Shown here piece by piece: positions 1 to 55,331 of a DNA stretch of 55,331 nt. Source of the DNA: Nitrospirota bacterium. GTDB lineage: Bacteria > Nitrospirota > Nitrospiria > Nitrospirales > Nitrospiraceae. The first letter of the stretch is position 1. Every line of letters begins with the position of its first letter. The stretch lies in NCBI GenBank assembly GCA_040757595.1, contig JBFLWP010000021.1, positions 1 through 55,331 of the forward strand, in the 5' to 3' direction. The notes beneath the pieces were generated by a model, which saw only the letters and a program-made list of their open reading frames with translations, was not told the DNA's origin and did not search any database. The translations under genes were made by a program, and so were the position numbers.

Positions 1-1
1 C

Positions 2-538
2 ACACCCCGACGGAGTCCGGAGTCAAACGGCCTGGCCGAGGCGTTCTTCGGCAGCTTCAAGCGGGATTACGTGTACCAGGCCTGCTTGGAGACATTCGAG
101 ACGGTGGGACAGCAGATCCCCGTGTGGATCGACCATTACAACCAGCAGGCGCCGCACAGTGCGCTCGGAATGCAGTCACCGGCCGCGTTCTATGCGGACT
201 GGAGAGTCAAAAACACGAAACGACCTGTCCAAAATGAGGTGGGGCAGTACAGGGGGCGGGTCTTGCAATCACACTGCCTGGGCAACCGGTACCCGTTGAG
301 TGCGCTTCGGTTTCACTTTTCCTGTTGCAATGGCTTGGACGCGCTTCAGCACGTCCGAAGAATAGTAACGGTTCCCACACTGATCGCACACGCCAATGGT
401 GACCCGTTCGAGAATCACAAAACCGGACTTGTGCTTGAACGCTTCACGGTTGACCCGCTTGCTCCTGACAGTTCCATCGCAGTATTCGCACCGGTACCCA
501 AACTTAGTCTTCATCACTGCACCTCTGTCACCTTGTAG
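2..538 (+). CDS. IS3-family (IS2-like) transposase OrfB, C-terminal fragment
   Basis: This is the C-terminal end of a DDE integrase-type transposase; its 5' part lies outside the window. Read from base 2, it shows the IS2/IS3 OrfB signature SPESNGLAEAFFGSFKRDY, with the last catalytic Glu in AEAF, then HYNQQAPHSALGMQSP near the C-terminus. Family resemblance stops near base 205-225. There is no stop codon before the right inverted repeat (226-251), so the frame runs on to 538 through unrelated DNA antisense to the YgiT-type gene. The protein is therefore probably tailed by host sequence or decayed. Identity as an IS3-family transposase is secure; whether it is active is not. Confidence 0.85.
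   Translation, partial: TPRRSPESNGLAEAFFGSFKRDYVYQACLETFETVGQQIPVWIDHYNQQAPHSALGMQSPAAFYADWRVKNTKRPVQNEVGQYRGRVLQSHCLGNRYPLSALRFHFSCCNGLDALQHVRRIVTVPTLIAHANGDPFENHKTGLVLERFTVDPLAPDSSIAVFAPVPKLSLHHCTSVTL
226..251. repeat. right terminal inverted repeat of the left IS
   Basis: The sequence reads TGTCCAAAAT then GAGGTGGGGCAGTACA. On the other strand it starts TGTACTGCCCC, a typical terminus of IS2-group IS3 elements. It marks the boundary between the IS and the resident DNA beginning near 252. The matching left end is outside the window. Confidence 0.6.
269..517 (-). CDS. YgiT-type zinc-finger protein, probable antitoxin
   Basis: An 82-residue protein with two Cys pairs, CEYCDGTV near residue 10 and CDQCGNRYY near residue 45. 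This is the layout of the YgiT/MqsA-type zinc-finger domain found in antitoxins of DUF4258 or MqsR-like toxins. It has no C-terminal helix-turn-helix, unlike full-length MqsA. GTG at 517 or ATG at 514 could start it; both overlap the stop of the upstream DUF4258 gene, so the two are translationally coupled. The gene ends 18 bases from the IS boundary, so the IS landed just beyond it. Antitoxin role is inferred from the family and the pairing. Confidence 0.75.
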   Translation of the reverse strand: MMKTKFGYRCEYCDGTVRSKRVNREAFKHKSGFVILERVTIGVCDQCGNRYYSSDVLKRVQAIATGKVKPKRTQRVPVAQAV

Positions 539-807
539 ACTGTGATGACGAGATACCGACCTGTCTCGGTAAAGCGTCCTACAGTGCCCACGTTCGTCGT
601 GCCATCGGTCCCAGCTCCCTGAACTGTGTGTTTCGTTCCGCGCGGATCGCCTTTTTCCGATTTCACAATCCTACCACCAAGTATTGAAGCCTCGACATCC
701 GTGATATCTAAGCCGTCCTCCGCCATCTCCTCTGACGCATGAACGGTCATGTCATAAGTCCCGTCACGGATTGCTCCTTTGATCCGGCCGAGAGTTCGCC
801 GTGGCAA
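514..807 (-). CDS. DUF4258 domain protein, probable toxin
   Basis: A protein of 97 residues matching the DUF4258 pattern: an early His in MTVHASEEMAEDG, then ILGGRIVKSEKGDPRG and a C-terminal strand YLVITVYKV. DUF4258 proteins are commonly the first gene of toxin-antitoxin pairs with a YgiT-type zinc-finger partner, which is the arrangement here. I chose TTG at 807 because AAGGAGGG lies 9 bases upstream; the open frame continues to a TTG at 870, but that start has no ribosome site and adds an unconserved N-terminus. The toxin's target is unknown from sequence; RelE-like RNase activity is only a guess. Confidence 0.7.
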   Translation of the reverse strand: MPRRTLGRIKGAIRDGTYDMTVHASEEMAEDGLDITDVEASILGGRIVKSEKGDPRGTKHTVQGAGTDGTTNVGTVGRFTETGRYLVITVYKVTEVQ

Positions 808-943
808 CTGGTTCTTTCCCTCCTTGATGAGGCCTTCCGTTCGTTGAAGCCGGTTACGAAAACATAACAAGTATAACGGAATTGCAGCGAGTACGAAACG
901 ACTATTCGACCGGACTCACCGGCAAGGACAAGACCGGCGCGAG

Positions 944-1321
944 TCACGACCCAGGCTTGAAGCCGTCGGTCACGCAGTAGGTGGGGGAGAGCTCGCCGCC
1001 GTGCCCTTCGGACTTGTGGGTCCAGCGGCGCAGGATGCCCTGCTTGTCGAAGGTCAGCACGTACTCGTCGCACCAGGTCCCCGGCGCCCCCCATTTATTC
1101 TGAGAGCTCGGGTCCTCGTAATAAATTTGGTAGACCCAGATCGGCTCCCCGTCCTTGGTGGCCGCAACCAGCTTGGGGGCTCCCAGCCGCTGGCGGACCT
1201 CCTCCCGGGTGGCCCGGTCCTGCGCCGATTCCAGATAGAGCGTCTCCCTGGGGATAAACACCCAACACCCGGTTGCCAGCAGAATCAGACCGACCAACAC
1301 CGTCCGCATGATTCGCTTCAT
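944..1321 (-). CDS. small lipoprotein, paralogue 1 of 4 (SmpA/BamE-like)
   Basis: 125 residues with a lipoprotein signal (LVGLILLATGC, lipobox Cys at residue 19). The mature part begins ETLYLESAQDRATREEV and carries GEPIWVYQI, WCDEYVLTFDKQGILRRW and a final PTYCV. The segment after the signal resembles the SmpA/OmlA (BamE-like) fold, in which a helix-helix is followed by strands reading a 'calculate from previous gene product' type pattern. Two mature Cys (in WCDEY and YCV) are conserved in all four paralogues and may form a disulfide. GGAGGT lies 4 bases before the ATG. Function is unknown; an outer-membrane or periplasmic location is inferred. Confidence 0.75.
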   Translation of the reverse strand: MKRIMRTVLVGLILLATGCWVFIPRETLYLESAQDRATREEVRQRLGAPKLVAATKDGEPIWVYQIYYEDPSSQNKWGAPGTWCDEYVLTFDKQGILRRWTHKSEGHGGELSPTYCVTDGFKPGS

Positions 1322-1364
1322 CCTGACCTCCAGCGATGGAGCAATGTCACTTGCTTGCCGCAGA

Positions 1365-1742
1365 TTACGAGGCGGGCTTAAAGCCGTTGGTCACGCAGGA
1401 CTCCGGTTGGGTCTCCCCTCCGTGCTTCTGGGACTTGTGGGTCCAGCGGCGCAGGATGCCCTGCCGGTCGAAGGTCAGCACGTATTCGTCGCACCAGGAC
1501 CCGAAGGCGGACCAACTGCTTTGGCTGCCCGGCTCCAACTGCCGCACCTCATAGACCCAGACGGCCTCCCCCGTCTCGGTCGCCGCCACGAGATGCGGCT
1601 GACCGAGTTGCCGTTCGACATCCTCCTGCGTCGCCCGATCCTGCGCGTCTCGCAAGTAGCGGGACTCCTTCGGCACGAACAGGGCGCAGCCGGCGGCCGA
1701 GCTAAGCAGAACCAACGAAAACACCAGGAGCGCCGGTTTCAC
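1365..1742 (-). CDS. small lipoprotein, paralogue 2 of 4 (SmpA/BamE-like)
   Basis: 125 residues; lipobox SSAAGC, then the family core RYLRDAQDRATQEDVERQLG, GEAVWVYEV, WCDEYVLTFDRQGILRRW and a C-terminal Cys in ESCV. Very close to paralogue 1 in its last third, suggesting fairly recent duplication. It starts at GTG 1742 with GAGG 6 bases upstream. It is divergent from the HtrA-like protease that begins at 1883, and the two probably share the 140-base promoter region. Function unknown. Confidence 0.75.
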   Translation of the reverse strand: MKPALLVFSLVLLSSAAGCALFVPKESRYLRDAQDRATQEDVERQLGQPHLVAATETGEAVWVYEVRQLEPGSQSSWSAFGSWCDEYVLTFDRQGILRRWTHKSQKHGGETQPESCVTNGFKPAS

Positions 1743-1882
1743 GTGATGCCTCTGAGCCTCGGCAAGCTGCCCCCATTGTACGCCAGATTTTCTTCGAGAA
1801 AAACCGGGCCGCCTTGGTTATACTGGCCGGCACCGTTTCCGCCTACGGCATCCTTTAGCCGAAACAGAACGAGGAGCACCCC

Positions 1883-2917
1883 ATGCTCATGTTCGCACGA
1901 TTCACCGTTCCGGCCAGCCTGTTCATCGCCATCCTGTTCCTCATTATTGTTATTTGGGGGCCGGCGCCGGCCCAGCCCCTGACTTCCGGTGAGCAGTTGG
2001 CCGAATCGGTCAAGCAGGCCCAGCGGGCCACGGTCGGCATTCTGGATGTCACCCAGGAAGGCCGCCAGTCCGGCTATCAGGCCGGCCTCCCGCTCCGCGG
2101 AACGGGCGTACACCTGCGCGAGGGATACATTCTGACGGCCCGCCATGCGGTGGAGCGGCAGGACGGGTCCAAGCTCGTCGTCCCCGAGACGATCATGGTC
2201 CTGACCCAGAGCCTGGACGAGTTGGCAGCCCGGCTCGTCGGCGGAAACGCCTACCTGGACCTCGTCCTGTACAAGTTGGAGAGTCCCAATTCACTGCTCG
2301 ACCTGACCCTGATCCCGTTCGCGGACCGGGAAGCCAGGCCCGGCCAGGAGGTGTTCACGGTCGGCTATCCCCTGGGCTGGGGCCCCACGGTCTCCTTCGG
2401 CCGGATCGGCAACCCCAACACGTTTCTGCAGACGGTGGACACCCGTCTGTTGCAATCGGACGTGCCCGTCTGCAGCGGGAATTCCGGCGGCGGGTTGTTC
2501 AACGCAAACGGTGAGCTGGTCGGGATCATGCACGCCATCATCAAGACCGACGAGGCTCAGGGCGGGCACGGCTGCAGCCGGCTGGCCTTTGCAGTCCCCG
2601 GCCTCCTCGCCAAGAAGATCGTGGAGACGCTCCTGGAAGGCAAGCAGCCGGCCTTCTCCCGGCTCGGCATCCAGATGAGGGCCGTCAAGGTGGGAACCCG
2701 CTGGCGGGTCGCCGTCGGGCAGGCCTTCGAGCCTGCGTCCATGGGCGGGGTGCAGAAGGGGGACCTGCTGCTCGCCATTGACGAGACGGAGATCACCGAC
2801 GCCGCGCAATTGAAGAACCACCTGATGGAGCGCACGGTGCCGGGGCAGAAAGTGGACCTGCGCGTGCTCCGCGGAGACAAGGAACTGCACCTGACGGTCA
2901 CGTTGGGCGGCGGCTAA
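1883..2917 (+). CDS. trypsin-like serine protease with PDZ domain (HtrA/DegP type)
   Basis: 344 residues. An N-terminal hydrophobic stretch (about 10-26) ends in PAPAQP, a signal peptide or membrane anchor, placing the enzyme in the periplasm. The S1C protease domain has the full triad: His88 in TARHAV, Asp126 in NAYLDLVLYK and Ser201 in CSGNSGGGL. One PDZ domain fills about 255-342 (PASMGGVQKGDLLLAIDETE). Such enzymes degrade or sense misfolded envelope proteins. GAGGAG precedes the ATG by 7 bases, and a TATACT element lies near 1817. Its 3' end overlaps by 4 bases the convergent lipoprotein paralogue 3. It sits in the middle of the four lipoprotein paralogues, so they are possible clients or regulators; that link is inference. 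Confidence 0.88.
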   Translation: MLMFARFTVPASLFIAILFLIIVIWGPAPAQPLTSGEQLAESVKQAQRATVGILDVTQEGRQSGYQAGLPLRGTGVHLREGYILTARHAVERQDGSKLVVPETIMVLTQSLDELAARLVGGNAYLDLVLYKLESPNSLLDLTLIPFADREARPGQEVFTVGYPLGWGPTVSFGRIGNPNTFLQTVDTRLLQSDVPVCSGNSGGGLFNANGELVGIMHAIIKTDEAQGGHGCSRLAFAVPGLLAKKIVETLLEGKQPAFSRLGIQMRAVKVGTRWRVAVGQAFEPASMGGVQKGDLLLAIDETEITDAAQLKNHLMERTVPGQKVDLRVLRGDKELHLTVTLGGG

Positions 2918-3309
2918 CGGCCCAGGCTGGCCGTCTTCAGAGTCTCATCCGCTCCGCCGGGCACGCAATACGCGGGCATCAACTCGCCGCCGTGCAAATG
3001 GGTCCGGTAGGTCCACCCGCGCAGGACGGCCTGCTTGTCGAAGGTCAGCACGTATTCGTCGCAGCGCATGCCGGCGGAGGTCCACCGGCTTCCCGGCTCC
3101 TCCTCCCTGATCTGATAGACCCACACCGCTTCACCCGCCCGGGTGGCGGCCACCAACGTGGGCTCCCCCAGCTCCTGCTTCACGTCGCTCTGGGTGGCCC
3201 GATCCTGCGCGCCGCGCAGGTACAGGCTCTGCTTGGGAACGAACAGCGCACAGCCGATCAGCGCCCCGATCAGGACTCCCGCCGATGCAAACCGGGCCGA
3301 GGCTTTCAT
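2914..3309 (-). CDS. small lipoprotein, paralogue 3 of 4 (SmpA/BamE-like)
   Basis: 131 residues with lipobox LIGALIGC and the family core SLYLRGAQDRATQSDVKQEL, GEAVWVYQI, RCDEYVLTFDKQAVLRGW and PAYCV, followed by a longer tail (PGGADETLKTASLGR) than paralogues 1 and 2. Tail to tail with the protease (4-base overlap). It is the most diverged of the set in the GILRRW region. AGGTG lies just upstream of the ATG. Function unknown. Confidence 0.75.
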   Translation of the reverse strand: MKASARFASAGVLIGALIGCALFVPKQSLYLRGAQDRATQSDVKQELGEPTLVAATRAGEAVWVYQIREEEPGSRWTSAGMRCDEYVLTFDKQAVLRGWTYRTHLHGGELMPAYCVPGGADETLKTASLGR

Positions 3310-3316
3310 GGGACAC

Positions 3317-3346
3317 CTCCCGTGTGACGTCTCCCGTTCTCACGGC
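3317..3346. repeat. possible degenerate heptad element
   Basis: On the minus strand this stretch reads as units CGTGAGA, ACGGGAG, ACGTCAC, ACGGGAG, resembling the seven-base-period repeats found elsewhere in the window. It is short and has no clear second arm, so this is a weak call. It lies between paralogues 3 and 4. Confidence 0.3.
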
Positions 3347-3725
3347 TTCCCGTCCGCCCCGCCCGGCACACAATAGTCCGGCTGGAACTCGCTGCCGTGA
3401 AAATGGGACTTTGCGTCCAACGCCGCAGGATCGCCTTGTCGTCGAACGTGAGCACGTACTCGTCGCACCACATCCCGGGCGACGCCAGGTAGTTGCCCGG
3501 CTGCTGATACCGCACCTGATAGACCCAGACCCGCTCCCCGTCCGGCCCCGTTCCGATCATGGCCGGACTCCCGAGCCGCTTCTCGACGTCCTCCTTGGTC
3601 GCCTCGTCCTGCGCCGATTCCAGATAGAGCGTCTCCTTGGGAACGAAGACGGTGCATCCCGCTCCCAGCAAGACCAGCCCGACGAGCGCCGTTCTGATGC
3701 CCGTCTTCACCCCTGCCGCTTCCAT
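3340..3725 (-). pseudogene. small lipoprotein, paralogue 4 of 4, frameshifted near the 3' end
   Basis: The reading frame gives lipobox LLGAGC, TLYLESAQDEATKEDVEKRL, ERVWVYQV and WCDEYVLTFDDKAILRRWT, then breaks from the family. At 3408-3415 the paralogues read GACTTGTGGGTCC and this copy lacks one base. Restoring it gives KSHFHGSEFQPDYCVPGG and a stop at 3340, matching the other three including the last conserved Cys. Without repair the protein runs out of family to 3306 and loses that Cys. Starts at ATG 3725 or GTG 3710 are possible; the longer frame to 3761 is unsupported. It may be a real pseudogene or a single-base sequencing error. Confidence 0.65.
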
Positions 3726-3791
3726 CTGGCGCAGCCGCTGACGGCCCTCAAGCCCCATCATCCGACGGGCAGCGCCGCTCGTGCAACCCCT

Positions 3792-6263
3792 TCACGCCTG
3801 CAGCTCCCTCTTTCCCGGCGTCTGGGTCTCGGCGGGCGCCGAGCCGGCCTGCTCGGCCAGGCGCTGCGCGTGCCACCCCGTTTGCTTGAGATGGATGCCG
3901 GGCATGCCCTGCTCGGCGGTAAAGCGGCTCCAATAGGACTCGTCGATCTGCTCCGGTTTCGTCCTGGCGACTCCCCCGAGCATCCGCGTCAGCTCCTCGT
4001 CGGTCACCCCCTGCATGAACGCGAAGCCCCGCAGGAACACGCTGTCCAGAAACGCGCGGAAGGGGCCGGCCACGAATCGGTATTCGCCGACGTCGTTCAC
4101 GCGCTGCCCGTTCACTAGCAGCGACCGCTTGGTTTCCACGATGTTCAACCGCGCATTCTTCTTCAGCACCTGCTGCACGGTCTTGACGAAGTCCCGGCAA
4201 GGGTTGACGACTTGCTGGCTGCTCGGCGGGTACAGCTTGAGGTTCCGCACCGCCGTCTGGAAGCTCCGGACGACATCGGGCACATAGGCGAGGCTGACGG
4301 GGTCCAGCGGGGTGTCCGTGCTCGTCACGGCTTCGGTATGATAGGCGCTCGCCTCCTTCGCGTTGAACAGCGGCGCGCTCTCGGCGGCTACGACGCGCTG
4401 GTAGGCCGCCGCCTTGTCGCTGTTGGCCGATCGCGTGAAATGGTAGGCCAGCGGCGCGGCCGAGGGCAGGAACCCCTGTTGGAACAAGGCCTCCTGATAT
4501 TCGCCGACCCGATCGTGCAAGGCGCGCCGGCGGGCCTCGCCGATGTCGTTGTAGGCGACGTCCAGCACCTGCTTGCCGACGAACCGGACAGTTTCGTCGT
4601 TCACCTGGTACTCGGCGCTGAGCAATCCCAAGGTCTCCGCCTGCTCCACCAGCTCCAAGACCTTCGCTTCCTCGGCCTCCGCGCCGCCCGTCAGCACGCT
4701 CAGGGACACGTGTTCGCCGAAGACGGACGTATGCTCGAGCAGCGCACGCTGGTCGTTGCCCAGCGTGCCGATCTGCTGCCGCACGATCTCGTCGAGCGAT
4801 TTCGGCAGCTTGTCCTCGTCCAGCGATTCGATCACCCACCGTCGGTCCACGGGCTTGATCGTATGGTCCATGACCAGCTTGCGGAGCAGTTGCGCGAGGA
4901 AGAGCGGGCTCCCCTGCGTGACGCGCGCCAAGGTTCCGGCCGCATCCGGCGGCGCGGCAAGCTGAGGGAACAGCGTCCGAAGATACGCCACGATCCCGTC
5001 GGCCGTCAGCCGCGCCAGCGGCACCTTGGCGAGCTTGAGTTCGGCGCCGTGAGCCTCCACGAACGTCTCCAACGGCGCCTTCGTCCCCTCCGCCGGAGAC
5101 TTCATCGGCACGGCTGCCGCGCCGCAGAGCAGCACCGGCACTTCCTCCTGCGTCAGCAGACGCCGGAGTAACGCCAGCGACGCCTCGTCCGCGTTGTGCA
5201 GGTCGTCAATGAGCAGGACCAGCGGCCGGTAGTCCAGCAACAAAAAGAGGAATCGAAGCGCGGCGCGGAAAATGCCTTCGCGGCGGGACGCCTCGTCCGG
5301 CGCCAACCGCAGCTCCGGCTGCCCCTGCAACGGCGGCAGCAGCGCCCCCAGATAGGCAATTTCCTCCTTCGTCAGGCTGCCGAACGCCGCTTGGCCCTTG
5401 TCGTCCCGCTGCCCCAACAGCGCGACCAGGATCGTCGTCGCGAGCGCGTACGGCCGATAGTTGTCTTGCAGGGGCCCGGCGGCCCGGACCAGATAGGTGT
5501 CCAAGCCTTGGAGCTGGCGGCGGACCGCCTGCAGAAAGGCGGTCTTTCCCATCCCCACGCCGCCCTCGACCAGAACGAACTGGCTCTGCCCCTGATCGAA
5601 CCGCTGGATGACGCTCTGCACCGCCGCCAGCGCCGCCTCGCGGTCGCAGAGGGCGCCGCCGCCGAGCTGCTGCAGGACCGCCTTGGGAGACGGCGCGGCC
5701 TGTTGAGCGTCCGTCGCACGCGCGACGCGGTTGCGTCCGGACCGTTTCGCCTGGTAGAGGGCCGTGTCCGCCTGGTGGATCAACGTCCGGCCGGTCCGGG
5801 CATCGGTCGGCGCGGTCGCCGCCCCGATGCTCACGGTCAGCCGCAATTCGGCGCCCCCGTCGAGGCGCAACGGTTCGGCCTGCATCCGCGCCAGCAACCG
5901 CTCTCCGAGGGCCACCGCCTCATCGTTCCGTCCGTTCGGCAGCAGGATCATGAACTCGTCGCCGGCGTACCGGATCGGGGTCCACTGCTCCCCCGCCACG
6001 GCCTTGAGCTGTTGCGCCACGTGGACCAAAGCCCGATCGCCCGCGTCATGGCCGTGGGTGTCGTTGATCTTCTTGAAGAAATCCACGTCCAGCATCAGCA
6101 ACGACACGGGGGTGGCGTCGAGTTCCTCCCACCTGATCCTATGCTCGAAGCAGGCGAGGAGAAAACGCCGGTTCGGAAGGCCCGTCAGCTCATCCTCATA
6201 GATGAGCCGCGCGGGATCCTTCCCCAGTTGTTGGATGGATGTGACGAGGTCGTCGTACCGCAT
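3792..6263 (-). CDS. diguanylate cyclase fused to an AAA/STAND-type ATPase
   Basis: 823 residues. Residues about 20-180 are a GGDEF domain: DELTGLPNRR, metal-binding LMLDVDFFKKIND and the active loop RYAGDEF (100-104), a permitted variant of GGDEF. The four positions where an inhibitory RxxD would sit read GEQW, so product inhibition is probably absent. Residues about 205-480 form an ATPase with P-loop GGVGMGKT (234-241) and Walker B LVLLIDDLHNAD (348-359), like MalT/adenylate-cyclase-associated AAA domains. The C-terminal 150 residues contain NLKLYPPSSQQV and SLLVNGQRV, a motif pair also met in multidomain signalling proteins. It probably makes cyclic di-GMP under control of a nucleotide-switched sensor; the ligand is unknown. 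No convincing ribosome site precedes the ATG. Confidence 0.85.
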   Translation of the reverse strand: MRYDDLVTSIQQLGKDPARLIYEDELTGLPNRRFLLACFEHRIRWEELDATPVSLLMLDVDFFKKINDTHGHDAGDRALVHVAQQLKAVAGEQWTPIRYAGDEFMILLPNGRNDEAVALGERLLARMQAEPLRLDGGAELRLTVSIGAATAPTDARTGRTLIHQADTALYQAKRSGRNRVARATDAQQAAPSPKAVLQQLGGGALCDREAALAAVQSVIQRFDQGQSQFVLVEGGVGMGKTAFLQAVRRQLQGLDTYLVRAAGPLQDNYRPYALATTILVALLGQRDDKGQAAFGSLTKEEIAYLGALLPPLQGQPELRLAPDEASRREGIFRAALRFLFLLLDYRPLVLLIDDLHNADEASLALLRRLLTQEEVPVLLCGAAAVPMKSPAEGTKAPLETFVEAHGAELKLAKVPLARLTADGIVAYLRTLFPQLAAPPDAAGTLARVTQGSPLFLAQLLRKLVMDHTIKPVDRRWVIESLDEDKLPKSLDEIVRQQIGTLGNDQRALLEHTSVFGEHVSLSVLTGGAEAEEAKVLELVEQAETLGLLSAEYQVNDETVRFVGKQVLDVAYNDIGEARRRALHDRVGEYQEALFQQGFLPSAAPLAYHFTRSANSDKAAAYQRVVAAESAPLFNAKEASAYHTEAVTSTDTPLDPVSLAYVPDVVRSFQTAVRNLKLYPPSSQQVVNPCRDFVKTVQQVLKKNARLNIVETKRSLLVNGQRVNDVGEYRFVAGPFRAFLDSVFLRGFAFMQGVTDEELTRMLGGVARTKPEQIDESYWSRFTAEQGMPGIHLKQTGWHAQRLAEQAGSAPAETQTPGKRELQA

Positions 6264-6391
6264 AGAGGTCCCGTCGAGCGACGCGCTGGCCGCGAGCGTC
6301 GTGCGGGCTGGTCTTGGGAACCGCGCGTCCAGGATAGCCCGACTGGGCCGGGGACGAAAGGAAATTCAGGCACGCTGCCGGCCGGCGCCCG

Positions 6392-8151
<1,760 letters not shown>

Positions 8152-8155
<4 letters not shown>

Positions 8156-8964
8156 GCGGACGCCTCCCGGCGCGGGCGAGGGGTGCGGGGGACGGGACTA
8201 GAGGCAAGATCTCCGCCTCGTGCCTCGCACCACGCGCCTCGTGCCACTCGCGCTCGCACGAGCGCCCGCAAGGCGTTCGCCTCCCTGTCCGTCAGGTAGC
8301 GAAACTCCCCGACCGGCAGGTCGCCCAGGGCCAGGGGGCCGAACTTGACCCGCGTGAGCTTGAGCACCGGGTGGCCGACGGATTCCAGCATCCGCTTCAC
8401 CTGGTGTTTGCGCCCCTCGTGGATCGTGACCTCGAGCCAGGAATTCTGCTCCGCCTTCCGCACCTTCTTCACGACGGCCGGCCCGGTCCGCCCGTCCTCC
8501 AGGTCCACCCCCCGCTCCAACTGCGCGATCTTCTCGTCGGCCAGCACGCCCTTCACCTTGATCAGGTAGGTCTTGGGCACGTGGTAACGGGGATGGAGCA
8601 GCGCCTGGGCCAGCTCGCCGTTGTTGGTCAGGAGCATCAGCCCCTCGCTGTCGTAGTCCAGGCGGCCGACGGGGAAGACCCTCAGCTTCACCCCGTGGAG
8701 CAGGTCGGCGACCGTCGGCCGGCCGGCCGGATCGCCGAGGGAGGAGACGACCCCCTTGGGCTTGTTGAGCATCAGAAAGGCCTCCGGCGGAACCGGCTTG
8801 AGGTGCCGCCCGTCCACCTTGATGTGGTCGTGCGCCGGATCGATCTTGGTGCCCAGCTCGCGGACCGTCCGGCCGTTCACCGTCACCCGCCCCTGCAGGA
8901 TCATCTCTTCCGCCTTGCGGCGCGAGGCGAGCCCCGAGTCCGCGATGGCCTTCTGCAGTCGCAC
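8152..8964 (-). CDS. rluB: 23S rRNA pseudouridine synthase (RluB type)
   Basis: Isomerises a uridine in 23S rRNA helix 89. From GTG 8964 it is 270 residues: an N-terminal S4 RNA-binding domain ([19 protein letters not shown]), then the RsuA/RluB catalytic domain with the active Asp in [15 protein letters not shown] reject the upstream start at 9045 because its 27 extra residues are encoded by a heptad repeat element. The last 35 or so residues (after [11 protein letters not shown]) are Arg/Ala-rich and encoded by another heptad element at 8168-8253, so the C-terminal tail is repeat-derived. No clear Shine-Dalgarno site is visible at 8964. RluB versus RluE/RluF specificity is not provable here. 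Confidence 0.88.
8168..8253. repeat. heptad repeat element, CCTCGTG type, in rluB 3' end
   Basis: Right arm (+ strand from 8215): CCTCGTG, CCTCGCA, CCACGCG, CCTCGTG, CCACTCG. Left arm 8168-8204 has the complementary G-rich units (GCGCGGG, CGAGGGG, TGCGGGG and so on). Period seven, inverted arms, about 10-base loop. It is translated in rluB as an Arg-rich tail. Confidence 0.6.
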
Positions 8965-8973
8965 GAGATGATC

Positions 8974-9067
8974 GTGATGGGTGATGGGTGATGGGTGATG
9001 CGTCCCAAATTCTGAGGTCTCTCGGTTCGTTCTGCTACCCATCACTCATCACCCTTCACTCGTCACG
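8974..9067. repeat. heptad repeat hairpin, GTGATGG type, rluB/guaA junction
   Basis: Left arm 8974-9003 is four GTGATGG/GTGATGC units; right arm 9037-9067 is the inverted series (CCATCAC, TCATCAC, CCTTCAC, TCGTCAC). The 33-base loop is unique. The right arm ends one base before the guaA stop codon, so the element fills the gap between guaA and rluB on the transcribed strand. Confidence 0.85.
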
Positions 9068-10624
9068 CTATTCCCATTCAATGGTCGACGGCGGCTTGGA
9101 GCTCAGGTCGTAGACGACCCGGTTCACGCCCCGCACCTCGTTGATGATCCGGTTGGAGATCGCGCCGAGCAGCTCGACGGGAAGCCTGGCCCAATCGGCC
9201 GTCATCCCGTCCAGGCTCGTCACGGCCCGGACCGCGATCACGTTGTCGTAGGTCCGCTGGTCCCCCATGACGCCGACCGTGCGCACGGGCAGCAGGACCG
9301 CGAAGGCCTGCCACAGCTCCCGGTAGAGGCCGGCGCGGCGGATCTCCTGGTCCACGATCGCCTCGGCCTGGCGCAGGATTCTCAGCCGCTCCTGCGTCAC
9401 CGGGCCGAGCACGCGGATGGCCAGCCCCGGGCCGGGAAACGGCTGCCGCCAGATCAGGTTGTCGGGCAGGCCCAACTCCTTCCCGAGCACCCGCACCTCG
9501 TCCTTGAACAGCTCGCGGAGCGGCTCGATCAGGCGCAGCTTCATCCGCGTCGGGAGCCCCCCGACGTTGTGGTGGGTCTTGATCGTGGCCGACGGGCCCT
9601 TGAAGCTCACGCTCTCGATCACGTCCGGATAGAGGGTCCCCTGGACCAGATAGTCCACCGTCCCCAGCCGCTTGGCTTCGGCCTCGAAGTTCCTGATGAA
9701 GAGGCGGCCGATGGTCTTGCGCTTCCGCTCCGGGTCGGTCACGGACTTCAAGGCCGTGAGGAACTGCCCCGCGCAGTCCAGAAACCGGAGGTTCAGCTTC
9801 ATGGTCGTCGCGAAGGTTTTCCTGACCTGCTCCGCCTCGCCCTGCCGGAGGAGTCCGTTGTCCACGAAGACGCAGGTCAATTGCTTGCCGAGGGCCCGGT
9901 GGGCCAGGACGGCCGCGACAGAGGAGTCCACCCCGCCGCTCAGCGCGCAGATGGCCTTCCGATCCTTGACCTCATCGCGGATCTGGCCGACCGCCGTCTC
10001 CACGTAGGAGCTCATCGTCCAGGTGGGCTTGCAGCCGCAGATGTCGTACACGAAGTTCCGGAGGATCTTGACGCCGTTCTTGGTGTGCGCCACCTCGGGA
10101 TGGAACTGGAGGCAGTAGATCCGATGGTGGCCCCCGACCGACTTCATGGCCGCCACCGGCGAGTTGGCCGTGTGGGCGATGGACCGGAACCCCTTGGGCA
10201 TCCGCTCGATCCGGTCGCCGTGGGACATCCAGACCGGAGTGGACGGTCCGCCCGCCACGCCCTTGAAGAGATCCGACGCGTCGTCGATCAGCAGCTCGGC
10301 GCGCCCGTACTCCCGGTGCGGCGCCCTGGCCACCTCCCCGTCCAGCAGGTGCGTCACGAGTTGCATGCCGTAGCAGATGCCCAGGATCGGCAGGCCCGCG
10401 TCGAACAGCTGCTTGGGCACCAGCGGCGCCTTCCGGTCGTACACGCTGGCGGGCCCGCCCGAGAGCACGATGCCCTTGGGCCGGTAGGCCAGGACCGTGG
10501 CGAGCGGCGTCGTGCAGGGGAGGATCTGGGAGTAGACCTGCGCTTCGCGGATGCGGCGGGCGATGAGCTGGGTGTACTGGGAGCCGAAGTCGAGGATCAG
10601 GATTCTATCGTGCCAGAGTTCCAT
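9068..10624 (-). CDS. guaA: GMP synthase (glutamine-hydrolysing)
   Basis: Converts XMP to GMP. 518 residues, normal length. The class I glutamine amidotransferase domain (1-195) has the catalytic Cys in LGICYGMQL and His/Glu in [10 protein letters not shown]. The PP-loop ATP pyrophosphatase has [14 protein letters not shown] near residue 230. The dimerisation domain ends with the conserved [16 protein letters not shown]. It follows guaB on the same strand, 97 bases downstream, so the two steps from IMP to GMP are encoded together; the gap is filled by a heptad hairpin. Confidence 0.97.
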
Positions 10625-10629
10625 CGAAG

Positions 10630-10721
10630 CGTGAATCGTTAAACGTGAAACGTTAAACGAGGAAATCGTTGGAAAGGTTGCAGTTCTTACGTCTCACGAT
10701 TCACGTTTCACGTCTAACGTC
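10630..10721. repeat. heptad repeat hairpin, CGTKAAA type, guaA/guaB junction
   Basis: Left arm 10630-10659: CGTGAAT, CGTTAAA, CGTGAAA, CGTTAAA. Right arm 10689-10721: ACGTCTC, ACGATTC, ACGTTTC, ACGTCTA. Arms are inverted and separated by about 29 bases. The right arm abuts the guaB stop codon (10722-10724). The unit is different from the GTGATGG type but the architecture is the same. Confidence 0.8.
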
Positions 10722-12191
10722 TTATTCGCCCCAGTCCGTGCGGTAGTTCGGCGCCTCTTTGGTGATGATGACGTCGTGGACGTGTCCTTCGCGCAGACCG
10801 GCCAACGTCTGCCGGATGAACCGGGCCTTTTCCTGCAGCTCCGGGATCGTGCGGCAGCCGCAGTAGCCCATGCCGGATTTGACCCCGCCCACGAGCTGGT
10901 AGACGACGCCGGACAGGGTGCCCTTGTAAGGCACGCGGCCCTCGATCCCTTCTGGCACCAACTTGGCGGCGGGACGGCCGGCCTGGAAGTACCGATCCTT
11001 CCCTCCCCGCTCCATCGCCCCGATCGAGCCCATCCCCCGGTAGACCTTGTAGGTCCGCCCCTGGAAGAGCACGGTTTCGCCGGGCGACTCCTCGGTGCCG
11101 GCCAGGATGCCGCCGATCATGACCGCCGACGCCCCGGCCGCCAGCGCCTTGGTGACGTCGCCGGAATACTTGACGCCGCCGTCCGCGATGATCGGCACGC
11201 CGGAGCCTTTCAGCGCCGCCGCGCAATCCGCGACCGCCGTCAACTGCGGCATGCCAGCGCCGGACACGATCCGCGTGGTGCAGATGGAGCCGGGCCCGAC
11301 CCCGACCTTGACCGCGTCCGCCCCGGCCTTGAGCAGATCCTTGGCCGCCTCCGCGGTCGCGATGTTCCCGGCCACGACGTCCAGCGAGGGGTACTTCTGC
11401 TTCAGGACCTTGACCGTCTCCAGCACGCTCTCCGAATGGCCGTGCGCCGTGTCCACGACGACCAGGTCCACGCCGGCTCTCACGAGCAGCGCCGCCCGCT
11501 GGTCGGCGTCCGCGCCGACTCCGACCGCGGCCCCGACCCGCAGACGCCCGTGCGCGTCCTTGCAGGCGTGGGGATACTTGATGCGCTTCTCGATGTCTTT
11601 GATCGTGATCAACCCCTTCAACTCGCCCTTCCTGTTCACCACGGGGAGCTTCTCGATCCGGTACTCGTGGAGGATCTCGCGCGCCTTCTCCAGGCTCGTG
11701 CCCTCCGGCGCCGTGACCAGCTTCTCCTTCGTCATGACCTGCGAGACCTTGAGGTCCATTCGGGACTCGAACCGCAGGTCGCGGTTCGTGAGGATGCCGA
11801 CGAGCTTTCCGTTCCTGGTGACCGGAATGCCGGAGATGCGGTACCGGGACATGATCTCGTGGGCGTCGCGGATCGTCTGGTCCGGCGCGATCGTGATCGG
11901 ATCGATGATCATCCCGCTCTCGGACTTCTTCACCTTGTCCACTTCCGTCGACTGGTCTTCCGGCGAGAGCACCCGATGGATGATGCCGATCCCGCCCTCG
12001 CGCGCCAGCGCGATCGCCAGCCTGGCCTCGGTCACCGTGTCCATCGCGGCGCTGACGATCGGGATGTTGATCGTGATGGTGCGGGATACGAACGTTTTCG
12101 TGTCCACCGCGCTGGGAACGATCTTCGACTTGCCCGGGACGAGGACGACGTCGTCGTAGGTCAGGCCGACTCGCACGTCTTTCTCTAACAT
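10722..12191 (-). CDS. guaB: inosine-5'-monophosphate dehydrogenase
   Basis: Oxidises IMP to XMP with NAD. 489 residues. A (beta/alpha)8 barrel is interrupted by a pair of CBS domains (about 95-210; [20 protein letters not shown] and [16 protein letters not shown]). The catalytic loop [11 protein letters not shown] holds the active Cys, and the flap region [11 protein letters not shown] is present. All family landmarks are intact. Upstream of guaA in the same direction, forming a guaBA unit. Confidence 0.97.
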
Positions 12192-12332
12192 GGGACTCCC
12201 GTTGCGGTTCGGAATTCAGACATGGCCCGCACAGACCGTGGCAGGATGGCGCACGCTACCACACTCGACCAGGAGGATCAAGAAACCGTCGGACGTGGCC
12301 GCCGGGTGGAACGGACCCGCGCCGGGCGCTTC

Positions 12333-15317
12333 CTACTGGGTCCGGCCCTCGGAGGTCTTGTCGGTGAGGGCCGCGGCGGCTTCCGTCTCTTCCTGCAGAC
12401 GCTCGCTGCCCTCCTCGGCCGGCATGAACTGCTGGACGCGGGTGTTCCCGCTGTCCACGACGAACACGCCGCCCCGCGCATCCACCGCAATCCCGTAGGG
12501 GAAGTTGAACTGCCCGTCCGCGTTGCCGAACCCGCCCCACTGGGTGATGAAGTTCCCCTCGCGGTCGAACTTCTGGACGCGCTGGTTGCCGGTGTCCGTC
12601 ACGTAGACGTCCCCGTGGCCGTCCACCGCGATGCCCCAGGGGGAGCGGAAATAGCCCGCCTCCTGGGCCTGCGGGCTGCTCGCGTGGCCGGGCCCCAGGC
12701 TCGCGCCGATCTTCCCGATCAACTGGGGCAGCACGTTGGTGCTGGTGTCGAACTTCTGGATCCGGTGGTTGCCCATGTCCACGACGTAGACCGCGCCGTC
12801 GGCCTGATCCACCGCGATGCCGCGCGCGAAGTAGAACTGGCCGTCGTTGGTCCCGAAGCTGCCCCACTGCATGACGAACTCGCCGGTCATGTCGAACTTC
12901 TGCACCCGGAAGTTCGCGCTGTCCACCACGTAGATGAAGCCGCGCACCCGATCCACCGCGATGCCCCAGGGGGAGCTGAACTGCCCCTCGCCGTTGCCCC
13001 GGGATCCGAACTTCATCATGTAGTGACCGAGCTTCCCGTCGAACTTCTGGACCCGGTGGTTGTTCGTGTCCACGGCCCAGACGTCTCCGCGCGCGTCGGT
13101 GGCGATGCCGGTCGGATTGTGGAAATTCCCGTTGGCCGAGCCGAAGTTGCCCCAAAGGATGATGAAGTTCCCGTTGCCGTCGAATTTCTGGATACGGTTG
13201 TTGCCGTTGTCCACGACGAAGAGGCTGCCCTGCTGGTCGATGGCGAGCCCGTACAGCGGCGCCATGAACTCGCCTCCGTGCAACAGCGACGCGCCGCGGC
13301 CCGGCCGCCCCCACTTGGAGACGCAGAGGTAGCCGGAGGTGTTGACCAGGATGGACGTGCTGGCGGGGACCGAGACGTTGTTCCCCGCGTCCTTGAACCA
13401 GACGTAGGCGGTCTTGGTCCCGTCCCCCGGCGAGAGCGTGAACGGGACGGTAGCTCCGAACTTCTGCGCCGGCTCAATCTCCACCCAGCCGGGCATGGTG
13501 GCCGAGGGCGCCATCGGGCTCTCGGACACGTAGTAGGCGGCGACGCCCGTGTCCACGTCGTTGGCCGAGAGGGTGAGGACCACGTCGGGCGAATTCGTCA
13601 TGAACGCCCCGTGGTTGATCACGATGCTCGGGTTCTGGGGCGCGGTCATGTCGATCAGGACCGGCGTGACCGTCACCTCCTCGGACAGGGGGCTTTCCTG
13701 CCCCTCCCCATAGACGGCGCAGAGCGCGTAATAGTAGGGCACGTCGTTGGTCAGGCCGGTGTGGGTAAAGGGGGTCGTGACGCCCTCGATCTTCGTCCCC
13801 GTCTCCTTGGTCACGTCGGGAGCGGTGTGGAAGTAGAGGTTGTAGGAGACGGCGCCCGGCACGTCCAGCCAGCTCAGGATCGCCTCCGTGTCGCCGGGCT
13901 TGCCGACGAAGCTGCGCGGCGCCGCGAGATCGGCCGACTCCTGGGGCTTGGCGGACTTGGCGTGGCGTTGGATCTCCTCCTCGGTCGGCGCGTACTTGAG
14001 GACGCGGTTGTTGCCGCTGTCCACGACGTAGACGTTGCCCTCCTTGTCCACGGCGACGCCGGCCGGAAAGTTCAGCTGCCCCTCGGTGACGCCCCGGTTC
14101 CCCCAGGAGCAGACGAAGGTCCCGTTCCCGTCGAACTTTTGGATCCGATGGTTGCCCTGGTCCGCCACGTACACGTTGCCGAGCGCGTCGCAGGCCACGC
14201 CCCAGGGGGACTTGAACTGCCCCGGGCCGCTCCCCTCCTTTCCCCACTTGGTCAGGAAGCTGCCGCGCGAGTCGAACTTCTGGATGCGGTGATTGCCCTC
14301 GTCCGCGACGTAGATGTTCCCGACGAAATCCACGGCGATGCCGCGCGGGAAGAAGAAGGCGCCGTCAAAGCTGCCGTCGCGGCCCCACTTCATGAGCGGG
14401 GTGCCGTCGGCCTGGAACTTCTGGATGCGGGCGTTGCTCGTGTCCGCCACGTAGAGGCCGCCGTCCTTGTCGGTCGCGACGCCCCAGGGCACGTCGAACT
14501 TCCCCATGCCGGCCCCGCGCCAGGCGAAGCCGAACTTTCCCCAGGCCTGCATGCAGTTGCCTTCGCCGTCGAACTTCTGGACCCGGTTGTTGCCGCTGTC
14601 GGCGACGTAGACGTCCCCTTCCGGGCTCGTGGCCAGGCCGCGCGGATAATAGAACTGGCCCTCCTGGTCGCCGGCCTCGCCGCCCCACCGGGCCAGAAAC
14701 TTCCCCTCTTTGTCGAACTTCTGGACCGAGTGGTTGTCCGTGTCGGCGACGAAGAGGCTCCCGTCCTTGTCAAGGGCGATGCCCGTGGGCGAGCTGAACC
14801 CCCCGTCGTCCACTCCGGGCTTGCCGATCACCATCGCCACCAGATAGGGCGATGGAATCGCCATGACCTCCTGCGACTCCGGGCTCTCGCCCTGCGGGGT
14901 GACGACCGTGACGACGTAGTGGTAGCAGGTGCCGTTCGCCAGGTCGTCGTGGACATAGGGGGAGGTCACTCCTTCGAGGAGATTGCCCTTCTCCTTCTTG
15001 ACTCCGATGACGGGATTGAAGTCCGCGGCGCTGGCGATCGGGCGGGTCAGCTCGGAAAACTTGATCTGGACGCCCTTGGTGGTGAGGTAATAAAGGTTGT
15101 AGTACATGGCGTCCGGCACCGGGTCCCAGGTGATCGTGACCCGGCCGTTGCCCGGCTTGGCGACGACGTTGGCCGGCGGCGGGGGAAGCTGCTCCTCCTC
15201 GGCCAAGTCCCCCGCGCCCCACTCATCCGGATTGCCTTGCGCCCTGAGTCTCCGCCCCTCAAACAGCTCTTCCAGTCCGCGTCCGTCGAGCCACCAGTCC
15301 CGCATCCTGTTCCTCAT
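12333..15317 (-). CDS. large protein with two six-bladed NHL propellers and fibronectin-like linkers
   Basis: 994 residues. An N-terminal fibronectin III-like domain (about 50-155, NGRVTITWDPVPDAMYYNLY) is followed by six NHL repeats (about 165-450; each has a GIAVD..GNVYVADxGNHRIQKFD core). A second fibronectin-like region (about 475-670) includes a Ca-type DVDTGVAAYYVSESP segment, and six more NHL repeats (about 675-970) precede an Ala/Glu tail. NHL propellers bind proteins or RNA and are common in large extracytoplasmic proteins, yet no signal peptide is visible at this start (MRNRMRDWWLDGRG), so the location is uncertain. The start ATG lies just downstream of a 49-base palindrome. The partner is unknown. 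Confidence 0.85.
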   Translation of the reverse strand: MRNRMRDWWLDGRGLEELFEGRRLRAQGNPDEWGAGDLAEEEQLPPPPANVVAKPGNGRVTITWDPVPDAMYYNLYYLTTKGVQIKFSELTRPIASAADFNPVIGVKKEKGNLLEGVTSPYVHDDLANGTCYHYVVTVVTPQGESPESQEVMAIPSPYLVAMVIGKPGVDDGGFSSPTGIALDKDGSLFVADTDNHSVQKFDKEGKFLARWGGEAGDQEGQFYYPRGLATSPEGDVYVADSGNNRVQKFDGEGNCMQAWGKFGFAWRGAGMGKFDVPWGVATDKDGGLYVADTSNARIQKFQADGTPLMKWGRDGSFDGAFFFPRGIAVDFVGNIYVADEGNHRIQKFDSRGSFLTKWGKEGSGPGQFKSPWGVACDALGNVYVADQGNHRIQKFDGNGTFVCSWGNRGVTEGQLNFPAGVAVDKEGNVYVVDSGNNRVLKYAPTEEEIQRHAKSAKPQESADLAAPRSFVGKPGDTEAILSWLDVPGAVSYNLYFHTAPDVTKETGTKIEGVTTPFTHTGLTNDVPYYYALCAVYGEGQESPLSEEVTVTPVLIDMTAPQNPSIVINHGAFMTNSPDVVLTLSANDVDTGVAAYYVSESPMAPSATMPGWVEIEPAQKFGATVPFTLSPGDGTKTAYVWFKDAGNNVSVPASTSILVNTSGYLCVSKWGRPGRGASLLHGGEFMAPLYGLAIDQQGSLFVVDNGNNRIQKFDGNGNFIILWGNFGSANGNFHNPTGIATDARGDVWAVDTNNHRVQKFDGKLGHYMMKFGSRGNGEGQFSSPWGIAVDRVRGFIYVVDSANFRVQKFDMTGEFVMQWGSFGTNDGQFYFARGIAVDQADGAVYVVDMGNHRIQKFDTSTNVLPQLIGKIGASLGPGHASSPQAQEAGYFRSPWGIAVDGHGDVYVTDTGNQRVQKFDREGNFITQWGGFGNADGQFNFPYGIAVDARGGVFVVDSGNTRVQQFMPAEEGSERLQEETEAAAALTDKTSEGRTQ

Positions 15318-15359
15318 GGTATGGCGCCTTCCCTATTCATCCTGGGGTGAAAAGAAATA

Positions 15360-15408
15360 TCCGGCGTGTTTCAATCACTTAGAGCGACTCACTCTAGCAA
15401 ACGCCGGA
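15360..15408. promoter_or_regulatory. nested palindrome upstream of the NHL gene
   Basis: Outer arms TCCGGCGTGTTT (15360-15371) and AAACGCCGGA (15399-15408) pair with a one- or two-base bulge; inside them TAGAG and CTCTA pair around CGACTCA. There is no T run on either side, so it does not look like a terminator. It lies about 40 bases before the NHL gene start and could be an operator or an mRNA leader structure. Confidence 0.4.
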
Positions 15409-15516
15409 CGAGCAAGTCAATCCTCCGACGACCCGCGCTTCCAAGCTGGGCTTGCCCAGGATTGACCCGGCACGGCTGTTGAGCCGATCTCCCCGAATCC
15501 GCTAAGATCGCCCCCC

Positions 15517-16476
15517 ATGTCCAGGCCCAGCCTCTACCTGTCCCGCCTGCTCCCGTCCCCCGTCATGGAGGTGATCCGGGAGCGGTTCTCCCTCGTCCTG
15601 GAGCCGGACGTCCTGCCACCCGACCGCGCCACGCTCATCCCAGGCCTGCAAGCGGCCCAGGCCGTCATCTGCACGTTGACGGAGCGGATCGACGCCGAAG
15701 CGCTCCGGGGGGCGCCGATTCTCAAGGTCATCGCGAACTACGCGGTCGGCTACAACAACATCGACGTGGCCGCCGCCAAGGATCGCGGGATCGTCGTCAC
15801 CAACACGCCAGACGTGCTCACCGAAGCGACGGCGGATCTGACCTGGGCGCTCCTCCTGGCCCTGGCCCGCCGGATCCCCGAGGGCCACCAGCTCGTGCAG
15901 GGCGGGCAATGGGCCGGCTGGGAGCCGACTCAACTGCTGGGTGCGGAGGTCCAGGGCAAGACGCTCGGGATTGTCGGCCTGGGACGCATCGGACAGGCGG
16001 TGGCGAAACGCGCATCCGGCTTTGACATGCCCGTGCTCTATTGCACCAGAACCGACCGGTCAACCCTGCCGCCTCAACGCTTCTGGCAGAGAGTCTCGCT
16101 TCAAGAGGCGCTGACCCGCTCGGATTTCGTCAGCCTGCACGTCCCGCTGGCGGAGGCGACCCGTCATCTCATCGGCGCCGCCGAGCTGCGCCTCATGAAA
16201 CCGACCGCCTACCTCGTCAACACCTCGCGCGGGCCGGTCGTAGACGAGGCGGCTCTCGTCGAGGCGCTACGGGCCGGCCGGCTCGCTGGGGCCGGGTTGG
16301 ACGTGTACGAAGAAGAGCCGCGGCTCCATCCCGGCCTGTTCGGGCTGCCGCAGGTCGTGACCCTCCCCCATCTGGGCTCGGCGACCCTGACGGCGAGGGT
16401 CCGCATGGGCCTGATGTGCGTGGACAACGTGCTGGCCGTGCTGGAGGGGCGTCCGGCGCCGAACCGCGTCGTCTAA
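15517..16476 (+). CDS. D-2-hydroxyacid dehydrogenase (glyoxylate/hydroxypyruvate reductase type)
   Basis: 319 residues. NAD(P)-dependent reductase of short 2-oxoacids. The Rossmann motif is GIVGLGRIGQAVAKRA near residue 150. The catalytic Arg is in NTSRGPVV, the Glu in YEEEP and the His in LPHLGSAT, so the active site is complete. NYAVGYNNIDV in the substrate domain fits the glyoxylate/hydroxypyruvate reductase branch more than phosphoglycerate dehydrogenase, and there is no ACT domain. It stands alone on the plus strand and converges on the ExeA-like ATPase; the junction holds a heptad element. The exact substrate is inferred. Confidence 0.88.
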   Translation: MSRPSLYLSRLLPSPVMEVIRERFSLVLEPDVLPPDRATLIPGLQAAQAVICTLTERIDAEALRGAPILKVIANYAVGYNNIDVAAAKDRGIVVTNTPDVLTEATADLTWALLLALARRIPEGHQLVQGGQWAGWEPTQLLGAEVQGKTLGIVGLGRIGQAVAKRASGFDMPVLYCTRTDRSTLPPQRFWQRVSLQEALTRSDFVSLHVPLAEATRHLIGAAELRLMKPTAYLVNTSRGPVVDEAALVEALRAGRLAGAGLDVYEEEPRLHPGLFGLPQVVTLPHLGSATLTARVRMGLMCVDNVLAVLEGRPAPNRVV

Positions 16477-16480
16477 GAAA

Positions 16481-16588
16481 CCGTGACAGGTGATGCGTGA
16501 CGCGCAAAGAGACCGACGCGGAGACGCGGTGAGGGGTGCCGCGGATCGCCGTGTCGCCGCGTCCCCGTGTCGCGTACACCCATCACTC
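16481..16588. repeat. nested heptad repeat element with two unit types
   Basis: The outer units are GTGACAG, GTGATGC, GTGACGC (16483-16503) against ACCCATCACTC at 16578-16588. Inside them is a second pair of arms made of GACGCGG-type units and CGTGTCG, CCGCGTC, CCCGTGT, CGCG. It fills the whole gap between two convergent genes and runs into the ExeA-like gene's stop codon. Confidence 0.6.
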
Positions 16589-17403
16589 TACGCGGTCAGT
16601 TTCAGATCCTTGGCGATCTCAGTGATCAAATCGACGCCGATCCGTTCCTGCTTCCGCAGGTAGGCTTCGAGGAGGGCATTGTCGCAGAGGATGTTGATCA
16701 GACGCGGGGTCCCCTTGGTCGCCCGGCAGATCGCCGGGAAGGTCTCCGGCTGGAACAGGGGCCGGCGGCAGCCGGCAATGCCCAAGCGATAGGTGATGTA
16801 GGCCTCGGTGCCGGTCGCGTCGAGATCGGTCAACTGGTAGCGCACCGCAACCCGCTGCTGCAGCGGCCGGTCCAGGGCCAAGACCTCGTCCAGCTCCGGC
16901 AGGCCGAAGAGCACGAAGGTCACGACCTTGCGTCCGTCAACTTCGATGTTCAACAAGCCGCGAAAATCCTCCATGACCTCCTGGTTCCGCAGCATCTGAG
17001 CCTCGTCGATCAACACGATCGCCTTCTTGCCCTTCTCAAAGATCTCCTGCAGCCGCTGCGCCAACTGCGTCAGCAGCTCGGTCTTGGTCTCACCCGGGAT
17101 GGGGATGCCCAGTTGCAGCGCGATCTTCCGCAGCAGCCATTCCGACGTCACCGCCTTGTGGATCACGATCAGCAAGGCCGCTTCGTAGACCGCTCCGTCC
17201 AGCTCGTCCAGCAATCGGGTCGCCAGCGTCGTCTTCCCCGTGCCGATGTCCCCCACCACGACGGCGAGCCCGCGCATGTTCTCCGCCGCATACTTCAGGC
17301 GGATCAGCGCTTCGGCGTGCTGCTGCGAGCCGTAGAAAAACCGGCTGTCGATCGTGATCGCAAAGGGACTCTCGCGCAGACCGAAAAACTCAAGCAGGCT
17401 CAT
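16588..17403 (-). CDS. ExeA/GspA-like AAA ATPase
   Basis: 271 residues. It begins with the family signature LEFFGLRESPFAITIDSRFFYGS, has Walker A GDIGTGKTTL near residue 52, Walker B KAIVLIDEAQML and the sensor region GLPELDEVL, and ends with helical CATKGTPRLINILCDNALL-like sequence. Family members assist assembly of secretion or polysaccharide export machines, or act as general ATPases beside them. No C-terminal peptidoglycan-binding or TM segment is present, unlike full-length ExeA. It follows the TPR gene by 25 bases on the same strand, so they probably work together; the process is unknown. Confidence 0.82.
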   Translation of the reverse strand: MSLLEFFGLRESPFAITIDSRFFYGSQQHAEALIRLKYAAENMRGLAVVVGDIGTGKTTLATRLLDELDGAVYEAALLIVIHKAVTSEWLLRKIALQLGIPIPGETKTELLTQLAQRLQEIFEKGKKAIVLIDEAQMLRNQEVMEDFRGLLNIEVDGRKVVTFVLFGLPELDEVLALDRPLQQRVAVRYQLTDLDATGTEAYITYRLGIAGCRRPLFQPETFPAICRATKGTPRLINILCDNALLEAYLRKQERIGVDLITEIAKDLKLTA

Positions 17404-17428
17404 GGTGTGGACGGCTCACGCGGGGGGA

Positions 17429-19345
17429 TCAGATGTACGAGATGCGGCGCTTCTTTCGCGCCTTCTCTTGGCGTGTCTTCGGGGAGTCGCCCTTGGCCTC
17501 GCCCACCACGGACGCGACGGGCGTGCCGGCCTGGTGGTCCGCCTCCTGATCCGGACCGTCGGATCCCCCGAGCCGCTGAAGTCGCTCGCCGGCATCCCGG
17601 AACGAAGAAATCGCGGCAAACATGTCGCGGGCCTGGGCCCGCCATCCGTGAGCCTCGTACAGGAGGCCCAGCTCGTAACGAATGGACGCGGCCGCCTCGC
17701 CCTGGCAGCGTGGCCCGGCCAACGCCTGCTCCAGGCAGGCGATCGCCTCTTCCTGCTGCCCCTGCTCGGACAGGCAAGCGGCGAGCATCCGGCACGCCTC
17801 GCCCGACTGCTCCTCGACGCAGGCCAGGCGGAACTCCTCGACCGCTTCGCTCAGCATCCCCATGTTCTTGTATGCCAGCCCGAGCCGATACCGAACGGCC
17901 GGCTCCACTTCGCCCGACCGCCCCCATCCCGGCGGTTCCGGCGCGGCTCCGCTTTCGATCTCCAGGCCCGCGAGTCCACCCCGAGCGACCGCCTCCGGCT
18001 CAGCCTGCTCTTCCGGCGTCTCAGCGGGCTGAGCCAACCGCAACGCCGATGCCGGCCGCGAGACGGGGCGGGCCGGTGGGGTTGAGGCGACGGTGTCCTC
18101 GCCGACCCGCTCCGGTTCTTGATCCCGGGCCGGGCTTGCCTCGGACCGAGCGAACTTGAGGGACGCAGGGGGCGGCCCCGCCGCTTGCCCCGCCTCCGGT
18201 TCTTCTCTCCGGACCGGGGCTCCGAAAAGAGCGGCGTGCTTGGCGACCGAGGGACTGTCCGGTGCCAGCTCGACAATCTTTTCGTAGAGCTCGGCCGGCA
18301 GGCTGGGAAGCTCGGGGTCCGGATGCTCCAGCACCACCTCCAGGGCCCATTCGTACTGGCGGGCCGCCGTCTGCGGATCCCCTTTTTGCTCGTAGACCCG
18401 GCCGAACAGCTGTCGGACGATGACGCAGTTCGGATCCGCCTCGAGGTACTCTTGCAGAATGGATTCGGCCAGCAGACAGTCCTGTGCCCGGAGCGCCGCC
18501 TCTGCGAGGAACTGGGATTCGGCCCTCGCGCTGGCCAGGGCCCCCTGCTTCAGGTGCATGGAGGCCAGCAACCGGCACACTTCCGGGTCCCCCGGCTCCC
18601 GGTTCAGCAGATCCGCGAGGACCGATTCCGCCTCGTCGTACCGGCCCTCGGTTGCGTGCCTGATCGCTTCTTGAATCGCCTCCTGTCGATCCAGCTCCCT
18701 GGCCTTGTGGCCGGTGGCGCCCCGGCTTGGGGAAAAAGGTCCGCCCATTCCCGCCATCTGGAGCGTCGCTCCTCTCGGCTCCGGCTGGGCGGTGCCGCCC
18801 GGCTCGCTCGTCGCAGCCGGCTCCGGACTCGGGGGGGGCTCCTGCGGAGCGACGCCTCCGAGATGCTGCCGGGCTTCCTGGTTCGACGGATCGAGCTGCG
18901 CGATCTTGCGGTAGACTTCCTGGGCCTCTCCAGACCGGCCGGCTTTCTGGTGCCAACGGGCCAGCATGAGATAATCGGAAACCGCGTTCGCGATCACCCC
19001 CCGCTCGGCATTGAGGTCGCCGAGACGCTGGTAGACGTCGCCCCGGTTGGGGTCCACCTTGAGAGCTTTCTTGTAAAGGGCGATGGCCTTGAGGGCCGCC
19101 TGGGCCGTCCGGAACGCGGCAGCGCCCTGGAGATAGGCTTCGATCGCGTCGGCGGGAGCGTTCCGCTTCAAATGCAGGTCGCCGATGGTGTTGTAGATCG
19201 CGCCGTCCTCGGACGAGCCGACCACCAGCTTTTTCCACTCGGCGATGGCCTTGTCGTACTGACCGCGCGCGGCGAACTGCTGGGCCGTTTCGATGACGAG
19301 GTTTCGATCGACGCCCACGACGCGCTCCCGGGCAAGATGAGCCAA
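17429..19345 (-). CDS. tetratricopeptide-repeat protein
   Basis: 638 residues of helical repeats with Pro/Ala-rich breaks. TPR units occur at about 15-165 (GQYDKAIAEWKKLV, YNTIGDLHLKRNAPADAIEA, RGDVYQRLGDLNAERGVIA), 225-385 (GRYDEAESVLADLLNREPGD) and 500-600 (YRLGLAYKNMGMLSEAVEEF). No signal peptide or TM segment is seen. The C-terminus is basic (KARKKRRISYI). TPR arrays scaffold protein complexes. Gene order with the ExeA-like ATPase 25 bases downstream suggests an assembly factor for the same machinery. It begins with a non-ATG start or at a codon slightly downstream; no strong ribosome site was recognised. Confidence 0.8.
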   Translation of the reverse strand: MAHLARERVVGVDRNLVIETAQQFAARGQYDKAIAEWKKLVVGSSEDGAIYNTIGDLHLKRNAPADAIEAYLQGAAAFRTAQAALKAIALYKKALKVDPNRGDVYQRLGDLNAERGVIANAVSDYLMLARWHQKAGRSGEAQEVYRKIAQLDPSNQEARQHLGGVAPQEPPPSPEPAATSEPGGTAQPEPRGATLQMAGMGGPFSPSRGATGHKARELDRQEAIQEAIRHATEGRYDEAESVLADLLNREPGDPEVCRLLASMHLKQGALASARAESQFLAEAALRAQDCLLAESILQEYLEADPNCVIVRQLFGRVYEQKGDPQTAARQYEWALEVVLEHPDPELPSLPAELYEKIVELAPDSPSVAKHAALFGAPVRREEPEAGQAAGPPPASLKFARSEASPARDQEPERVGEDTVASTPPARPVSRPASALRLAQPAETPEEQAEPEAVARGGLAGLEIESGAAPEPPGWGRSGEVEPAVRYRLGLAYKNMGMLSEAVEEFRLACVEEQSGEACRMLAACLSEQGQQEEAIACLEQALAGPRCQGEAAASIRYELGLLYEAHGWRAQARDMFAAISSFRDAGERLQRLGGSDGPDQEADHQAGTPVASVVGEAKGDSPKTRQEKARKKRRISYI

Positions 19346-19391
19346 AAGCTAACAGGTCATCGGAGCCCTGTCAAGAAAACGCCGACCCACC

Positions 19392-19428
19392 AAAAAAAAC
19401 GGGGCGCCGTCGTCGGACGGCGCCCCGT
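19392..19428 (-). terminator. Rho-independent terminator of the cold-shock gene
   Basis: Read on the minus strand, a GC-rich perfect stem (GGGGCGCCGTC / GACGGCGCCCC) with a four-base loop is followed by eight T. It lies about 30 bases after the cold-shock stop codon and just before the TPR gene, insulating the two. Confidence 0.93.
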
Positions 19429-19458
19429 CGGCATTCCCGCAGAGGCGGGACGAGCCGG

Positions 19459-19665
19459 TTACGCGAGCTTCAGTACGTTCGCGGCCTGCGGCCCCTTGGC
19501 CCCCTGCACGATATCGAATTCCACGCTCTCGCCTTCCTTCAGCGTCTTGAACCCGTCCCCCTGAAGAGCGGAATAGTGCACGAACACGTCCTCCCCGCTC
19601 TCGAGCCGGATGAAGCCAAACCCTTTCCTGTCGTTGAACCATTTCACTGTGCCCTTGCTCCTCAC
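19459..19665 (-). CDS. cold-shock (CspA-family) RNA-binding protein
   Basis: 68 residues, a single OB-fold cold-shock domain. RNP1 is KGFGFI and RNP2 is [21 protein letters not shown] and [18 protein letters not shown] are typical. It binds single-stranded RNA and melts structure in the cytoplasm. It starts at GTG 19665 with AAGGAGGA 6 bases upstream. It is monocistronic: it has its own strong terminator (19392-19428), and a second terminator-like hairpin lies in its upstream region at 19759-19792, so its leader may be attenuated. Confidence 0.95.
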
Positions 19666-19758
19666 GCGCTCCTCCTTTCCTGACAGCTACCCGGGCCTTG
19701 GTGACAGCCCGAGCGGCCCGACCATGGTTAAGACGACCGGATCACCAAGCCGGACCCG

Positions 19759-19792
19759 AAAAAAATACCGCAGAAGGAGACCCCCCTGCGGT
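19759..19792 (-). terminator. terminator-like hairpin upstream of the cold-shock gene
   Basis: Minus strand: ACCGCAG, a 12-base loop, CTGCGGT, A, then seven T. Nothing on the minus strand lies upstream for it to end except a possible short leader or small RNA, so it is either an attenuator of the cold-shock transcript or the end of a small RNA. Confidence 0.6.
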
Positions 19793-19842
19793 CATCAAAC
19801 GGGTCAATGAGTGCATCGCAATCCTACGCAAAACGCGGCAGC
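19759..19842 (-). ncRNA. candidate small RNA or attenuated leader
   Basis: A perfect minus-strand -35 (TTGACA) lies at 19870-19865, followed at 17 bases by a weak -10 (TAAATG). Transcription from about 19842 would end at the hairpin and T run at 19759-19792, giving an RNA of roughly 80 bases. Read-through would reach the cold-shock gene. Start position and existence are inferred from these two signals only. Confidence 0.35.
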
Positions 19843-20007
19843 ATTTAGCATAGGCCCCTACCTTTGTCAAGGATATCTTTCGCCTCCCGACCGCAATGCC
19901 GCGCGGAAAGCCAGCGGACGAGCGGCCCGACACCTAGCCGCATAACTGTTTACACTTCAAGGAGAATTCATTAAGATGGCCCATCAGCCGATTCGACCGA
20001 GGCCCGC

Positions 20008-21093
20008 TTGCGCCACATCCTGGATCGTTACATCTTTACCGAGCTCCTCCCGCCGTTCGGGATCAGCCTTGCGGCCCTCTGCTTCGTGATGCTCACTAAG
20101 GAATTGCTTCGGCTGGTCGAGCTGCTGGTCTCCAAGGGGGTGGGATTCTTCGCCGTTCTCAAGGTCTTCATGCACCTCATGCCCTCTTTTCTGGTCCTGA
20201 CCCTGCCGATCGCCGGCATCATCGCTTCGATCACGGCCTTCAGCCGCCTGTCCTACGACAAGGAATTGGTCGCGATGCGGGCCGCCGGCCTGAGCCTGCT
20301 CCGGCTGTCCAGGCCGGTCATGCTCTTCTCCTGCCTGGTCTTCGGGCTCACGCTGGTCCTTTCGCAGTGGGGCCAGCCCTGGACGAGCATCTCGCTGAAG
20401 AAGCTCGCGTTGAGCCTCCTGCGAGACCAGCTCACGCTGGCCCTGGACAGGGGGGTCTTCAACGAGCCAGTCCCCCGGATGATCGTGTACGTGTCGGATC
20501 GGCAGGGCGACGAGCCCTCCCGGGGCATCTTCATCGCCGACGAACGCAACCCCGCCGAGGCCCGGATCATCGTGGCGCGCGACTACGCGATGCTCAGCGA
20601 CGTGGGGAGCAGCCAGGTGGGAATCCGCCTGTTCGACGGCGCGATTCACAGCCAGCCGCACGAGCTGGACCAGTACCATCAGGTCTCCTTCTCCACCTAC
20701 GACCTCAAGGTCAGCCTGGACCAGAGCCTCTACGCCTCGGTGGACGAGCGGCCCACGCTGGAGGCGATTCGGGCCAAGCTGGAAGAGACGAACTGGCGGG
20801 ACACCGGAGCGCTGCGCCGCCTGATGGAGCACTACAAGGACCTGGCGTTTCCCGCGGCCTCGCTGATCTTCTGCATGCTGGGGGTGCCCGTCGGCATCGT
20901 CTCCAAACGCTCGGGGCGGGTCGGGGGATTCGCCGTCGGCGTCATGGTCGTCATCGTCTATTACGTGCTGAACGTCCTGTGCGAGTTTTTCGTCACCACG
21001 CTGCTCCTTCCGCCCTTCGCCGGCGCCTGGCTGCCCAACGGCCTCTTCCTCGTCATGGGGATCGCGCTCTTCTACCGGGTGAGCCGCCGATGA
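20008..21093 (+). CDS. lptF: LPS export permease LptF
   Basis: 361 residues. An inner-membrane subunit of the LptB2FG transporter that extracts lipopolysaccharide and passes it to LptC. It has three N-terminal TM segments (about 12-34, 52-76, 95-117), a periplasmic beta-jellyroll region (about 125-255), then three C-terminal TM segments, the YjgP/YjgQ layout. TTG at 20008 is the only start in the open frame and gives the typical MRHILDRYIFTELLPP; GAGG lies 5 bases upstream. A well-placed AAGGAG plus ATG at 19976 opens a 37-codon overlapping frame, possibly a leader. The stop overlaps the lptG ATG (ATGA). Confidence 0.9.
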   Translation: MRHILDRYIFTELLPPFGISLAALCFVMLTKELLRLVELLVSKGVGFFAVLKVFMHLMPSFLVLTLPIAGIIASITAFSRLSYDKELVAMRAAGLSLLRLSRPVMLFSCLVFGLTLVLSQWGQPWTSISLKKLALSLLRDQLTLALDRGVFNEPVPRMIVYVSDRQGDEPSRGIFIADERNPAEARIIVARDYAMLSDVGSSQVGIRLFDGAIHSQPHELDQYHQVSFSTYDLKVSLDQSLYASVDERPTLEAIRAKLEETNWRDTGALRRLMEHYKDLAFPAASLIFCMLGVPVGIVSKRSGRVGGFAVGVMVVIVYYVLNVLCEFFVTTLLLPPFAGAWLPNGLFLVMGIALFYRVSRR

Positions 21094-22181
21094 CGATCCT
21101 GTTCCGCTACATGGCGCGCGAGTACCTCAAGGTCTTCACGATGTGCCTGGCCGGGCTCATGACCGTGTACCTGGTCGTGGATTTCTTCGAGAAGGTGCGC
21201 AAGTTCGTCAAGTACGACGCCGATCTGTCGGCCATCCTCGGCTATTTCGTGCTGCGGATTCCCCACATCCTGTTCCAGATCGCCCCGCTCGCCGTGTTGA
21301 TGGCCACGTTGCTGACCCTCGGCATGCTGTCGCGGAACCACGAAGTCACCGCCATGCGGAGCTGCGGGATTAGCCTGTACCGGATCGCCGCCCCCTTCCT
21401 GTGCGTCGCCCTGGCCGTGTCGCTGGTCCTGCTGGGCGTCAGCGCGGAGGTCATGCCGCTGGCGACGACCCAGGCCGAGTACGTGAAGGCCGCGCTGATC
21501 GAGAAAAAGCCCTCGCTGGCCTCCTTCAAGGCCGATCGTCCCTGGCTCCAGCTCGGCGACCAGACCCTGCTGAAGGTCGAGATGGTGGAGCCGGACGGCC
21601 GGACCCTGCGGGGCATCAGGCTCTACCGGCTGGGGCCGGACTTCCAGTTGACCGAGATCACGGAGGCCAAGCGGATCCGGCACACCGAGCAGGGCTGGGT
21701 CCTGGAATCGGGCGCCCACCGACGCCTGCTCCCCGACGGGCGGCTGGCGGTGGACCTGTTCGATCGGCTGCCGGTGAACATGTCCCAGACGCCCGAGGAT
21801 TTCAACGCCTGGGCTTCGCTCGAATCGGAAGAAATGACGCTCCAAGCCCTGCGGGGGTACATCGATCGGCTGCAGCGGGACGGGTACGGCTTCGCCCGCT
21901 CCCTCACCGACTATTACGGGCGCGTCGCGTTCCCCTTCGTCTGCGTCGTCATGGCCGTGGTCGGCATCGCCTTGAGCCTGAGGCGGACCGGCGTGCGCGG
22001 GGGCGGCATGGCCGTCGGCATCGGGCAGGCCCTGGTGATCGGGTTCCTGTACTGGACGACCCATTCGATCGCGATCGCGCTGGGCCGGAGCGGGGTCCTG
22101 GTGCCCCTGCTGGCCGGCTGGATCGCCAACCTCCTGTTCCTCTCGTTCGGCTTCTCGATGTTCCTCAAGGTCCGGCAGTGA
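21090..22181 (+). CDS. lptG: LPS export permease LptG
   Basis: 363 residues from ATG 21090, overlapping the lptF stop by 4 bases. Same six-TM YjgP/YjgQ fold as LptF: N-terminal TM helices around MCLAGLMTVYLVVDFF and IAPLAVLMATLLTLGML, a periplasmic domain from about 125 to 265, then C-terminal TM helices around VAFPFVCVVMAVVGIALSL. MSRNHEVTAMRSCGISLYRI, the coupling region for LptB, matches the family. It partners LptF. The ATPase LptB and periplasmic LptA/C are not in this window. Confidence 0.9.
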   Translation: MTILFRYMAREYLKVFTMCLAGLMTVYLVVDFFEKVRKFVKYDADLSAILGYFVLRIPHILFQIAPLAVLMATLLTLGMLSRNHEVTAMRSCGISLYRIAAPFLCVALAVSLVLLGVSAEVMPLATTQAEYVKAALIEKKPSLASFKADRPWLQLGDQTLLKVEMVEPDGRTLRGIRLYRLGPDFQLTEITEAKRIRHTEQGWVLESGAHRRLLPDGRLAVDLFDRLPVNMSQTPEDFNAWASLESEEMTLQALRGYIDRLQRDGYGFARSLTDYYGRVAFPFVCVVMAVVGIALSLRRTGVRGGGMAVGIGQALVIGFLYWTTHSIAIALGRSGVLVPLLAGWIANLLFLSFGFSMFLKVRQ

Positions 22182-22286
22182 CCGTCCGCGGCGAGAGGCG
22201 GTCCGAGTTGACTGCATGCCGGGTTCCAGGTTAAAAAGAGGGTCATCGGTGAAAGCCTGTATCACCCGCCGCAACGGAACTCACGA

Positions 22287-23540
22287 GTGAAGACACGAGT
22301 CGTCATCACCGGCCTCGGGATGGTTTCTCCCATCGGCATCGGGGTCGGCCCGTTTTGGAAGGCCGCCCTGGAGGGCCGGTCGGGCATCTCCACGATCCGT
22401 CCCCTCGCCGGGTTCCCCCTCGAGGCCTACCGCTCCCGCGTCGCCGGACAGGTCCTGGACTTCGACCCCGCCCAGTTGCCCGAATCGTACAAGGCCGAGC
22501 GCGTGGACCGGTACGCCCAATTCGCCCTGGCGGCGACCCGGGAGGCCCTGGCGGACTCCGGCATGCAGATGGACCGGGAAGATCCGCATCGGGTGGGCGT
22601 GATCGTCGGCGCCGGGATGGGCGGCATGGTCATGGGCGAACGGGAGATCACCCAACTCTACGTGGGCCAGCGGCCGAACCGGGTTCACCCGAATTTCATC
22701 CCCACGATCACCCTCAACTCCGCCTCGGGGATCGTGGCGCTGGCTCACGGAGCCAAGGGGCCGAACCTGACGATCTCCACCGCCTGCTCCTCGAGCGCCC
22801 ACGCCATCGGCCAGGCCCTTACCTCCATCCGCTCCGGACAGGCCGACGTGGTGATCGTGGCCGGCGCCGACTCCAGCATCACGCCGCTGGTCTTCGCCGG
22901 CTTCTGCTCGCTCCGGGTCCTCTCCACCGGCTACAACGATCAGCCCACTCGGGCCTCCCGCCCCTTCGACCGGGGCCGGGACGGCTTCGTCATGGGGGAA
23001 GGGGCCGCCGCCTTGATCCTGGAAAGTCTGGCCCACGCGCGGAAGCGCCGGGCGCGCATCTACGCGGAAGTGGCCGGCTACGCCGCAACCAGCGAGGCGT
23101 ACCACATGGTCATCCCCAAGGAGGACGGGCTGGAAGTGGCCACCACGATCACGCTCGCGCTCAAGGACGCGGAGGTGCCGCCGGCGCAGGTGGACTACAT
23201 CAACGCCCACGCCACCGCGACGCCGATCGGCGATGCGGTGGAGGTCCGAGCCATCCGCCGCCTGTTCAAGTCCCGGGCGGACCGGATCCTGGTCAACGCC
23301 ACGAAGTCGTTGATCGGCCATACGCTGGGAGCCGCCGGGGCAACCGGAGCCGTCGTCTGCTCCCTGGCGCTGGAGACCGGCCTGGTCCACCCCTCCGCCA
23401 ACTACGAGGATCCGGACCCGGCCTGCGCACTCGGGGGGATTTCGACGAAAGCTCAGGAGCGGCCGCTGAAGGTTGCGCTGCTGAATGCGTTCGGATTCGG
23501 AAGCAACAACGCGGCGGTCGTGCTGAAGAAATTTCGCTGA
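22287..23540 (+). CDS. fabF: 3-oxoacyl-[acyl-carrier-protein] synthase II
   Basis: 417 residues. Condenses malonyl-ACP with acyl-ACP during fatty-acid elongation. The catalytic triad is present: Cys in STACSSSAHAIG, His in NAHATATPIGD and His in KSLIGHTLGAAGA. Length and the GFGSNNAAVVLK end are standard for KAS II. It lies between lptG and an acyl carrier protein and 400 bases before lpxD, so it may serve hydroxyacyl supply for lipid A as well as bulk fatty acids; that specialisation is inference. FabD, FabG and FabZ are not nearby. It starts at GTG 22287. Confidence 0.93.
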   Translation: MKTRVVITGLGMVSPIGIGVGPFWKAALEGRSGISTIRPLAGFPLEAYRSRVAGQVLDFDPAQLPESYKAERVDRYAQFALAATREALADSGMQMDREDPHRVGVIVGAGMGGMVMGEREITQLYVGQRPNRVHPNFIPTITLNSASGIVALAHGAKGPNLTISTACSSSAHAIGQALTSIRSGQADVVIVAGADSSITPLVFAGFCSLRVLSTGYNDQPTRASRPFDRGRDGFVMGEGAAALILESLAHARKRRARIYAEVAGYAATSEAYHMVIPKEDGLEVATTITLALKDAEVPPAQVDYINAHATATPIGDAVEVRAIRRLFKSRADRILVNATKSLIGHTLGAAGATGAVVCSLALETGLVHPSANYEDPDPACALGGISTKAQERPLKVALLNAFGFGSNNAAVVLKKFR

Positions 23541-23607
23541 TGTCCCGCCGATAACAACCTCAACCACTAACGTCAACCGGTCGCTCCTTCCGGTCAGAGG
23601 ACTCTGA

Positions 23608-23934
23608 ATGGCTACCGACATCGCCGCGCGGATTCAACAGGCCTTGGCCGAGTACCTCAAGCGTGACGTCCACACGATCGATCCCCGCGATTCCCTGCGC
23701 GACGACCTGGGCCTGGACTCGATGGCCACGATCGAGCTCCTCTTTCGAATCGAGGAGGCGTTCGATCTGCAGATTCCCGACGAGGATCTCCAGCACCTCC
23801 GCACCGTCGCCGACGTGATCCACTACGTGGAGGGCCGGCTGAACCAGCCGCAGCCGGACGAGCAAGCCCGGCCGGCGAAGAAGGCGGCCGGCTCCCCGAA
23901 ACCCAAACGCCCCGCGGCCAAGAAGAAGGGGTGA
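23608..23934 (+). CDS. acyl carrier protein with a basic C-terminal tail
   Basis: 108 residues; a normal ACP is about 78. Residues 1-80 are an acidic four-helix ACP, with the phosphopantetheine Ser in GLDSMATIEL (about residue 38) and IEEAFDLQIPDEDL downstream. Residues 81-108 are a Lys/Pro/Ala tail (PAKKAAGSPKPKRPAAKKKG), unusual for this acidic family. It sits between fabF and lpxD, 6 bases before lpxD, so it is probably the acyl donor carrier for one or both. It could be a dedicated rather than the housekeeping ACP. Confidence 0.88.
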   Translation: MATDIAARIQQALAEYLKRDVHTIDPRDSLRDDLGLDSMATIELLFRIEEAFDLQIPDEDLQHLRTVADVIHYVEGRLNQPQPDEQARPAKKAAGSPKPKRPAAKKKG

Positions 23935-23940
23935 GGCCCG

Positions 23941-25029
23941 ATGGAGAACGGTCCCCCTCGGACGGTCAGGCTGGACGAAATCGCCAGGGCCGTGCAGGCT
24001 CAGGTGGCCGGGAAGGGCGACACGGTCCTGGCCGGCGCGTCCAGCCTTGAGGAAGCCGGGCCCGACCAGTTGAGCTACGTCGAGCACGACCGCTTCGTGC
24101 CGATGGCTCTGGCCTCCAAGGCGGCCGCCTTCGTGGTCGGCCGGGAGATCCCCCAGCTCAACCGCCCGCAACTCATCGCCCCCAACCCCAAGTACACGTT
24201 CGCCCGCATCGTGCAGCAGTTCTTCGTGCCGGCTTCCCGTCCCAGGGGAGTCGCGGAGCCGATCACGAGGGGCGGCAACGTGCAGATCGGCCCGGACCCT
24301 TCGATCTGGCCCTTCGTGACCCTGGGCAACGACGTGACGATCGGCGCGCGGGTCACGCTCTATCCAGGCGTCTTCGTCGGGGACGGAGTCGGGATCGGGG
24401 ACGATTGCGTCCTCTATCCCAACGTGACGGTGCGGGAGGGCTGTCAGATCGGGGCCCGGGTCGTCGTTCACAGCGGCACGGTGATCGGAAGCGACGGGTT
24501 CGGTTACGCCCAGCACCAGGGGCGTCACCACAAGATTCCGCAGTTGGGGATCGTGGTGATCGAGGACGACGTGGAGCTGGGGGCCAACGTGACGGTGGAC
24601 CGGGCCACGTTCGGCCGGACCGTCATCAAGCGGGGCACCAAGGTTGACAACCTGGTGCAGATCGCGCACAACGTCACGGTCGGCGAGGATTCGATCCTGG
24701 TCGCCCAGGTCGGGATCGCGGGGAGCACGGTCCTAGGCCACCACGTCATGGTCGGAGGTCAGGCCGGCCTGACGGACCACATCACGGTCGGGGACGGGGT
24801 CATGATCGCGGCCCGCTCCGGGGTCAACCGGAGCATCGCCTCGGGGCAGATCGTCTCCGGCGCGCCGGTCATGCCGCACCAGGTGGCGGTCAAGGCCCAG
24901 GCGGTGGTCCCGCTCCTGCCGGAGCTCCGCCGGCAGCTCCGCGACCTGGAAAAGCGCGTACGGACGCTGGAAGGCGGGCACCAGAAGGCAGGAGGCAGAG
25001 AGCGGAAAGCAGGGGGCAGGAAGCGGTAG
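23941..25029 (+). CDS. lpxD: UDP-3-O-(3-hydroxyacyl)glucosamine N-acyltransferase
   Basis: 362 residues. Third step of lipid A synthesis, transferring a hydroxyacyl chain from ACP. It has an N-terminal uridine-binding domain (1-100), then a left-handed beta-helix of hexapeptide repeats (about 105-315) with the catalytic His in [10 protein letters not shown] and the [12 protein letters not shown] loop, then a C-terminal helix ([20 protein letters not shown]). The last 15 residues ([15 protein letters not shown]) are encoded by a run of six seven-base repeats that also precedes the stop codon. It closes the lptF-lptG-fabF-acp-lpxD cluster. Confidence 0.95.
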
Positions 25030-25057
25030 TCCGCCGACTGCTTGCTGCCTACTTCTT
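24985..25057. repeat. heptad repeat hairpin, RRRGCRG type, lpxD 3' end
   Basis: Left arm 24985-25026 is six exact seven-base units: AAGGCAG, GAGGCAG, AGAGCGG, AAAGCAG, GGGGCAG, GAAGCGG. Right arm 25034-25057 contains ACTGCTT, GCTGCCT, ACTTCTT, the inverse type. The left arm is exactly 14 codons of lpxD. The right arm enters the 3' end of the convergent membrane-protein gene. Confidence 0.75.
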
Positions 25058-25576
25058 CGCAACCAGCACGCCCCGCCAGAAGAACATCTTCGCCCAGAAA
25101 AATCCCGCCCAGGGCATGAGCAAGGCAGCCATGAAATAGACCCGCCCGACCATGGCACTCAAGGCGGAGACGCCGAACAGGAGCGCGGCCCCCAGAACGT
25201 AGGCCAGGGGCACCAGCTTCCGCCCGCGATGGGCCAGAGCGGGCAACTGGGCGTCCTTCTTGGGGCGTCTGAGGCGGCTCCGCGTGAACAGCCGCAACCG
25301 GGCGGCAAAACACTCTGGGTGTTCGCGCAGCACGTATTGGTGGTAACGGGTCTGTCCCCATCCGAGCAGCCCGCCGACGACGAGCAGGCCCGAGCTTTGC
25401 ACGAACGTCTCCCACCCATAATCGAGGGCGAAGAACTGATAGACCAACGAGGCGGTTCCGGCGATCATCAGGATCAGGCCCAGGAGCCCGGACGGAAAGA
25501 GAATGTGCGCCTTCACATACTCCTTGGCCTGCTCGTGCTCCCCTTCCAGTCGTCGCGCGGTGATGATCTTCGGCAT
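25049..25576 (-). CDS. predicted four-TM membrane protein of unknown function
   Basis: 175 residues. TM segments at about 27-47 (LFPSGLLGLILMIAGTASLV), 58-75 (SSGLLVVGGLLGWG), 122-140 (VPLAYVLGAALLFGVSALSA) and 145-165. A basic cytoplasmic loop (LFTRSRLRRPKKDAQL) lies between pairs. I do not recognise the family. A perfect -10 TATAAT at 25588-25593 is 11 bases from the ATG and no Shine-Dalgarno site is visible, so the mRNA may be leaderless. Convergent with lpxD. Confidence 0.6.
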   Translation of the reverse strand: MPKIITARRLEGEHEQAKEYVKAHILFPSGLLGLILMIAGTASLVYQFFALDYGWETFVQSSGLLVVGGLLGWGQTRYHQYVLREHPECFAARLRLFTRSRLRRPKKDAQLPALAHRGRKLVPLAYVLGAALLFGVSALSAMVGRVYFMAALLMPWAGFFWAKMFFWRGVLVAKK

Positions 25577-26104
25577 AGGCAGGCGGGATTATATACCAAC
25601 GAGCCCGCTCATTTTCATGTTCGGACGCGAGCGCGTGGTCGCCCCCAGCGGCGCAGTGCGCAAGCGCAGGTCAGTCGCGCGGATTCTCACGCCGCGATCG
25701 GGAACCCCGCCGTCTATGAGGCTTTCACCGTTCGGCGGTCGTCATCGCCAAGCCTGAGGCGGAAATGCGGCCCGGCGCTGCCGCAAATCGGCTTGTGGCA
25801 AGCCCGGGCGCCCGAGCCTGCCGCGATCCGCGCATCCAGCCTGCGCTCAAGCCGTTGACCCACCAAACGCCCAGTCTGTTCTGTCCACAAAAACTGTGGA
25901 AGGAATGTGGATAATCTTGTGAATCAGCCCTGTGGAATCAGACTATTAGCCGCGGAGAGCGGACTGCTCAAAAAATAGGCTGCAAAAATCTTGGATCGTC
26001 AACCGGTTAAGCCTCTTGTTGGGACGGATGGCTTTCCCTACAAGATGTGGGGCGCCGCGGCAGGACACGGAACCGGAATCAATGAAGGGAAAGGCCGGAA
26101 AGAT
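25577..26104. other. 527-base gap with a cluster of DnaA-box-like sites
   Basis: No convincing gene. From 25882 to 25939 there is one perfect DnaA box in reverse orientation (TGTGGATAA, 25906-25914) and near-matches TGTCCACAA, CTGTGGAAG, TTGTGAATC and TGTGGAATC spaced 10-15 bases apart. A locally AT-rich stretch follows (to about 26000). This is the look of a DnaA-binding region; whether it is an origin, a titration site or a regulatory site cannot be told. The rest of the gap shows nothing recognisable. Confidence 0.4.
25588..25593 (-). promoter_or_regulatory. -10 element of the membrane-protein gene
   Basis: Minus strand TATAAT, ending 12 bases before the ATG at 25576. A start site about seven bases downstream leaves a 5' leader of only a few bases. 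There is no good TTGACA at the -35 position. Confidence 0.45.
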
Positions 26105-27073
26105 CTATTGGGAGGCGGCCTGTCGTTGGTGCAGGAACTTTTCGATCGCTTCCCGCTCGGCTTGCCCCTGCTCCGCCCACTGACGGACCTTCTGGAGCAG
26201 CGCTGCAAGCCTGCTTCCCACCGAATCATAGCGCTGCGGTGCGATGGCTGCGCGGTACTCTTTGGCAATGGAGAGGAAGCCGTGCAGCCCGTCCAGAAAG
26301 AGGGCCACCGGCTCTGATCGAGCCTCCAGGGCCTTGTCGCGTAACTCGACGACCTCGCTCAGGAGCCCGTCCCCCGCTTGGCTTTGGCCGCTTCCCTCGG
26401 CCTGGCCGGGCCGACGCGAGGAGAGCTCCCGCTGAATCCTGGGCAGGCGGAACTCCGCTTCGGTCAGGAATTCCCTGTCCCGTCCGTCCAACTCCCGCAA
26501 TCTCTGCAACACGGTCTCCTGCGTCACTCCTTCCCCCAGAGCCTCCAGAACTTCGCCGAGGACATCCCGACCCGGCTCCGGGGCTTGGATCTGGCTCCGC
26601 TGCAGGTCCAGAAGCGCCGCGTGGAGCGCCGACCCCGGCTCGGGACGAGCGGCCGGCGGAGCGGGAGGTTTCCCTTGGCCGGCTTCGGCTATCCGTCGCA
26701 TCAACGGCTCAAAGTCCACGGCCGGCGCCGTCCGCGCCTCGATCTGTTGGACCGAGTTCTCGATGGCACCGAGCCCTTCGCGCAGCACGGAGACCGGGCC
26801 GCCCCCCGTGCCACTCTCCAGCCCGGGCAAGACCGACGAGAGCCGAACCAGGGCCAGGGCCAACTGTTCCAAGCCGGCCAATTCCACCGTCGCCGCAGAT
26901 CCCGCGAGGTTGGTGAGTCCCCGGCGGATGGTCTCGCTCAGCGACTGCGCGCCTCCCGGGTTCCCTTCGAGAGCTTGGAGAGCCTCGCGGATCTGGCCGA
27001 GCCAGTCGCGCGCCTCGGCGGCAAAGAGTTGGAGGACTTCGTCGAGAAACGGATCGTCACGTAAGTCGGCCAT
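26105..27073 (-). CDS. chemosensory-cluster protein with a degenerate Hpt domain
   Basis: 322 residues, last gene of the chemosensory operon. Residues about 8-95 have the four-helix Hpt pattern of CheA P1 domains (FLDEVLQLFAAEARDWLGQI), but where active domains read H-x-L-K-G-S-A this one reads LTNLAGSAATV: the phosphoaccepting His and the Lys are lost. The remainder is helical and Gln/Glu/Arg rich with no known domain. It cannot be a phosphotransfer site; it may dock CheA or a response regulator instead. The paralogue relation to the CheA Hpt domains is inferred from pattern. Confidence 0.65.
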   Translation of the reverse strand: MADLRDDPFLDEVLQLFAAEARDWLGQIREALQALEGNPGGAQSLSETIRRGLTNLAGSAATVELAGLEQLALALVRLSSVLPGLESGTGGGPVSVLREGLGAIENSVQQIEARTAPAVDFEPLMRRIAEAGQGKPPAPPAARPEPGSALHAALLDLQRSQIQAPEPGRDVLGEVLEALGEGVTQETVLQRLRELDGRDREFLTEAEFRLPRIQRELSSRRPGQAEGSGQSQAGDGLLSEVVELRDKALEARSEPVALFLDGLHGFLSIAKEYRAAIAPQRYDSVGSRLAALLQKVRQWAEQGQAEREAIEKFLHQRQAASQ

Positions 27074-27119
27074 GGATATCCCGACCCAGCCGACGTTGTC
27101 GGCGGGCCACTTCCTTCGG

Positions 27120-27947
27120 TCAGTCGCTCGGGGGCGATTCCTGCCCCTCGATCTTGTGAAGCCCGACGAGCCGCGCGATCTCCGCGATCGTCCGGCTCAG
27201 CTCCTCGATCCGCTGGGCCCCCGCAGCCGAAGTCCGCTCGGCCTCGGCCAGCCGTTCAACCAGGAGCTCGGTCCGCTGGCGTTCCTGCTCCAGTCTCGCC
27301 TCGAGGTCGGTCGCGCTCCCCGGCTCCCGCTCCCTGGCTGGCCCGGACTCCCGCGCCGCCACCAGGCCTTCCAGCTCCGTGACGCGAGCGCCGGCCCGCC
27401 CGAGCTGGTCCTCCAGCTCGGACGACCTGGCCTGCTCCTGAGCCAGCAGCGCCTCCAGCTCCTTGACCCGTGAGGAGGCCTGGCGGAACAACTGGAGCTG
27501 GTCCTCGGTAATGCGAAACACCTTCGGGGCGGGCGGAGGCGCAGCCTGGGCGGCTGGCTCGCCCGCGGCCGGCTTGCTCTGGCGCTTCGCTAGCAGCCCC
27601 ATGACCTGATCCTTCAGGACCGGCCCCTGAAGCGGCTTTTTCAGCACCCCGTCGGCCCGACAGGACTCGGCCTGCTTGGTCACCTGCTCGTCCACGATGC
27701 CAGAGATCAAGAGAACCGGCAGGTCGGCGAAGGAAGGCTGGGACCGGACGTAGGTGCAGAGGTCGTAGCCGCTCTTGTCCGGCATGATCACGTCGAAGAT
27801 GGCGAGGTCCGGATGCTCCGAGGCAAGCCGGGCCAGGGCCTCCTCCCCGTTGGAAGCCAAGGCGACCTCGAATCCGGCTTCGATCAACTGCCGCTCCGCC
27901 ACCTTCCGAATCGTGATGCTGTCGTCCGCCACCAGAATCTTCGCCAT
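27120..27947 (-). CDS. response regulator with a long coiled-coil tail
   Basis: 275 residues from ATG 27947, chosen because GGAGGGG lies just upstream; a longer frame to 28193 is a shadow. Residues 1-125 are a receiver domain: acidic pair in LVADDSITIRKV, phospho-Asp in LAIFDVIMPDKSG, Lys in VLKKPLQGP. Residues about 150-265 form a coiled coil (KELEALLAQEQARSSELEDQ, RTELLVERLAEAERT). No DNA-binding or enzymatic output is present, so it probably signals through the coil, for example to a motility or complex partner. It lies between a CheW-like gene and the degenerate Hpt gene. Confidence 0.82.
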   Translation of the reverse strand: MAKILVADDSITIRKVAERQLIEAGFEVALASNGEEALARLASEHPDLAIFDVIMPDKSGYDLCTYVRSQPSFADLPVLLISGIVDEQVTKQAESCRADGVLKKPLQGPVLKDQVMGLLAKRQSKPAAGEPAAQAAPPPAPKVFRITEDQLQLFRQASSRVKELEALLAQEQARSSELEDQLGRAGARVTELEGLVAARESGPAREREPGSATDLEARLEQERQRTELLVERLAEAERTSAAGAQRIEELSRTIAEIARLVGLHKIEGQESPPSD

Positions 27948-27961
27948 GCCCCCCTCCGCGC

Positions 27962-28444
27962 TCAAGTCGCCGCCCGCGGCGCGCGCCCGGACGGCTCGGA
28001 GCGAAACGCCAGACCCAGGGCCGCCAGCGAATAGACGGGGACGTAGTCCGCGCCGAGCCGGCAGGTCCCGATCGCATCCGGATCGCCCGGATGGACTGGT
28101 TGCACCGAGTCCGGCTCGATCGCGTGCAAGGTGGGAATGTCGGCATCGATGCAAATCGCCAGCGGGCCGTCCCGGCGCTTGGCGATCAGGCATAAGGGGC
28201 TCGTCCCCTCCACCGCGACGCCCAGACGGCCGGCGAGGTCGAAGACCGGCAGCACCTCGTCCCCCCGTCGCGTCACCGCCTTCACGAAGGCCGTCCCGCT
28301 GGGAACAGGCATGGAGCCGGTCCAGGGCCAGACGCCCCCGACTTCCTCTACCTTGGCCGCAAGCCGCCGACCGCCGACCGAGAACAGCACGAGCACCTGC
28401 CGGCCCGGCCCGCTAGATTTCTGCCCACGGGAGGTCTTCCGCAT
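27962..28444 (-). CDS. CheW-like adaptor
   Basis: 160 residues from ATG 28444 (GGAGGAG 7 bases upstream), overlapping the preceding CheW-like gene by 32 bases. It has CheW-fold strands: VLVLFSVGGRRLAAKVEEV at the start, EVLPVFDLAGRLG in the middle and YVPVYSLAAL at the end. It couples a receptor to CheA. It is more divergent than the 33.8-kb copy, lacking the usual G-x-INLRG core, so it could be a specialised docking protein. Confidence 0.7.
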   Translation of the reverse strand: MRKTSRGQKSSGPGRQVLVLFSVGGRRLAAKVEEVGGVWPWTGSMPVPSGTAFVKAVTRRGDEVLPVFDLAGRLGVAVEGTSPLCLIAKRRDGPLAICIDADIPTLHAIEPDSVQPVHPGDPDAIGTCRLGADYVPVYSLAALGLAFRSEPSGRAPRAAT

Positions 28445-28991
28445 CGCCCGTCTCCTCCACCTGTACCTGAATCGGCTCGAACGGATCCGTCTGCGCGGCC
28501 GCAGGCACCGCCGTCTCCGCCTCACGCACGGTTTCCGCCGGATAGACCTCGGTCACATGACCGAGCAGCCAATCCGGATCCACGAGCAACGTGACCGAGT
28601 CCTGAGAAAGGAAGAGCCCGGGGAACCACTGCCGCTCGGGACCGGTGAAATGGGGGGGCAGCGGCCGGACGGCCTGGAGGGACACGTCGGTCAATCCCCG
28701 CACCTCGTCCACCAGGAACCCGCGGGCAGCGTCCCGCACCTCGCACAGGATGATCCGGGCGGTCCCGGTCGGCGGCGAGGGCGGCAGCCCGAACCGGTCC
28801 GAGAGGGCCTGCAACGGATAGGTCCGCCCCAGGAACTCCAACCGATCCCCCATTCCCCCCGTCTGGGGCTCGACCATGCCGCGGACGATATCCGCCGGCA
28901 GGGCGCACGCGGTCCCGGCGAACGTCACGATCAGGAACGACTTGACGGCCGGTCCGTTGGCAGCCCGCTCGATCCGTCCGCGCAGGCTCAC
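28413..28991 (-). CDS. CheW-like adaptor
   Basis: 192 residues starting at GTG 28991 with GGGAG 7 bases upstream. CheW pattern: SFLIVTFAGTACALPADIV, LEFLGRTYPLQALSDRFGL, ARIILCEVRDAARGFLVDEV, SVTLLVDPDWLL, then an acidic tail ending in EDLPWAEI. The second of three CheW-type proteins in this operon. It may pair with the C-terminal CheW domain of CheA. Function by family; receptor specificity unknown. Confidence 0.72.
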   Translation of the reverse strand: MSLRGRIERAANGPAVKSFLIVTFAGTACALPADIVRGMVEPQTGGMGDRLEFLGRTYPLQALSDRFGLPPSPPTGTARIILCEVRDAARGFLVDEVRGLTDVSLQAVRPLPPHFTGPERQWFPGLFLSQDSVTLLVDPDWLLGHVTEVYPAETVREAETAVPAAAQTDPFEPIQVQVEETGDAEDLPWAEI

Positions 28992-29055
28992 GGGATCGCT
29001 CCCGGCTCGGCAGGACCGGAGACCGGGCCTCCGGCCGATCTGGCGACGTGGTCAC

Positions 29056-31878
29056 TCATGACGATGGCTTGGCGCCGACCGCGCTCCCGATCCGCTGGCT
29101 GACTTCCTGGATCAAGGCCCGCTCCTCCACCGGCTTGGTGACGTATCCGGACGCTCCCACCCCCAACGCCATCTGCCGGTGCTTGTCTCCGGCGCGGGTG
29201 GTCATCACGAGGATCGGCGTGGACTTCGTGTGGGCTCTCATCCGAAGGGCTTGAATGACCTCGTAGCCGTTCAGCTTCGGCATTTCGAGGTCCGTGATGA
29301 TCAGCCGGTAACCCGTCGCGGCGGCCTTCCGGAGCCCTTCTTCCCCATCCACCGCCGTATCCACGTGGTAGCCGGCCCCCTCCAGCATCCGGCCCACGAA
29401 TTTTCGCACGCTCAACGAGTCGTCGATGAGGAGAATGTCGGCCGCGGGGAGCTGCGCGGGGCGGGCCTCCCCGCCGGTCTGCTCAGCCAGCAACGCCGGC
29501 GCCGTCTGGGCCTGGGCGGACACGTCGAGGGCTCCCGCCGCTCGCCGCCCGCCGACGAGGCGGTTCACGTCAATGACCATGATCACCCGCCCTTCCGGAT
29601 CGATGCTGGCCCCGCTGAAACAGGACTCGCGGAACGGCTTCAGCGTCCCGAGGCTCTTCACGACGATTTCCTGGCGCCCGAGGAGCTCCTCCACGGCCAG
29701 CCCGACCGCTCCGGTCGCCGTCCGGACCACCACCACCGGCATCGGCCCGTCGGCGCCCCGAGACTCGGCCTGCAGCAGGGCCGCCAACCTCTTCACCTCC
29801 ACGGCCTCGTCCTCGAGCTGCAGGAGGGCCCGCCCCTCCACCTCCTGGACGGCCCCGGGCTTCGGCATCACCACCTCTCTGATGCTCGGCAGCGGAATGG
29901 CGTACCGCTCGGTTCCGACACGAACGATCAGCGCCGTAGAGATCAACAGGGTGAGCGGAAGGCTCAGGGTGAACTTCGTCCCGACGCCCCGCTCCGTTTC
30001 GATGTCGATGTGCCCGTTCATGGCCTCGACGGTCCGCTTGACCACGTCCATCCCGACGCCGCGGCCGGCCTGGGCGCCCACCCCTTCGGCCGTGGAAAAG
30101 CCCGGCAGGAAGATCAGCCGGTAGGCCTCGGCGTCCGACAGGGTCGCGACCAGCTCGGAGCGCAGGAGCCCCAGGGACACCGCCTTGGCCTTGATCTTCT
30201 CGACGTCGAGCCCGCCCCCGTCGTCCTCCACCTCGATGACCACCGCGGAGCCGCGATGGGCTGCATGCAGAAAGACGGTGCCCGCGGCCGGCTTGCCTCG
30301 CGCGACGCGGACCGCCGACGGCTCGATCCCGTGGTAGACGGCGTTGCGCACCAGGTGGACGAGCGGATCCACCAGGCGCTCGACCACGCCCGTATCCACC
30401 TCGGTCTGCTCCCCCGAAGTGACCAGGGTCACGTCCTTCCCGGTGGACCTGGCCATCTCCCGGACCGCCCGCCGGAACCGGGTGAAGGGCGTCCCGATCG
30501 GCACCATGCGGGCTTTCGCGATCTCGTCCCTCATGCCCAGCGTGAGCTGGTGGAGCTGGCCCATGTCCTCGCGAGCCCGGCGGATCGACGCGTTCAGTTG
30601 CGAGAGCGCCTCGCCGATGTCGGCCGAGACCTCGGCGACGCGCCGGGAGAGGATGTTGAAATCGTCGTATCGGTCGAGCTCCAGGCTCCCGAAATCGCTC
30701 CAAGGAGGAAGCTCCGCCGGCCCGGCAGGTCCGCGGCCCCCCGACGCCGCCGGCAGGGTGAAGGCATGCTTGTCCTCGAACGTGCGGACCGTCTCGTGCA
30801 TCCGGTTCCGGTAGGCGAGCACCTGCTTGGACAGGTGCTCGAGGGCCAGCAGCCGCTGCTCCAGCCGGCCTCGACCGATGACCAGCTCGCCGACCAGGTT
30901 GAGCAGCCGCTCCAGCCGGTCCCGGCTGACCCGGATGACCGCCCCCTCCTGTCCCTCCTTGGCCGGCGCTTTCGGCTCCCCGGCCTCCTGCTTGGCTGCC
31001 CGCTCTTCGGCCGGGGCGGGAGCCGGCGCGGCCACCGCCACCGGGGCGCCGGTGGGCTCGGGCTTGCCCGCCCGCTCGAGCCGCTGCAGGACCGAAGCGA
31101 ACTCCTGCCGGACCTGGGGCAGGGCGCGCGGGTCCCGTTTCATCAGGAGCCGAACCACGTCCACGACCTTGAAGACCAGGTCTGCGACCGGCGGGGTCAT
31201 CGGCATCTGTCCGTCCCTGAGGGACCCGATCATGTCTTCGACGTGATGGGTCACGTCGCCGACGGCCTTGAACCCGACCGTATAGGCCGAGCCCTTCAAG
31301 GTATGGGCCGTCCGGAACAGCAACTGGATCGTCTCGGCGTCCCGCGGGGCCTGATCCAGCCGGAGCAGCGACGCTTCGATCGCGTCCAGGTACTCTTGGG
31401 CCTCCGGCGAGAAATACGAGAACACTTCCGGGTCCACTTCGGGAAGCAGGTACGAGTCGGGGAACCGTTCGGCAGAGAACCCGTCCGGAGCCGACACGAG
31501 GGCGGATGCGTGGTCGGCCTTCCACCGGTCGCACAGGGCCCGGTCCTCGGGCCTCCCCCGCCCGATCGCGTCGATCTGGCTGCGCAGGGTGCCGACGAGG
31601 TCGCGGAGCAGCGCGACGCGCTCCGGCCACCGGCTCTCGGATTCGGTGGCCCGCTCGAGCGCGGCCTCCAGAATCTCGGCCAGGTCGGCCACTCCCGGGA
31701 ACCCGTAGAGGGCGGAGGCCCCCTTCAAACTGTGACCGATGATGTAGTGGGACTGGAGGGAGCGTGCCGACGGGAGCCCCCCGTCGGCCGGATGGAGGGC
31801 GGCGTGCAACGTGGCCAAGCCCTCCGAGGCTTCAGCCAGAAAGACGCTGACCAGCGAGTCGCGGTCGGCGGCGCTCAT
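29056..31878 (-). CDS. cheA: CheA-type hybrid histidine kinase with two Hpt domains and a receiver
   Basis: 940 residues. Two Hpt domains: His49 in IIGHSLKGASAL and His192 in RTAHTLKGSAYT. A Pro/Ala linker is followed by the dimerisation domain, then the ATP-binding domain with the N box LVHLVRNAVYHGIEP, G1 VEDDGGGLD and G2 GVGMDVVKRTVEAMNG. Next come a CheW-like regulatory domain (about 640-775) and a C-terminal receiver (about 820-935; phospho-Asp in LIITDLEMPKLNG). This layout matches ChpA/FrzE-like kinases that control type IV pili or gliding more than flagellar CheA. It is the centre of the operon; 27 bases separate it from the transducer gene. Confidence 0.95.
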   Translation of the reverse strand: MSAADRDSLVSVFLAEASEGLATLHAALHPADGGLPSARSLQSHYIIGHSLKGASALYGFPGVADLAEILEAALERATESESRWPERVALLRDLVGTLRSQIDAIGRGRPEDRALCDRWKADHASALVSAPDGFSAERFPDSYLLPEVDPEVFSYFSPEAQEYLDAIEASLLRLDQAPRDAETIQLLFRTAHTLKGSAYTVGFKAVGDVTHHVEDMIGSLRDGQMPMTPPVADLVFKVVDVVRLLMKRDPRALPQVRQEFASVLQRLERAGKPEPTGAPVAVAAPAPAPAEERAAKQEAGEPKAPAKEGQEGAVIRVSRDRLERLLNLVGELVIGRGRLEQRLLALEHLSKQVLAYRNRMHETVRTFEDKHAFTLPAASGGRGPAGPAELPPWSDFGSLELDRYDDFNILSRRVAEVSADIGEALSQLNASIRRAREDMGQLHQLTLGMRDEIAKARMVPIGTPFTRFRRAVREMARSTGKDVTLVTSGEQTEVDTGVVERLVDPLVHLVRNAVYHGIEPSAVRVARGKPAAGTVFLHAAHRGSAVVIEVEDDGGGLDVEKIKAKAVSLGLLRSELVATLSDAEAYRLIFLPGFSTAEGVGAQAGRGVGMDVVKRTVEAMNGHIDIETERGVGTKFTLSLPLTLLISTALIVRVGTERYAIPLPSIREVVMPKPGAVQEVEGRALLQLEDEAVEVKRLAALLQAESRGADGPMPVVVVRTATGAVGLAVEELLGRQEIVVKSLGTLKPFRESCFSGASIDPEGRVIMVIDVNRLVGGRRAAGALDVSAQAQTAPALLAEQTGGEARPAQLPAADILLIDDSLSVRKFVGRMLEGAGYHVDTAVDGEEGLRKAAATGYRLIITDLEMPKLNGYEVIQALRMRAHTKSTPILVMTTRAGDKHRQMALGVGASGYVTKPVEERALIQEVSQRIGSAVGAKPSS

Positions 31879-31905
31879 CGGATCTCCGCTTCGTTGGTGC
31901 CGCGA

Positions 31906-33777
31906 TCAGGCCACTTTGAACTGGCGGACCGACGCAGTCAGACCTTCGGCCAGCCTGGCCATTTCCTCGATGGTCAGGCGGGTCTCCTCGGCCGCTCGCT
32001 GCGTCGAGGTGGCGCCGCCGGTGATGTCTTTGATCGTGCGGGCCACTTCTTCCGTCGCCGCGGCCTGATCCACTGAAGATCGGGCGATGACCTGCGCCAG
32101 ATCGGCCGACCGCTGCGCGATCTCCGAAATTTCCTTGAACACCTCACCCGTCCGCAGCGCCGAGGCGGAACCGGCCTCCACGGTTTGGGTCTCGTGCTCC
32201 ATCGCCACCACCGCGTCCTGCGTCTCCTGCTGGATGACCTTGACGAGCTCGGCGATCTCGCGCGTGGACTGGGTGGAGCTCTCGGCGAGCTTCCGGACCT
32301 GATCCGCCACGACCGCGAACCGCGCCCCCGCCTCGCCCGCGCCGGCCGCCTCGATAGCGGCGTTCAGCGCGAGGAGGTTCGTCTGCGCCGCGATCTCCCT
32401 GATCGTGGACACGATCTGCGAGATTTCCAGCGACCGGTCGCCGAGCGTCTTGACCTGCTTGGACATGCGCTGCACGGCCGCCCGAATGCCCTGCATGTCC
32501 TGCACGGTCTCCTGCACCGCCACCCGTCCCCGTTCCGTGGCGGTCAACGCCTGCCGGGCGCTCTCGGAGGAGGCGCCGGCCGTTTCCGCCACCTGCCGCA
32601 TGGACTGCGTCAGCCCCTCGACCGCCGCGAGGGTGCGCTCGGACTCCATGGCCTGGCGCTGGGCGGTGGAGGCCATCTGCCCGGCGCTCTGACGGAGCGC
32701 CCCGGCCGAATCGTTCACGCGGCCCGCGGCTTCGCGCACCTGGCGCATCAACTGGCCGAACCGCTCCAGCATGAGGTTGAAGGCGTCGGCGAGGTTCCCG
32801 AACATGTCCGTCGTGACTTCGCCTCGCTTCGTCAGGTCCCCCTTGCTGACCTCGGCCACCAGCCCCAGGAACTCGATCAACCGTCGTTGCAGCATGTCGC
32901 GCTCTTCCTCGGTCTGGACCAGCGTGGTGATCCGGTCGAGCATGGTGTTGAACGCGCCGGCCATCTGGCCCAGCTCGTCCCGGCTGTCCAGCTTCGCCCG
33001 GGCCCGGAGGTTGCCGGCCGCGGCCTGCGTCGCGACCTCGGCGACGTGCGTGAGGCCGCGCGAGAAGAACTGGGCCAGGGCGTAGCCGACGGCGGCCCCA
33101 ACCAGAATCGCCAGCAAGGCGCCGAAGACGACCACGAGGGTCCGCCGCTGCGCGACGCTCTGGCCGGCTTCGTTCAGGTCCTTGGCCACCTCGCGCACGG
33201 TGGCGAGCAGATCGCGGACCCGCGCGGTCGCCTGGCTATACTTGTTCGAGACGTCTACCGAGAGGGCCAGCAGGCCGAGGTCCCGCATCATCGTCCGCTG
33301 ATCCGGCGTCAGCTCGGGCGCGTAGCTGTCGCTGAACGCGCTCACCGCTCCCTCGGCGGCGGCGAAGTAGTCGGTGAGCGCTCCGGAAAGGGCTTGATAA
33401 TCCTTGGCCTCGTCCCGGCCGCTCTGGGAGACGTGCATCACGCCCGTCGCGTAGGCGGCGAGGGGCTGGAGCGTCCGGCCCTTGAGTTCCGGCAGGACCC
33501 GGATGGCGTCGTCGAAGTCCTGCTTGCGGGTCGCCCGGCCGGCGGCAAGGATCGCGTCGTGATACAGCCCCAGGTTGCTGCTCGTGGCGCCGATGTTCGA
33601 CAGCGCGACCGTGGCGCTCTCGTACACGATCCGCAACTGGTCGCGGAGCTGCTGCAGCCCGAGCAGCCCGATGACGCCCACCACGACCATGATCGCGCCC
33701 ACGGCGGTGAAACCGACGACCAGCTTCCAGAACGTCTTCAGGTCCCTGAACCAGGTGTGGAGTTCGCGCTTCGCCAT
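31906..33777 (-). CDS. methyl-accepting transducer, PilJ-like
   Basis: 623 residues. TM1 at about 18-40 ([21 protein letters not shown]), a helical periplasmic domain (about 41-210), TM2 at about 216-240, then HAMP (about 240-295) and a second HAMP-like segment ([20 protein letters not shown]). The signalling hairpin tip is [20 protein letters not shown]-like around residue 480. There is no C-terminal CheR-binding pentapeptide and the end is VRQFKVA. The double HAMP and overall layout match PilJ of type IV pilus systems. The only receptor in this operon; its probable stimulus may come through the haem protein encoded upstream. Confidence 0.9.
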
Positions 33778-33836
33778 GCCCTCCTCCTTCGCCGACGTCG
33801 CTGACTGGGCGGACCGCGAGGTCCGACGACGGTCGG

Positions 33837-34346
33837 CTACGTGCTTCCGGTTTCCACGTGGGCTAACAGGGTCGGCACCTCCACGACCCCGCCCATCCGG
33901 TTCTCCACCCTCAGAACGGCAGAAACGAACGACCGCCGGCCCGCCGCGTCGCCGGGCGGGGAGGCCAGCATCGCATCCCGCGGCACGGTCCGCAACTCCG
34001 GCACCTGGTCCACCAAGAGACCCACCTGATCGGACCCGTGCCGGATGACCACGGCGAACTGCGGCGACGGCCCCGCCTCCGGCAGCCCGAGCAGGCGGCG
34101 CAGGTCCACCAGCGGCATCACGATGCCGCGAAGGTTCGCCACCCCGACCAGCGCGGTCGGCATGCCCGGCACGGCCGTCATGGCTTCAACCTGGAACACT
34201 TCCCGAACGTGCTGGAGCTCGATGGCAAAGAGTTCTCCGCCGAGCGAGATGAGGCAGACGCGAAGGGGGCCCTCGCCGCGGTCGGCCGGAACGGAGTCGT
34301 CGGGAGGGTGCGGGACGCTAGTGGGGCGATCCATTGATCGTGTCAC
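33837..34346 (-). CDS. CheW/PilI-like adaptor
   Basis: 169 residues; CheW fold from about 30: [20 protein letters not shown], the canonical [20 protein letters not shown], and [15 protein letters not shown]. It links the PilJ-like receptor to CheA. An N-terminal 25 residues are Asp/Pro-rich and disordered. GTG 34346 or ATG 34334 may start it. Best-conserved of the three CheW-type proteins, so likely the main coupling protein. Confidence 0.88.
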
Positions 34347-34365
34347 GTGACGCGGGCGCCGGCGG

Positions 34366-34728
34366 CTAGCCCAGCGCCTTCTTCACCGCGGCCAGGAGTT
34401 CCTCCGGTTTGAACGGCTTCACGACGTAGCCGGTGGCGCCCTGCTGCTGGCCCCAGAACTTGTCGCTCTCCTGGCCCTTCGAAGTGCACAGCACCACGGG
34501 GATGGACTTGAACCGTTCGTCGTTCTTCAGATCCCGGCAGGTCTGGAACCCGTTCCTGCCGGGCATGATCACGTCCAGGATGATGAGGTCCGGCCGATCG
34601 GCAGCCAGCTTCTCTTCCAGCTTCTCCGAATTCGAATAGGACACCACCGTGTGGTGCGCAGCCTTCAGGTAGCTTTCGATCAGTTGCAGCTCCGCGTTCG
34701 AGTCATCCACGACCACGATCTTGCTCAT
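34366..34728 (-). CDS. single-domain response regulator, PilH/PilG-like
   Basis: 120 residues, a receiver only. Acidic pocket KIVVVDDSNAEL, phospho-Asp in LIILDVIMPGRNG, Thr/Ser in VVLCTSKGQ, Lys in YVVKPFKPEEL. The QESDKFWGQQQGATGYVVKP segment is characteristic of PilH-type regulators of twitching systems. It probably receives phosphate from CheA and acts on a motility machine or drains phosphate. It lies 33 bases after the haem-protein gene. Confidence 0.9.
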   Translation of the reverse strand: MSKIVVVDDSNAELQLIESYLKAAHHTVVSYSNSEKLEEKLAADRPDLIILDVIMPGRNGFQTCRDLKNDERFKSIPVVLCTSKGQESDKFWGQQQGATGYVVKPFKPEELLAAVKKALG

Positions 34729-34761
34729 GCTCCAGTCGCTCCTTTCCCTCGCGCCCTCCGA

Positions 34762-35502
34762 CTACCGAACAGGCATGACGACGCTGATGGCGCCAGCCAG
34801 GTCCCCTTCCTTGTACCCTTCCTTCCTCATGCCCGTGATGTCCCGCTCCCCCTTCGGTTCGCCGTGGCATTTCAGGCATTTGGCTCCCGCATACTCGGGC
34901 GCCATCACCCGCAGGACCGGACGGCCGTCCACCGTGGCGCTCTTGCTGTACTCCTGGCCCTTGGGATAGCGGGAATCCGAGAAGAGCCGCAGGACCGAGG
35001 CCTCGAACTCGTCGGGCTTGTTCCCCGCAAACCGATACTCCGTCGCGGTCAGCTTCAACCGGATGCCGGTCCGCTTGGTGAATTTCTCCGCCGCCCGCCG
35101 TCCCCAGAGCGCGGGGATGAAACCCTTGAACGCCACTCCCTGCTTGTTGATGACCGGCTGCGCTTCGGCAACGACCTCCTTGCCCGCCTCCAACAGGGTG
35201 AGCAGCAGCGTGCTCTGCTGGCCGGTCGGCAGACGGCCGAGCTCGACGCCGGTTGTCTCCCTGAACTTCTCGGTCATACGGTCGCCGAAATACTCGGGGC
35301 TGAACCCCTTGTCTCCTCTCGTGGGATCGTTGAGCACCTCCTGATGCTCGCTGACCACGCTTCGCCCGGCCTGCATCAACCTGATCAGCAACTGCGCCGT
35401 TTCCGCCTCGCTCCCGGCCCAGGCCGGCGGTGCGAGCAACAGCCCCAGAGCCAGTCCCACCGCCATGACCAACTCCGCCCCGATTGATGTCTTCAAGCCC
35501 AC
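34762..35502 (-). CDS. periplasmic c-type haem protein, DUF3365 (Tll0287-like)
   Basis: 246 residues from GTG 35502, chosen for AGGAGGGAGG 5 bases upstream; frames beginning at 35532 or 35595 lack this. A signal peptide (ELVMAVGLALGLLLAPPAWA) exports it. The CxxCH haem site is AKCLKCHGEPKGERD near residue 210, and GFIPALWGRRAAEKFTKRTG with the upstream sequence fits DUF3365, a PAS-like haem-binding domain often fused to receptors or kinases. Here it is free-standing and heads the chemosensory operon, so it may be a diffusible redox or gas-sensing input for the PilJ-like receptor. That role is inference; the haem site is visible. Confidence 0.85.
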   Translation of the reverse strand: MGLKTSIGAELVMAVGLALGLLLAPPAWAGSEAETAQLLIRLMQAGRSVVSEHQEVLNDPTRGDKGFSPEYFGDRMTEKFRETTGVELGRLPTGQQSTLLLTLLEAGKEVVAEAQPVINKQGVAFKGFIPALWGRRAAEKFTKRTGIRLKLTATEYRFAGNKPDEFEASVLRLFSDSRYPKGQEYSKSATVDGRPVLRVMAPEYAGAKCLKCHGEPKGERDITGMRKEGYKEGDLAGAISVVMPVR

Positions 35503-35564
35503 GGCATCCTCCCTCCTGATGCGGGTTAACATGGGTCGAAGTCCTCCAATCCAAAAGGGAAACC

Positions 35565-35589
35565 AGTGTAGCAGATTTCGGACCGGTCC
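35565..35589 (-). promoter_or_regulatory. possible promoter/operator of the chemosensory operon
   Basis: Minus strand: a perfect palindrome GGACCGGTCC (35580-35589) overlaps a TTGGAC that could serve as -35, and TACACT (35565-35570) follows as a -10, with a spacer of 15 bases. The short spacer makes this a weak promoter call, but a regulator could bind the palindrome. Confidence 0.3.
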
Positions 35590-35788
35590 AAGCAAGTGGG
35601 AGTATGGGGCTTGCAGCCGATCGAGCAGCCAGCAAATTCCTCCGATGATTCCTTGGGATGGCCCCCTGCCGACGGGAGAAGGGTTCTGTCACGGCTTCCC
35701 ACTCAAGACCTGGCCCGGAAGAGCAAAATTTGTCGTGGGGGGCGGGAAATTTGTCCCGAAGGGCCGAGGAACGAGTCACAGGTGACGC

Positions 35789-36505
35789 TTACTGCTTGCG
35801 GTTCTTCCAGCGCCTCGATCGCCGGAGTCCCTCGGCAACGCCCCGGCTCACGAGTCGGCCGATCATCGCGCCGATCCTCGTGTGCGTGCCGCTGTAGCGG
35901 AGCGAGGGACCGGCGGGGCCGGCCCCGCAGGCCACCACGACCGTGTCCGTTCCGGTGCCGGTCGCCCCGGATCGGCCGGTCCAGCTCGGCACCTTGGCGG
36001 CCAGCAAGGCCGCGGTCTTCCCTTCCGTCGCCACTTGCACCGCCCCGACCAGCGCGGAGGATGTGAGCCGGGCATTCGTGACCAGGACCAGGTTGATCGT
36101 CCCGGCCCGGACGGGAACCCGGTCCTCGTGAGCGGTCGGCTCGCCAGCCCGCACCGCGTTCGTGACGCCGACGGTGAAGAATCCTTCCACCCACAGGCCT
36201 CCAGCCTCCTCCCGGAGAGTGACCAGTTGGGCGAGCGGCACCGCCGTCATCATCCCGACGGAGCGGCAATCCGCCTGCACCCGCCGGGCGATCAGGCTCA
36301 GAGACCTGGATGGATCGGGCCATCGGCGGCGCCGGTCCCGGATCGGAGCACCGATCGGATTGGCCTGAACCTGATGGTTCAGGATGTACCGGGCCCGCAC
36401 GAGCCCCCCGCCCAGGGGGGCGGAGGAGAGCACCGGGCACAGTCGCCCCAGGTCAACCACGAGAGTCCGGTTCTGCACCCGATATCTCGTGACCAAGCGA
36501 GTCAC
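35789..36505 (-). CDS. cbiZ: adenosylcobinamide amidohydrolase
   Basis: 238 residues. Cleaves the aminopropanol side chain of adenosylcobinamide (and some pseudocobalamin) to adenosylcobyric acid, which lets the cell salvage or remodel corrinoids with a foreign lower loop. Family landmarks: RYILNHQVQANP, VGMMTAVPL, FFTVGVTNAVRAG, GTINLVLVTNARL, ALVGAVQVATEGKTAAL, ATGTGTDTVVVACG and YSGTHTRIGAMIGR. Last gene of the operon; its start overlaps the cobD stop by 4 bases. CbiZ is archaeal in origin and found in few bacteria, which makes it a sign of horizontal acquisition at some time. Confidence 0.9.
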   Translation of the reverse strand: MTRLVTRYRVQNRTLVVDLGRLCPVLSSAPLGGGLVRARYILNHQVQANPIGAPIRDRRRRWPDPSRSLSLIARRVQADCRSVGMMTAVPLAQLVTLREEAGGLWVEGFFTVGVTNAVRAGEPTAHEDRVPVRAGTINLVLVTNARLTSSALVGAVQVATEGKTAALLAAKVPSWTGRSGATGTGTDTVVVACGAGPAGPSLRYSGTHTRIGAMIGRLVSRGVAEGLRRSRRWKNRKQ

Positions 36506-37596
36506 CGTCTCGTCCCCCCAAGAGCCAGCTTCAACGCGCGGACCAGCCGGCGGTTCTGCTCCGGCCTGCGGACCGCCAGGCGGATCGTCCGGCCGTTCAG
36601 CCCCGGCACGTTCGAGCAGTCCCGAACCAGCAACCCACCCTTGGCCAGCCTCCTGACCACGGACTTGGCGATAAAGCCGGCCGGCAGCTCCACCAGAAGA
36701 AAATTGGCCGGGGAGGGAAAGACCGTGACGCCCGGCAGGGCTGCGAGATCGCGCGCAAAGACCGCCCGCTCACGGACCATGAAGGAACGGCTCGCCGTTG
36801 CGTGCCGACGGTCCCGGAGAGCCGCCAGGGCGGCGGCCTGGGCCAGGACGTTGACGGACCAGGGAGGCTGCCGGCTCTTCACTCGAGCCACGACTTGGGC
36901 GGGACCGACCAGGTAACCGAGGCGCAAACCGGGCAGGGCGTAGAACTTGGTGAAGCTCCGCAGGACGAGACAGTGCGGATAGCGGGCGAGCAACGGCAGG
37001 ACCGACCGGTCTGCACAATATTCGACGAAGGTTTCGTCCAGAACGGTCCAGACCTTCCGTTTCTCGGCCGCTTCCAGCACCTGCCTCACGGAACGAACGG
37101 ACAGGGCCTGGCCGGTCGGGCTGTTCGGATTGCACAGGAACAGGGCGTCAATCGGCCTCCCCTCCTCCAATCGGCCGCGCAGCAGCTCGATCGGCGGGCG
37201 GTATCCGTCTCGTCGCGAGGCGTGGAGGAACTCGACCGCGCCTCCCGCAAGGAGGACCGCACGTTCGTATTCGGCGAACGTCGGCCCCAAGATCACCGCC
37301 CGCGTGATCGGCAGGGCGAGCGGGATCAGGGTGATCAGCTCGCTCGACCCGTTGCCGATCACGATCCGATCGGGAGCCACGCGCCACCGCCGGGCGAGGG
37401 CGTTCCGCAGAAGGACGCAGTCCGGGTCCGGATAGTGCACGACCCGCGGGAGGGAGTCCGAGATCGCACGGAGGGACTTGGGTGAAGGGCCGAGCGGGTT
37501 GATGCTCGCGCTGAAGTCGACCAGCCGGTCGAGGGAGCGGCCGGTGCGCCTGGCCGCCCCATAGACGTTGCCTCCGTGCTCCGGTCCGGACCTCAC
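36502..37596 (-). CDS. cobD: threonine-phosphate decarboxylase
   Basis: 364 residues, a PLP enzyme making (R)-1-aminopropan-2-ol phosphate for the nucleotide loop. The histidinol-phosphate aminotransferase-like fold shows GNVYGAARRTG at the N-terminus, FSASINPLGP, LFLCNPNSPTG, and the PLP Lys in RSFTKFYALPGLRLGYLVG. It starts at GTG 37596 overlapping the cbiB stop (GTGA), and its stop overlaps cbiZ. In the aerobic nomenclature this is CobC. Its context with CbiB, its partner enzyme, removes doubt versus HisC. Confidence 0.92.
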   Translation of the reverse strand: MRSGPEHGGNVYGAARRTGRSLDRLVDFSASINPLGPSPKSLRAISDSLPRVVHYPDPDCVLLRNALARRWRVAPDRIVIGNGSSELITLIPLALPITRAVILGPTFAEYERAVLLAGGAVEFLHASRRDGYRPPIELLRGRLEEGRPIDALFLCNPNSPTGQALSVRSVRQVLEAAEKRKVWTVLDETFVEYCADRSVLPLLARYPHCLVLRSFTKFYALPGLRLGYLVGPAQVVARVKSRQPPWSVNVLAQAAALAALRDRRHATASRSFMVRERAVFARDLAALPGVTVFPSPANFLLVELPAGFIAKSVVRRLAKGGLLVRDCSNVPGLNGRTIRLAVRRPEQNRRLVRALKLALGGTRR

Positions 37597-38546
37597 AGCA
37601 GCCGCGCTCCGATTGCGGCTCCGGCCGCCAGGACCGCCACGGTCGCCAAGAGCGTCAGGGCCAAGCGGACGTGGGCCGCCGTCAGGATCGGTCCGGGATC
37701 GCCGAGCACCGGCCGCTCGACCGGCACTCCGTCATAGAGGTTGAGCCCTCCGAGCTGCACTCCCAGTGCTCCGGCCATGGCTGCCTCCGGACGTCCGCTG
37801 TTGGGACTCGGGTGCTTCGCCCCGTCGCGCCTGAGCACGTGCCAGGCGCGACGGACGACGCGTAGATCGCGGAAGACCAGCCCCGCCGCCAGCACGAGGA
37901 GCCCCCCCGTCGCTCGCGCGGGCATCCAATTGGCCAGATCATCGAGCTGGGCCGAAGCCCAGCCGAAATCCCTGTGCCGCTCGTCCAGATGGCCGACCAT
38001 GGAATCCAACGTGCTGATCGCCTTGTAGGCCAGGGCCAGGGGAGCGCCGCCGATCGCCAAGTAGAGGAGCGGGGCCACGACTCCGTCCGAGGCGCTCTCA
38101 GCCACGGTCTCCACGGTCGCCCTCACCACCTCCGGCTCGGGCAGGGCCTGCGTGTCCCGCCCCACGATCAAGGCTACCGCGGCCCTGGCTTCCGGCAGCG
38201 AGCCACGAACCAACGCCCGCTGAACGGCCAGCCCATGGTCCAGCAGATCCCTGGCCGCCAGCGTGGTCCAGGCGAGAAACAGCTCCATCCCCCGTCCGAG
38301 CAGATCGTGAACCAGACCGGCCAGCTCGATCGCGAGCCAGCCGAGCGCGTACGCGGATGCCGGCAGGCCAACGGCCAGGGCGATCCCCGCCAGTCGCTTG
38401 GCGGCCGGACCTGCACAATGCGGCCGCACCCGCTCGTCGCACCAGGTGATGACGAGGCCCATCAACTTGACCGGATGGGGCAGCCAGCGGGGATCCCCGG
38501 CCACTGCATCCGCGAGACAGGCCAGCGCCAACGTTCCGGCGGTCAC
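37593..38546 (-). CDS. cbiB: adenosylcobinamide-phosphate synthase
   Basis: 317 residues from GTG 38546. Attaches aminopropanol (phosphate) to adenosylcobyric acid at the inner membrane. It starts with GTLALACLADAVAGDPRWLP and HPVKLMGL, then ESASDGVVAPLLYLAIGGAP, AYKAISTLDSMVGH, DLANWMPARATGG and KHPSPNSGRPEAAMAGALGV, all CbiB landmarks. Several TM segments are visible. The long open frame to 39167 is an artefact on the antisense of cobS; GTGA overlap with the cobS stop fixes the start. Confidence 0.93.
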   Translation of the reverse strand: MTAGTLALACLADAVAGDPRWLPHPVKLMGLVITWCDERVRPHCAGPAAKRLAGIALAVGLPASAYALGWLAIELAGLVHDLLGRGMELFLAWTTLAARDLLDHGLAVQRALVRGSLPEARAAVALIVGRDTQALPEPEVVRATVETVAESASDGVVAPLLYLAIGGAPLALAYKAISTLDSMVGHLDERHRDFGWASAQLDDLANWMPARATGGLLVLAAGLVFRDLRVVRRAWHVLRRDGAKHPSPNSGRPEAAMAGALGVQLGGLNLYDGVPVERPVLGDPGPILTAAHVRLALTLLATVAVLAAGAAIGARLL

Positions 38547-39421
38547 GGCAGTCCCAGCAGAACGGGCACGGCCAGGAGCCACAGGGTCTCGACGATCTCG
38601 TTGGTCGCCCCCAGCACGTCGCCGGTCGTCCCGCCCAGCAATCGCCGCGACCAGAGGCTCATCGCCCGAGCGACCCCGCCCGCGAGCAGAAGGCTCAGAA
38701 CGGCGCCGGTCGGCCCGAGCAGCCAGAGCAGGACCGCGCCCAACAGGCCCGTGGCCGCCAACAGGTGCCGCACGGTGAGGTGCCCCAGGAAGGGACCGGC
38801 CAGCCCTCCCTCGGCCCGTGCGTAACGGACGCCGTAGGCGCCCAGCACCATGCTCCAACGGCCGACGGCCGGCAGACAGATCAGCAGGTCGAACCGGTGC
38901 GTTTCCGACAGCACCGTCAGCCCCGCATAGCGGAGCCCCAGGTCCAGAATCAGGCCGGTCGCGCCGATCGCCCCGATGCGCCCGTCGCGCATGACGGCGA
39001 GCCGCTCTGCCGGCGTCCGTCCGCCCGCCAGCCCGTCCAGAAAATCGGCCAGGCCGTCCTGGTGCAGGCCGCGTGTCACCGCAACCAGCAGCAGGAGCAG
39101 CAACCCGTTCACCACGACCGGCGACAGGACCCGTGTCAGCAGGAGATCGCTCACGGCGAGGGCCCATCCCAGGATCAGGCCGACGGCTGGATACCAGAGC
39201 ATGGAGCGGGCCAGCTCCTCCGGGCGCGGATCGTGGGCGAGGCGGCTGAGAGGAACGGCGGTGAGGAAGTGCCAGGCCAGAAGAAAAGGACGTGAGACGC
39301 CAGACGTGAGACGTGAGACGTGAGACGTGAGATGACCAGAGGACGAAGAAGGCGCGCTTGCCGGTTGCGCTGTTTCCGCGCCGGTCGTTTCACCTTTCAC
39401 GTCTGACCTTTCACGGTTCAC
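38543..39421 (-). CDS. cobS: cobalamin synthase (adenosylcobinamide-GDP ribazoletransferase)
   Basis: 292 residues. Joins GDP-cobinamide to alpha-ribazole in the inner membrane. Family core: FLLAWHFLTAVPL, TRGLHQDGLADFLDGLAGG (metal-binding DGLAD), MRDGRIGAIGATGLIL and GTTGDVLGATNEIVETLWLLA; about six TM segments. The first 45 residues (up to GVSRP) have no counterpart in CobS and are translated from a heptad hairpin; even the GTG start at 39421 lies in a repeat arm. The cobT stop codon overlaps this start by 11 bases. Confidence 0.92.
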   Translation of the reverse strand: MNRERSDVKGETTGAETAQPASAPSSSSGHLTSHVSRLTSGVSRPFLLAWHFLTAVPLSRLAHDPRPEELARSMLWYPAVGLILGWALAVSDLLLTRVLSPVVVNGLLLLLLVAVTRGLHQDGLADFLDGLAGGRTPAERLAVMRDGRIGAIGATGLILDLGLRYAGLTVLSETHRFDLLICLPAVGRWSMVLGAYGVRYARAEGGLAGPFLGHLTVRHLLAATGLLGAVLLWLLGPTGAVLSLLLAGGVARAMSLWSRRLLGGTTGDVLGATNEIVETLWLLAVPVLLGLP

Positions 39422-39423
39422 GC
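39289..39423. repeat. heptad repeat hairpin, GTGAGAC type, cobT/cobS junction
   Basis: Left arm 39289-39335 is repeated GACGTGA/GTGAGAC units; right arm 39386-39423 has TTTCACC, TTTCACG, TCTGACC, TTTCACG, GTTCACG. Arms are inverted with a 50-base loop. On the coding strand this encodes the CobS N-terminus and contains the cobT stop and the cobS GTG start. Confidence 0.85.
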
Positions 39424-40466
39424 TCGGAGACGCCGGCCTCGTCGAACGTCGCCATCTGGGTCAGGATCTTGAGGCTGGCCTGGATCAGGCCGATGCCCAG
39501 ACAGGCCCCGGTCCCCTCCCCGAGCCGCAGATCCAGATCGAGCAGCGGCGTGAGCCCGAGCCGGCGCAAGGCGGCGAGGTGGCCCAACTCCGCGGACCGG
39601 TGGGAGGCGATCATGTAGTCCCGGCAATGGGGCTGGAGGCCGGCCGCGATCAGGGCCGCCGCGCCGGCGATGAACCCGTCCAGGACGACCGGAATCCGCC
39701 TAGCGGCCGAACCGAGGATCAATCCGGCCAGCCCCGCGATTTCCAGCCCGCCCACCTTGCTCAGCACGTCCAACGGATCCGTTGGATCGGGCCGATGCCG
39801 CTCCAGGGCCTGGCGGATCACCGAGACCTTCCTCGCATAGCCCGCTTCATCCACACCCGTGCCCCGCCCGGTCACCGATTCCACCGGCTCCCCGGTCATG
39901 ACCGCCGTGATCGCCGCACTCGGCGTCGTGTTCCCGATCCCCATGTCGCCGGTGCCGACGAGTCCGATCCCCTCCTGCGCCGCTCCCTGCGCCAGCTCGA
40001 TTCCGACCGAAAGGGCCAGCTCCGCCTCGGCACGGCTCATCGCCGGCTCCCGGAGCAGATTCCTGGTCCCCTTCGCCACCTTCTTCGAAATCATTCCGGG
40101 CAGGGACCCGAAATCGTGGGCCACGCCGATGTCCACCACCTTCACATCCGCCCCCACGTGGCGGGCCAGCACGTTGACGGCCGCGCCGCCGTTCAAAAAA
40201 TTCAGCACCATCTGGGCCGTGACCGCACTGGGATAGGCGCTGACCCCCTCGCCCGCCACTCCATGGTCGGCCGCAAAGGTGAAGATCGCGGCCTTGGGGA
40301 CCTTGGGCCGCTCCTCCCTGGTCATGGCGACATAGCGGGCCGCCAGTTCCTCCAGCCGCCCCAGGCTCCCCACCGGCTTGGTGAGCCGATCCAGCCTGGC
40401 CCTGGCCCGCTCGAGCCAGGCCGGGTCAATCGGGATGACGGCGTTGACGGATTCTTGAATCGTCAC
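39411..40466 (-). CDS. cobT: nicotinate-nucleotide:dimethylbenzimidazole phosphoribosyltransferase
   Basis: 351 residues from GTG 40466, two bases after the cobU stop. Makes alpha-ribazole phosphate, activating the lower base. Landmarks: TKPVGSLGRLEELA, AIFTFAADHGVAGEGVSAYP, FLNGGAAVNVLARH, GTGDMGIGNTTPSAAI and the catalytic Glu in LRLGEGTGACLGIGL. The last residues (SEREP) and the stop lie in a heptad arm. A frame extending to 40817 is spurious (antisense of cobU). It fits BluB in the same operon, which supplies dimethylbenzimidazole. Confidence 0.95.
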   Translation of the reverse strand: MTIQESVNAVIPIDPAWLERARARLDRLTKPVGSLGRLEELAARYVAMTREERPKVPKAAIFTFAADHGVAGEGVSAYPSAVTAQMVLNFLNGGAAVNVLARHVGADVKVVDIGVAHDFGSLPGMISKKVAKGTRNLLREPAMSRAEAELALSVGIELAQGAAQEGIGLVGTGDMGIGNTTPSAAITAVMTGEPVESVTGRGTGVDEAGYARKVSVIRQALERHRPDPTDPLDVLSKVGGLEIAGLAGLILGSAARRIPVVLDGFIAGAAALIAAGLQPHCRDYMIASHRSAELGHLAALRRLGLTPLLDLDLRLGEGTGACLGIGLIQASLKILTQMATFDEAGVSEREP

Positions 40467-40468
40467 GG

Positions 40469-41059
40469 CTACTTGATCCGGAGCGGAATCCCGCTCAGCA
40501 CGACGTGGACTTCGTCCGCCTCCCGGGCAACCAGTTGATTGACCTGCCCGGCAAGATCTCGAAACCGGCGGGTTTCCGCTTCCAGCGGGACCAGCCCCAG
40601 ACCGAGCTCGTTGCTGACCAGCAGAACCCTCGCAGAGGCGCCGCGGATCGCCGCCAGTAACGCCGCGACCAGCGACGGGACCTGCTTCTCGGACACGCCC
40701 CGCTCCCGCAGATTGCTCAGCCAGAGGGTGAGACAGTCCAGCACGACGACCCGGTAGTCGGCTCCGTGCTTCTCGAACCAACTGGCCAGGTCCACCGGGA
40801 CCTCGGACGTCTCCCATTCAGGTCCACGCGACCGTCGGTGCCGGCTGATCCGTTCCGCCATTTCCCCGTCCAACGGCTGGCCCGTCGCGACGAAGGCCTT
40901 CCTCCCCTTGCCCCCCGCGAGCGCCAGCGCCACGCTGCTCTTCCCGGAGGAAGCGCCGCCGACCACGAAGATGAGACGCCCCCTCGAATTGCGACGCGTG
41001 ACGCGTGACGCGTGACGCGTGAAGAAAGTCTTTATCTTTTGTCGCTTCCTACCCATCAC
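40469..41059 (-). CDS. cobU: bifunctional adenosylcobinamide kinase / guanylyltransferase
   Basis: 196 residues. Phosphorylates adenosylcobinamide and then transfers GMP to it. The P-loop GGASSGKSSVALALA and the guanylylated His in ISRHRRSRGPEWETSEVP are present, as are VVLDCLTLWLSNL and LVSNELGLGLVPLEAETRRF. The first 32 residues before LIFVVGG have no family counterpart and are encoded by a heptad hairpin (the run TRHASRVTRR is translated repeat). The start, GTG 41059 or ATG 41056, overlaps the cobQ stop TGA inside the repeat. Confidence 0.93.
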   Translation of the reverse strand: MMGRKRQKIKTFFTRHASRVTRRNSRGRLIFVVGGASSGKSSVALALAGGKGRKAFVATGQPLDGEMAERISRHRRSRGPEWETSEVPVDLASWFEKHGADYRVVVLDCLTLWLSNLRERGVSEKQVPSLVAALLAAIRGASARVLLVSNELGLGLVPLEAETRRFRDLAGQVNQLVAREADEVHVVLSGIPLRIK

Positions 41060-41073
41060 CTGTCACGTGTCAC
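40991..41073. repeat. heptad repeat hairpin, GTGACGC type, cobQ/cobU junction
   Basis: Left arm 40991-41023 holds four GTGACGC-type units; right arm 41051-41073 holds CCATCAC, CTGTCAC, GTGTCAC. The loop is 27 bases. It supplies the cobQ stop, the cobU start and about 25 N-terminal residues of CobU. Confidence 0.85.
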
Positions 41074-42591
41074 GGCTTCCACGCCCCGCTCGACGATGGC
41101 TTCGACCGCCGCAAGACCCACGTGCTCGGCCACAAAATCGGCCAGCCGGTCGATCGCCTGGTCGGTTGACAGCCCGGGCGAAGGATCGAGCGGAGCCCAG
41201 CCGCGCGCCGCCCGCAGCCGGTTGAGAAACGTGCGCCTGAAGGACGGCTGGTCGAACAGCCCGTGGACATAGGTCCCGATGACCCGCCCGTCGGGGGACA
41301 CGGCCCCCTCGGCCCATCTCCGCGACCGGTCCGGCTTCTGAAGGTCCAGGAAGGGGGTCACGCCAGGTCCGACCTTCGTCCGGCCCATGTGGATCTGGTA
41401 GCCCTCGACGGGACAGCCGCTCTCCCGATGGACGCCGACGACCTGGATCAGCACCTTTTTTCGGGCGAAACCGGTCATCACGTCCAGCAGCCCCAACCCC
41501 GTCACCTCCCGCTCACGCGATTCGACCCTGTGCGGGTCCCGAATCTTCATGCCCAAAAGCTGGTACCCGCCGCAGAGCCCGAGGACGGTGCCGCCCTCGG
41601 CCAGCACCCGCCTGGCGACCAGATCCAGCCCGCGCGCCTTGACGAACGCCACCGCTTCGGCGGTGGACTTGGTTCCGGGGAAGATCAGAGCGTCGAGCCT
41701 CTGTCCCGTCTCGCCCTTCAGCCGGACCAGCACCACGTCCGGCTCCTGGGCCAGGGCTTCGAAGTCGGTGAAGTTGGAGATGGCCGGTACGTCCGCCACG
41801 CCGATCGCCAAGAGGTCGTGACGGGTGACGCGTGACGGGTGACGCATGAGACATGTGCTCTGATCCTCCCAGCCCAGCGAATCCTCCTGGGGGACTTGAA
41901 GGTCTCCCCAATGGGGGATCACGCCGAGGCAGGGGACGCCGATCCGCTTCTCAACTTCCCTGATGCCGGGAGCGAGCAGGTCTCTGCTTCCGCGAAACTT
42001 GTTGACGAGAAAGCCCTTGACCAGACGCCGCTCCTCCGGCTCCAGCAGCTCCATGGTCCCGACCAGAGCCGCGAGAACGCCCCCGCGATCAATGTCCCCG
42101 ACCAGGATCACCGGCGCCCGTGCCTCCCGTGCCATCCGCATGTTCACGATGTCGTGCTCGCGCAGGTTGATCTCGGCCGGACTCCCGGCCCCTTCCAGCA
42201 CCACCAGATCGAACTCGGCCGCGAGACGGGCGAAGGCCTCGCGGACGGACTGGAACCAGTCCCGCTTGACGCGTCCGAAGTCCTCGGCCGTCAGGGCTCC
42301 GGCCACCGCTCCGTTCACGACCAGCTGCGCCCGCAGCCCTCCCTCAGGCTTGATCAGCACCGGGTTGAACTCCGTCCGTGGGGCCAGCCGGCAGGCCGCG
42401 GCCTGGACCGCCTGGGCACGACCGATCTCCCTCCCGTCCGGCGTGACGAACGAGTTGTTCGACATGTTCTGCGCCTTGAAAGGCGCCACCCGGAGCCCGC
42501 GGCGGAGAAACAGGCGGCAGAGCGCCGTCACGAGCACCGACTTGCCCACGTGGGAGCCGGTACCTTGAATCATGAGCGTCTTGGCAGCCAT
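41056..42591 (-). CDS. cobQ: cobyric acid synthase
   Basis: 511 residues from ATG 42591. Glutamine-dependent amidation of four side chains of adenosylcobyrinic diamide (also called CbiP). The N-terminal dethiobiotin-synthetase-like ATPase has KTLMIQGTGSHVGKSVLVTA; FKAQNMSNNSFVT, LEGAGSPAEINL and LVGDIDRGGVLAALVGT follow. The C-terminal class I-type triad domain has VLGLCGGYQLLG and ends with GTYVHGLFD. I reject the start at 42684 because its 31 extra residues are repeat-encoded. Around 41818-41852 a heptad arm is translated in frame as MRHPSRVTRHD. The last residues VTRDR and the stop also come from repeat. Confidence 0.94.
   Translation of the reverse strand: MAAKTLMIQGTGSHVGKSVLVTALCRLFLRRGLRVAPFKAQNMSNNSFVTPDGREIGRAQAVQAAACRLAPRTEFNPVLIKPEGGLRAQLVVNGAVAGALTAEDFGRVKRDWFQSVREAFARLAAEFDLVVLEGAGSPAEINLREHDIVNMRMAREARAPVILVGDIDRGGVLAALVGTMELLEPEERRLVKGFLVNKFRGSRDLLAPGIREVEKRIGVPCLGVIPHWGDLQVPQEDSLGWEDQSTCLMRHPSRVTRHDLLAIGVADVPAISNFTDFEALAQEPDVVLVRLKGETGQRLDALIFPGTKSTAEAVAFVKARGLDLVARRVLAEGGTVLGLCGGYQLLGMKIRDPHRVESREREVTGLGLLDVMTGFARKKVLIQVVGVHRESGCPVEGYQIHMGRTKVGPGVTPFLDLQKPDRSRRWAEGAVSPDGRVIGTYVHGLFDQPSFRRTFLNRLRAARGWAPLDPSPGLSTDQAIDRLADFVAEHVGLAAVEAIVERGVEAVTRDR
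41818..41852. repeat. solo heptad arm inside cobQ
   Basis: GTGACGG, GTGACGC, GTGACGG, GTGACGC on the plus strand, then ATGAGAC. There is no opposite arm within 100 bases. On the coding strand it is read in the CAC-rich direction, which is free of stop codons in every frame, between the ATPase domain and the amidotransferase domain of CobQ. Confidence 0.8.
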
Positions 42592-42597
42592 AGAGCC

Positions 42598-42700
42598 AGT
42601 GATGGGTGATGAGTGATCGGTGATCGGCTCGGAGATTGATGAGTGAGCACGTGCGTGAGCATTCCGCCTCTCATCACCCATCACAGATCACCCATCACTT
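42598..42700. repeat. heptad repeat hairpin, GTGATGG type, pduO/cobQ junction
   Basis: Left arm 42598-42627: GTGATGG, GTGATGA, GTGATCG, GTGATCG. Right arm 42669-42700: TCATCAC, CCATCAC, AGATCAC, CCATCAC. A loop of about 41 bases. It contains the stop codon of the adenosyltransferase gene and ends 7 bases before the cobQ ATG. Confidence 0.87.
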
Positions 42701-43282
42701 TTTGACGTTCCGTTCCCAGAGAAACTCCGGCTCCCCGTTCATGCTGCCGACCCAGCGGGCCAGGACGAACAGGGCATCGCTGAGCCGGTTGAGAAACTTG
42801 AGGATGAGGGGGTTCACCGTCTCCTCCCGGGCCAGCCGGACGCAGACCCGCTCCGCGCGGCGACAGACCGTCCGGGCCTGATGGAGCAGGCCCGGCACCT
42901 TGCCGCCGCCCGGCAGGATGAACTCTTTGAGCGGAGCCAGGTCCTTCTGACACTCGTCAATCAGCTTTTCGAGGGCCGTCACGTCCGCCGCGGTCACCTG
43001 AGGCATGTTCTTGAAGCCCTGCCCCGGCGCCGTCGCCAGGATGCCGCCCGCGTCGAACAGTTTGTTCTGGACCCACCGGAGCTGTCCTTCCAGCCGGTCC
43101 CTGGCCGGAGAGTCGGCCAGGTCGGCGTTGAACACCCGCACGAGCCCGACCGAGGCGTTCAGCTCATCCACCGTGCCATAGGCCTCCACGCGCAGACTGT
43201 CTTTCCAGACCTGCTGGCCGCCGGCCAGCCGCGTCTTTCCCGCGTCGCCCGTCCGCGTATAGACTTTGGTGATGCGCATCAT
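42695..43282 (-). CDS. ATP:cob(I)alamin adenosyltransferase, PduO type
   Basis: 195 residues. Adds the adenosyl group to cob(I)alamin. The N-terminal Thr/Arg ATP site is KVYTRTGDAGKTRLAGG; VEAYGTVDELNASVG, LPGGGKVPGLLHQARTVCRRAE and VNPLILKFLNRLSDALFVLAR are the standard PduO landmarks, with NPLILKFLNRLSD holding the active helix. This is a second, unrelated adenosyltransferase in the operon beside CobO. Translation stops at TGA supplied by a heptad unit after WERNVKK. Confidence 0.93.
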   Translation of the reverse strand: MMRITKVYTRTGDAGKTRLAGGQQVWKDSLRVEAYGTVDELNASVGLVRVFNADLADSPARDRLEGQLRWVQNKLFDAGGILATAPGQGFKNMPQVTAADVTALEKLIDECQKDLAPLKEFILPGGGKVPGLLHQARTVCRRAERVCVRLAREETVNPLILKFLNRLSDALFVLARWVGSMNGEPEFLWERNVKK

Positions 43283-43291
43283 TCTTCTCCC

Positions 43292-43399
43292 AACGATAAA
43301 CGATGAATGCAGAACGCTGAACTGCGAACTATGAATGATGACCCGTCACAAGAAGCCACAGGCTCAAGGTTCTGCGTTCATCATTCAGCGTTCTCATTT
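43292..43399. repeat. heptad repeat hairpin, ACGCTGA type, bluB/pduO junction
   Basis: Left arm from 43292: ACGATAA, ACGATGA, ATGCAGA, ACGCTGA, ACTGCGA, ACTATGA, ATGATGA. Right arm 43370-43399 has TTCTGCG, TTCATCA, TTCAGCG, TTCTCAT. It fills the intergenic gap and contains the bluB stop codon. The unit is another type from neighbouring elements. Confidence 0.78.
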
Positions 43400-44091
43400 A
43401 TTCCGTATTTATTCCGTCCCCATTGCTCATGGTGGACGAGCTGGTCGAGCGGCAGCCGTCGCCGCCAGCCGGCCAACTCCAGGTCGGGGCTTGGGGAAAA
43501 CTGTTCCACGTACCCGAGGCAAAGGTAGGCGACCACCTTGACCGGCCTGGGAATGCCCAACGTCCGCTTCAGCGCCCCGTAATCCAGGATGCTCACCCAC
43601 CCCACGCCGATCCCCTCCGCCCGCGCGGCCAGCCAGAGGTTTTGGATGGCGCAGCAGGTGCTGTAGAGGTCGGTGTCCGGCACCGTGTCGCGCCCCAGAA
43701 CGTGGGGCCCGCCCCGCTGTCTCGTGCAGGTCACGCAGAGGTTGATCGGCGCTTCTTCGATTCCTTCCAGCTTCAGTCGGCCATACAGGTCCCCGCGCGC
43801 GCCTTTGTAGTGTTTCTTCGCGGTTCCGTTGGCCCGCCGGAACAGGTCCTTCACCGCCCGTTTCGTCGCCGGATTGCGGACGACCACGAAGTTCCAGGGC
43901 TGCATGAACCCCACCGACCCAGCATGGTGAGCGGCGGTCAACAACTTCGCGAGCACGACGTCCGCGATCGGGGTCGGCAGGAAGTTCCGTCGGACATCCC
44001 GGCGCTCGAAGATCGCCCGATAGACGGCGGCCCGCTCCCGATCGGAGAATCTTCCGTTGTCCGGGACAGGGATCGGCTCAGGCAGGCTCAC
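43381..44091 (-). CDS. bluB: 5,6-dimethylbenzimidazole synthase
   Basis: 236 residues from GTG 44091. Converts reduced FMN and oxygen into dimethylbenzimidazole, the lower ligand used by CobT. Nitroreductase-like fold with BluB hallmarks: FSDRERAAVYRAIFERRDVR, MQPWNFVVVR, LYSTCCAIQNLWLAARAEGIG, VGWVSILDYGALKRTLGIP and YLCLGYVEQF. Its GTG overlaps the stop of the small Cys-rich gene (GTGA). The C-terminal GINENAE and stop are in a heptad arm. The enzyme needs O2, which suits an aerobic or microaerobic organism. Confidence 0.94.
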   Translation of the reverse strand: MSLPEPIPVPDNGRFSDRERAAVYRAIFERRDVRRNFLPTPIADVVLAKLLTAAHHAGSVGFMQPWNFVVVRNPATKRAVKDLFRRANGTAKKHYKGARGDLYGRLKLEGIEEAPINLCVTCTRQRGGPHVLGRDTVPDTDLYSTCCAIQNLWLAARAEGIGVGWVSILDYGALKRTLGIPRPVKVVAYLCLGYVEQFSPSPDLELAGWRRRLPLDQLVHHEQWGRNKYGINENAE

Positions 44092-44279
44092 GACGGCGTC
44101 CCCTTCCTGCCGAGCCTGCCCGCAGCGACGGCCCCCAGACAATCGGGGCAGAGGCAGTTCTCGAAATGCTGCTTGATCCAGGCAAGCTGCGACCGATCCA
44201 GCTTGATCGTGCCGCACCAGCACCCGCCGGCTTGGGAGCAGGAAAACGCCTGCCCGCAGTTGCCGCATCGTTTCTCCAT
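44088..44279 (-). CDS. small cysteine-rich CWC-family protein
   Basis: 63 residues with CGNCGQAFSCSQAGGCWCG at the start and CLCPDCLGA later; eight Cys in all. This matches the cysteine-rich CWC family, whose function is unknown and which probably binds metal. Only two bases separate it from cobO, and it overlaps bluB by 4 bases, so it is translated as part of the cobamide operon. A link to cobalt or FMN handling is guesswork. Confidence 0.72.
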   Translation of the reverse strand: MEKRCGNCGQAFSCSQAGGCWCGTIKLDRSQLAWIKQHFENCLCPDCLGAVAAGRLGRKGTPS

Positions 44280-44280
44280 T

Positions 44281-44872
44281 TCAGAACTCGACTCCCTTCT
44301 GGGCCTTGACGCCTTTCCTGAACGGATGCTTGACCTGTCCCATCTCGGTGACCAGATCCGCCTCTTCGATCAGCTCCTGCTTGGCGCTGCGCCCGGTGAT
44401 CACCACGTGCTGCATCGGGGGCCTGGCCCGCAAGACCGGCAGCACGTCCGCCAACTGGACGTATCCGTGGTGCAGGGCGATGTTGAACTCGTCGAGGACG
44501 ACCATCGCATAGGCCGGATCGCGGAGGAAGCCGGCCGCGGCCGCCCAGGCCTTCTGCGCGAACTCCGTGTCCCGCTCCCGGTCCTGGGTCTCCCAGGTGT
44601 AGCCTTCCCCCATGCGCAGGAAGAGGACCTGGTCGCCGAAGCGTGTGAGCGCCCGCGCCTCCGCCGTGTCGATCGCGCCCTTGATGAACTGGACGATCGC
44701 CACCTTCATCCCGTGGCCCAGGCAGCGCAGCACCATGCCGAGCGCCGCCGTCGTCTTCCCCTTGCCGGCGCCGGTGTAGACGATCAGCAGGCCCTTCTCC
44801 TCCTGCGCGGCGGCAATCCGCCGGTCCACCGAGGCCTTGAGCCGCTGCATCCTGGCCTTGTGGTCGGCTTGA

Positions 44873-44880
<8 letters not shown>
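44281..44880 (-). CDS. cobO: cob(I)yrinic acid a,c-diamide adenosyltransferase, CobO/CobA type
   Basis: 199 residues from ATG 44880. Corrinoid adenosyltransferase of the CobA/CobO/BtuR family: KGLLIVYTGAGKGKTTAALG (P-loop), VAIVQFIKG, FLRMGEGYTWETQDRERD, YAMVVLDEFNIALHHGYV and HVVITGRSA. Its start overlaps the cobB stop by 8 bases. Together with the PduO-type enzyme this gives two routes to adenosyl-corrinoids. The open frame continuing to 45042 is antisense to cobB and rejected. Confidence 0.95.
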
Positions 44881-46297
<1,417 letters not shown>

Positions 46298-46308
46298 GGT
46301 TGCTTCCG

Positions 46309-48297
46309 TCACAGCAAATCGGTGTTGACGCGGACGCCGAAATAGATCGAACGCACCGGCGTCCCCGCGTTGAGAATTTCCTGGTAATGCTGGTTGAACA
46401 GGTTGTCCACCCGGACGTAGGCCTGGACCTTGTCGCTCACGTCGTAGTTGGTCGTCCAGTTCCACACCGCAAAGCCCGGGACGTTCTGCCGGTCGTTCGT
46501 GGTGTTGAAGCGCGAGCCCATCATGCGGCCCGCCAGGACGAAGTTCAGCGGCGTGAGAGGCCGGTAGCCGATCTGAAGGGTCCATTGGTCCACGGGCCAG
46601 CGCGGCAAGCGCCTGCCGTTGCTCAAGTCCCGCGTCATCGTGTTCGTGTACTGCCCCTGCAGGTCGAGGCTCTTCAGGAGAAACAGGTTGGGCGCATAGT
46701 TGTAAGCGAAGGACGCTTCCCAGCCCCGCGTCGAGGCGGACCCGACATTGATCGGGCAGAAGCTGAACGTGCTGAACGGGGCACAGACCACGGGATCGAA
46801 CGTGGTGACGATCAGGTCCCGATAACGGTTCCAGAAATAGCCGCCGCTCAATCTGAAGCTCTTGTTGAAGAGCCACTGGTCCACCCCGACATCGAAACTT
46901 TGACTCTTCTCCTGCCGAAGATTGGGATTCCCGAAGTTGGGGAAAAACAAGTCGTTGATCGACGGCGCCCGGAAGCCCGTGGAGTAACTTGTCCGGAACT
47001 TCGTGTCCGTCTCCTTGTGCAGATATCCGCCGGTGACACGCCACGTGGTCGCGTCTCCAAAGACGTTGTAGCTGTCCTGCCGGATGCCCGCCGTGCCGAA
47101 GACCCGGTCCCAGAGATTGACCTGGGCCTGCGCAAAGCCTGCGTGCGACGCGATGACGTGGTTCGACAGCCCCGTATCGTTCTCGCCCTGCTGCTCCCGG
47201 AACTGATAGCCGAAGGTCAGCAAGAGCGGGTCCGCCACCTGCACGTTGTGCTGCCATTCGATCCGGTTGGCGAGCACCCGAGTCTCATTGGGATCACCGG
47301 TTGGAACGTTGACGACGTTGGTGACGAGGTTCCGCTGCAGGTTGCCGGGCAGGAAAAGGGACGCCTCCTGCGACCGTGAGAGCGTGAGTTTCTGGTTCCA
47401 CCATTTCGTGATCGGCTGCTCGTAGTTGCCGCTGAACACGAATTGGTTGCTCTTCTGCTTGGACGCGAACACGTCCTTCGGCGGAGGGGACACGTTGTCC
47501 AGTCCGGTCGAACCGTTCATCCAGCGGAAGTCGAATTCAAAGCGCCCGTCCCGAGGCAGGTCTATGCCCAGGCGCGACGAACCGGCCCAGTTTCTGAACG
47601 AGTCCCGCTCCGCGGCCCCGAGCCGGTAGTCCACCGTGGAGAAGCCGGAGAAGTCCCAGCGTGACAAGGCCATGGAGAAATCCACCGGGCCTTTCTTGCC
47701 CGTTACCTGCCCCCCCTCGCGGATGGAGTTGAACGAGCCGTATTCGACGAAGGCGTTCGCGGTCGGCTTCCCGGCGCCTCTCTTGGTAACGATGTTGATC
47801 ACGCCGCCCATCGCGTCCGATCCCCACAACATGCTCTGGGCGCCGCGGAGGATCTCGATCCGCTCGATGTTGTCCGTCGTCAGATTGGCGAAATTGTAAC
47901 TGCCGGTCGTCGCGCTGTTCACGATCGCCCCGTCAATGAGCACCAGGGTCTGGCTGGCGCTCCCGCCTCGAATTCGCACAAGGGCTTCGGTCCCCGGCCC
48001 GCCGCTGGACAGCACGGAAAGGCCCTGCGAGAGACGCAGGGCGTCCACGACGGTCTTGAACTTCTGCCGTTGCATCTCCTCGCCCGTGATCACTTCCACG
48101 GCGCTGGTGATGTGGCTGACCGGCACCGGCGTTTTCGTCGCGCTCGTCACGACCTCCTCCGTCGTCACGACCGGTGTCTCATCTTCGGTTTTTCCAGCCT
48201 CTTCCGCCAGACCGGGCGTGGGCCACCCGATCCAGAGCCCCCATAGAACGAATCCAACGAGAAATCCTCGACGACAGCGATCCGCGATCTTCCGCAT
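46309..48297 (-). CDS. btuB: TonB-dependent outer-membrane corrinoid receptor
   Basis: 662 residues. Signal peptide (GFLVGFVLWGLWIGWPTPGLA), then a TonB-box-like stretch TTEEVVTSATKTPVPV, a plug with VRIRGGSASQTLVLIDGAIV, ERIEILRGAQSMLWGSDAMG and GVINIVTKRGAG, and a 22-strand barrel. Position within the cobamide operon directly under a cobalamin riboswitch makes BtuB function nearly certain; barrel-only features could otherwise fit any TonB receptor. It ends VRVNTDLL rather than with the usual aromatic residue, though YFGV lies close. AAGGGAG 7-8 bases before ATG lies in a small hairpin (48307-48325) that may hide it. Confidence 0.88.
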   Translation of the reverse strand: MRKIADRCRRGFLVGFVLWGLWIGWPTPGLAEEAGKTEDETPVVTTEEVVTSATKTPVPVSHITSAVEVITGEEMQRQKFKTVVDALRLSQGLSVLSSGGPGTEALVRIRGGSASQTLVLIDGAIVNSATTGSYNFANLTTDNIERIEILRGAQSMLWGSDAMGGVINIVTKRGAGKPTANAFVEYGSFNSIREGGQVTGKKGPVDFSMALSRWDFSGFSTVDYRLGAAERDSFRNWAGSSRLGIDLPRDGRFEFDFRWMNGSTGLDNVSPPPKDVFASKQKSNQFVFSGNYEQPITKWWNQKLTLSRSQEASLFLPGNLQRNLVTNVVNVPTGDPNETRVLANRIEWQHNVQVADPLLLTFGYQFREQQGENDTGLSNHVIASHAGFAQAQVNLWDRVFGTAGIRQDSYNVFGDATTWRVTGGYLHKETDTKFRTSYSTGFRAPSINDLFFPNFGNPNLRQEKSQSFDVGVDQWLFNKSFRLSGGYFWNRYRDLIVTTFDPVVCAPFSTFSFCPINVGSASTRGWEASFAYNYAPNLFLLKSLDLQGQYTNTMTRDLSNGRRLPRWPVDQWTLQIGYRPLTPLNFVLAGRMMGSRFNTTNDRQNVPGFAVWNWTTNYDVSDKVQAYVRVDNLFNQHYQEILNAGTPVRSIYFGVRVNTDLL

Positions 48298-48306
48298 TGA
48301 CCCAAC

Positions 48307-48325
48307 TCCCTTATGCTCGAAGGGA
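48307..48325 (-). promoter_or_regulatory. ribosome-site hairpin of btuB
   Basis: On the minus strand TCCCTT pairs with AAGGGA around a seven-base loop. AAGGGAG is the Shine-Dalgarno sequence of btuB. No T run follows. A translational on/off switch downstream of the riboswitch is the simplest reading. Confidence 0.5.
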
Positions 48326-48342
48326 TGAGAGTGAATGGTCCG

Positions 48343-48590
48343 ACAGACGGGTCTCCTGACTCGCGGATCGTCGCGCTCCCGCGCCTTCCCAGAACTTGTG
48401 TGATGGGTGATGGGTTATGAGTGATGGGGAAAGAAGCCAGTCATTCGCTCCTTACCCATCACCTGTCACCTATCACCGATCACCGCATTTCCAGTGGCTT
48501 CGTGCGGAATGGCTCCCCGCTTACAGTGGCGGCACCGTGATGGCTTCACACCATCTTCCCCGGCGCTGTCGGTCTATTCTCCGGTAGTCC
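48343..48590 (-). promoter_or_regulatory. cobalamin riboswitch upstream of btuB
   Basis: In transcription order on the minus strand the conserved blocks appear: GGGGAAGATGGTGTGAAGCC, CCGCCACTGTAAGCGGGGAG, GCCACTGG, GGGAAGGC and GAGTCAGGAGACC. They match the cobalamin (B12-element) aptamer. Binding of adenosylcobalamin normally lowers expression of the downstream gene, here btuB and what follows. The peripheral arm between GCCACTGG and GGGAAGGC is a heptad hairpin (48398-48484). Confidence 0.95.
48398..48484. repeat. heptad repeat hairpin in btuB riboswitch
   Basis: Left arm 48398-48429: GTGTGATGGGTGATGG then GTTATGA, GTGATGG. Right arm 48454-48484: CCATCAC, CTGTCAC, CTATCAC, CGATCAC. Loop 24 bases. 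It forms the variable peripheral arm of the aptamer. Confidence 0.88.
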
Positions 48591-48646
48591 CTCCCTGATG
48601 AATGTCGCGCCCTGTCGCTGAACTGACGAGGAGTGGGCGCCTTCCC

Positions 48647-48683
48647 CTCGTCACTCGTCATTCGTCACGCGTCACCCGTCACG
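48647..48683. repeat. heptad arm at the 3' end of btuD
   Basis: Units TCGTCAC, TCGTCAT, TCGTCAC, GCGTCAC, CCGTCAC on the plus strand. The btuD stop codon (48665-48667) and the last five residues fall inside it. An opposite arm at 48619-48636 is doubtful. Confidence 0.7.
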
Positions 48684-49525
48684 GTCTTCCTACCCGGCAA
48701 CGTGACGCGCGGCAGGCCCGAGTCCGGATGACAGTCCACCAGCACCCGGCACCGGTACACCGGCTCCAGCACCTCCGACCGGAGCACCTCCTCCGGGGAA
48801 CCGATCCGCACGACTTGCCCGTCGCGCAGCAGCATCAGCCGGTCGCAATACTGGCCGGCCAGGTTCAGGTCGTGCGAGGCCACGACCACGGTCAGCCCCT
48901 GCGCCTCGTTGAGGCGGCGGAGCAGCTCGCAGATCTCCACCTGATGGTGCAGGTCCAGGAACGCGGTCGGCTCGTCCAACAGCAGCACCTTGGGCTCCTG
49001 CGCGAGGGCCCGAGCGATCACGGCCCGCTGGCGCTCGCCTCCGGACACGTCGCCGACGGGCCGGCCAGCCAGGTGCAGCACGTCGGTCTCCCGCATCGCC
49101 TCCTCCGCCAACCTGAGGTCCTCCGGCCCGTCCCAGCCGAATCCGCCGAACGGCCCTCCGTGCCGGTGGTGCGGGAACCGCCCCATCAGCACAACCTCGG
49201 TGATCGTGAACGGAAACGCGAGCGCAGTCTCCTGGGGCACCAGCGCCACGGTCCGCGCCACGGCCTCCTGCTTCATCGTCCCGAGCGCCTGGCCGAACAG
49301 CGCCACGGTCCCCCGTTGCGGGCGCAGAATCCTGGCCAGCAGCTTGAGGAGCGAGGTCTTTCCGGATCCGTTCGGGCCGATCACGCCGAGAATCTGGCCG
49401 GACCGGACTTCGAAGGTCAGATCCTTCAGCACCCACCCGTCCGCGTCCAACCGGCCCGGCCCCCTTCGATAGTGAAAGGCCAGATCGTCCACTTGGTAGG
49501 CGGCTGTCGAAGCACGCGTCTCCAC
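48665..49525 (-). CDS. btuD: corrinoid ABC transporter ATPase
   Basis: 286 residues. Powers import through BtuC. Walker A VIGPNGSGKTSLLK, signature VSGGERQRAVIARALA, Walker B PKVLLLDEPTAFLD, H-loop VVVASHDLNLA. It belongs to the FecE/BtuD type for iron-siderophore/B12 import; operon position defines the substrate. Separated from btuB by the riboswitch, so it is the last gene of the btuFCD group unless transcription reads through. The last residues VTGDA and the stop lie in a heptad arm. Confidence 0.92.
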   Translation of the reverse strand: METRASTAAYQVDDLAFHYRRGPGRLDADGWVLKDLTFEVRSGQILGVIGPNGSGKTSLLKLLARILRPQRGTVALFGQALGTMKQEAVARTVALVPQETALAFPFTITEVVLMGRFPHHRHGGPFGGFGWDGPEDLRLAEEAMRETDVLHLAGRPVGDVSGGERQRAVIARALAQEPKVLLLDEPTAFLDLHHQVEICELLRRLNEAQGLTVVVASHDLNLAGQYCDRLMLLRDGQVVRIGSPEEVLRSEVLEPVYRCRVLVDCHPDSGLPRVTLPGRKTVTGDA

Positions 49526-49540
49526 TGATTCCCTTCCGCC

Positions 49541-50695
49541 TCAGGACAGGCTCAGCCGACCCTTCCGCGCCGCGAGCAGGTAGATGAACACCGGCCCGCC
49601 GGCCAGCGCGGTCACGACCCCGACCGGCATCTCCGCCGGCGCCAACAGGGTCCGGGCGATCGTGTCGGCGGCGGCGAGGAACGCGCCCCCGACGAGCGCC
49701 GAGGCCGGGAGCAGCAGCCGGTGATCCGGGCCCAGGACGAGCCGCACCGCGTGGGGGATCACCATGCCCACGAACCCGATCATGCCGCTGACCGAGACGA
49801 CCGCGCCGGTCAACAGGGCGGATGCAAAGAAGACGGTCCGCTTCACCGTCTCCACCTCCACTCCCAGGGCCCGCGCGGCTTCCTCCCCCAGCGTCAGCAG
49901 GTTGAGCGAGCGGGCCTGCCGGAAGAGCACCCAGGCGCCCAGAATCAAGTACAGGGTCAGCACGGCCAGCACCGGATAGTCCGGCGCGGTCAAGGTGCCC
50001 ATCAACCAGGACATCATGCCGAAAGACCGGTTCGGGTCCATCATCGAGGTCACGAACATGATCAGGGCGGAGAAGATGGCGTTCAGGATCACGCCGGCCA
50101 GCAGCAGCGTGTGGATCGGCAGGTGCCCGTACGAGGACGCGATGCGATAGACCACCAGGATGGAGCCCAACCCGCCCAGGAAGGCGCAGAGCGGCAGGGC
50201 CGAGAGGCTCGCGACGCTCGTCCCGATCCCCAGCAGGATCGCCAGAGCCGCGCCCAGAGCCGCGCCGCTGGAAATGCCGAGCACGTAGGGATCGGCCAGG
50301 GGATTCCGCAGGAGGGCCTGGAGCCCGACTCCGACCGTCGCCAGACAGCCCCCGACGAGGAGCGCCAGCAGGATGCGGGGCAGCCGCACCTGCACCAGGA
50401 TCACGCCGGTCGCGCCGGCGGATTCGGCGCCGGCCTCCCCGTCCCGCACGACGAGGCCGAGAACCCGCAGCATCTCGGAAAACCCGATCGGCTCGGCCCC
50501 GAAGCGCAGGCAGACGAGCGCGATGGCCAGGGCCAGCAAGCCAAGCCCGAGCAGCGTGACGCCCCACCGTTGCGGTGTCAGGACCGAAGACCGGCCCACC
50601 GCCCCGCTCGCCACGGAGCCACGGGAGGCGAGCCCGACCGCCGTCACATCGGTCCCCGCCCCGGGGGCGCCTGACCAGTCGCCCGTTCCCATCAC
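49541..50695 (-). CDS. btuC: corrinoid ABC transporter permease
   Basis: 384 residues with about ten TM helices. FecCD/BtuC family: VRLPRILLALLVGGCLATVG, GLQALLRNPLADPYVLGISSGA, LLAGVILNAIFSALIM, GEEAARALGVEVETVKR (the coupling region) and GFVGMVIPHAVRLVLGPDHR. The N-terminal 45 residues are polar and extra. GTG 50695 overlaps the btuF stop by 4 bases. Substrate assigned from the riboswitch and neighbours. Confidence 0.92.
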   Translation of the reverse strand: MMGTGDWSGAPGAGTDVTAVGLASRGSVASGAVGRSSVLTPQRWGVTLLGLGLLALAIALVCLRFGAEPIGFSEMLRVLGLVVRDGEAGAESAGATGVILVQVRLPRILLALLVGGCLATVGVGLQALLRNPLADPYVLGISSGAALGAALAILLGIGTSVASLSALPLCAFLGGLGSILVVYRIASSYGHLPIHTLLLAGVILNAIFSALIMFVTSMMDPNRSFGMMSWLMGTLTAPDYPVLAVLTLYLILGAWVLFRQARSLNLLTLGEEAARALGVEVETVKRTVFFASALLTGAVVSVSGMIGFVGMVIPHAVRLVLGPDHRLLLPASALVGGAFLAAADTIARTLLAPAEMPVGVVTALAGGPVFIYLLAARKGRLSLS

Positions 50696-51696
50696 GGAGA
50701 GTTCCCCCCTTCAAACGCTTCCGGATGGACGATCCGGACCAGACGGTCCAGGCCGTCCACGATCCGCGGGCCGGGACGGTTGAGGAGATCGGACGGAATC
50801 GTGTGCAGGCGTCCCTGCCTGACGGCCGACAGCATGGACCAGCGCTGCCAGAGCTGCCGATCCGCCTCCGAGATGCCCTCAGCCGAACCCACGGGGAACA
50901 CGATCACCTGGGGATCCTCCTTGAGCACCTCCTCCATGTTGAGCCGGGGATAGGGAACGGCGGCGCGGGCCGCCACGTTGGTGCCGCCGGCCAACTCGAT
51001 CAGGTGGTGGATGAAGCTGCCGGGCCCCACCGTGATGAGCGGCTGGCTGTTGAGCACGTAGAGCAGACGGAGTCGGGGCAGGGCCGCGGTCTTCTGTTTG
51101 ACCGACGCGATCCGCTCGCGAATCCGGGCCGCAACCTGGTTGGCGGCCGGGGCCCGTTCGAACATGCGGCCGAGGGTCAGGATGTTCGACGGCACGTCCT
51201 CAATGGTCCTGGCCTCAATGATGTACACCGGGATTTTCAATTGCTCCAGCTTGCCGAGGACATCGGCGCGCATGAACTCCCGCGGAGCCAGGACCAGGTC
51301 CGGCTGCAGCGCGACGATGGCTTCGATGTTCGGACGGGCGTAGCCGACTTTCGGCCTAGTCCTGGCCTGAGGCGGGTAATCGCAATATTCGGTCACTCCC
51401 ACGATCTCCTGGTCCAGTCCGATCGCGAAGAGCGACTCGGTCACGCTGGGCGCCAGGGAAACGACGCGGGCCGGGGGCTTGGCGAGGAAGATCTTGCGGC
51501 CCAGGTCGTCCACGAAGGTGCGCGGCGCCAGGTTGGCCATGAAAGGCATGCCGGTCAGGATGCCTTGCTGCCGTCGCTTCTTCATGGAGGAGAGATCCCC
51601 GTCATCCGCCTGGGCCGACCCGCAGAACAGGATCGCGAGCAGTCCCAGAAAGCCCAGCCACCGTAACCGACCGGATCGTGAATGTCGCGAGCCCAA
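50692..51696 (-). CDS. btuF: periplasmic corrinoid-binding protein
   Basis: 334 residues if started at TTG 51696. Class III solute-binding protein: a signal peptide (WLGFLGLLAILFCGSAQA), then RTFVDDLGRKIFLAKPPARV, SLAPSVTESLFAIGLDQEIV, LQPDLVLAPREF and LLYVLNSQPLITVGPGSFIH. It delivers corrinoid to BtuC-BtuD. A longer frame to 51756 begins inside a riboswitch terminator hairpin (51699-51733), so I start at the first codon after it. No ATG or GTG exists between the terminator and the signal peptide, and no strong ribosome site is visible, so the start is uncertain. Confidence 0.88.
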   Translation of the reverse strand: MGSRHSRSGRLRWLGFLGLLAILFCGSAQADDGDLSSMKKRRQQGILTGMPFMANLAPRTFVDDLGRKIFLAKPPARVVSLAPSVTESLFAIGLDQEIVGVTEYCDYPPQARTRPKVGYARPNIEAIVALQPDLVLAPREFMRADVLGKLEQLKIPVYIIEARTIEDVPSNILTLGRMFERAPAANQVAARIRERIASVKQKTAALPRLRLLYVLNSQPLITVGPGSFIHHLIELAGGTNVAARAAVPYPRLNMEEVLKEDPQVIVFPVGSAEGISEADRQLWQRWSMLSAVRQGRLHTIPSDLLNRPGPRIVDGLDRLVRIVHPEAFEGGNSP

Positions 51697-51698
51697 AC

Positions 51699-51733
51699 AA
51701 AAAATCCCCAAGGCCTTGTCAGACCCTGAGGAT
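51699..51733 (-). terminator. terminator in the btuF riboswitch platform
   Basis: Minus strand: AATCCTCAGGG pairs imperfectly with CCTTGGGGATT, followed by six T. It lies 90 bases after the aptamer and before btuF, the usual position of a transcription-terminating expression platform. A CGTTGC/GCAACG hairpin at 51800-51815 lies between the two and may be part of the alternative fold. Confidence 0.7.
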
Positions 51734-51822
51734 TGCACCCGCTCCTTCACCCTCACCCTTTCCCCAGCCCACGAGGGAAAGAAGGTCGTTCACCCGCTGC
51801 GTTGCAAAAGCAACGGGTACCC

Positions 51823-52082
51823 GGGCAGGTCTTCTGGCTTATGGATGCGGACCTACTCCCCGCCCCTTCCCATCTGAAAACCGTGACGCGTGATGCGTGA
51901 CGCGTGACCAGTTAGAAGAGCTTTTCGCTCAATTCTGAACCTGTCACCCGTCACCCGTCACGTGTCACTGTCTTCCAGACAGTGGTGTGCGCGGGTTTCG
52001 TCTCCATTCACAGCGGCGGGACCGCGAGGGATTCACACCCTCTTCCCTTGACCCGGAACAGCCTATGTCGGAGGCCAACTCT
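51823..52082 (-). promoter_or_regulatory. cobalamin riboswitch upstream of btuF
   Basis: Transcription order: GGGAAGAGGGTGTGAATCCC, GGTCCCGCCGCTGTGAATGG, CCACTGTCTGG, TGGGAAGG and AGCCAGAAGACCTGCC, the cobalamin aptamer blocks (the last slightly off the GAGCCAGGAGACC consensus). It controls the btuFCD group through the downstream terminator. The arm between CCACTG and GGGAAGG is again a heptad hairpin (51881-51968). Confidence 0.93.
51881..51968. repeat. heptad repeat hairpin in btuF riboswitch
   Basis: Left arm 51881-51909: GTGACGC, GTGATGC, GTGACGC, GTGACC. Right arm 51941-51968: TGTCACC, CGTCACC, CGTCACG, TGTCAC. The loop AGTTAGAAGAGC/GCTC..TTCTGAAC itself pairs. It sits in the same aptamer position as in the other riboswitch but uses a different unit and loop. 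Confidence 0.88.
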
Positions 52083-52315
52083 AGGGGAGCCCCTCGAAGC
52101 TTGTCAAGGCCAAAGATTCGGCGCAGAAATGCAACAAATTGTTCGAGTAAGCACCGGAGTACTGCGACAGGTTTTTACCGGATGTCATCCCTAAGCCCGC
52201 AAAATCTCTGTGAGTGGTCATCCTGGGCCGCCAGTCGTTTTTTGGCACCGGGATTGCGTTAAATCATGCGGGCTTAAAGTACGTGGTATAAGGGAACCCA
52301 CAAATCCATAGGCCT

Positions 52316-53788
52316 ATGAAGCTGTTCAAGAGCCTCATCCTGCTGGCGATCATGACCTCCCTGCTCCTGCTGGGCCTGGACGTAGCCAGGACCCTGTGGT
52401 TGGAAAAGGAGGAGGAGCCGAGCGTCAACTACACGAGACTGACCCAACTTCCGGCCCGGACGATCGAGAGCCCGAAGGTCAATGGCTATCTGGTCCTCCT
52501 TGGTTTTGCCGTTTCCTCCTCGCTCGACCCGGTCCAGATCGGCAAGGACATGTGGGTCGAATCGGAAAGCGCCGCCGGCCATCGGTTCTTTGACTATGGC
52601 CAGCGCGCCAGAACCGAGCTTCGAGTCGAGGACGATCTCCTGAGCGAGTTGCAGCCGGGGCAGGCATCGCAGGCCGCCACTCCGGCTCACCTCTCGACGA
52701 CGTTCCTGCCCGGTCTCCTCCGCCAGCATGCGGTGCTCCTCGATCGCTACCGCTTCTGGCTGTCGCTCCCTTTCCAGGACTGGGGCTACGGCCTTCCGGG
52801 CACGCCCCGCTTCGTCGAGATCGTGGCGGCGCACCGTTTGTATCTCACCGAAGGGTTCGCCCAAGGGATCGAAGCCGGCGTGGACCGGACCGTGAAGGAC
52901 CTCTCGGCCTGGCGGCAGGTGCTGGCCGAAGCCAAGACCCTCCAGTTGAAGCTCCTGGCCCTCACCGTGGTCGAGGAGGACCTCGCCCTGCTGAACCAGG
53001 CCCTGCGCCGCCGGGACTTCGACCAGGACCGGCTCCCGCACCTGGCGCTGGTCCTCCGCCCGTTGACGCAATCGGAGCGGTCGCTCCGCTGGCCGATTCA
53101 GCACGAGTTCCTGCTCGGCGTGAGGCGGGCGGACCATCCGCACGTGGACGACGTGGACGGCAAGCGGGAGGAATCGGAGGTGAACCGGCGTTGGGTCGCC
53201 GCCCTGAGCGGGGTGAGCGAAGCCGCCATCCGATCGGCCGAGAGGTTCCTGCCGGCCGGCGCCCTCGTCCGGTCGAAGCTGCAGAAGCAACGGGCGCTGA
53301 ACATCTGCGCCGAGTATGTCGAGGCCACGATCCAAGCGACCGACACCACGGTCGGCCCGTTCCCGCGCCTGCAGGATTACGCCCGGGCGTCCCACCGCAA
53401 ACTGGTGGATTATCTGCTCAACCCGGTTGACAACGTCTTCGCTTCCAGCCCGGAGCCGGATTGGGGCGTCTTCGTCACGCGCATCCAGGAAACCGACGCC
53501 CGCCTGCGGCTGGCCGGCCTGCACCTGCGGCTGCATCGAGCCCCGACGGAAGGGAGCGTGTCCGCCCGCATCGCCCAGGCCGGGTTGAGCTATTACGACC
53601 CCTTCACCGGCCTGCCGATGCTCTGGAACCAGGAGACCGGACGGATTTACTCGGCGGGCCGGGACAAGCGGGACGACGGGGGGGACGACGAGCGGGACCT
53701 GACGCTCACGATCACGCTCCAGACGACGACCGCCGCTTCCGCCCAACCCGCACCTCCGGCCAAGAAGCGCCCAGCCCGTCGCTCATAG
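52316..53788 (+). CDS. membrane-anchored protein of unknown function
   Basis: 490 residues. One N-terminal TM helix (LILLAIMTSLLLLGLDV), then a long mainly helical periplasmic region. The end shows GLSYYDPFTGLPMLWNQE, then TGRIYSAGRDKRDDGGDD. Similar D-P-x-[ST]-G-x-P and I-Y-S-x-G-x-D-x-x-D-D-G-G ends are found in pseudopilin-like and several unassigned bacterial proteins. The C-terminus is Pro/Lys/Ala rich. Divergent from the btuF riboswitch and on the opposite strand from the SemiSWEET gene. No catalytic motif is recognised. Confidence 0.75.
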   Translation: MKLFKSLILLAIMTSLLLLGLDVARTLWLEKEEEPSVNYTRLTQLPARTIESPKVNGYLVLLGFAVSSSLDPVQIGKDMWVESESAAGHRFFDYGQRARTELRVEDDLLSELQPGQASQAATPAHLSTTFLPGLLRQHAVLLDRYRFWLSLPFQDWGYGLPGTPRFVEIVAAHRLYLTEGFAQGIEAGVDRTVKDLSAWRQVLAEAKTLQLKLLALTVVEEDLALLNQALRRRDFDQDRLPHLALVLRPLTQSERSLRWPIQHEFLLGVRRADHPHVDDVDGKREESEVNRRWVAALSGVSEAAIRSAERFLPAGALVRSKLQKQRALNICAEYVEATIQATDTTVGPFPRLQDYARASHRKLVDYLLNPVDNVFASSPEPDWGVFVTRIQETDARLRLAGLHLRLHRAPTEGSVSARIAQAGLSYYDPFTGLPMLWNQETGRIYSAGRDKRDDGGDDERDLTLTITLQTTTAASAQPAPPAKKRPARRS

Positions 53789-53836
53789 CGATCGCCCGCC
53801 CCACGCCGGATCTGCCTCATTGCAGCCTGCCCTTTC

Positions 53837-54094
53837 TCACGACCGGTAGCGGATCTTCAACGCCAAGATGGTTCCCGCCAGCACCAGGGTGACGGTGTTC
53901 GCCAGGATCACCGGCAGGGATCGAATGAAGAGCCCGTACAGCAGCCAGAGGAAGACGCCGGTGCAGAAGGTGATCAGCATGCCCAGCGAGACGTCCTCCG
54001 CGGACCGGGACCGCCAGGTCTTGAGCAGTTGCGGGATGAAGGCGATCGTCGTCAAGGTCCCGGCCGCCAGCCCCGTGAGCATGATCCAATCCAT
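53837..54094 (-). CDS. SemiSWEET family sugar transporter
   Basis: 85 residues in three TM helices, half of a SWEET. The PQ-loop motif AFIPQLLKTWRSRSAEDVS and the C-terminal VILANTVTLVLAGTILALKI match bacterial SemiSWEETs, which dimerise and move sugars down their gradient. A free-standing gene; a convergent neighbour lies 48 bases away. The substrate cannot be told. Confidence 0.88.
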   Translation of the reverse strand: MDWIMLTGLAAGTLTTIAFIPQLLKTWRSRSAEDVSLGMLITFCTGVFLWLLYGLFIRSLPVILANTVTLVLAGTILALKIRYRS

Positions 54095-54246
54095 GTCCGG
54101 TCTTCTCCCGCTCTGAATAGGCTGTAAGGTCGTGGGAGGATAGACGGTTTACTCTCGCGGCACAAGCGCCGGCGAGAATCAAGCGTGCAGGCAGAGGGCA
54201 CGCTGAGACAGAGGGGGGCAACCGTGCATGGCGGCTGACCGTTGGA

Positions 54247-54729
54247 TTAGGCGGCTCGGCCCGGTGAAGCCTTCGTTCGGACCAGGAGATCCACGTCGCA
54301 ATCCAGAACGTGAAGCAAGGACAAGAGCTGGTCCACGGACTTGCGGTAGTTCCGCTGATCGAGCAGGCGATAGAGCTGCGCGGCAGACGTTCGCAGCCGC
54401 CTGATGATCTCGCGCTTGGATAGAGGGCTGGCCTCGACGCGCTTCTGCGCTTCCAGCGTCAGCTTGTAGAGCAACGTATCCCGCAAACAACTTGGATCTT
54501 TGTTGTATTCCAGCACTTGCTCGACGTGGACAGTTCCCTCCTTGCCGGAAGCAAGCACATAGGTGAAGCCTTCCCGTCCCAGCTCTTTGTCCACGAACAG
54601 TCGAACAATCGGGTCGGCGATGCTGGGTTGAGGCTCCACCTTCGAGTATGGGAGCGGGAACGTTTTCCGCGTCGTCTTCACCTCGAACACCTTCTTGCGA
54701 TTGTTGAAGGTGACTGACCGGATATTCAT
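54247..54729 (-). CDS. XRE-like DNA-binding protein, probable antitoxin
   Basis: 160 residues. The C-terminal 60 or so hold a helix-turn-helix pattern (SKREIIRRLRTSAAQLYRLL, then SVDQLLSLLHVLDCDVDLLV), as in XRE-type antitoxins. The N-terminal half is a small alpha/beta domain that I do not recognise. Its ATG overlaps the stop of the 64-residue gene upstream by 4 bases. A palindrome, TACCCTATACGGTA, at 54931-54944 in front of the pair is a plausible site for it, giving autoregulation. Confidence 0.6.
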   Translation of the reverse strand: MNIRSVTFNNRKKVFEVKTTRKTFPLPYSKVEPQPSIADPIVRLFVDKELGREGFTYVLASGKEGTVHVEQVLEYNKDPSCLRDTLLYKLTLEAQKRVEASPLSKREIIRRLRTSAAQLYRLLDQRNYRKSVDQLLSLLHVLDCDVDLLVRTKASPGRAA

Positions 54730-54920
54730 AACAGCCCCTCCGCTTCCAACTCTTCAAGCAACTTGCGCACTCGCCGCGTCGCCTGACCCTTCATCGGTTT
54801 CCGGTTATCCAAGTCCCATTTCACGATGAGCTTCCCATTGCGGTACACGTGCACGTGCCGAGGAGGGCGATCGCCCTTCCAGGTGACCAGGACATAGCCA
54901 CCCCGGCGAAGCTTTCCCAT
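54726..54920 (-). CDS. small basic protein, possible toxin partner
   Basis: 64 residues: GGYVLVTWKGDRPPRHVHVY, then KLIVKWDLDNRKPM and an ending helix RRVRKLLEELEAEG. The H-V-H-V-Y and strand layout recalls DUF4160-type proteins that come in toxin-antitoxin-like pairs, but the match is only by eye. It is the first gene of a two-gene unit with the XRE-like gene and ends overlapping it. Confidence 0.5.
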   Translation of the reverse strand: MGKLRRGGYVLVTWKGDRPPRHVHVYRNGKLIVKWDLDNRKPMKGQATRRVRKLLEELEAEGLL

Positions 54921-54930
54921 AAATGAACGC

Positions 54931-54955
54931 TACCCTATACGGTAACACTTGTCAA
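54931..54955 (-). promoter_or_regulatory. promoter and palindromic operator of the toxin-antitoxin-like pair
   Basis: A minus-strand TTGACA lies at 54955-54950, and the near-perfect palindrome TACCCTATACGGTA at 54931-54944 lies between it and the ATG at 54920. The TATA within the palindrome is near, though not at, the ideal -10 spacing. A regulator on the palindrome would block the promoter. Confidence 0.5.
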
Positions 54956-55058
54956 TCGCCTGACAGAGTATGGCTCAAGCGACCGACGACAATCGGGTGA
55001 ACCGTGTCAGGAATGGTCGGTGAAGGACGGAATAGAGAATGAGAAGTAGCTAACGTGG

Positions 55059-55116
55059 GTGGCCTAACGGGTGGGCGCTGAGCCGCCGCCGGATCATCGG
55101 CTCGGATGTAGGCCAC
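55059..55116. repeat. long imperfect palindrome next to the right IS
   Basis: Outer arms GTGGCCTA (55059-55066) and TAGGCCAC (55109-55116) are perfect; inner GAGCCG (55080-55085) and CGGCTC (55098-55103) also pair. No T run. The fold recalls an integron attC site and the left core GCCTAAC fits one, but the right core should be GTTAGGC and is not. Not a terminator; function unknown. Confidence 0.4.
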
Positions 55117-55204
55117 CGCTGCGAGGACTGCTCTCGACCTGACGGCGTGAATCGCAACTGCAACGGTCACTCCGCCGCCAGCAGGCTGTCAGCCTCAGCC
55201 AGGA

Positions 55205-55233
55205 TGACCCCCTCCCAGAAAACTAGGCCAGCC
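55205..55233. repeat. left terminal inverted repeat of the right IS
   Basis: TGACCCCCTCCC, then AGAAAACTAGGCCAGCC: a typical left end of IS407-group IS3 elements. It lies 53 bases before the OrfA start. It differs from the repeat at 226-251, so the two flanking elements are different IS. Confidence 0.65.
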
Positions 55234-55286
55234 AAAACTGGGAAAATCGGCTAAGCTTGCAGCCCTCCAACTCAGGAGGGCGCATC

Positions 55287-55331
55287 ATGAAAAAGAGCAA
55301 GTTTTCGGAAGAGCAGATCGCCACGGCCCTG
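55287..55331 (+). CDS. IS3-family transposase OrfA, N-terminal fragment
   Basis: The first 15 codons, MKKSKFSEEQIATAL, are the standard start of IS3-family OrfA (helix-turn-helix DNA-binding protein). AGGAGGG lies 6 bases upstream. The rest is beyond the window. IS407-like from the inverted repeat. Confidence 0.85.
   Translation, partial: MKKSKFSEEQIATAL

Follow-up and report, generated by a model that had tools for sequence, protein, structure and literature searches.

Palindromic heptad repeats at operon junctions of a Nitrospirota genome: a probable source of stop codons and, occasionally, of starts

Can a short repeat at the junction of two operon genes determine where one protein ends and the next begins? 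The question is raised by a 55,331-nt contig from a Nitrospirota bacterium of the family Nitrospiraceae (GenBank JBFLWP010000021.1; this whole stretch is referred to here as the window), in which arrays of GTGA-containing heptads lie across the cobT/cobS and cobQ/cobU junctions. A first-pass annotation proposed that such an array is a ready-made terminate-and-restart device. Gene models and starts used here are those of a home-made codon-score gene caller. Elements were surveyed in 1.66 Mb of sequence in stretches, about half of the genome, and the history of the two junctions was read from 30 family loci with cobT together with named loci of GTDB genomes (the closest mostly labelled Nitrospirae or Nitrospira), among which the window is locus L137. 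The genomes compared are mostly metagenome assemblies.

Stops and starts at cobT/cobS and cobQ/cobU

Read on the minus strand, both arrays are palindromic elements that consist of a 5' arm of GTGANNN heptads, a loop of ~40 nt, and a 3' arm of NNNTCAC heptads (Table 1). Hairpins of -55.4 kcal/mol and -38.7 kcal/mol are predicted for the cobT/cobS and cobQ/cobU elements, respectively. Heptad arrays at the two junctions are far beyond chance; a 25-base degenerate GTGA-heptad pattern gives 235 matches in the genome (123 + 112), against 0 + 1 for a reversed control. The 5' arm (GTGANNN)n, on either strand, presents TGA in all three frames within three heptads (21 nt) and, with its period of seven, GTG in all three frames as well, in line with the first-pass remark that a period of seven passes GTGATGG through all three frames. 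The 3' arm (NNNTCAC)n has no stop in any of the three frames. Direct reading of the minus strand also bears out that the cobT stop and two candidate cobS GTG codons lie within heptads and that the cobQ TGA and the cobU GTG or ATG come from GTGATGG.

Table 1. Features of the cobT/cobS and cobQ/cobU junctions and of a neighboring element (window coordinates)
Feature	Position	Strand	Description	Basis
5' (GTGA) arm, cobT/cobS element	39387..39421	-	GTGAACC GTGAAAG GTCAGAC GTGAAAG GTGAAAC (five heptads)	sequence
3' (TCAC) arm, cobT/cobS element	39289..39330	-	TCACGTC x4, TGGCGTC, TCACGTC	sequence
cobT stop	39411..39413	-	TGA in heptad 2; position conserved in array-free orthologs	sequence and orthologs
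Candidate cobS start 1	39419..39421	-	GTG of heptad 1; 11-nt overlap with cobT end	
Candidate cobS start 2	39398..39400	-	GTG of heptad 4; 10 nt past cobT stop; homologous to L142 ATG	
cobS	38543..39421	-	reading frame from first array GTG	tblastn of relatives
cobT	39411..40466	-		
5' (GTGA) arm, cobQ/cobU element	41053..41073	-	GTGACAC GTGACAG GTGATGG	sequence
3' (TCAC) arm, cobQ/cobU element	40995..41022	-	TCACGCG x4	sequence
cobQ stop	41056..41058	-	TGA in heptad 3; derived, older stop right after GV lost	sequence and orthologs
Candidate cobU start	41057..41059	-	GTG in heptad 3; ATG alternative at 41056-41054	sequence
cobU	40469..41059	-	reading frame	
cobQ	41056..42591	-		
Typical family element	42599..42698	-	between gene 42695-43282 and cobQ	sequence

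The last heptad of the 3' arm contains the first codon (CGT at 39292) of the conserved CobS core, RPFLLAW. Upstream of it, no in-frame ATG, GTG, or TTG is present except the GTG codons of heptads 1 and 4, and the next in-frame start codon is reached 89 nt beyond the element, within the conserved protein itself. As such, the start of cobS is effectively forced into the array. From the two GTG codons, CobS would carry 43 or 36 residues, respectively, before its core, versus 2 to 8 in array-free orthologs, so that an earlier estimate of ~45 gained residues was roughly right. These starts lie at -11 and +10 relative to the cobT stop, within the overlap or ~20-nt spacing of termination-reinitiation pairs. 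In all 8 array-bearing orthologs, candidate cobS starts fall in the 5' arm or the loop, and the frame is read through the 3' arm into the core; the L142 start (ATGAAAGGTGAAAC) is homologous to the second GTG of the window. The array-encoded CobS tails do not align among orthologs.

While the cobT stop now lies in a heptad, the proposal that the array built it is ruled out by the ortholog comparison, in which the stop (GVSERxx*) stays where it is whether or not an array is present. Array-free relatives couple cobT and cobS by a GTGA or ATGA overlap, and in four of them (L138, L140, L143, and L149) a 4-nt GTGA stop/start overlap falls exactly at the position of heptad 2 in the window. The cobT/cobS array is therefore in register with an ancestral GTGA overlap. 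On the protein tree, array presence at this junction requires 7 changes, of which supported branches force at least 6. A single gain is therefore rejected, although, given the homologous loops of L154, L155, and L159, the pattern could also stem from transfer or repeated loss. In L141 (= L010), a different, AT-rich inverted repeat (gttaagttttcag...caaaacttaaaattg) takes the place of the heptad array.

The cobQ stop, judged from its orthologs, is derived: the old stop was lost and the array caught the frame. The stop follows directly after GV or GL in L138, L142, L143, L144, L145, and L152, and in two of these (L142 and L145) the old stop is intact and the array is present. In the window, L140, and L141, that stop is gone, and cobQ runs on for about six more residues to a heptad TGA. 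The cobU start GTGATGGG is common to the window, L140, L141, L142, and L145 (the last with a slightly different context). Candidate cobU starts lie at -4 and -1 relative to the cobQ stop, again within the overlap or ~20-nt spacing of termination-reinitiation pairs, and past them the sole start codon in the vicinity of the array is a GTG within the P-loop strand (LIF-V-VGGASSGKS).

From the array start, CobU would have ~27 residues before its core. Array-free CobU orthologs already have a basic tail of 8 to 22 residues, so the net gain from the array is below the 32 residues first assigned to it, a figure that was overstated. The tail is probably translated, given that there is no good alternative start and that its length is 26 to 27 residues in five genomes, yet it appears free to drift. 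In pairwise comparisons, pN is about equal to pS in the tail, versus a pN/pS of ~0.2 to 0.35 in the body, and selection on the tail sequence was not seen.

Two further observations concern cobQ and its junction. Array alleles at cobQ/cobU group the window with L141 and L140 with L142, though L140 and L141 are sisters on the protein tree; this conflict suggests recombination or transfer of the junction. Within cobQ itself, an in-frame TCAC-sense arm (window positions 41818-41849) encodes MRHPSRVTRHD; this stretch exceeds its counterpart in three relatives by ~6 residues and does not otherwise resemble it.

A family of elements behind stop codons

In the 1.66-Mb sample, 139 elements were found, both arms being present in 67. 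Complete elements have a median length of 93 nt, and their arms follow the order GTGA to TCAC in 67 of 67 pairs, with no reversed pair. The triplets between GTGA cores match within an element at a rate of 0.63, compared with 0.485 after shuffling (standard deviation, 0.025; none of 300 shuffles was as high), which argues that the two arms arise together or are maintained together. Comparable arrays occur in most scanned genera of the family. The pattern recurs in a second family genome (800 kb), with 33 elements, 13 of 23 stops in the arm, 3 TCAC-sense versus 0 GTGA-sense arms inside genes, and no reversed order. Heptad arms number 19 in the 55 kb of the window and 187 in the other 1.6 Mb of the sample, about a threefold difference in density.

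Elements occupy 99 codirectional, 21 convergent, and 1 divergent gap; divergent gaps make up 21% of intergenic bases yet hold this single element (p = 1.5e-11). Subtracting element length from the spacer leaves -12 to 20 nt at 37 of 53 complete codirectional elements, compared with 328 of 1,122 other junctions (p = 5e-9), so that the elements occupy junctions that are otherwise tight. Inside genes, 15 TCAC-sense arms and 1 GTGA-sense arm were found in addition to 2 pairs, an excess that is expected if the GTGA strand truncates proteins. One complete two-armed element (45542-45601) lies inside a called frame of the window (44873-46297, minus strand), apparently with no in-frame stop left.

Among 115 gene ends near a 5' arm, 64 are within the arm and most others lie 0 to 11 nt before it, with a peak at 4 to 6 nt. 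The stop codon is a heptad TGA at 59 of these 115 ends, supplied by units 1, 2, and 3 in 27, 17, and 15 cases. Near-equal use of the units is as expected if the upstream frame is random relative to the array (i.e., passive frame sampling). The supply of stops by the elements thus reads, from sequence, as general and passive. In addition, G precedes TGA in 25 of the 27 unit-1 stops, compared with 29% of other TGA stops; together with the in-register GTGA overlap at cobT/cobS, this bias raises the possibility that GTGA overlaps are targets of the elements or the seeds from which they grow. If so, their link to start/stop overlaps would be less accidental than the explanation favored below states.

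Starts follow another rule. At 43 of 53 complete codirectional elements, a start is present within 25 nt beyond the 3' arm, and ATG accounts for 38 of the 45 called starts that lie 0 to 20 nt past the arm, typically at a distance of ~10 nt. Within the operon that holds the two cob junctions, the element between cobQ and the gene preceding it is typical, in that the upstream stop is the TGA of heptad 1 and the cobQ ATG lies 7 nt past the last TCAC. Traced upstream from such starts, the gene's own frame reaches the 5' arm without a stop in 15 of 39 cases, and the other two frames do so in 12 and 14; the gene frame is thus no more open than the others and gives no sign that array starts are maintained. 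Start positions and frame test together argue against the arrays as a general restart device. Forced array starts at complete elements are few, namely, cobS, cobU, the genes at C3:173699 and C4:8506, and probably the gene at C8:89182. On the best reading, cobS and cobU are exceptions among junctions with elements, and restart is occasional and forced.

Of the device first proposed, then, the terminating half has held up in both genomes, and at cobS and cobU a start within the array is effectively forced. Restarting as a general property is not supported, given where most starts lie, the frame test, the unconstrained CobU tail, and a cobT stop older than its array.

How the junctions may have arisen

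We consider it probable that these are REP-like heptad repeats at tight operon junctions, whose passive frame logic gives a general supply of stops and an occasional, forced restart. Palindromic heptad repeats would settle, genome-wide, a few bases behind stop codons, mainly at tight junctions within operons. An upstream gene whose own stop was lost or overrun would end on the heptad TGA of whichever unit is in frame, while the next gene would normally keep its start just past the 3' arm. Where an element came to lie between a start codon and a conserved body, as may have happened at cobT/cobS and cobQ/cobU, where the junctions are tight or overlapping, the gene would have to start in the 5' arm and be translated through the loop and 3' arm, thereby acquiring an N-terminal tail without visible constraint. 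Restart, on this explanation, looks like a by-product of the landing place of the element. A quite improbable alternative is that the arrays were selected as a device that couples translation across operon junctions via overlapping stop and start codons. In its favor, the GTGA of each heptad is identical to the classical 4-nt stop/start overlap, good starts for cobS and cobU are lacking elsewhere, and in all 8 cobT/cobS orthologs with an array cobS begins there or in the loop; against it, most downstream genes start past the 3' arm, their frames show no preference for remaining open into the array, the three stop units see about equal use, and array-free relatives already couple cobT and cobS by a GTGA or ATGA overlap. 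It is more improbable still that translation of CobS and CobU begins only past the arrays, in the vicinity of FLLAW and LIFVV and perhaps at noncanonical codons, leaving the array residues untranslated. The short N termini of array-free CobS orthologs and the P-loop GTG of cobU in the window, L141, and L145 are in keeping with such starts; against them, there is no ATG, GTG, or TTG between the array and the CobS core in the window, L140 CobU lacks a P-loop start codon too, and a start at the P-loop GTG would remove the first residues of that strand.

A further possibility, which we think rather unlikely, is that the hairpin acts on the mRNA, either by folding out the spacer so that stop and start stand at the feet of the stem and coupling is kept or by insulating the next gene from re-initiation. 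Both the match between arm triplets and the tight residual spacers agree with a role for the stem, although arm matching may stem from the mode of repeat copying. Post-stop hairpins are reported to lower re-initiation (PMC7518266), and Shine-Dalgarno motifs are few in genes after elements (10 of 39, versus 192 of 395 at spacings of 0 to 60 nt; p = 0.007), where median anti-Shine-Dalgarno pairing is -3.1 kcal/mol, compared with -6.0 kcal/mol at 0 to 60 nt and -4.45 kcal/mol at 60 to 150 nt. However, this scarcity follows at least in part from the last TCAC unit, which occupies the Shine-Dalgarno zone, and the difference is not significant against spacings of 60 to 150 nt (132 of 320; p = 0.08). 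The fold-out and insulation versions also predict opposite effects. At most array junctions, the stop-to-start distance is ~90 nt, outside the overlap or ≤~20-nt spacing of termination-reinitiation pairs and beyond the coupling range reported for native pairs (PMC10666635); since reported ranges are far below 90 nt, either the stem folds the spacer out or the genes are translated independently. A broader version of the fold-out idea would have hairpins colonizing tight junctions family-wide because the stem folds the insert out, with restart at an ATG lacking a Shine-Dalgarno motif at the other foot, coupling that survives a ~90-nt insert, and heptad stops and starts as a side effect of the GTGA core. 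We regard this version as unlikely.

Under the REP-like explanation that we prefer, a short repeat can fix both the ends and the beginnings of genes by its reading-frame properties alone. The element provides a backup for every stop, allows old stops to decay, and would occasionally add a tail to the next protein. Automatic start calls are unreliable at element junctions and should be treated with caution. In addition, the precise seating of hairpins between a stop codon and a start with, for the most part, no Shine-Dalgarno motif offers a testable case for structured inserts being tolerated or used in operons.

Relation to known systems

Stop-overlapping heptamers (PMC4679880), REP-supplied stops (PMC3733652), and stop-proximal heptads (PMC4692102) are already known. 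The literature searched, which included few subscription journals, yielded no precedent for the palindromic GTGANNN form, its register with the GTGA overlap, or the stepwise series in which stops are replaced; it likewise contained nothing relevant on heptamer or palindromic repeats in Nitrospira.

In Beggiatoaceae and some cyanobacteria, direct repeats of the heptamer TAACTGA include 13 sets that overlap the stop of the upstream gene, and many lie just upstream of a start (MacGregor 2015, PMC4679880). Like the present elements, they have a period of 7 and place stops in three frames of one strand while leaving the other strand open. They differ in being one fixed heptamer in direct repetition without a hairpin, whereas the elements described here have a variable triplet (GTGANNN), two complementary arms, and GTG starts in the 5' arm. 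Heptamer repeats of the GGGAATC and GGGGA(C/T)T types in Xanthomonas and Nostoc (PMC4692102) also lie near or overlap stops, mostly between same-direction genes, but are of the G-quadruplex type and not palindromic.

REP sequences are 20 to 40 bp long, end in GTAG or CGTC, and are often accompanied by a RAYT gene (PMC3733652; RepRanger, PMC12306157). They often supply the stop codon (TAG) of a flanking open reading frame (PMC3733652), and they often lie within 15 nt of a stop, where they are reported to stall ribosomes (PMC12306157). The heptad elements resemble them in being palindromic, transcribed, and located between codirectional or convergent genes near stops (PMC3733652; PMC12306157), as is seen here from the 99/21/1 distribution of gaps and from stops that lie in the arm or 0 to 11 nt away. 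By contrast, the GTAG/CGTC tag is absent, the elements beginning with GTGANNN and ending with TCAC, and their median length of 93 nt exceeds that of REPs. Y1_Tnp (IS200/RAYT-like) domain matches were observed at C6:9057-9419 and C22:7928-8286, the latter split between two frames; no heptad element lies within 4 kb of the C6 copy. Membership in the REP/RAYT system is thus rejected on tag and length, with no transposase link at the C6 copy.

Termination-reinitiation at 4-nt ATGA or GTGA overlaps (PMC6728339; PMC10666635) has its counterpart in the GTGA overlap of several array-free cobT/cobS pairs and in the GTGA core of each heptad. Finally, the ribosome termination structure (RTS) likewise places a stable hairpin directly after a stop codon; RTSs are reported to be depleted inside operons (PMC7518266), whereas the heptad elements are commonest there.

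Follow-up and report, generated by a model that had tools for sequence, protein, structure and literature searches.

A GTGAYGS heptad array in the interdomain linker of cobQ and the orientation of such arrays inside genes

How does a tandem array of seven-nucleotide units come to lie in frame inside a biosynthetic gene, and is its orientation the only one that the gene could have accommodated? A preliminary description of a Nitrospirota contig raised this question for cobQ. We analysed the whole stretch of 55,331 nt, hereafter the window, together with other genomes of the order, and asked where such arrays lie, which way they face and what becomes of their stop codons.

The array in the cobQ reading frame

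The host gene, on the minus strand at 41056–42591, is identified as cobQ (cobyric acid synthase) by a profile match (NF001989, 582.5 bits). Its reading frame extends without a stop as far as a GTG at 42684, with a likelier ATG start at 42591, near which CobQ homologues begin. Four exact GTGACGS units, arranged head to tail, occupy 41818–41845 on the plus strand, antisense to cobQ. They had been described as reaching 41852, but the exact units end at 41845 and the remainder is a degenerate fifth unit, ATGAGAC. In the cobQ frame, 41847–41815 of the minus strand encodes the peptide MRHPSRVTRHD, as first described, which corresponds to residues 280–290 counted from the GTG or 249–259 from the ATG. 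Periodicity is seen at lag 7 only. By eye the arm contains only two GGG tracts; a quadruplex of the GGGAATC type takes four G-tracts.

Frame translation bore out the proposed stop arithmetic: every frame contains a TGA when the arm is read in the GTGA orientation, and no frame contains a stop when it is read as in cobQ. The four pure unit types each encode a single cyclic heptapeptide, identical in all three stop-free frames. The arm scores 30.5, whereas 2000 sequences resampled from cobQ under a first-order Markov model gave at best 19, none reaching 20; a real four-unit, in-frame heptad array inside cobQ is thus confirmed. Within about 170 nt in either direction no opposite-strand arm exceeds a score of 7.5, so the arm is single, in agreement with the preliminary description, and a relaxed search at this cobQ gave no trace of a decayed second arm.

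The GTGAYGS family and its orientation inside genes

The cobQ arm belongs to a GTGAYGS family that consists mainly of inverted pairs at gene ends. A three-unit pattern, allowing at most one mismatch, occurs at 172 places (85 + 87) in the source genome (G000), compared with 0 + 1 for the reversed control, and is present in 66 of the 196 genomes examined from the order. A 1.25 Mb sample of G000 contains 112 arms, against 2 in the control, and 33 inverted pairs whose spacers have a median length of 31 nt. Five genome sets were analysed further: G000; G007, G025 and G035 together; G016; G002; and G019. The first comprises contiguous stretches, with genes called by an in-house simple codon-usage caller, and the other four comprise regions around pattern hits and are therefore a biased sample. 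Across these sets, all 138 opposite-strand neighbours within 80 nt have their GTGA ends facing inward, and seven neighbours lie on the same strand.

Most of the stronger arms lie outside gene bodies. Among 89 arms of G000 scoring at least 20, 41 are intergenic, 36 overlap a gene end and only 12 fall within called genes, even though 87–91% of the sample is coding. All 40 arms that lie over gene 3′ ends in G000 are in the sense orientation, and 38 contain the stop codon. Across the sets, 103 gene ends bear sense arms. Their stop falls in unit one of the arm in 41 cases, in unit two in 28 and in unit three in 26, lies just before the arm in 8, and is TGA in 90; a sequence with a stop in every frame would be expected to give this distribution. 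The 54 occupied gaps in G000 comprise 36 tandem, 15 convergent and 3 divergent ones, compared with 379, 82 and 146 among all gaps of at least 60 nt. Spacers of paired elements share no common sequence by eye. Selection for a specific hairpin stem, sought as covariation, was dropped as a candidate, since complementarity is no greater within a pair than between arms of different pairs (identity 0.812 versus 0.809, P = 0.36; duplex energy, P = 0.67).

The window holds several further members. Paired elements flank cobQ on both sides. One, at 42599–42698, lies at the junction with a PduO-type adenosyltransferase gene (pduO). The other, at 40993–41074, lies at the cobQ/cobU junction and includes the cobQ stop, a TGA that overlaps a possible GTG/ATG start of cobU (TGATG). 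In both G000 and G007, the second arm at this junction could encode an N-terminal extension of CobU. Two more paired elements, at 48397–48484 and 51882–51968, are located in the apical loops of cobalamin riboswitches (48328–48585 and 51807–52071, both minus strand), exactly where the RF00174 model has its apical loop; the loops measure 93 and 99 nt, compared with 5 and 4 nt in the model. Another pair is found at 8973–9068, and single arms at 16482–16504 (plus strand) and 48649–48683 (minus strand). Arrays of other units (TCAGCRT-like and GTGAAAC/GTGAGAC-like), paired or single, occupy 43299–43398, 10626–10722 and 39289–39414.

The orientation of arms inside genes was counted at an arm score of at least 18.5 and a gene score of at least 30. 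Of 57 such arms in the five sets, 50 are antisense, and hence stop-free, and 7 are sense; all 36 single arms are antisense. A genome-wide check for orientation bias, suggested in the preliminary description, therefore reveals a strong filter. Each of the seven sense arms is paired with an antisense arm. Their in-frame units retain TGA in 0 of 8 cases and their out-of-frame units in 23 of 24 (Fisher's P = 8.6e-7), although congeneric genomes were counted separately, so that the binomial and Fisher values overstate independence. TTA is the most frequent replacement for TGA in the edited units. As a control, antisense units keep the motif in all coding phases (58/63, 60/70 and 60/72).

The seven sense arms thus survive because their stop-phase unit lacks TGA, and these edited exceptions point to the in-frame stop as the cause of the orientation filter. 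The proposal that the orientation seen in cobQ is the only one compatible with a gene is accordingly supported in part: it describes all single arms and is right as a filter, but as an absolute it is overstated, given seven paired sense arms from which the stop-phase TGA has been lost in eight of eight units. Arms below 18.5 or in genes below 30 were excluded, including three sense candidates of G000 scoring 16–16.5 (C3:65046, C3:221649 and C4:44629), which do not resemble arrays, and sense arms in two weak reading frames (L375 and L397), whose in-frame units likewise lack TGA. When all sense arms of at least 18.5 are retained, TGA is present in 0 of 10 in-frame and 28 of 30 out-of-frame units. 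One antisense case, L396 in G002, translates as a YD repeat and could be a coding coincidence.

The preliminary description further held that arms can be gained or lost alone. This does not follow from cobQ by itself; support comes instead from an LPG_synthase_C gene in G007 and G025, which belong to one genus and are not near-identical strains. The sense arm has four units, one of them edited, in G007 and a single unit in G025, an exact in-frame difference of 21 nt, or three units. Arms can therefore change length alone.

The linker, its relatives and competing explanations

In CobQ, the arm lies in the linker between the AAA_26 (35–263) and GATase_3 (294–480) domains. An AlphaFold2 model built from 18 sequences has a mean pLDDT of 85.2, and its only internal segment below 50 spans residues 230–256, overlapping the arm at 249–259 in the same numbering; the PDB contained only distant matches, to the amidotransferase domain. 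This placement is common among the mutually unrelated host genes. In 27 proteins, 26 of 31 in-gene sites fall outside the listed Pfam stretches, 2 at an edge and 3 inside, whereas uniform placement would put 17.0 of 31 inside; the comparison uses the best stretch per family and leaves out two scanned proteins that have no Pfam match. The three arms inside a domain indicate that linkers are not the sole tolerated location. In a CbiA-type protein of G025, an arm at residues 134–144 occupies the corresponding linker, ahead of GATase_3 at 147. One Lhr-like helicase gene of G016 (L383, 1060–5439) carries four antisense arms, all between domains or at their edge, the last of which matches the position of an arm in G000 (C1:219681). 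Extra residues in the floppy CobQ linker probably do little harm, and the arm's peptide probably has no role beyond lengthening it.

We consider it very probable that the cobQ arm is a GTGAYGS-family array that settled or expanded in the flexible linker joining the ATPase and amidotransferase domains and has been kept by a reading-frame filter. Newly arriving or growing arrays would take either orientation, and those with an in-frame TGA would be removed by purifying selection acting on the reading frame. The survivors would be antisense arrays, or sense arrays in which the stop-phase unit has been mutated or deleted. Antisense arrays would be tolerated because 7 mod 3 = 1, which leaves every frame open and encoding the same cyclic peptide.

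Comparison across relatives, as had been suggested, revealed heptads at this position only in G019 among 29 aligned cobQ genes, and lag-7 periodicity in 2 of 32 CobQ sequences, again G000 and G019 (L039 and L062, both among the 32, apparently represent a single record). The G019 linker carries four units in the same codon phase, all of the GTGATG type, whereas those of G000 are all of the GTGACG type. Linker length and composition vary among the relatives; G000 shows a net gain of 18 nt and G019 one of 27 nt, neither a multiple of 7. The nearest cobQ relatives are about 73–75% identical, none of them both empty and close enough to display an insertion junction; the nearest named ones, at 63–74% identity, are Nitrospirae, Nitrospiraceae and Nitrospira MAGs. 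A single origin of the two arms finds no support in the CobQ trees, which separate G000 from G019; forcing them together, as a two-row group fixed before the tree was built, costs 19.6 lnL units (AU P = 0.029). Two gains would fit these data, and so would one gain with several losses and homogenisation within the array. A lone GTGAGGG just ahead of the G019 arm is consistent with a lost partner. We incline slightly to the view that the G000 arm was originally half of a paired element and that the other, stop-bearing half was later lost; that the arm stood alone from the start is plausible, if short of probable.

Other genera carry heptads of different sequence at orthologous sites, namely the pduO/cobQ junction, C4:198332 and the linker of an NFACT (RqcH-like) protein. 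The pduO/cobQ junction is also filled in L063, and other or partial arrays are found there in G007, G012, G018 and G019. In an unscored comparison, the arms at 42599–42698 look near-identical to those of L063 (2137–2239), including a variant GTGATCT unit, and the spacer has diverged; such a pattern between genera suggests constraint or homogenisation. The NFACT interdomain linker (L425–L452) has a period at lag 7 in 8 of 28 genomes and at lags 4–6 and 8–10 in none, and about six distinct units occur there across genera; an NFACT tree favours neither one origin of these arrays nor several. When two of these unit types were sought across 11 whole genomes, they proved plentiful in some genomes and scarce in others. 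A process advancing in 7-nt steps might rewrite arrays at permissive sites in Nitrospirales-type genomes, swapping in resident units, with reading frames editing the stop-phase unit; site and period would then persist as sequence turns over, most clearly in the NFACT linker. We put this forward only tentatively, as a possibility that we would not bet on.

A mobile origin is another possibility. On that view, a transposase would have moved the arm as an inverted-repeat insertion like those of Rickettsia palindromic elements or REPINs. The many dispersed inverted pairs of fixed polarity would suit such an element, as would in-frame entry into unrelated genes, which the accessible part of a review describes for the Rickettsia elements (PMC10969869). 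We nevertheless judge it unlikely, as unit families differ at orthologous sites and the spacers, compared by eye, lack a common sequence. The presence and copy number of REP/REPIN sequences track RAYT (Y1) transposases, and MITEs have conserved termini with target-site duplication. Y1 transposases (PF01797) are encoded in 138 of 196 genomes, but their copies do not follow heptad number: heptad-rich genomes (G000, G002, G016, G019 and G007) have one to four (3 in G000, 4 in G002, 2 in G016 and 1 in G019) and heptad-free ones up to 12, as in G066, G126 and G186 (12, 11 and 12 copies), which lack any GTGAYGS array. This informal comparison of counts shows no parallel that would point to a RAYT link.

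Alternatively, the arm could act in the cob operon, through mRNA pairing with the flanking GTGA arms or as the binding site of a heptad-recognising protein. Arms on both sides of cobQ and in the window's two B12 riboswitches are compatible with such a role, and the likeness of the pduO/cobQ arms of G000 and L063, unscored as it is, hints at constraint. We regard a function of this kind as improbable, however, given that only G000 and G019 have heptads at the site among the 32 CobQ sequences, that complementarity within pairs is no higher than between them and that in-gene arms occur in unrelated genes. Ordinary low-complexity linker coding, repetitive by chance, could draw on the variable length and composition of the CobQ linker, but is refuted by the cobQ resampling and further contradicted by the same units at 170-odd other places and by the restriction of periodicity to lag 7.

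Comparison with known heptad repeats

Among the closest known systems is the TAACTGA heptamer of Beggiatoaceae, which forms mostly intergenic direct repeats with a 7-nt step (MacGregor, 2015; PMC4679880). In the part of that report available to us, forward copies place a stop in every frame and overlap the ends of genes, and copies within ORFs are reversed. The two systems are thus alike in their 7-nt tandem units, in having stops in all frames and in running in reverse inside ORFs. They differ in the unit itself and in arrangement: TAACTGA arrays are nearly all unpaired and precede start codons, whereas most GTGAYGS arrays form inverted pairs at the 3′ ends of genes. Sense arrays in which a stop unit has been edited are not described in the same portion of the report.

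The GGGAATC heptads of Xanthomonas and the GGGGA(C/T)T heptads of Nostoc, typically of four units, have been studied in the former case as G-quadruplex formers (2015; PMC4692102). According to the available part of that study, Xanthomonas genomes carry 70–75 convergent inverted pairs each, and GGGAATC heptads are 89–93% intergenic, rare between divergent genes and found overlapping stop codons. GTGAYGS arrays resemble them in heptad units, convergent pairing, intergenic bias and stop overlap. By our own reading, GGGAATC has no stop in either direction, so no stop-based orientation rule would apply to it. Rickettsia palindromic elements lie in frame in many unrelated genes, and as outlined in the accessible part of the review (PMC10969869) are palindromes of about 150 bp, whereas the cobQ arm is a single direct array of 28 nt with no opposite arm nearby.

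Among the papers listed in our literature searches, which leave many subscription journals outside, none reported GTGAYGS heptads in Nitrospira or Nitrospirae. As far as the available parts of these reports go, the logic of a stop in every frame with only reversed copies in ORFs is already published for TAACTGA (PMC4679880), and convergent heptad pairs for Xanthomonas (PMC4692102). The features that are new here are stop-phase editing, linker placement and the occurrence, in one orthologous linker, of heptads with different sequences in different genera. Together, they capture the filtering of a stop-bearing repeat as it enters genes with an internal control, antisense arrays being unchanged and sense arrays persisting only where the stop-phase unit is edited or lost. 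Since 7 is not a multiple of 3, an antisense array gives the same peptide in any frame and can therefore lengthen a linker wherever it lands. Linkers that carry different heptads by genus offer natural material in which to ask why a seven-base period is so frequent among bacterial repeats.
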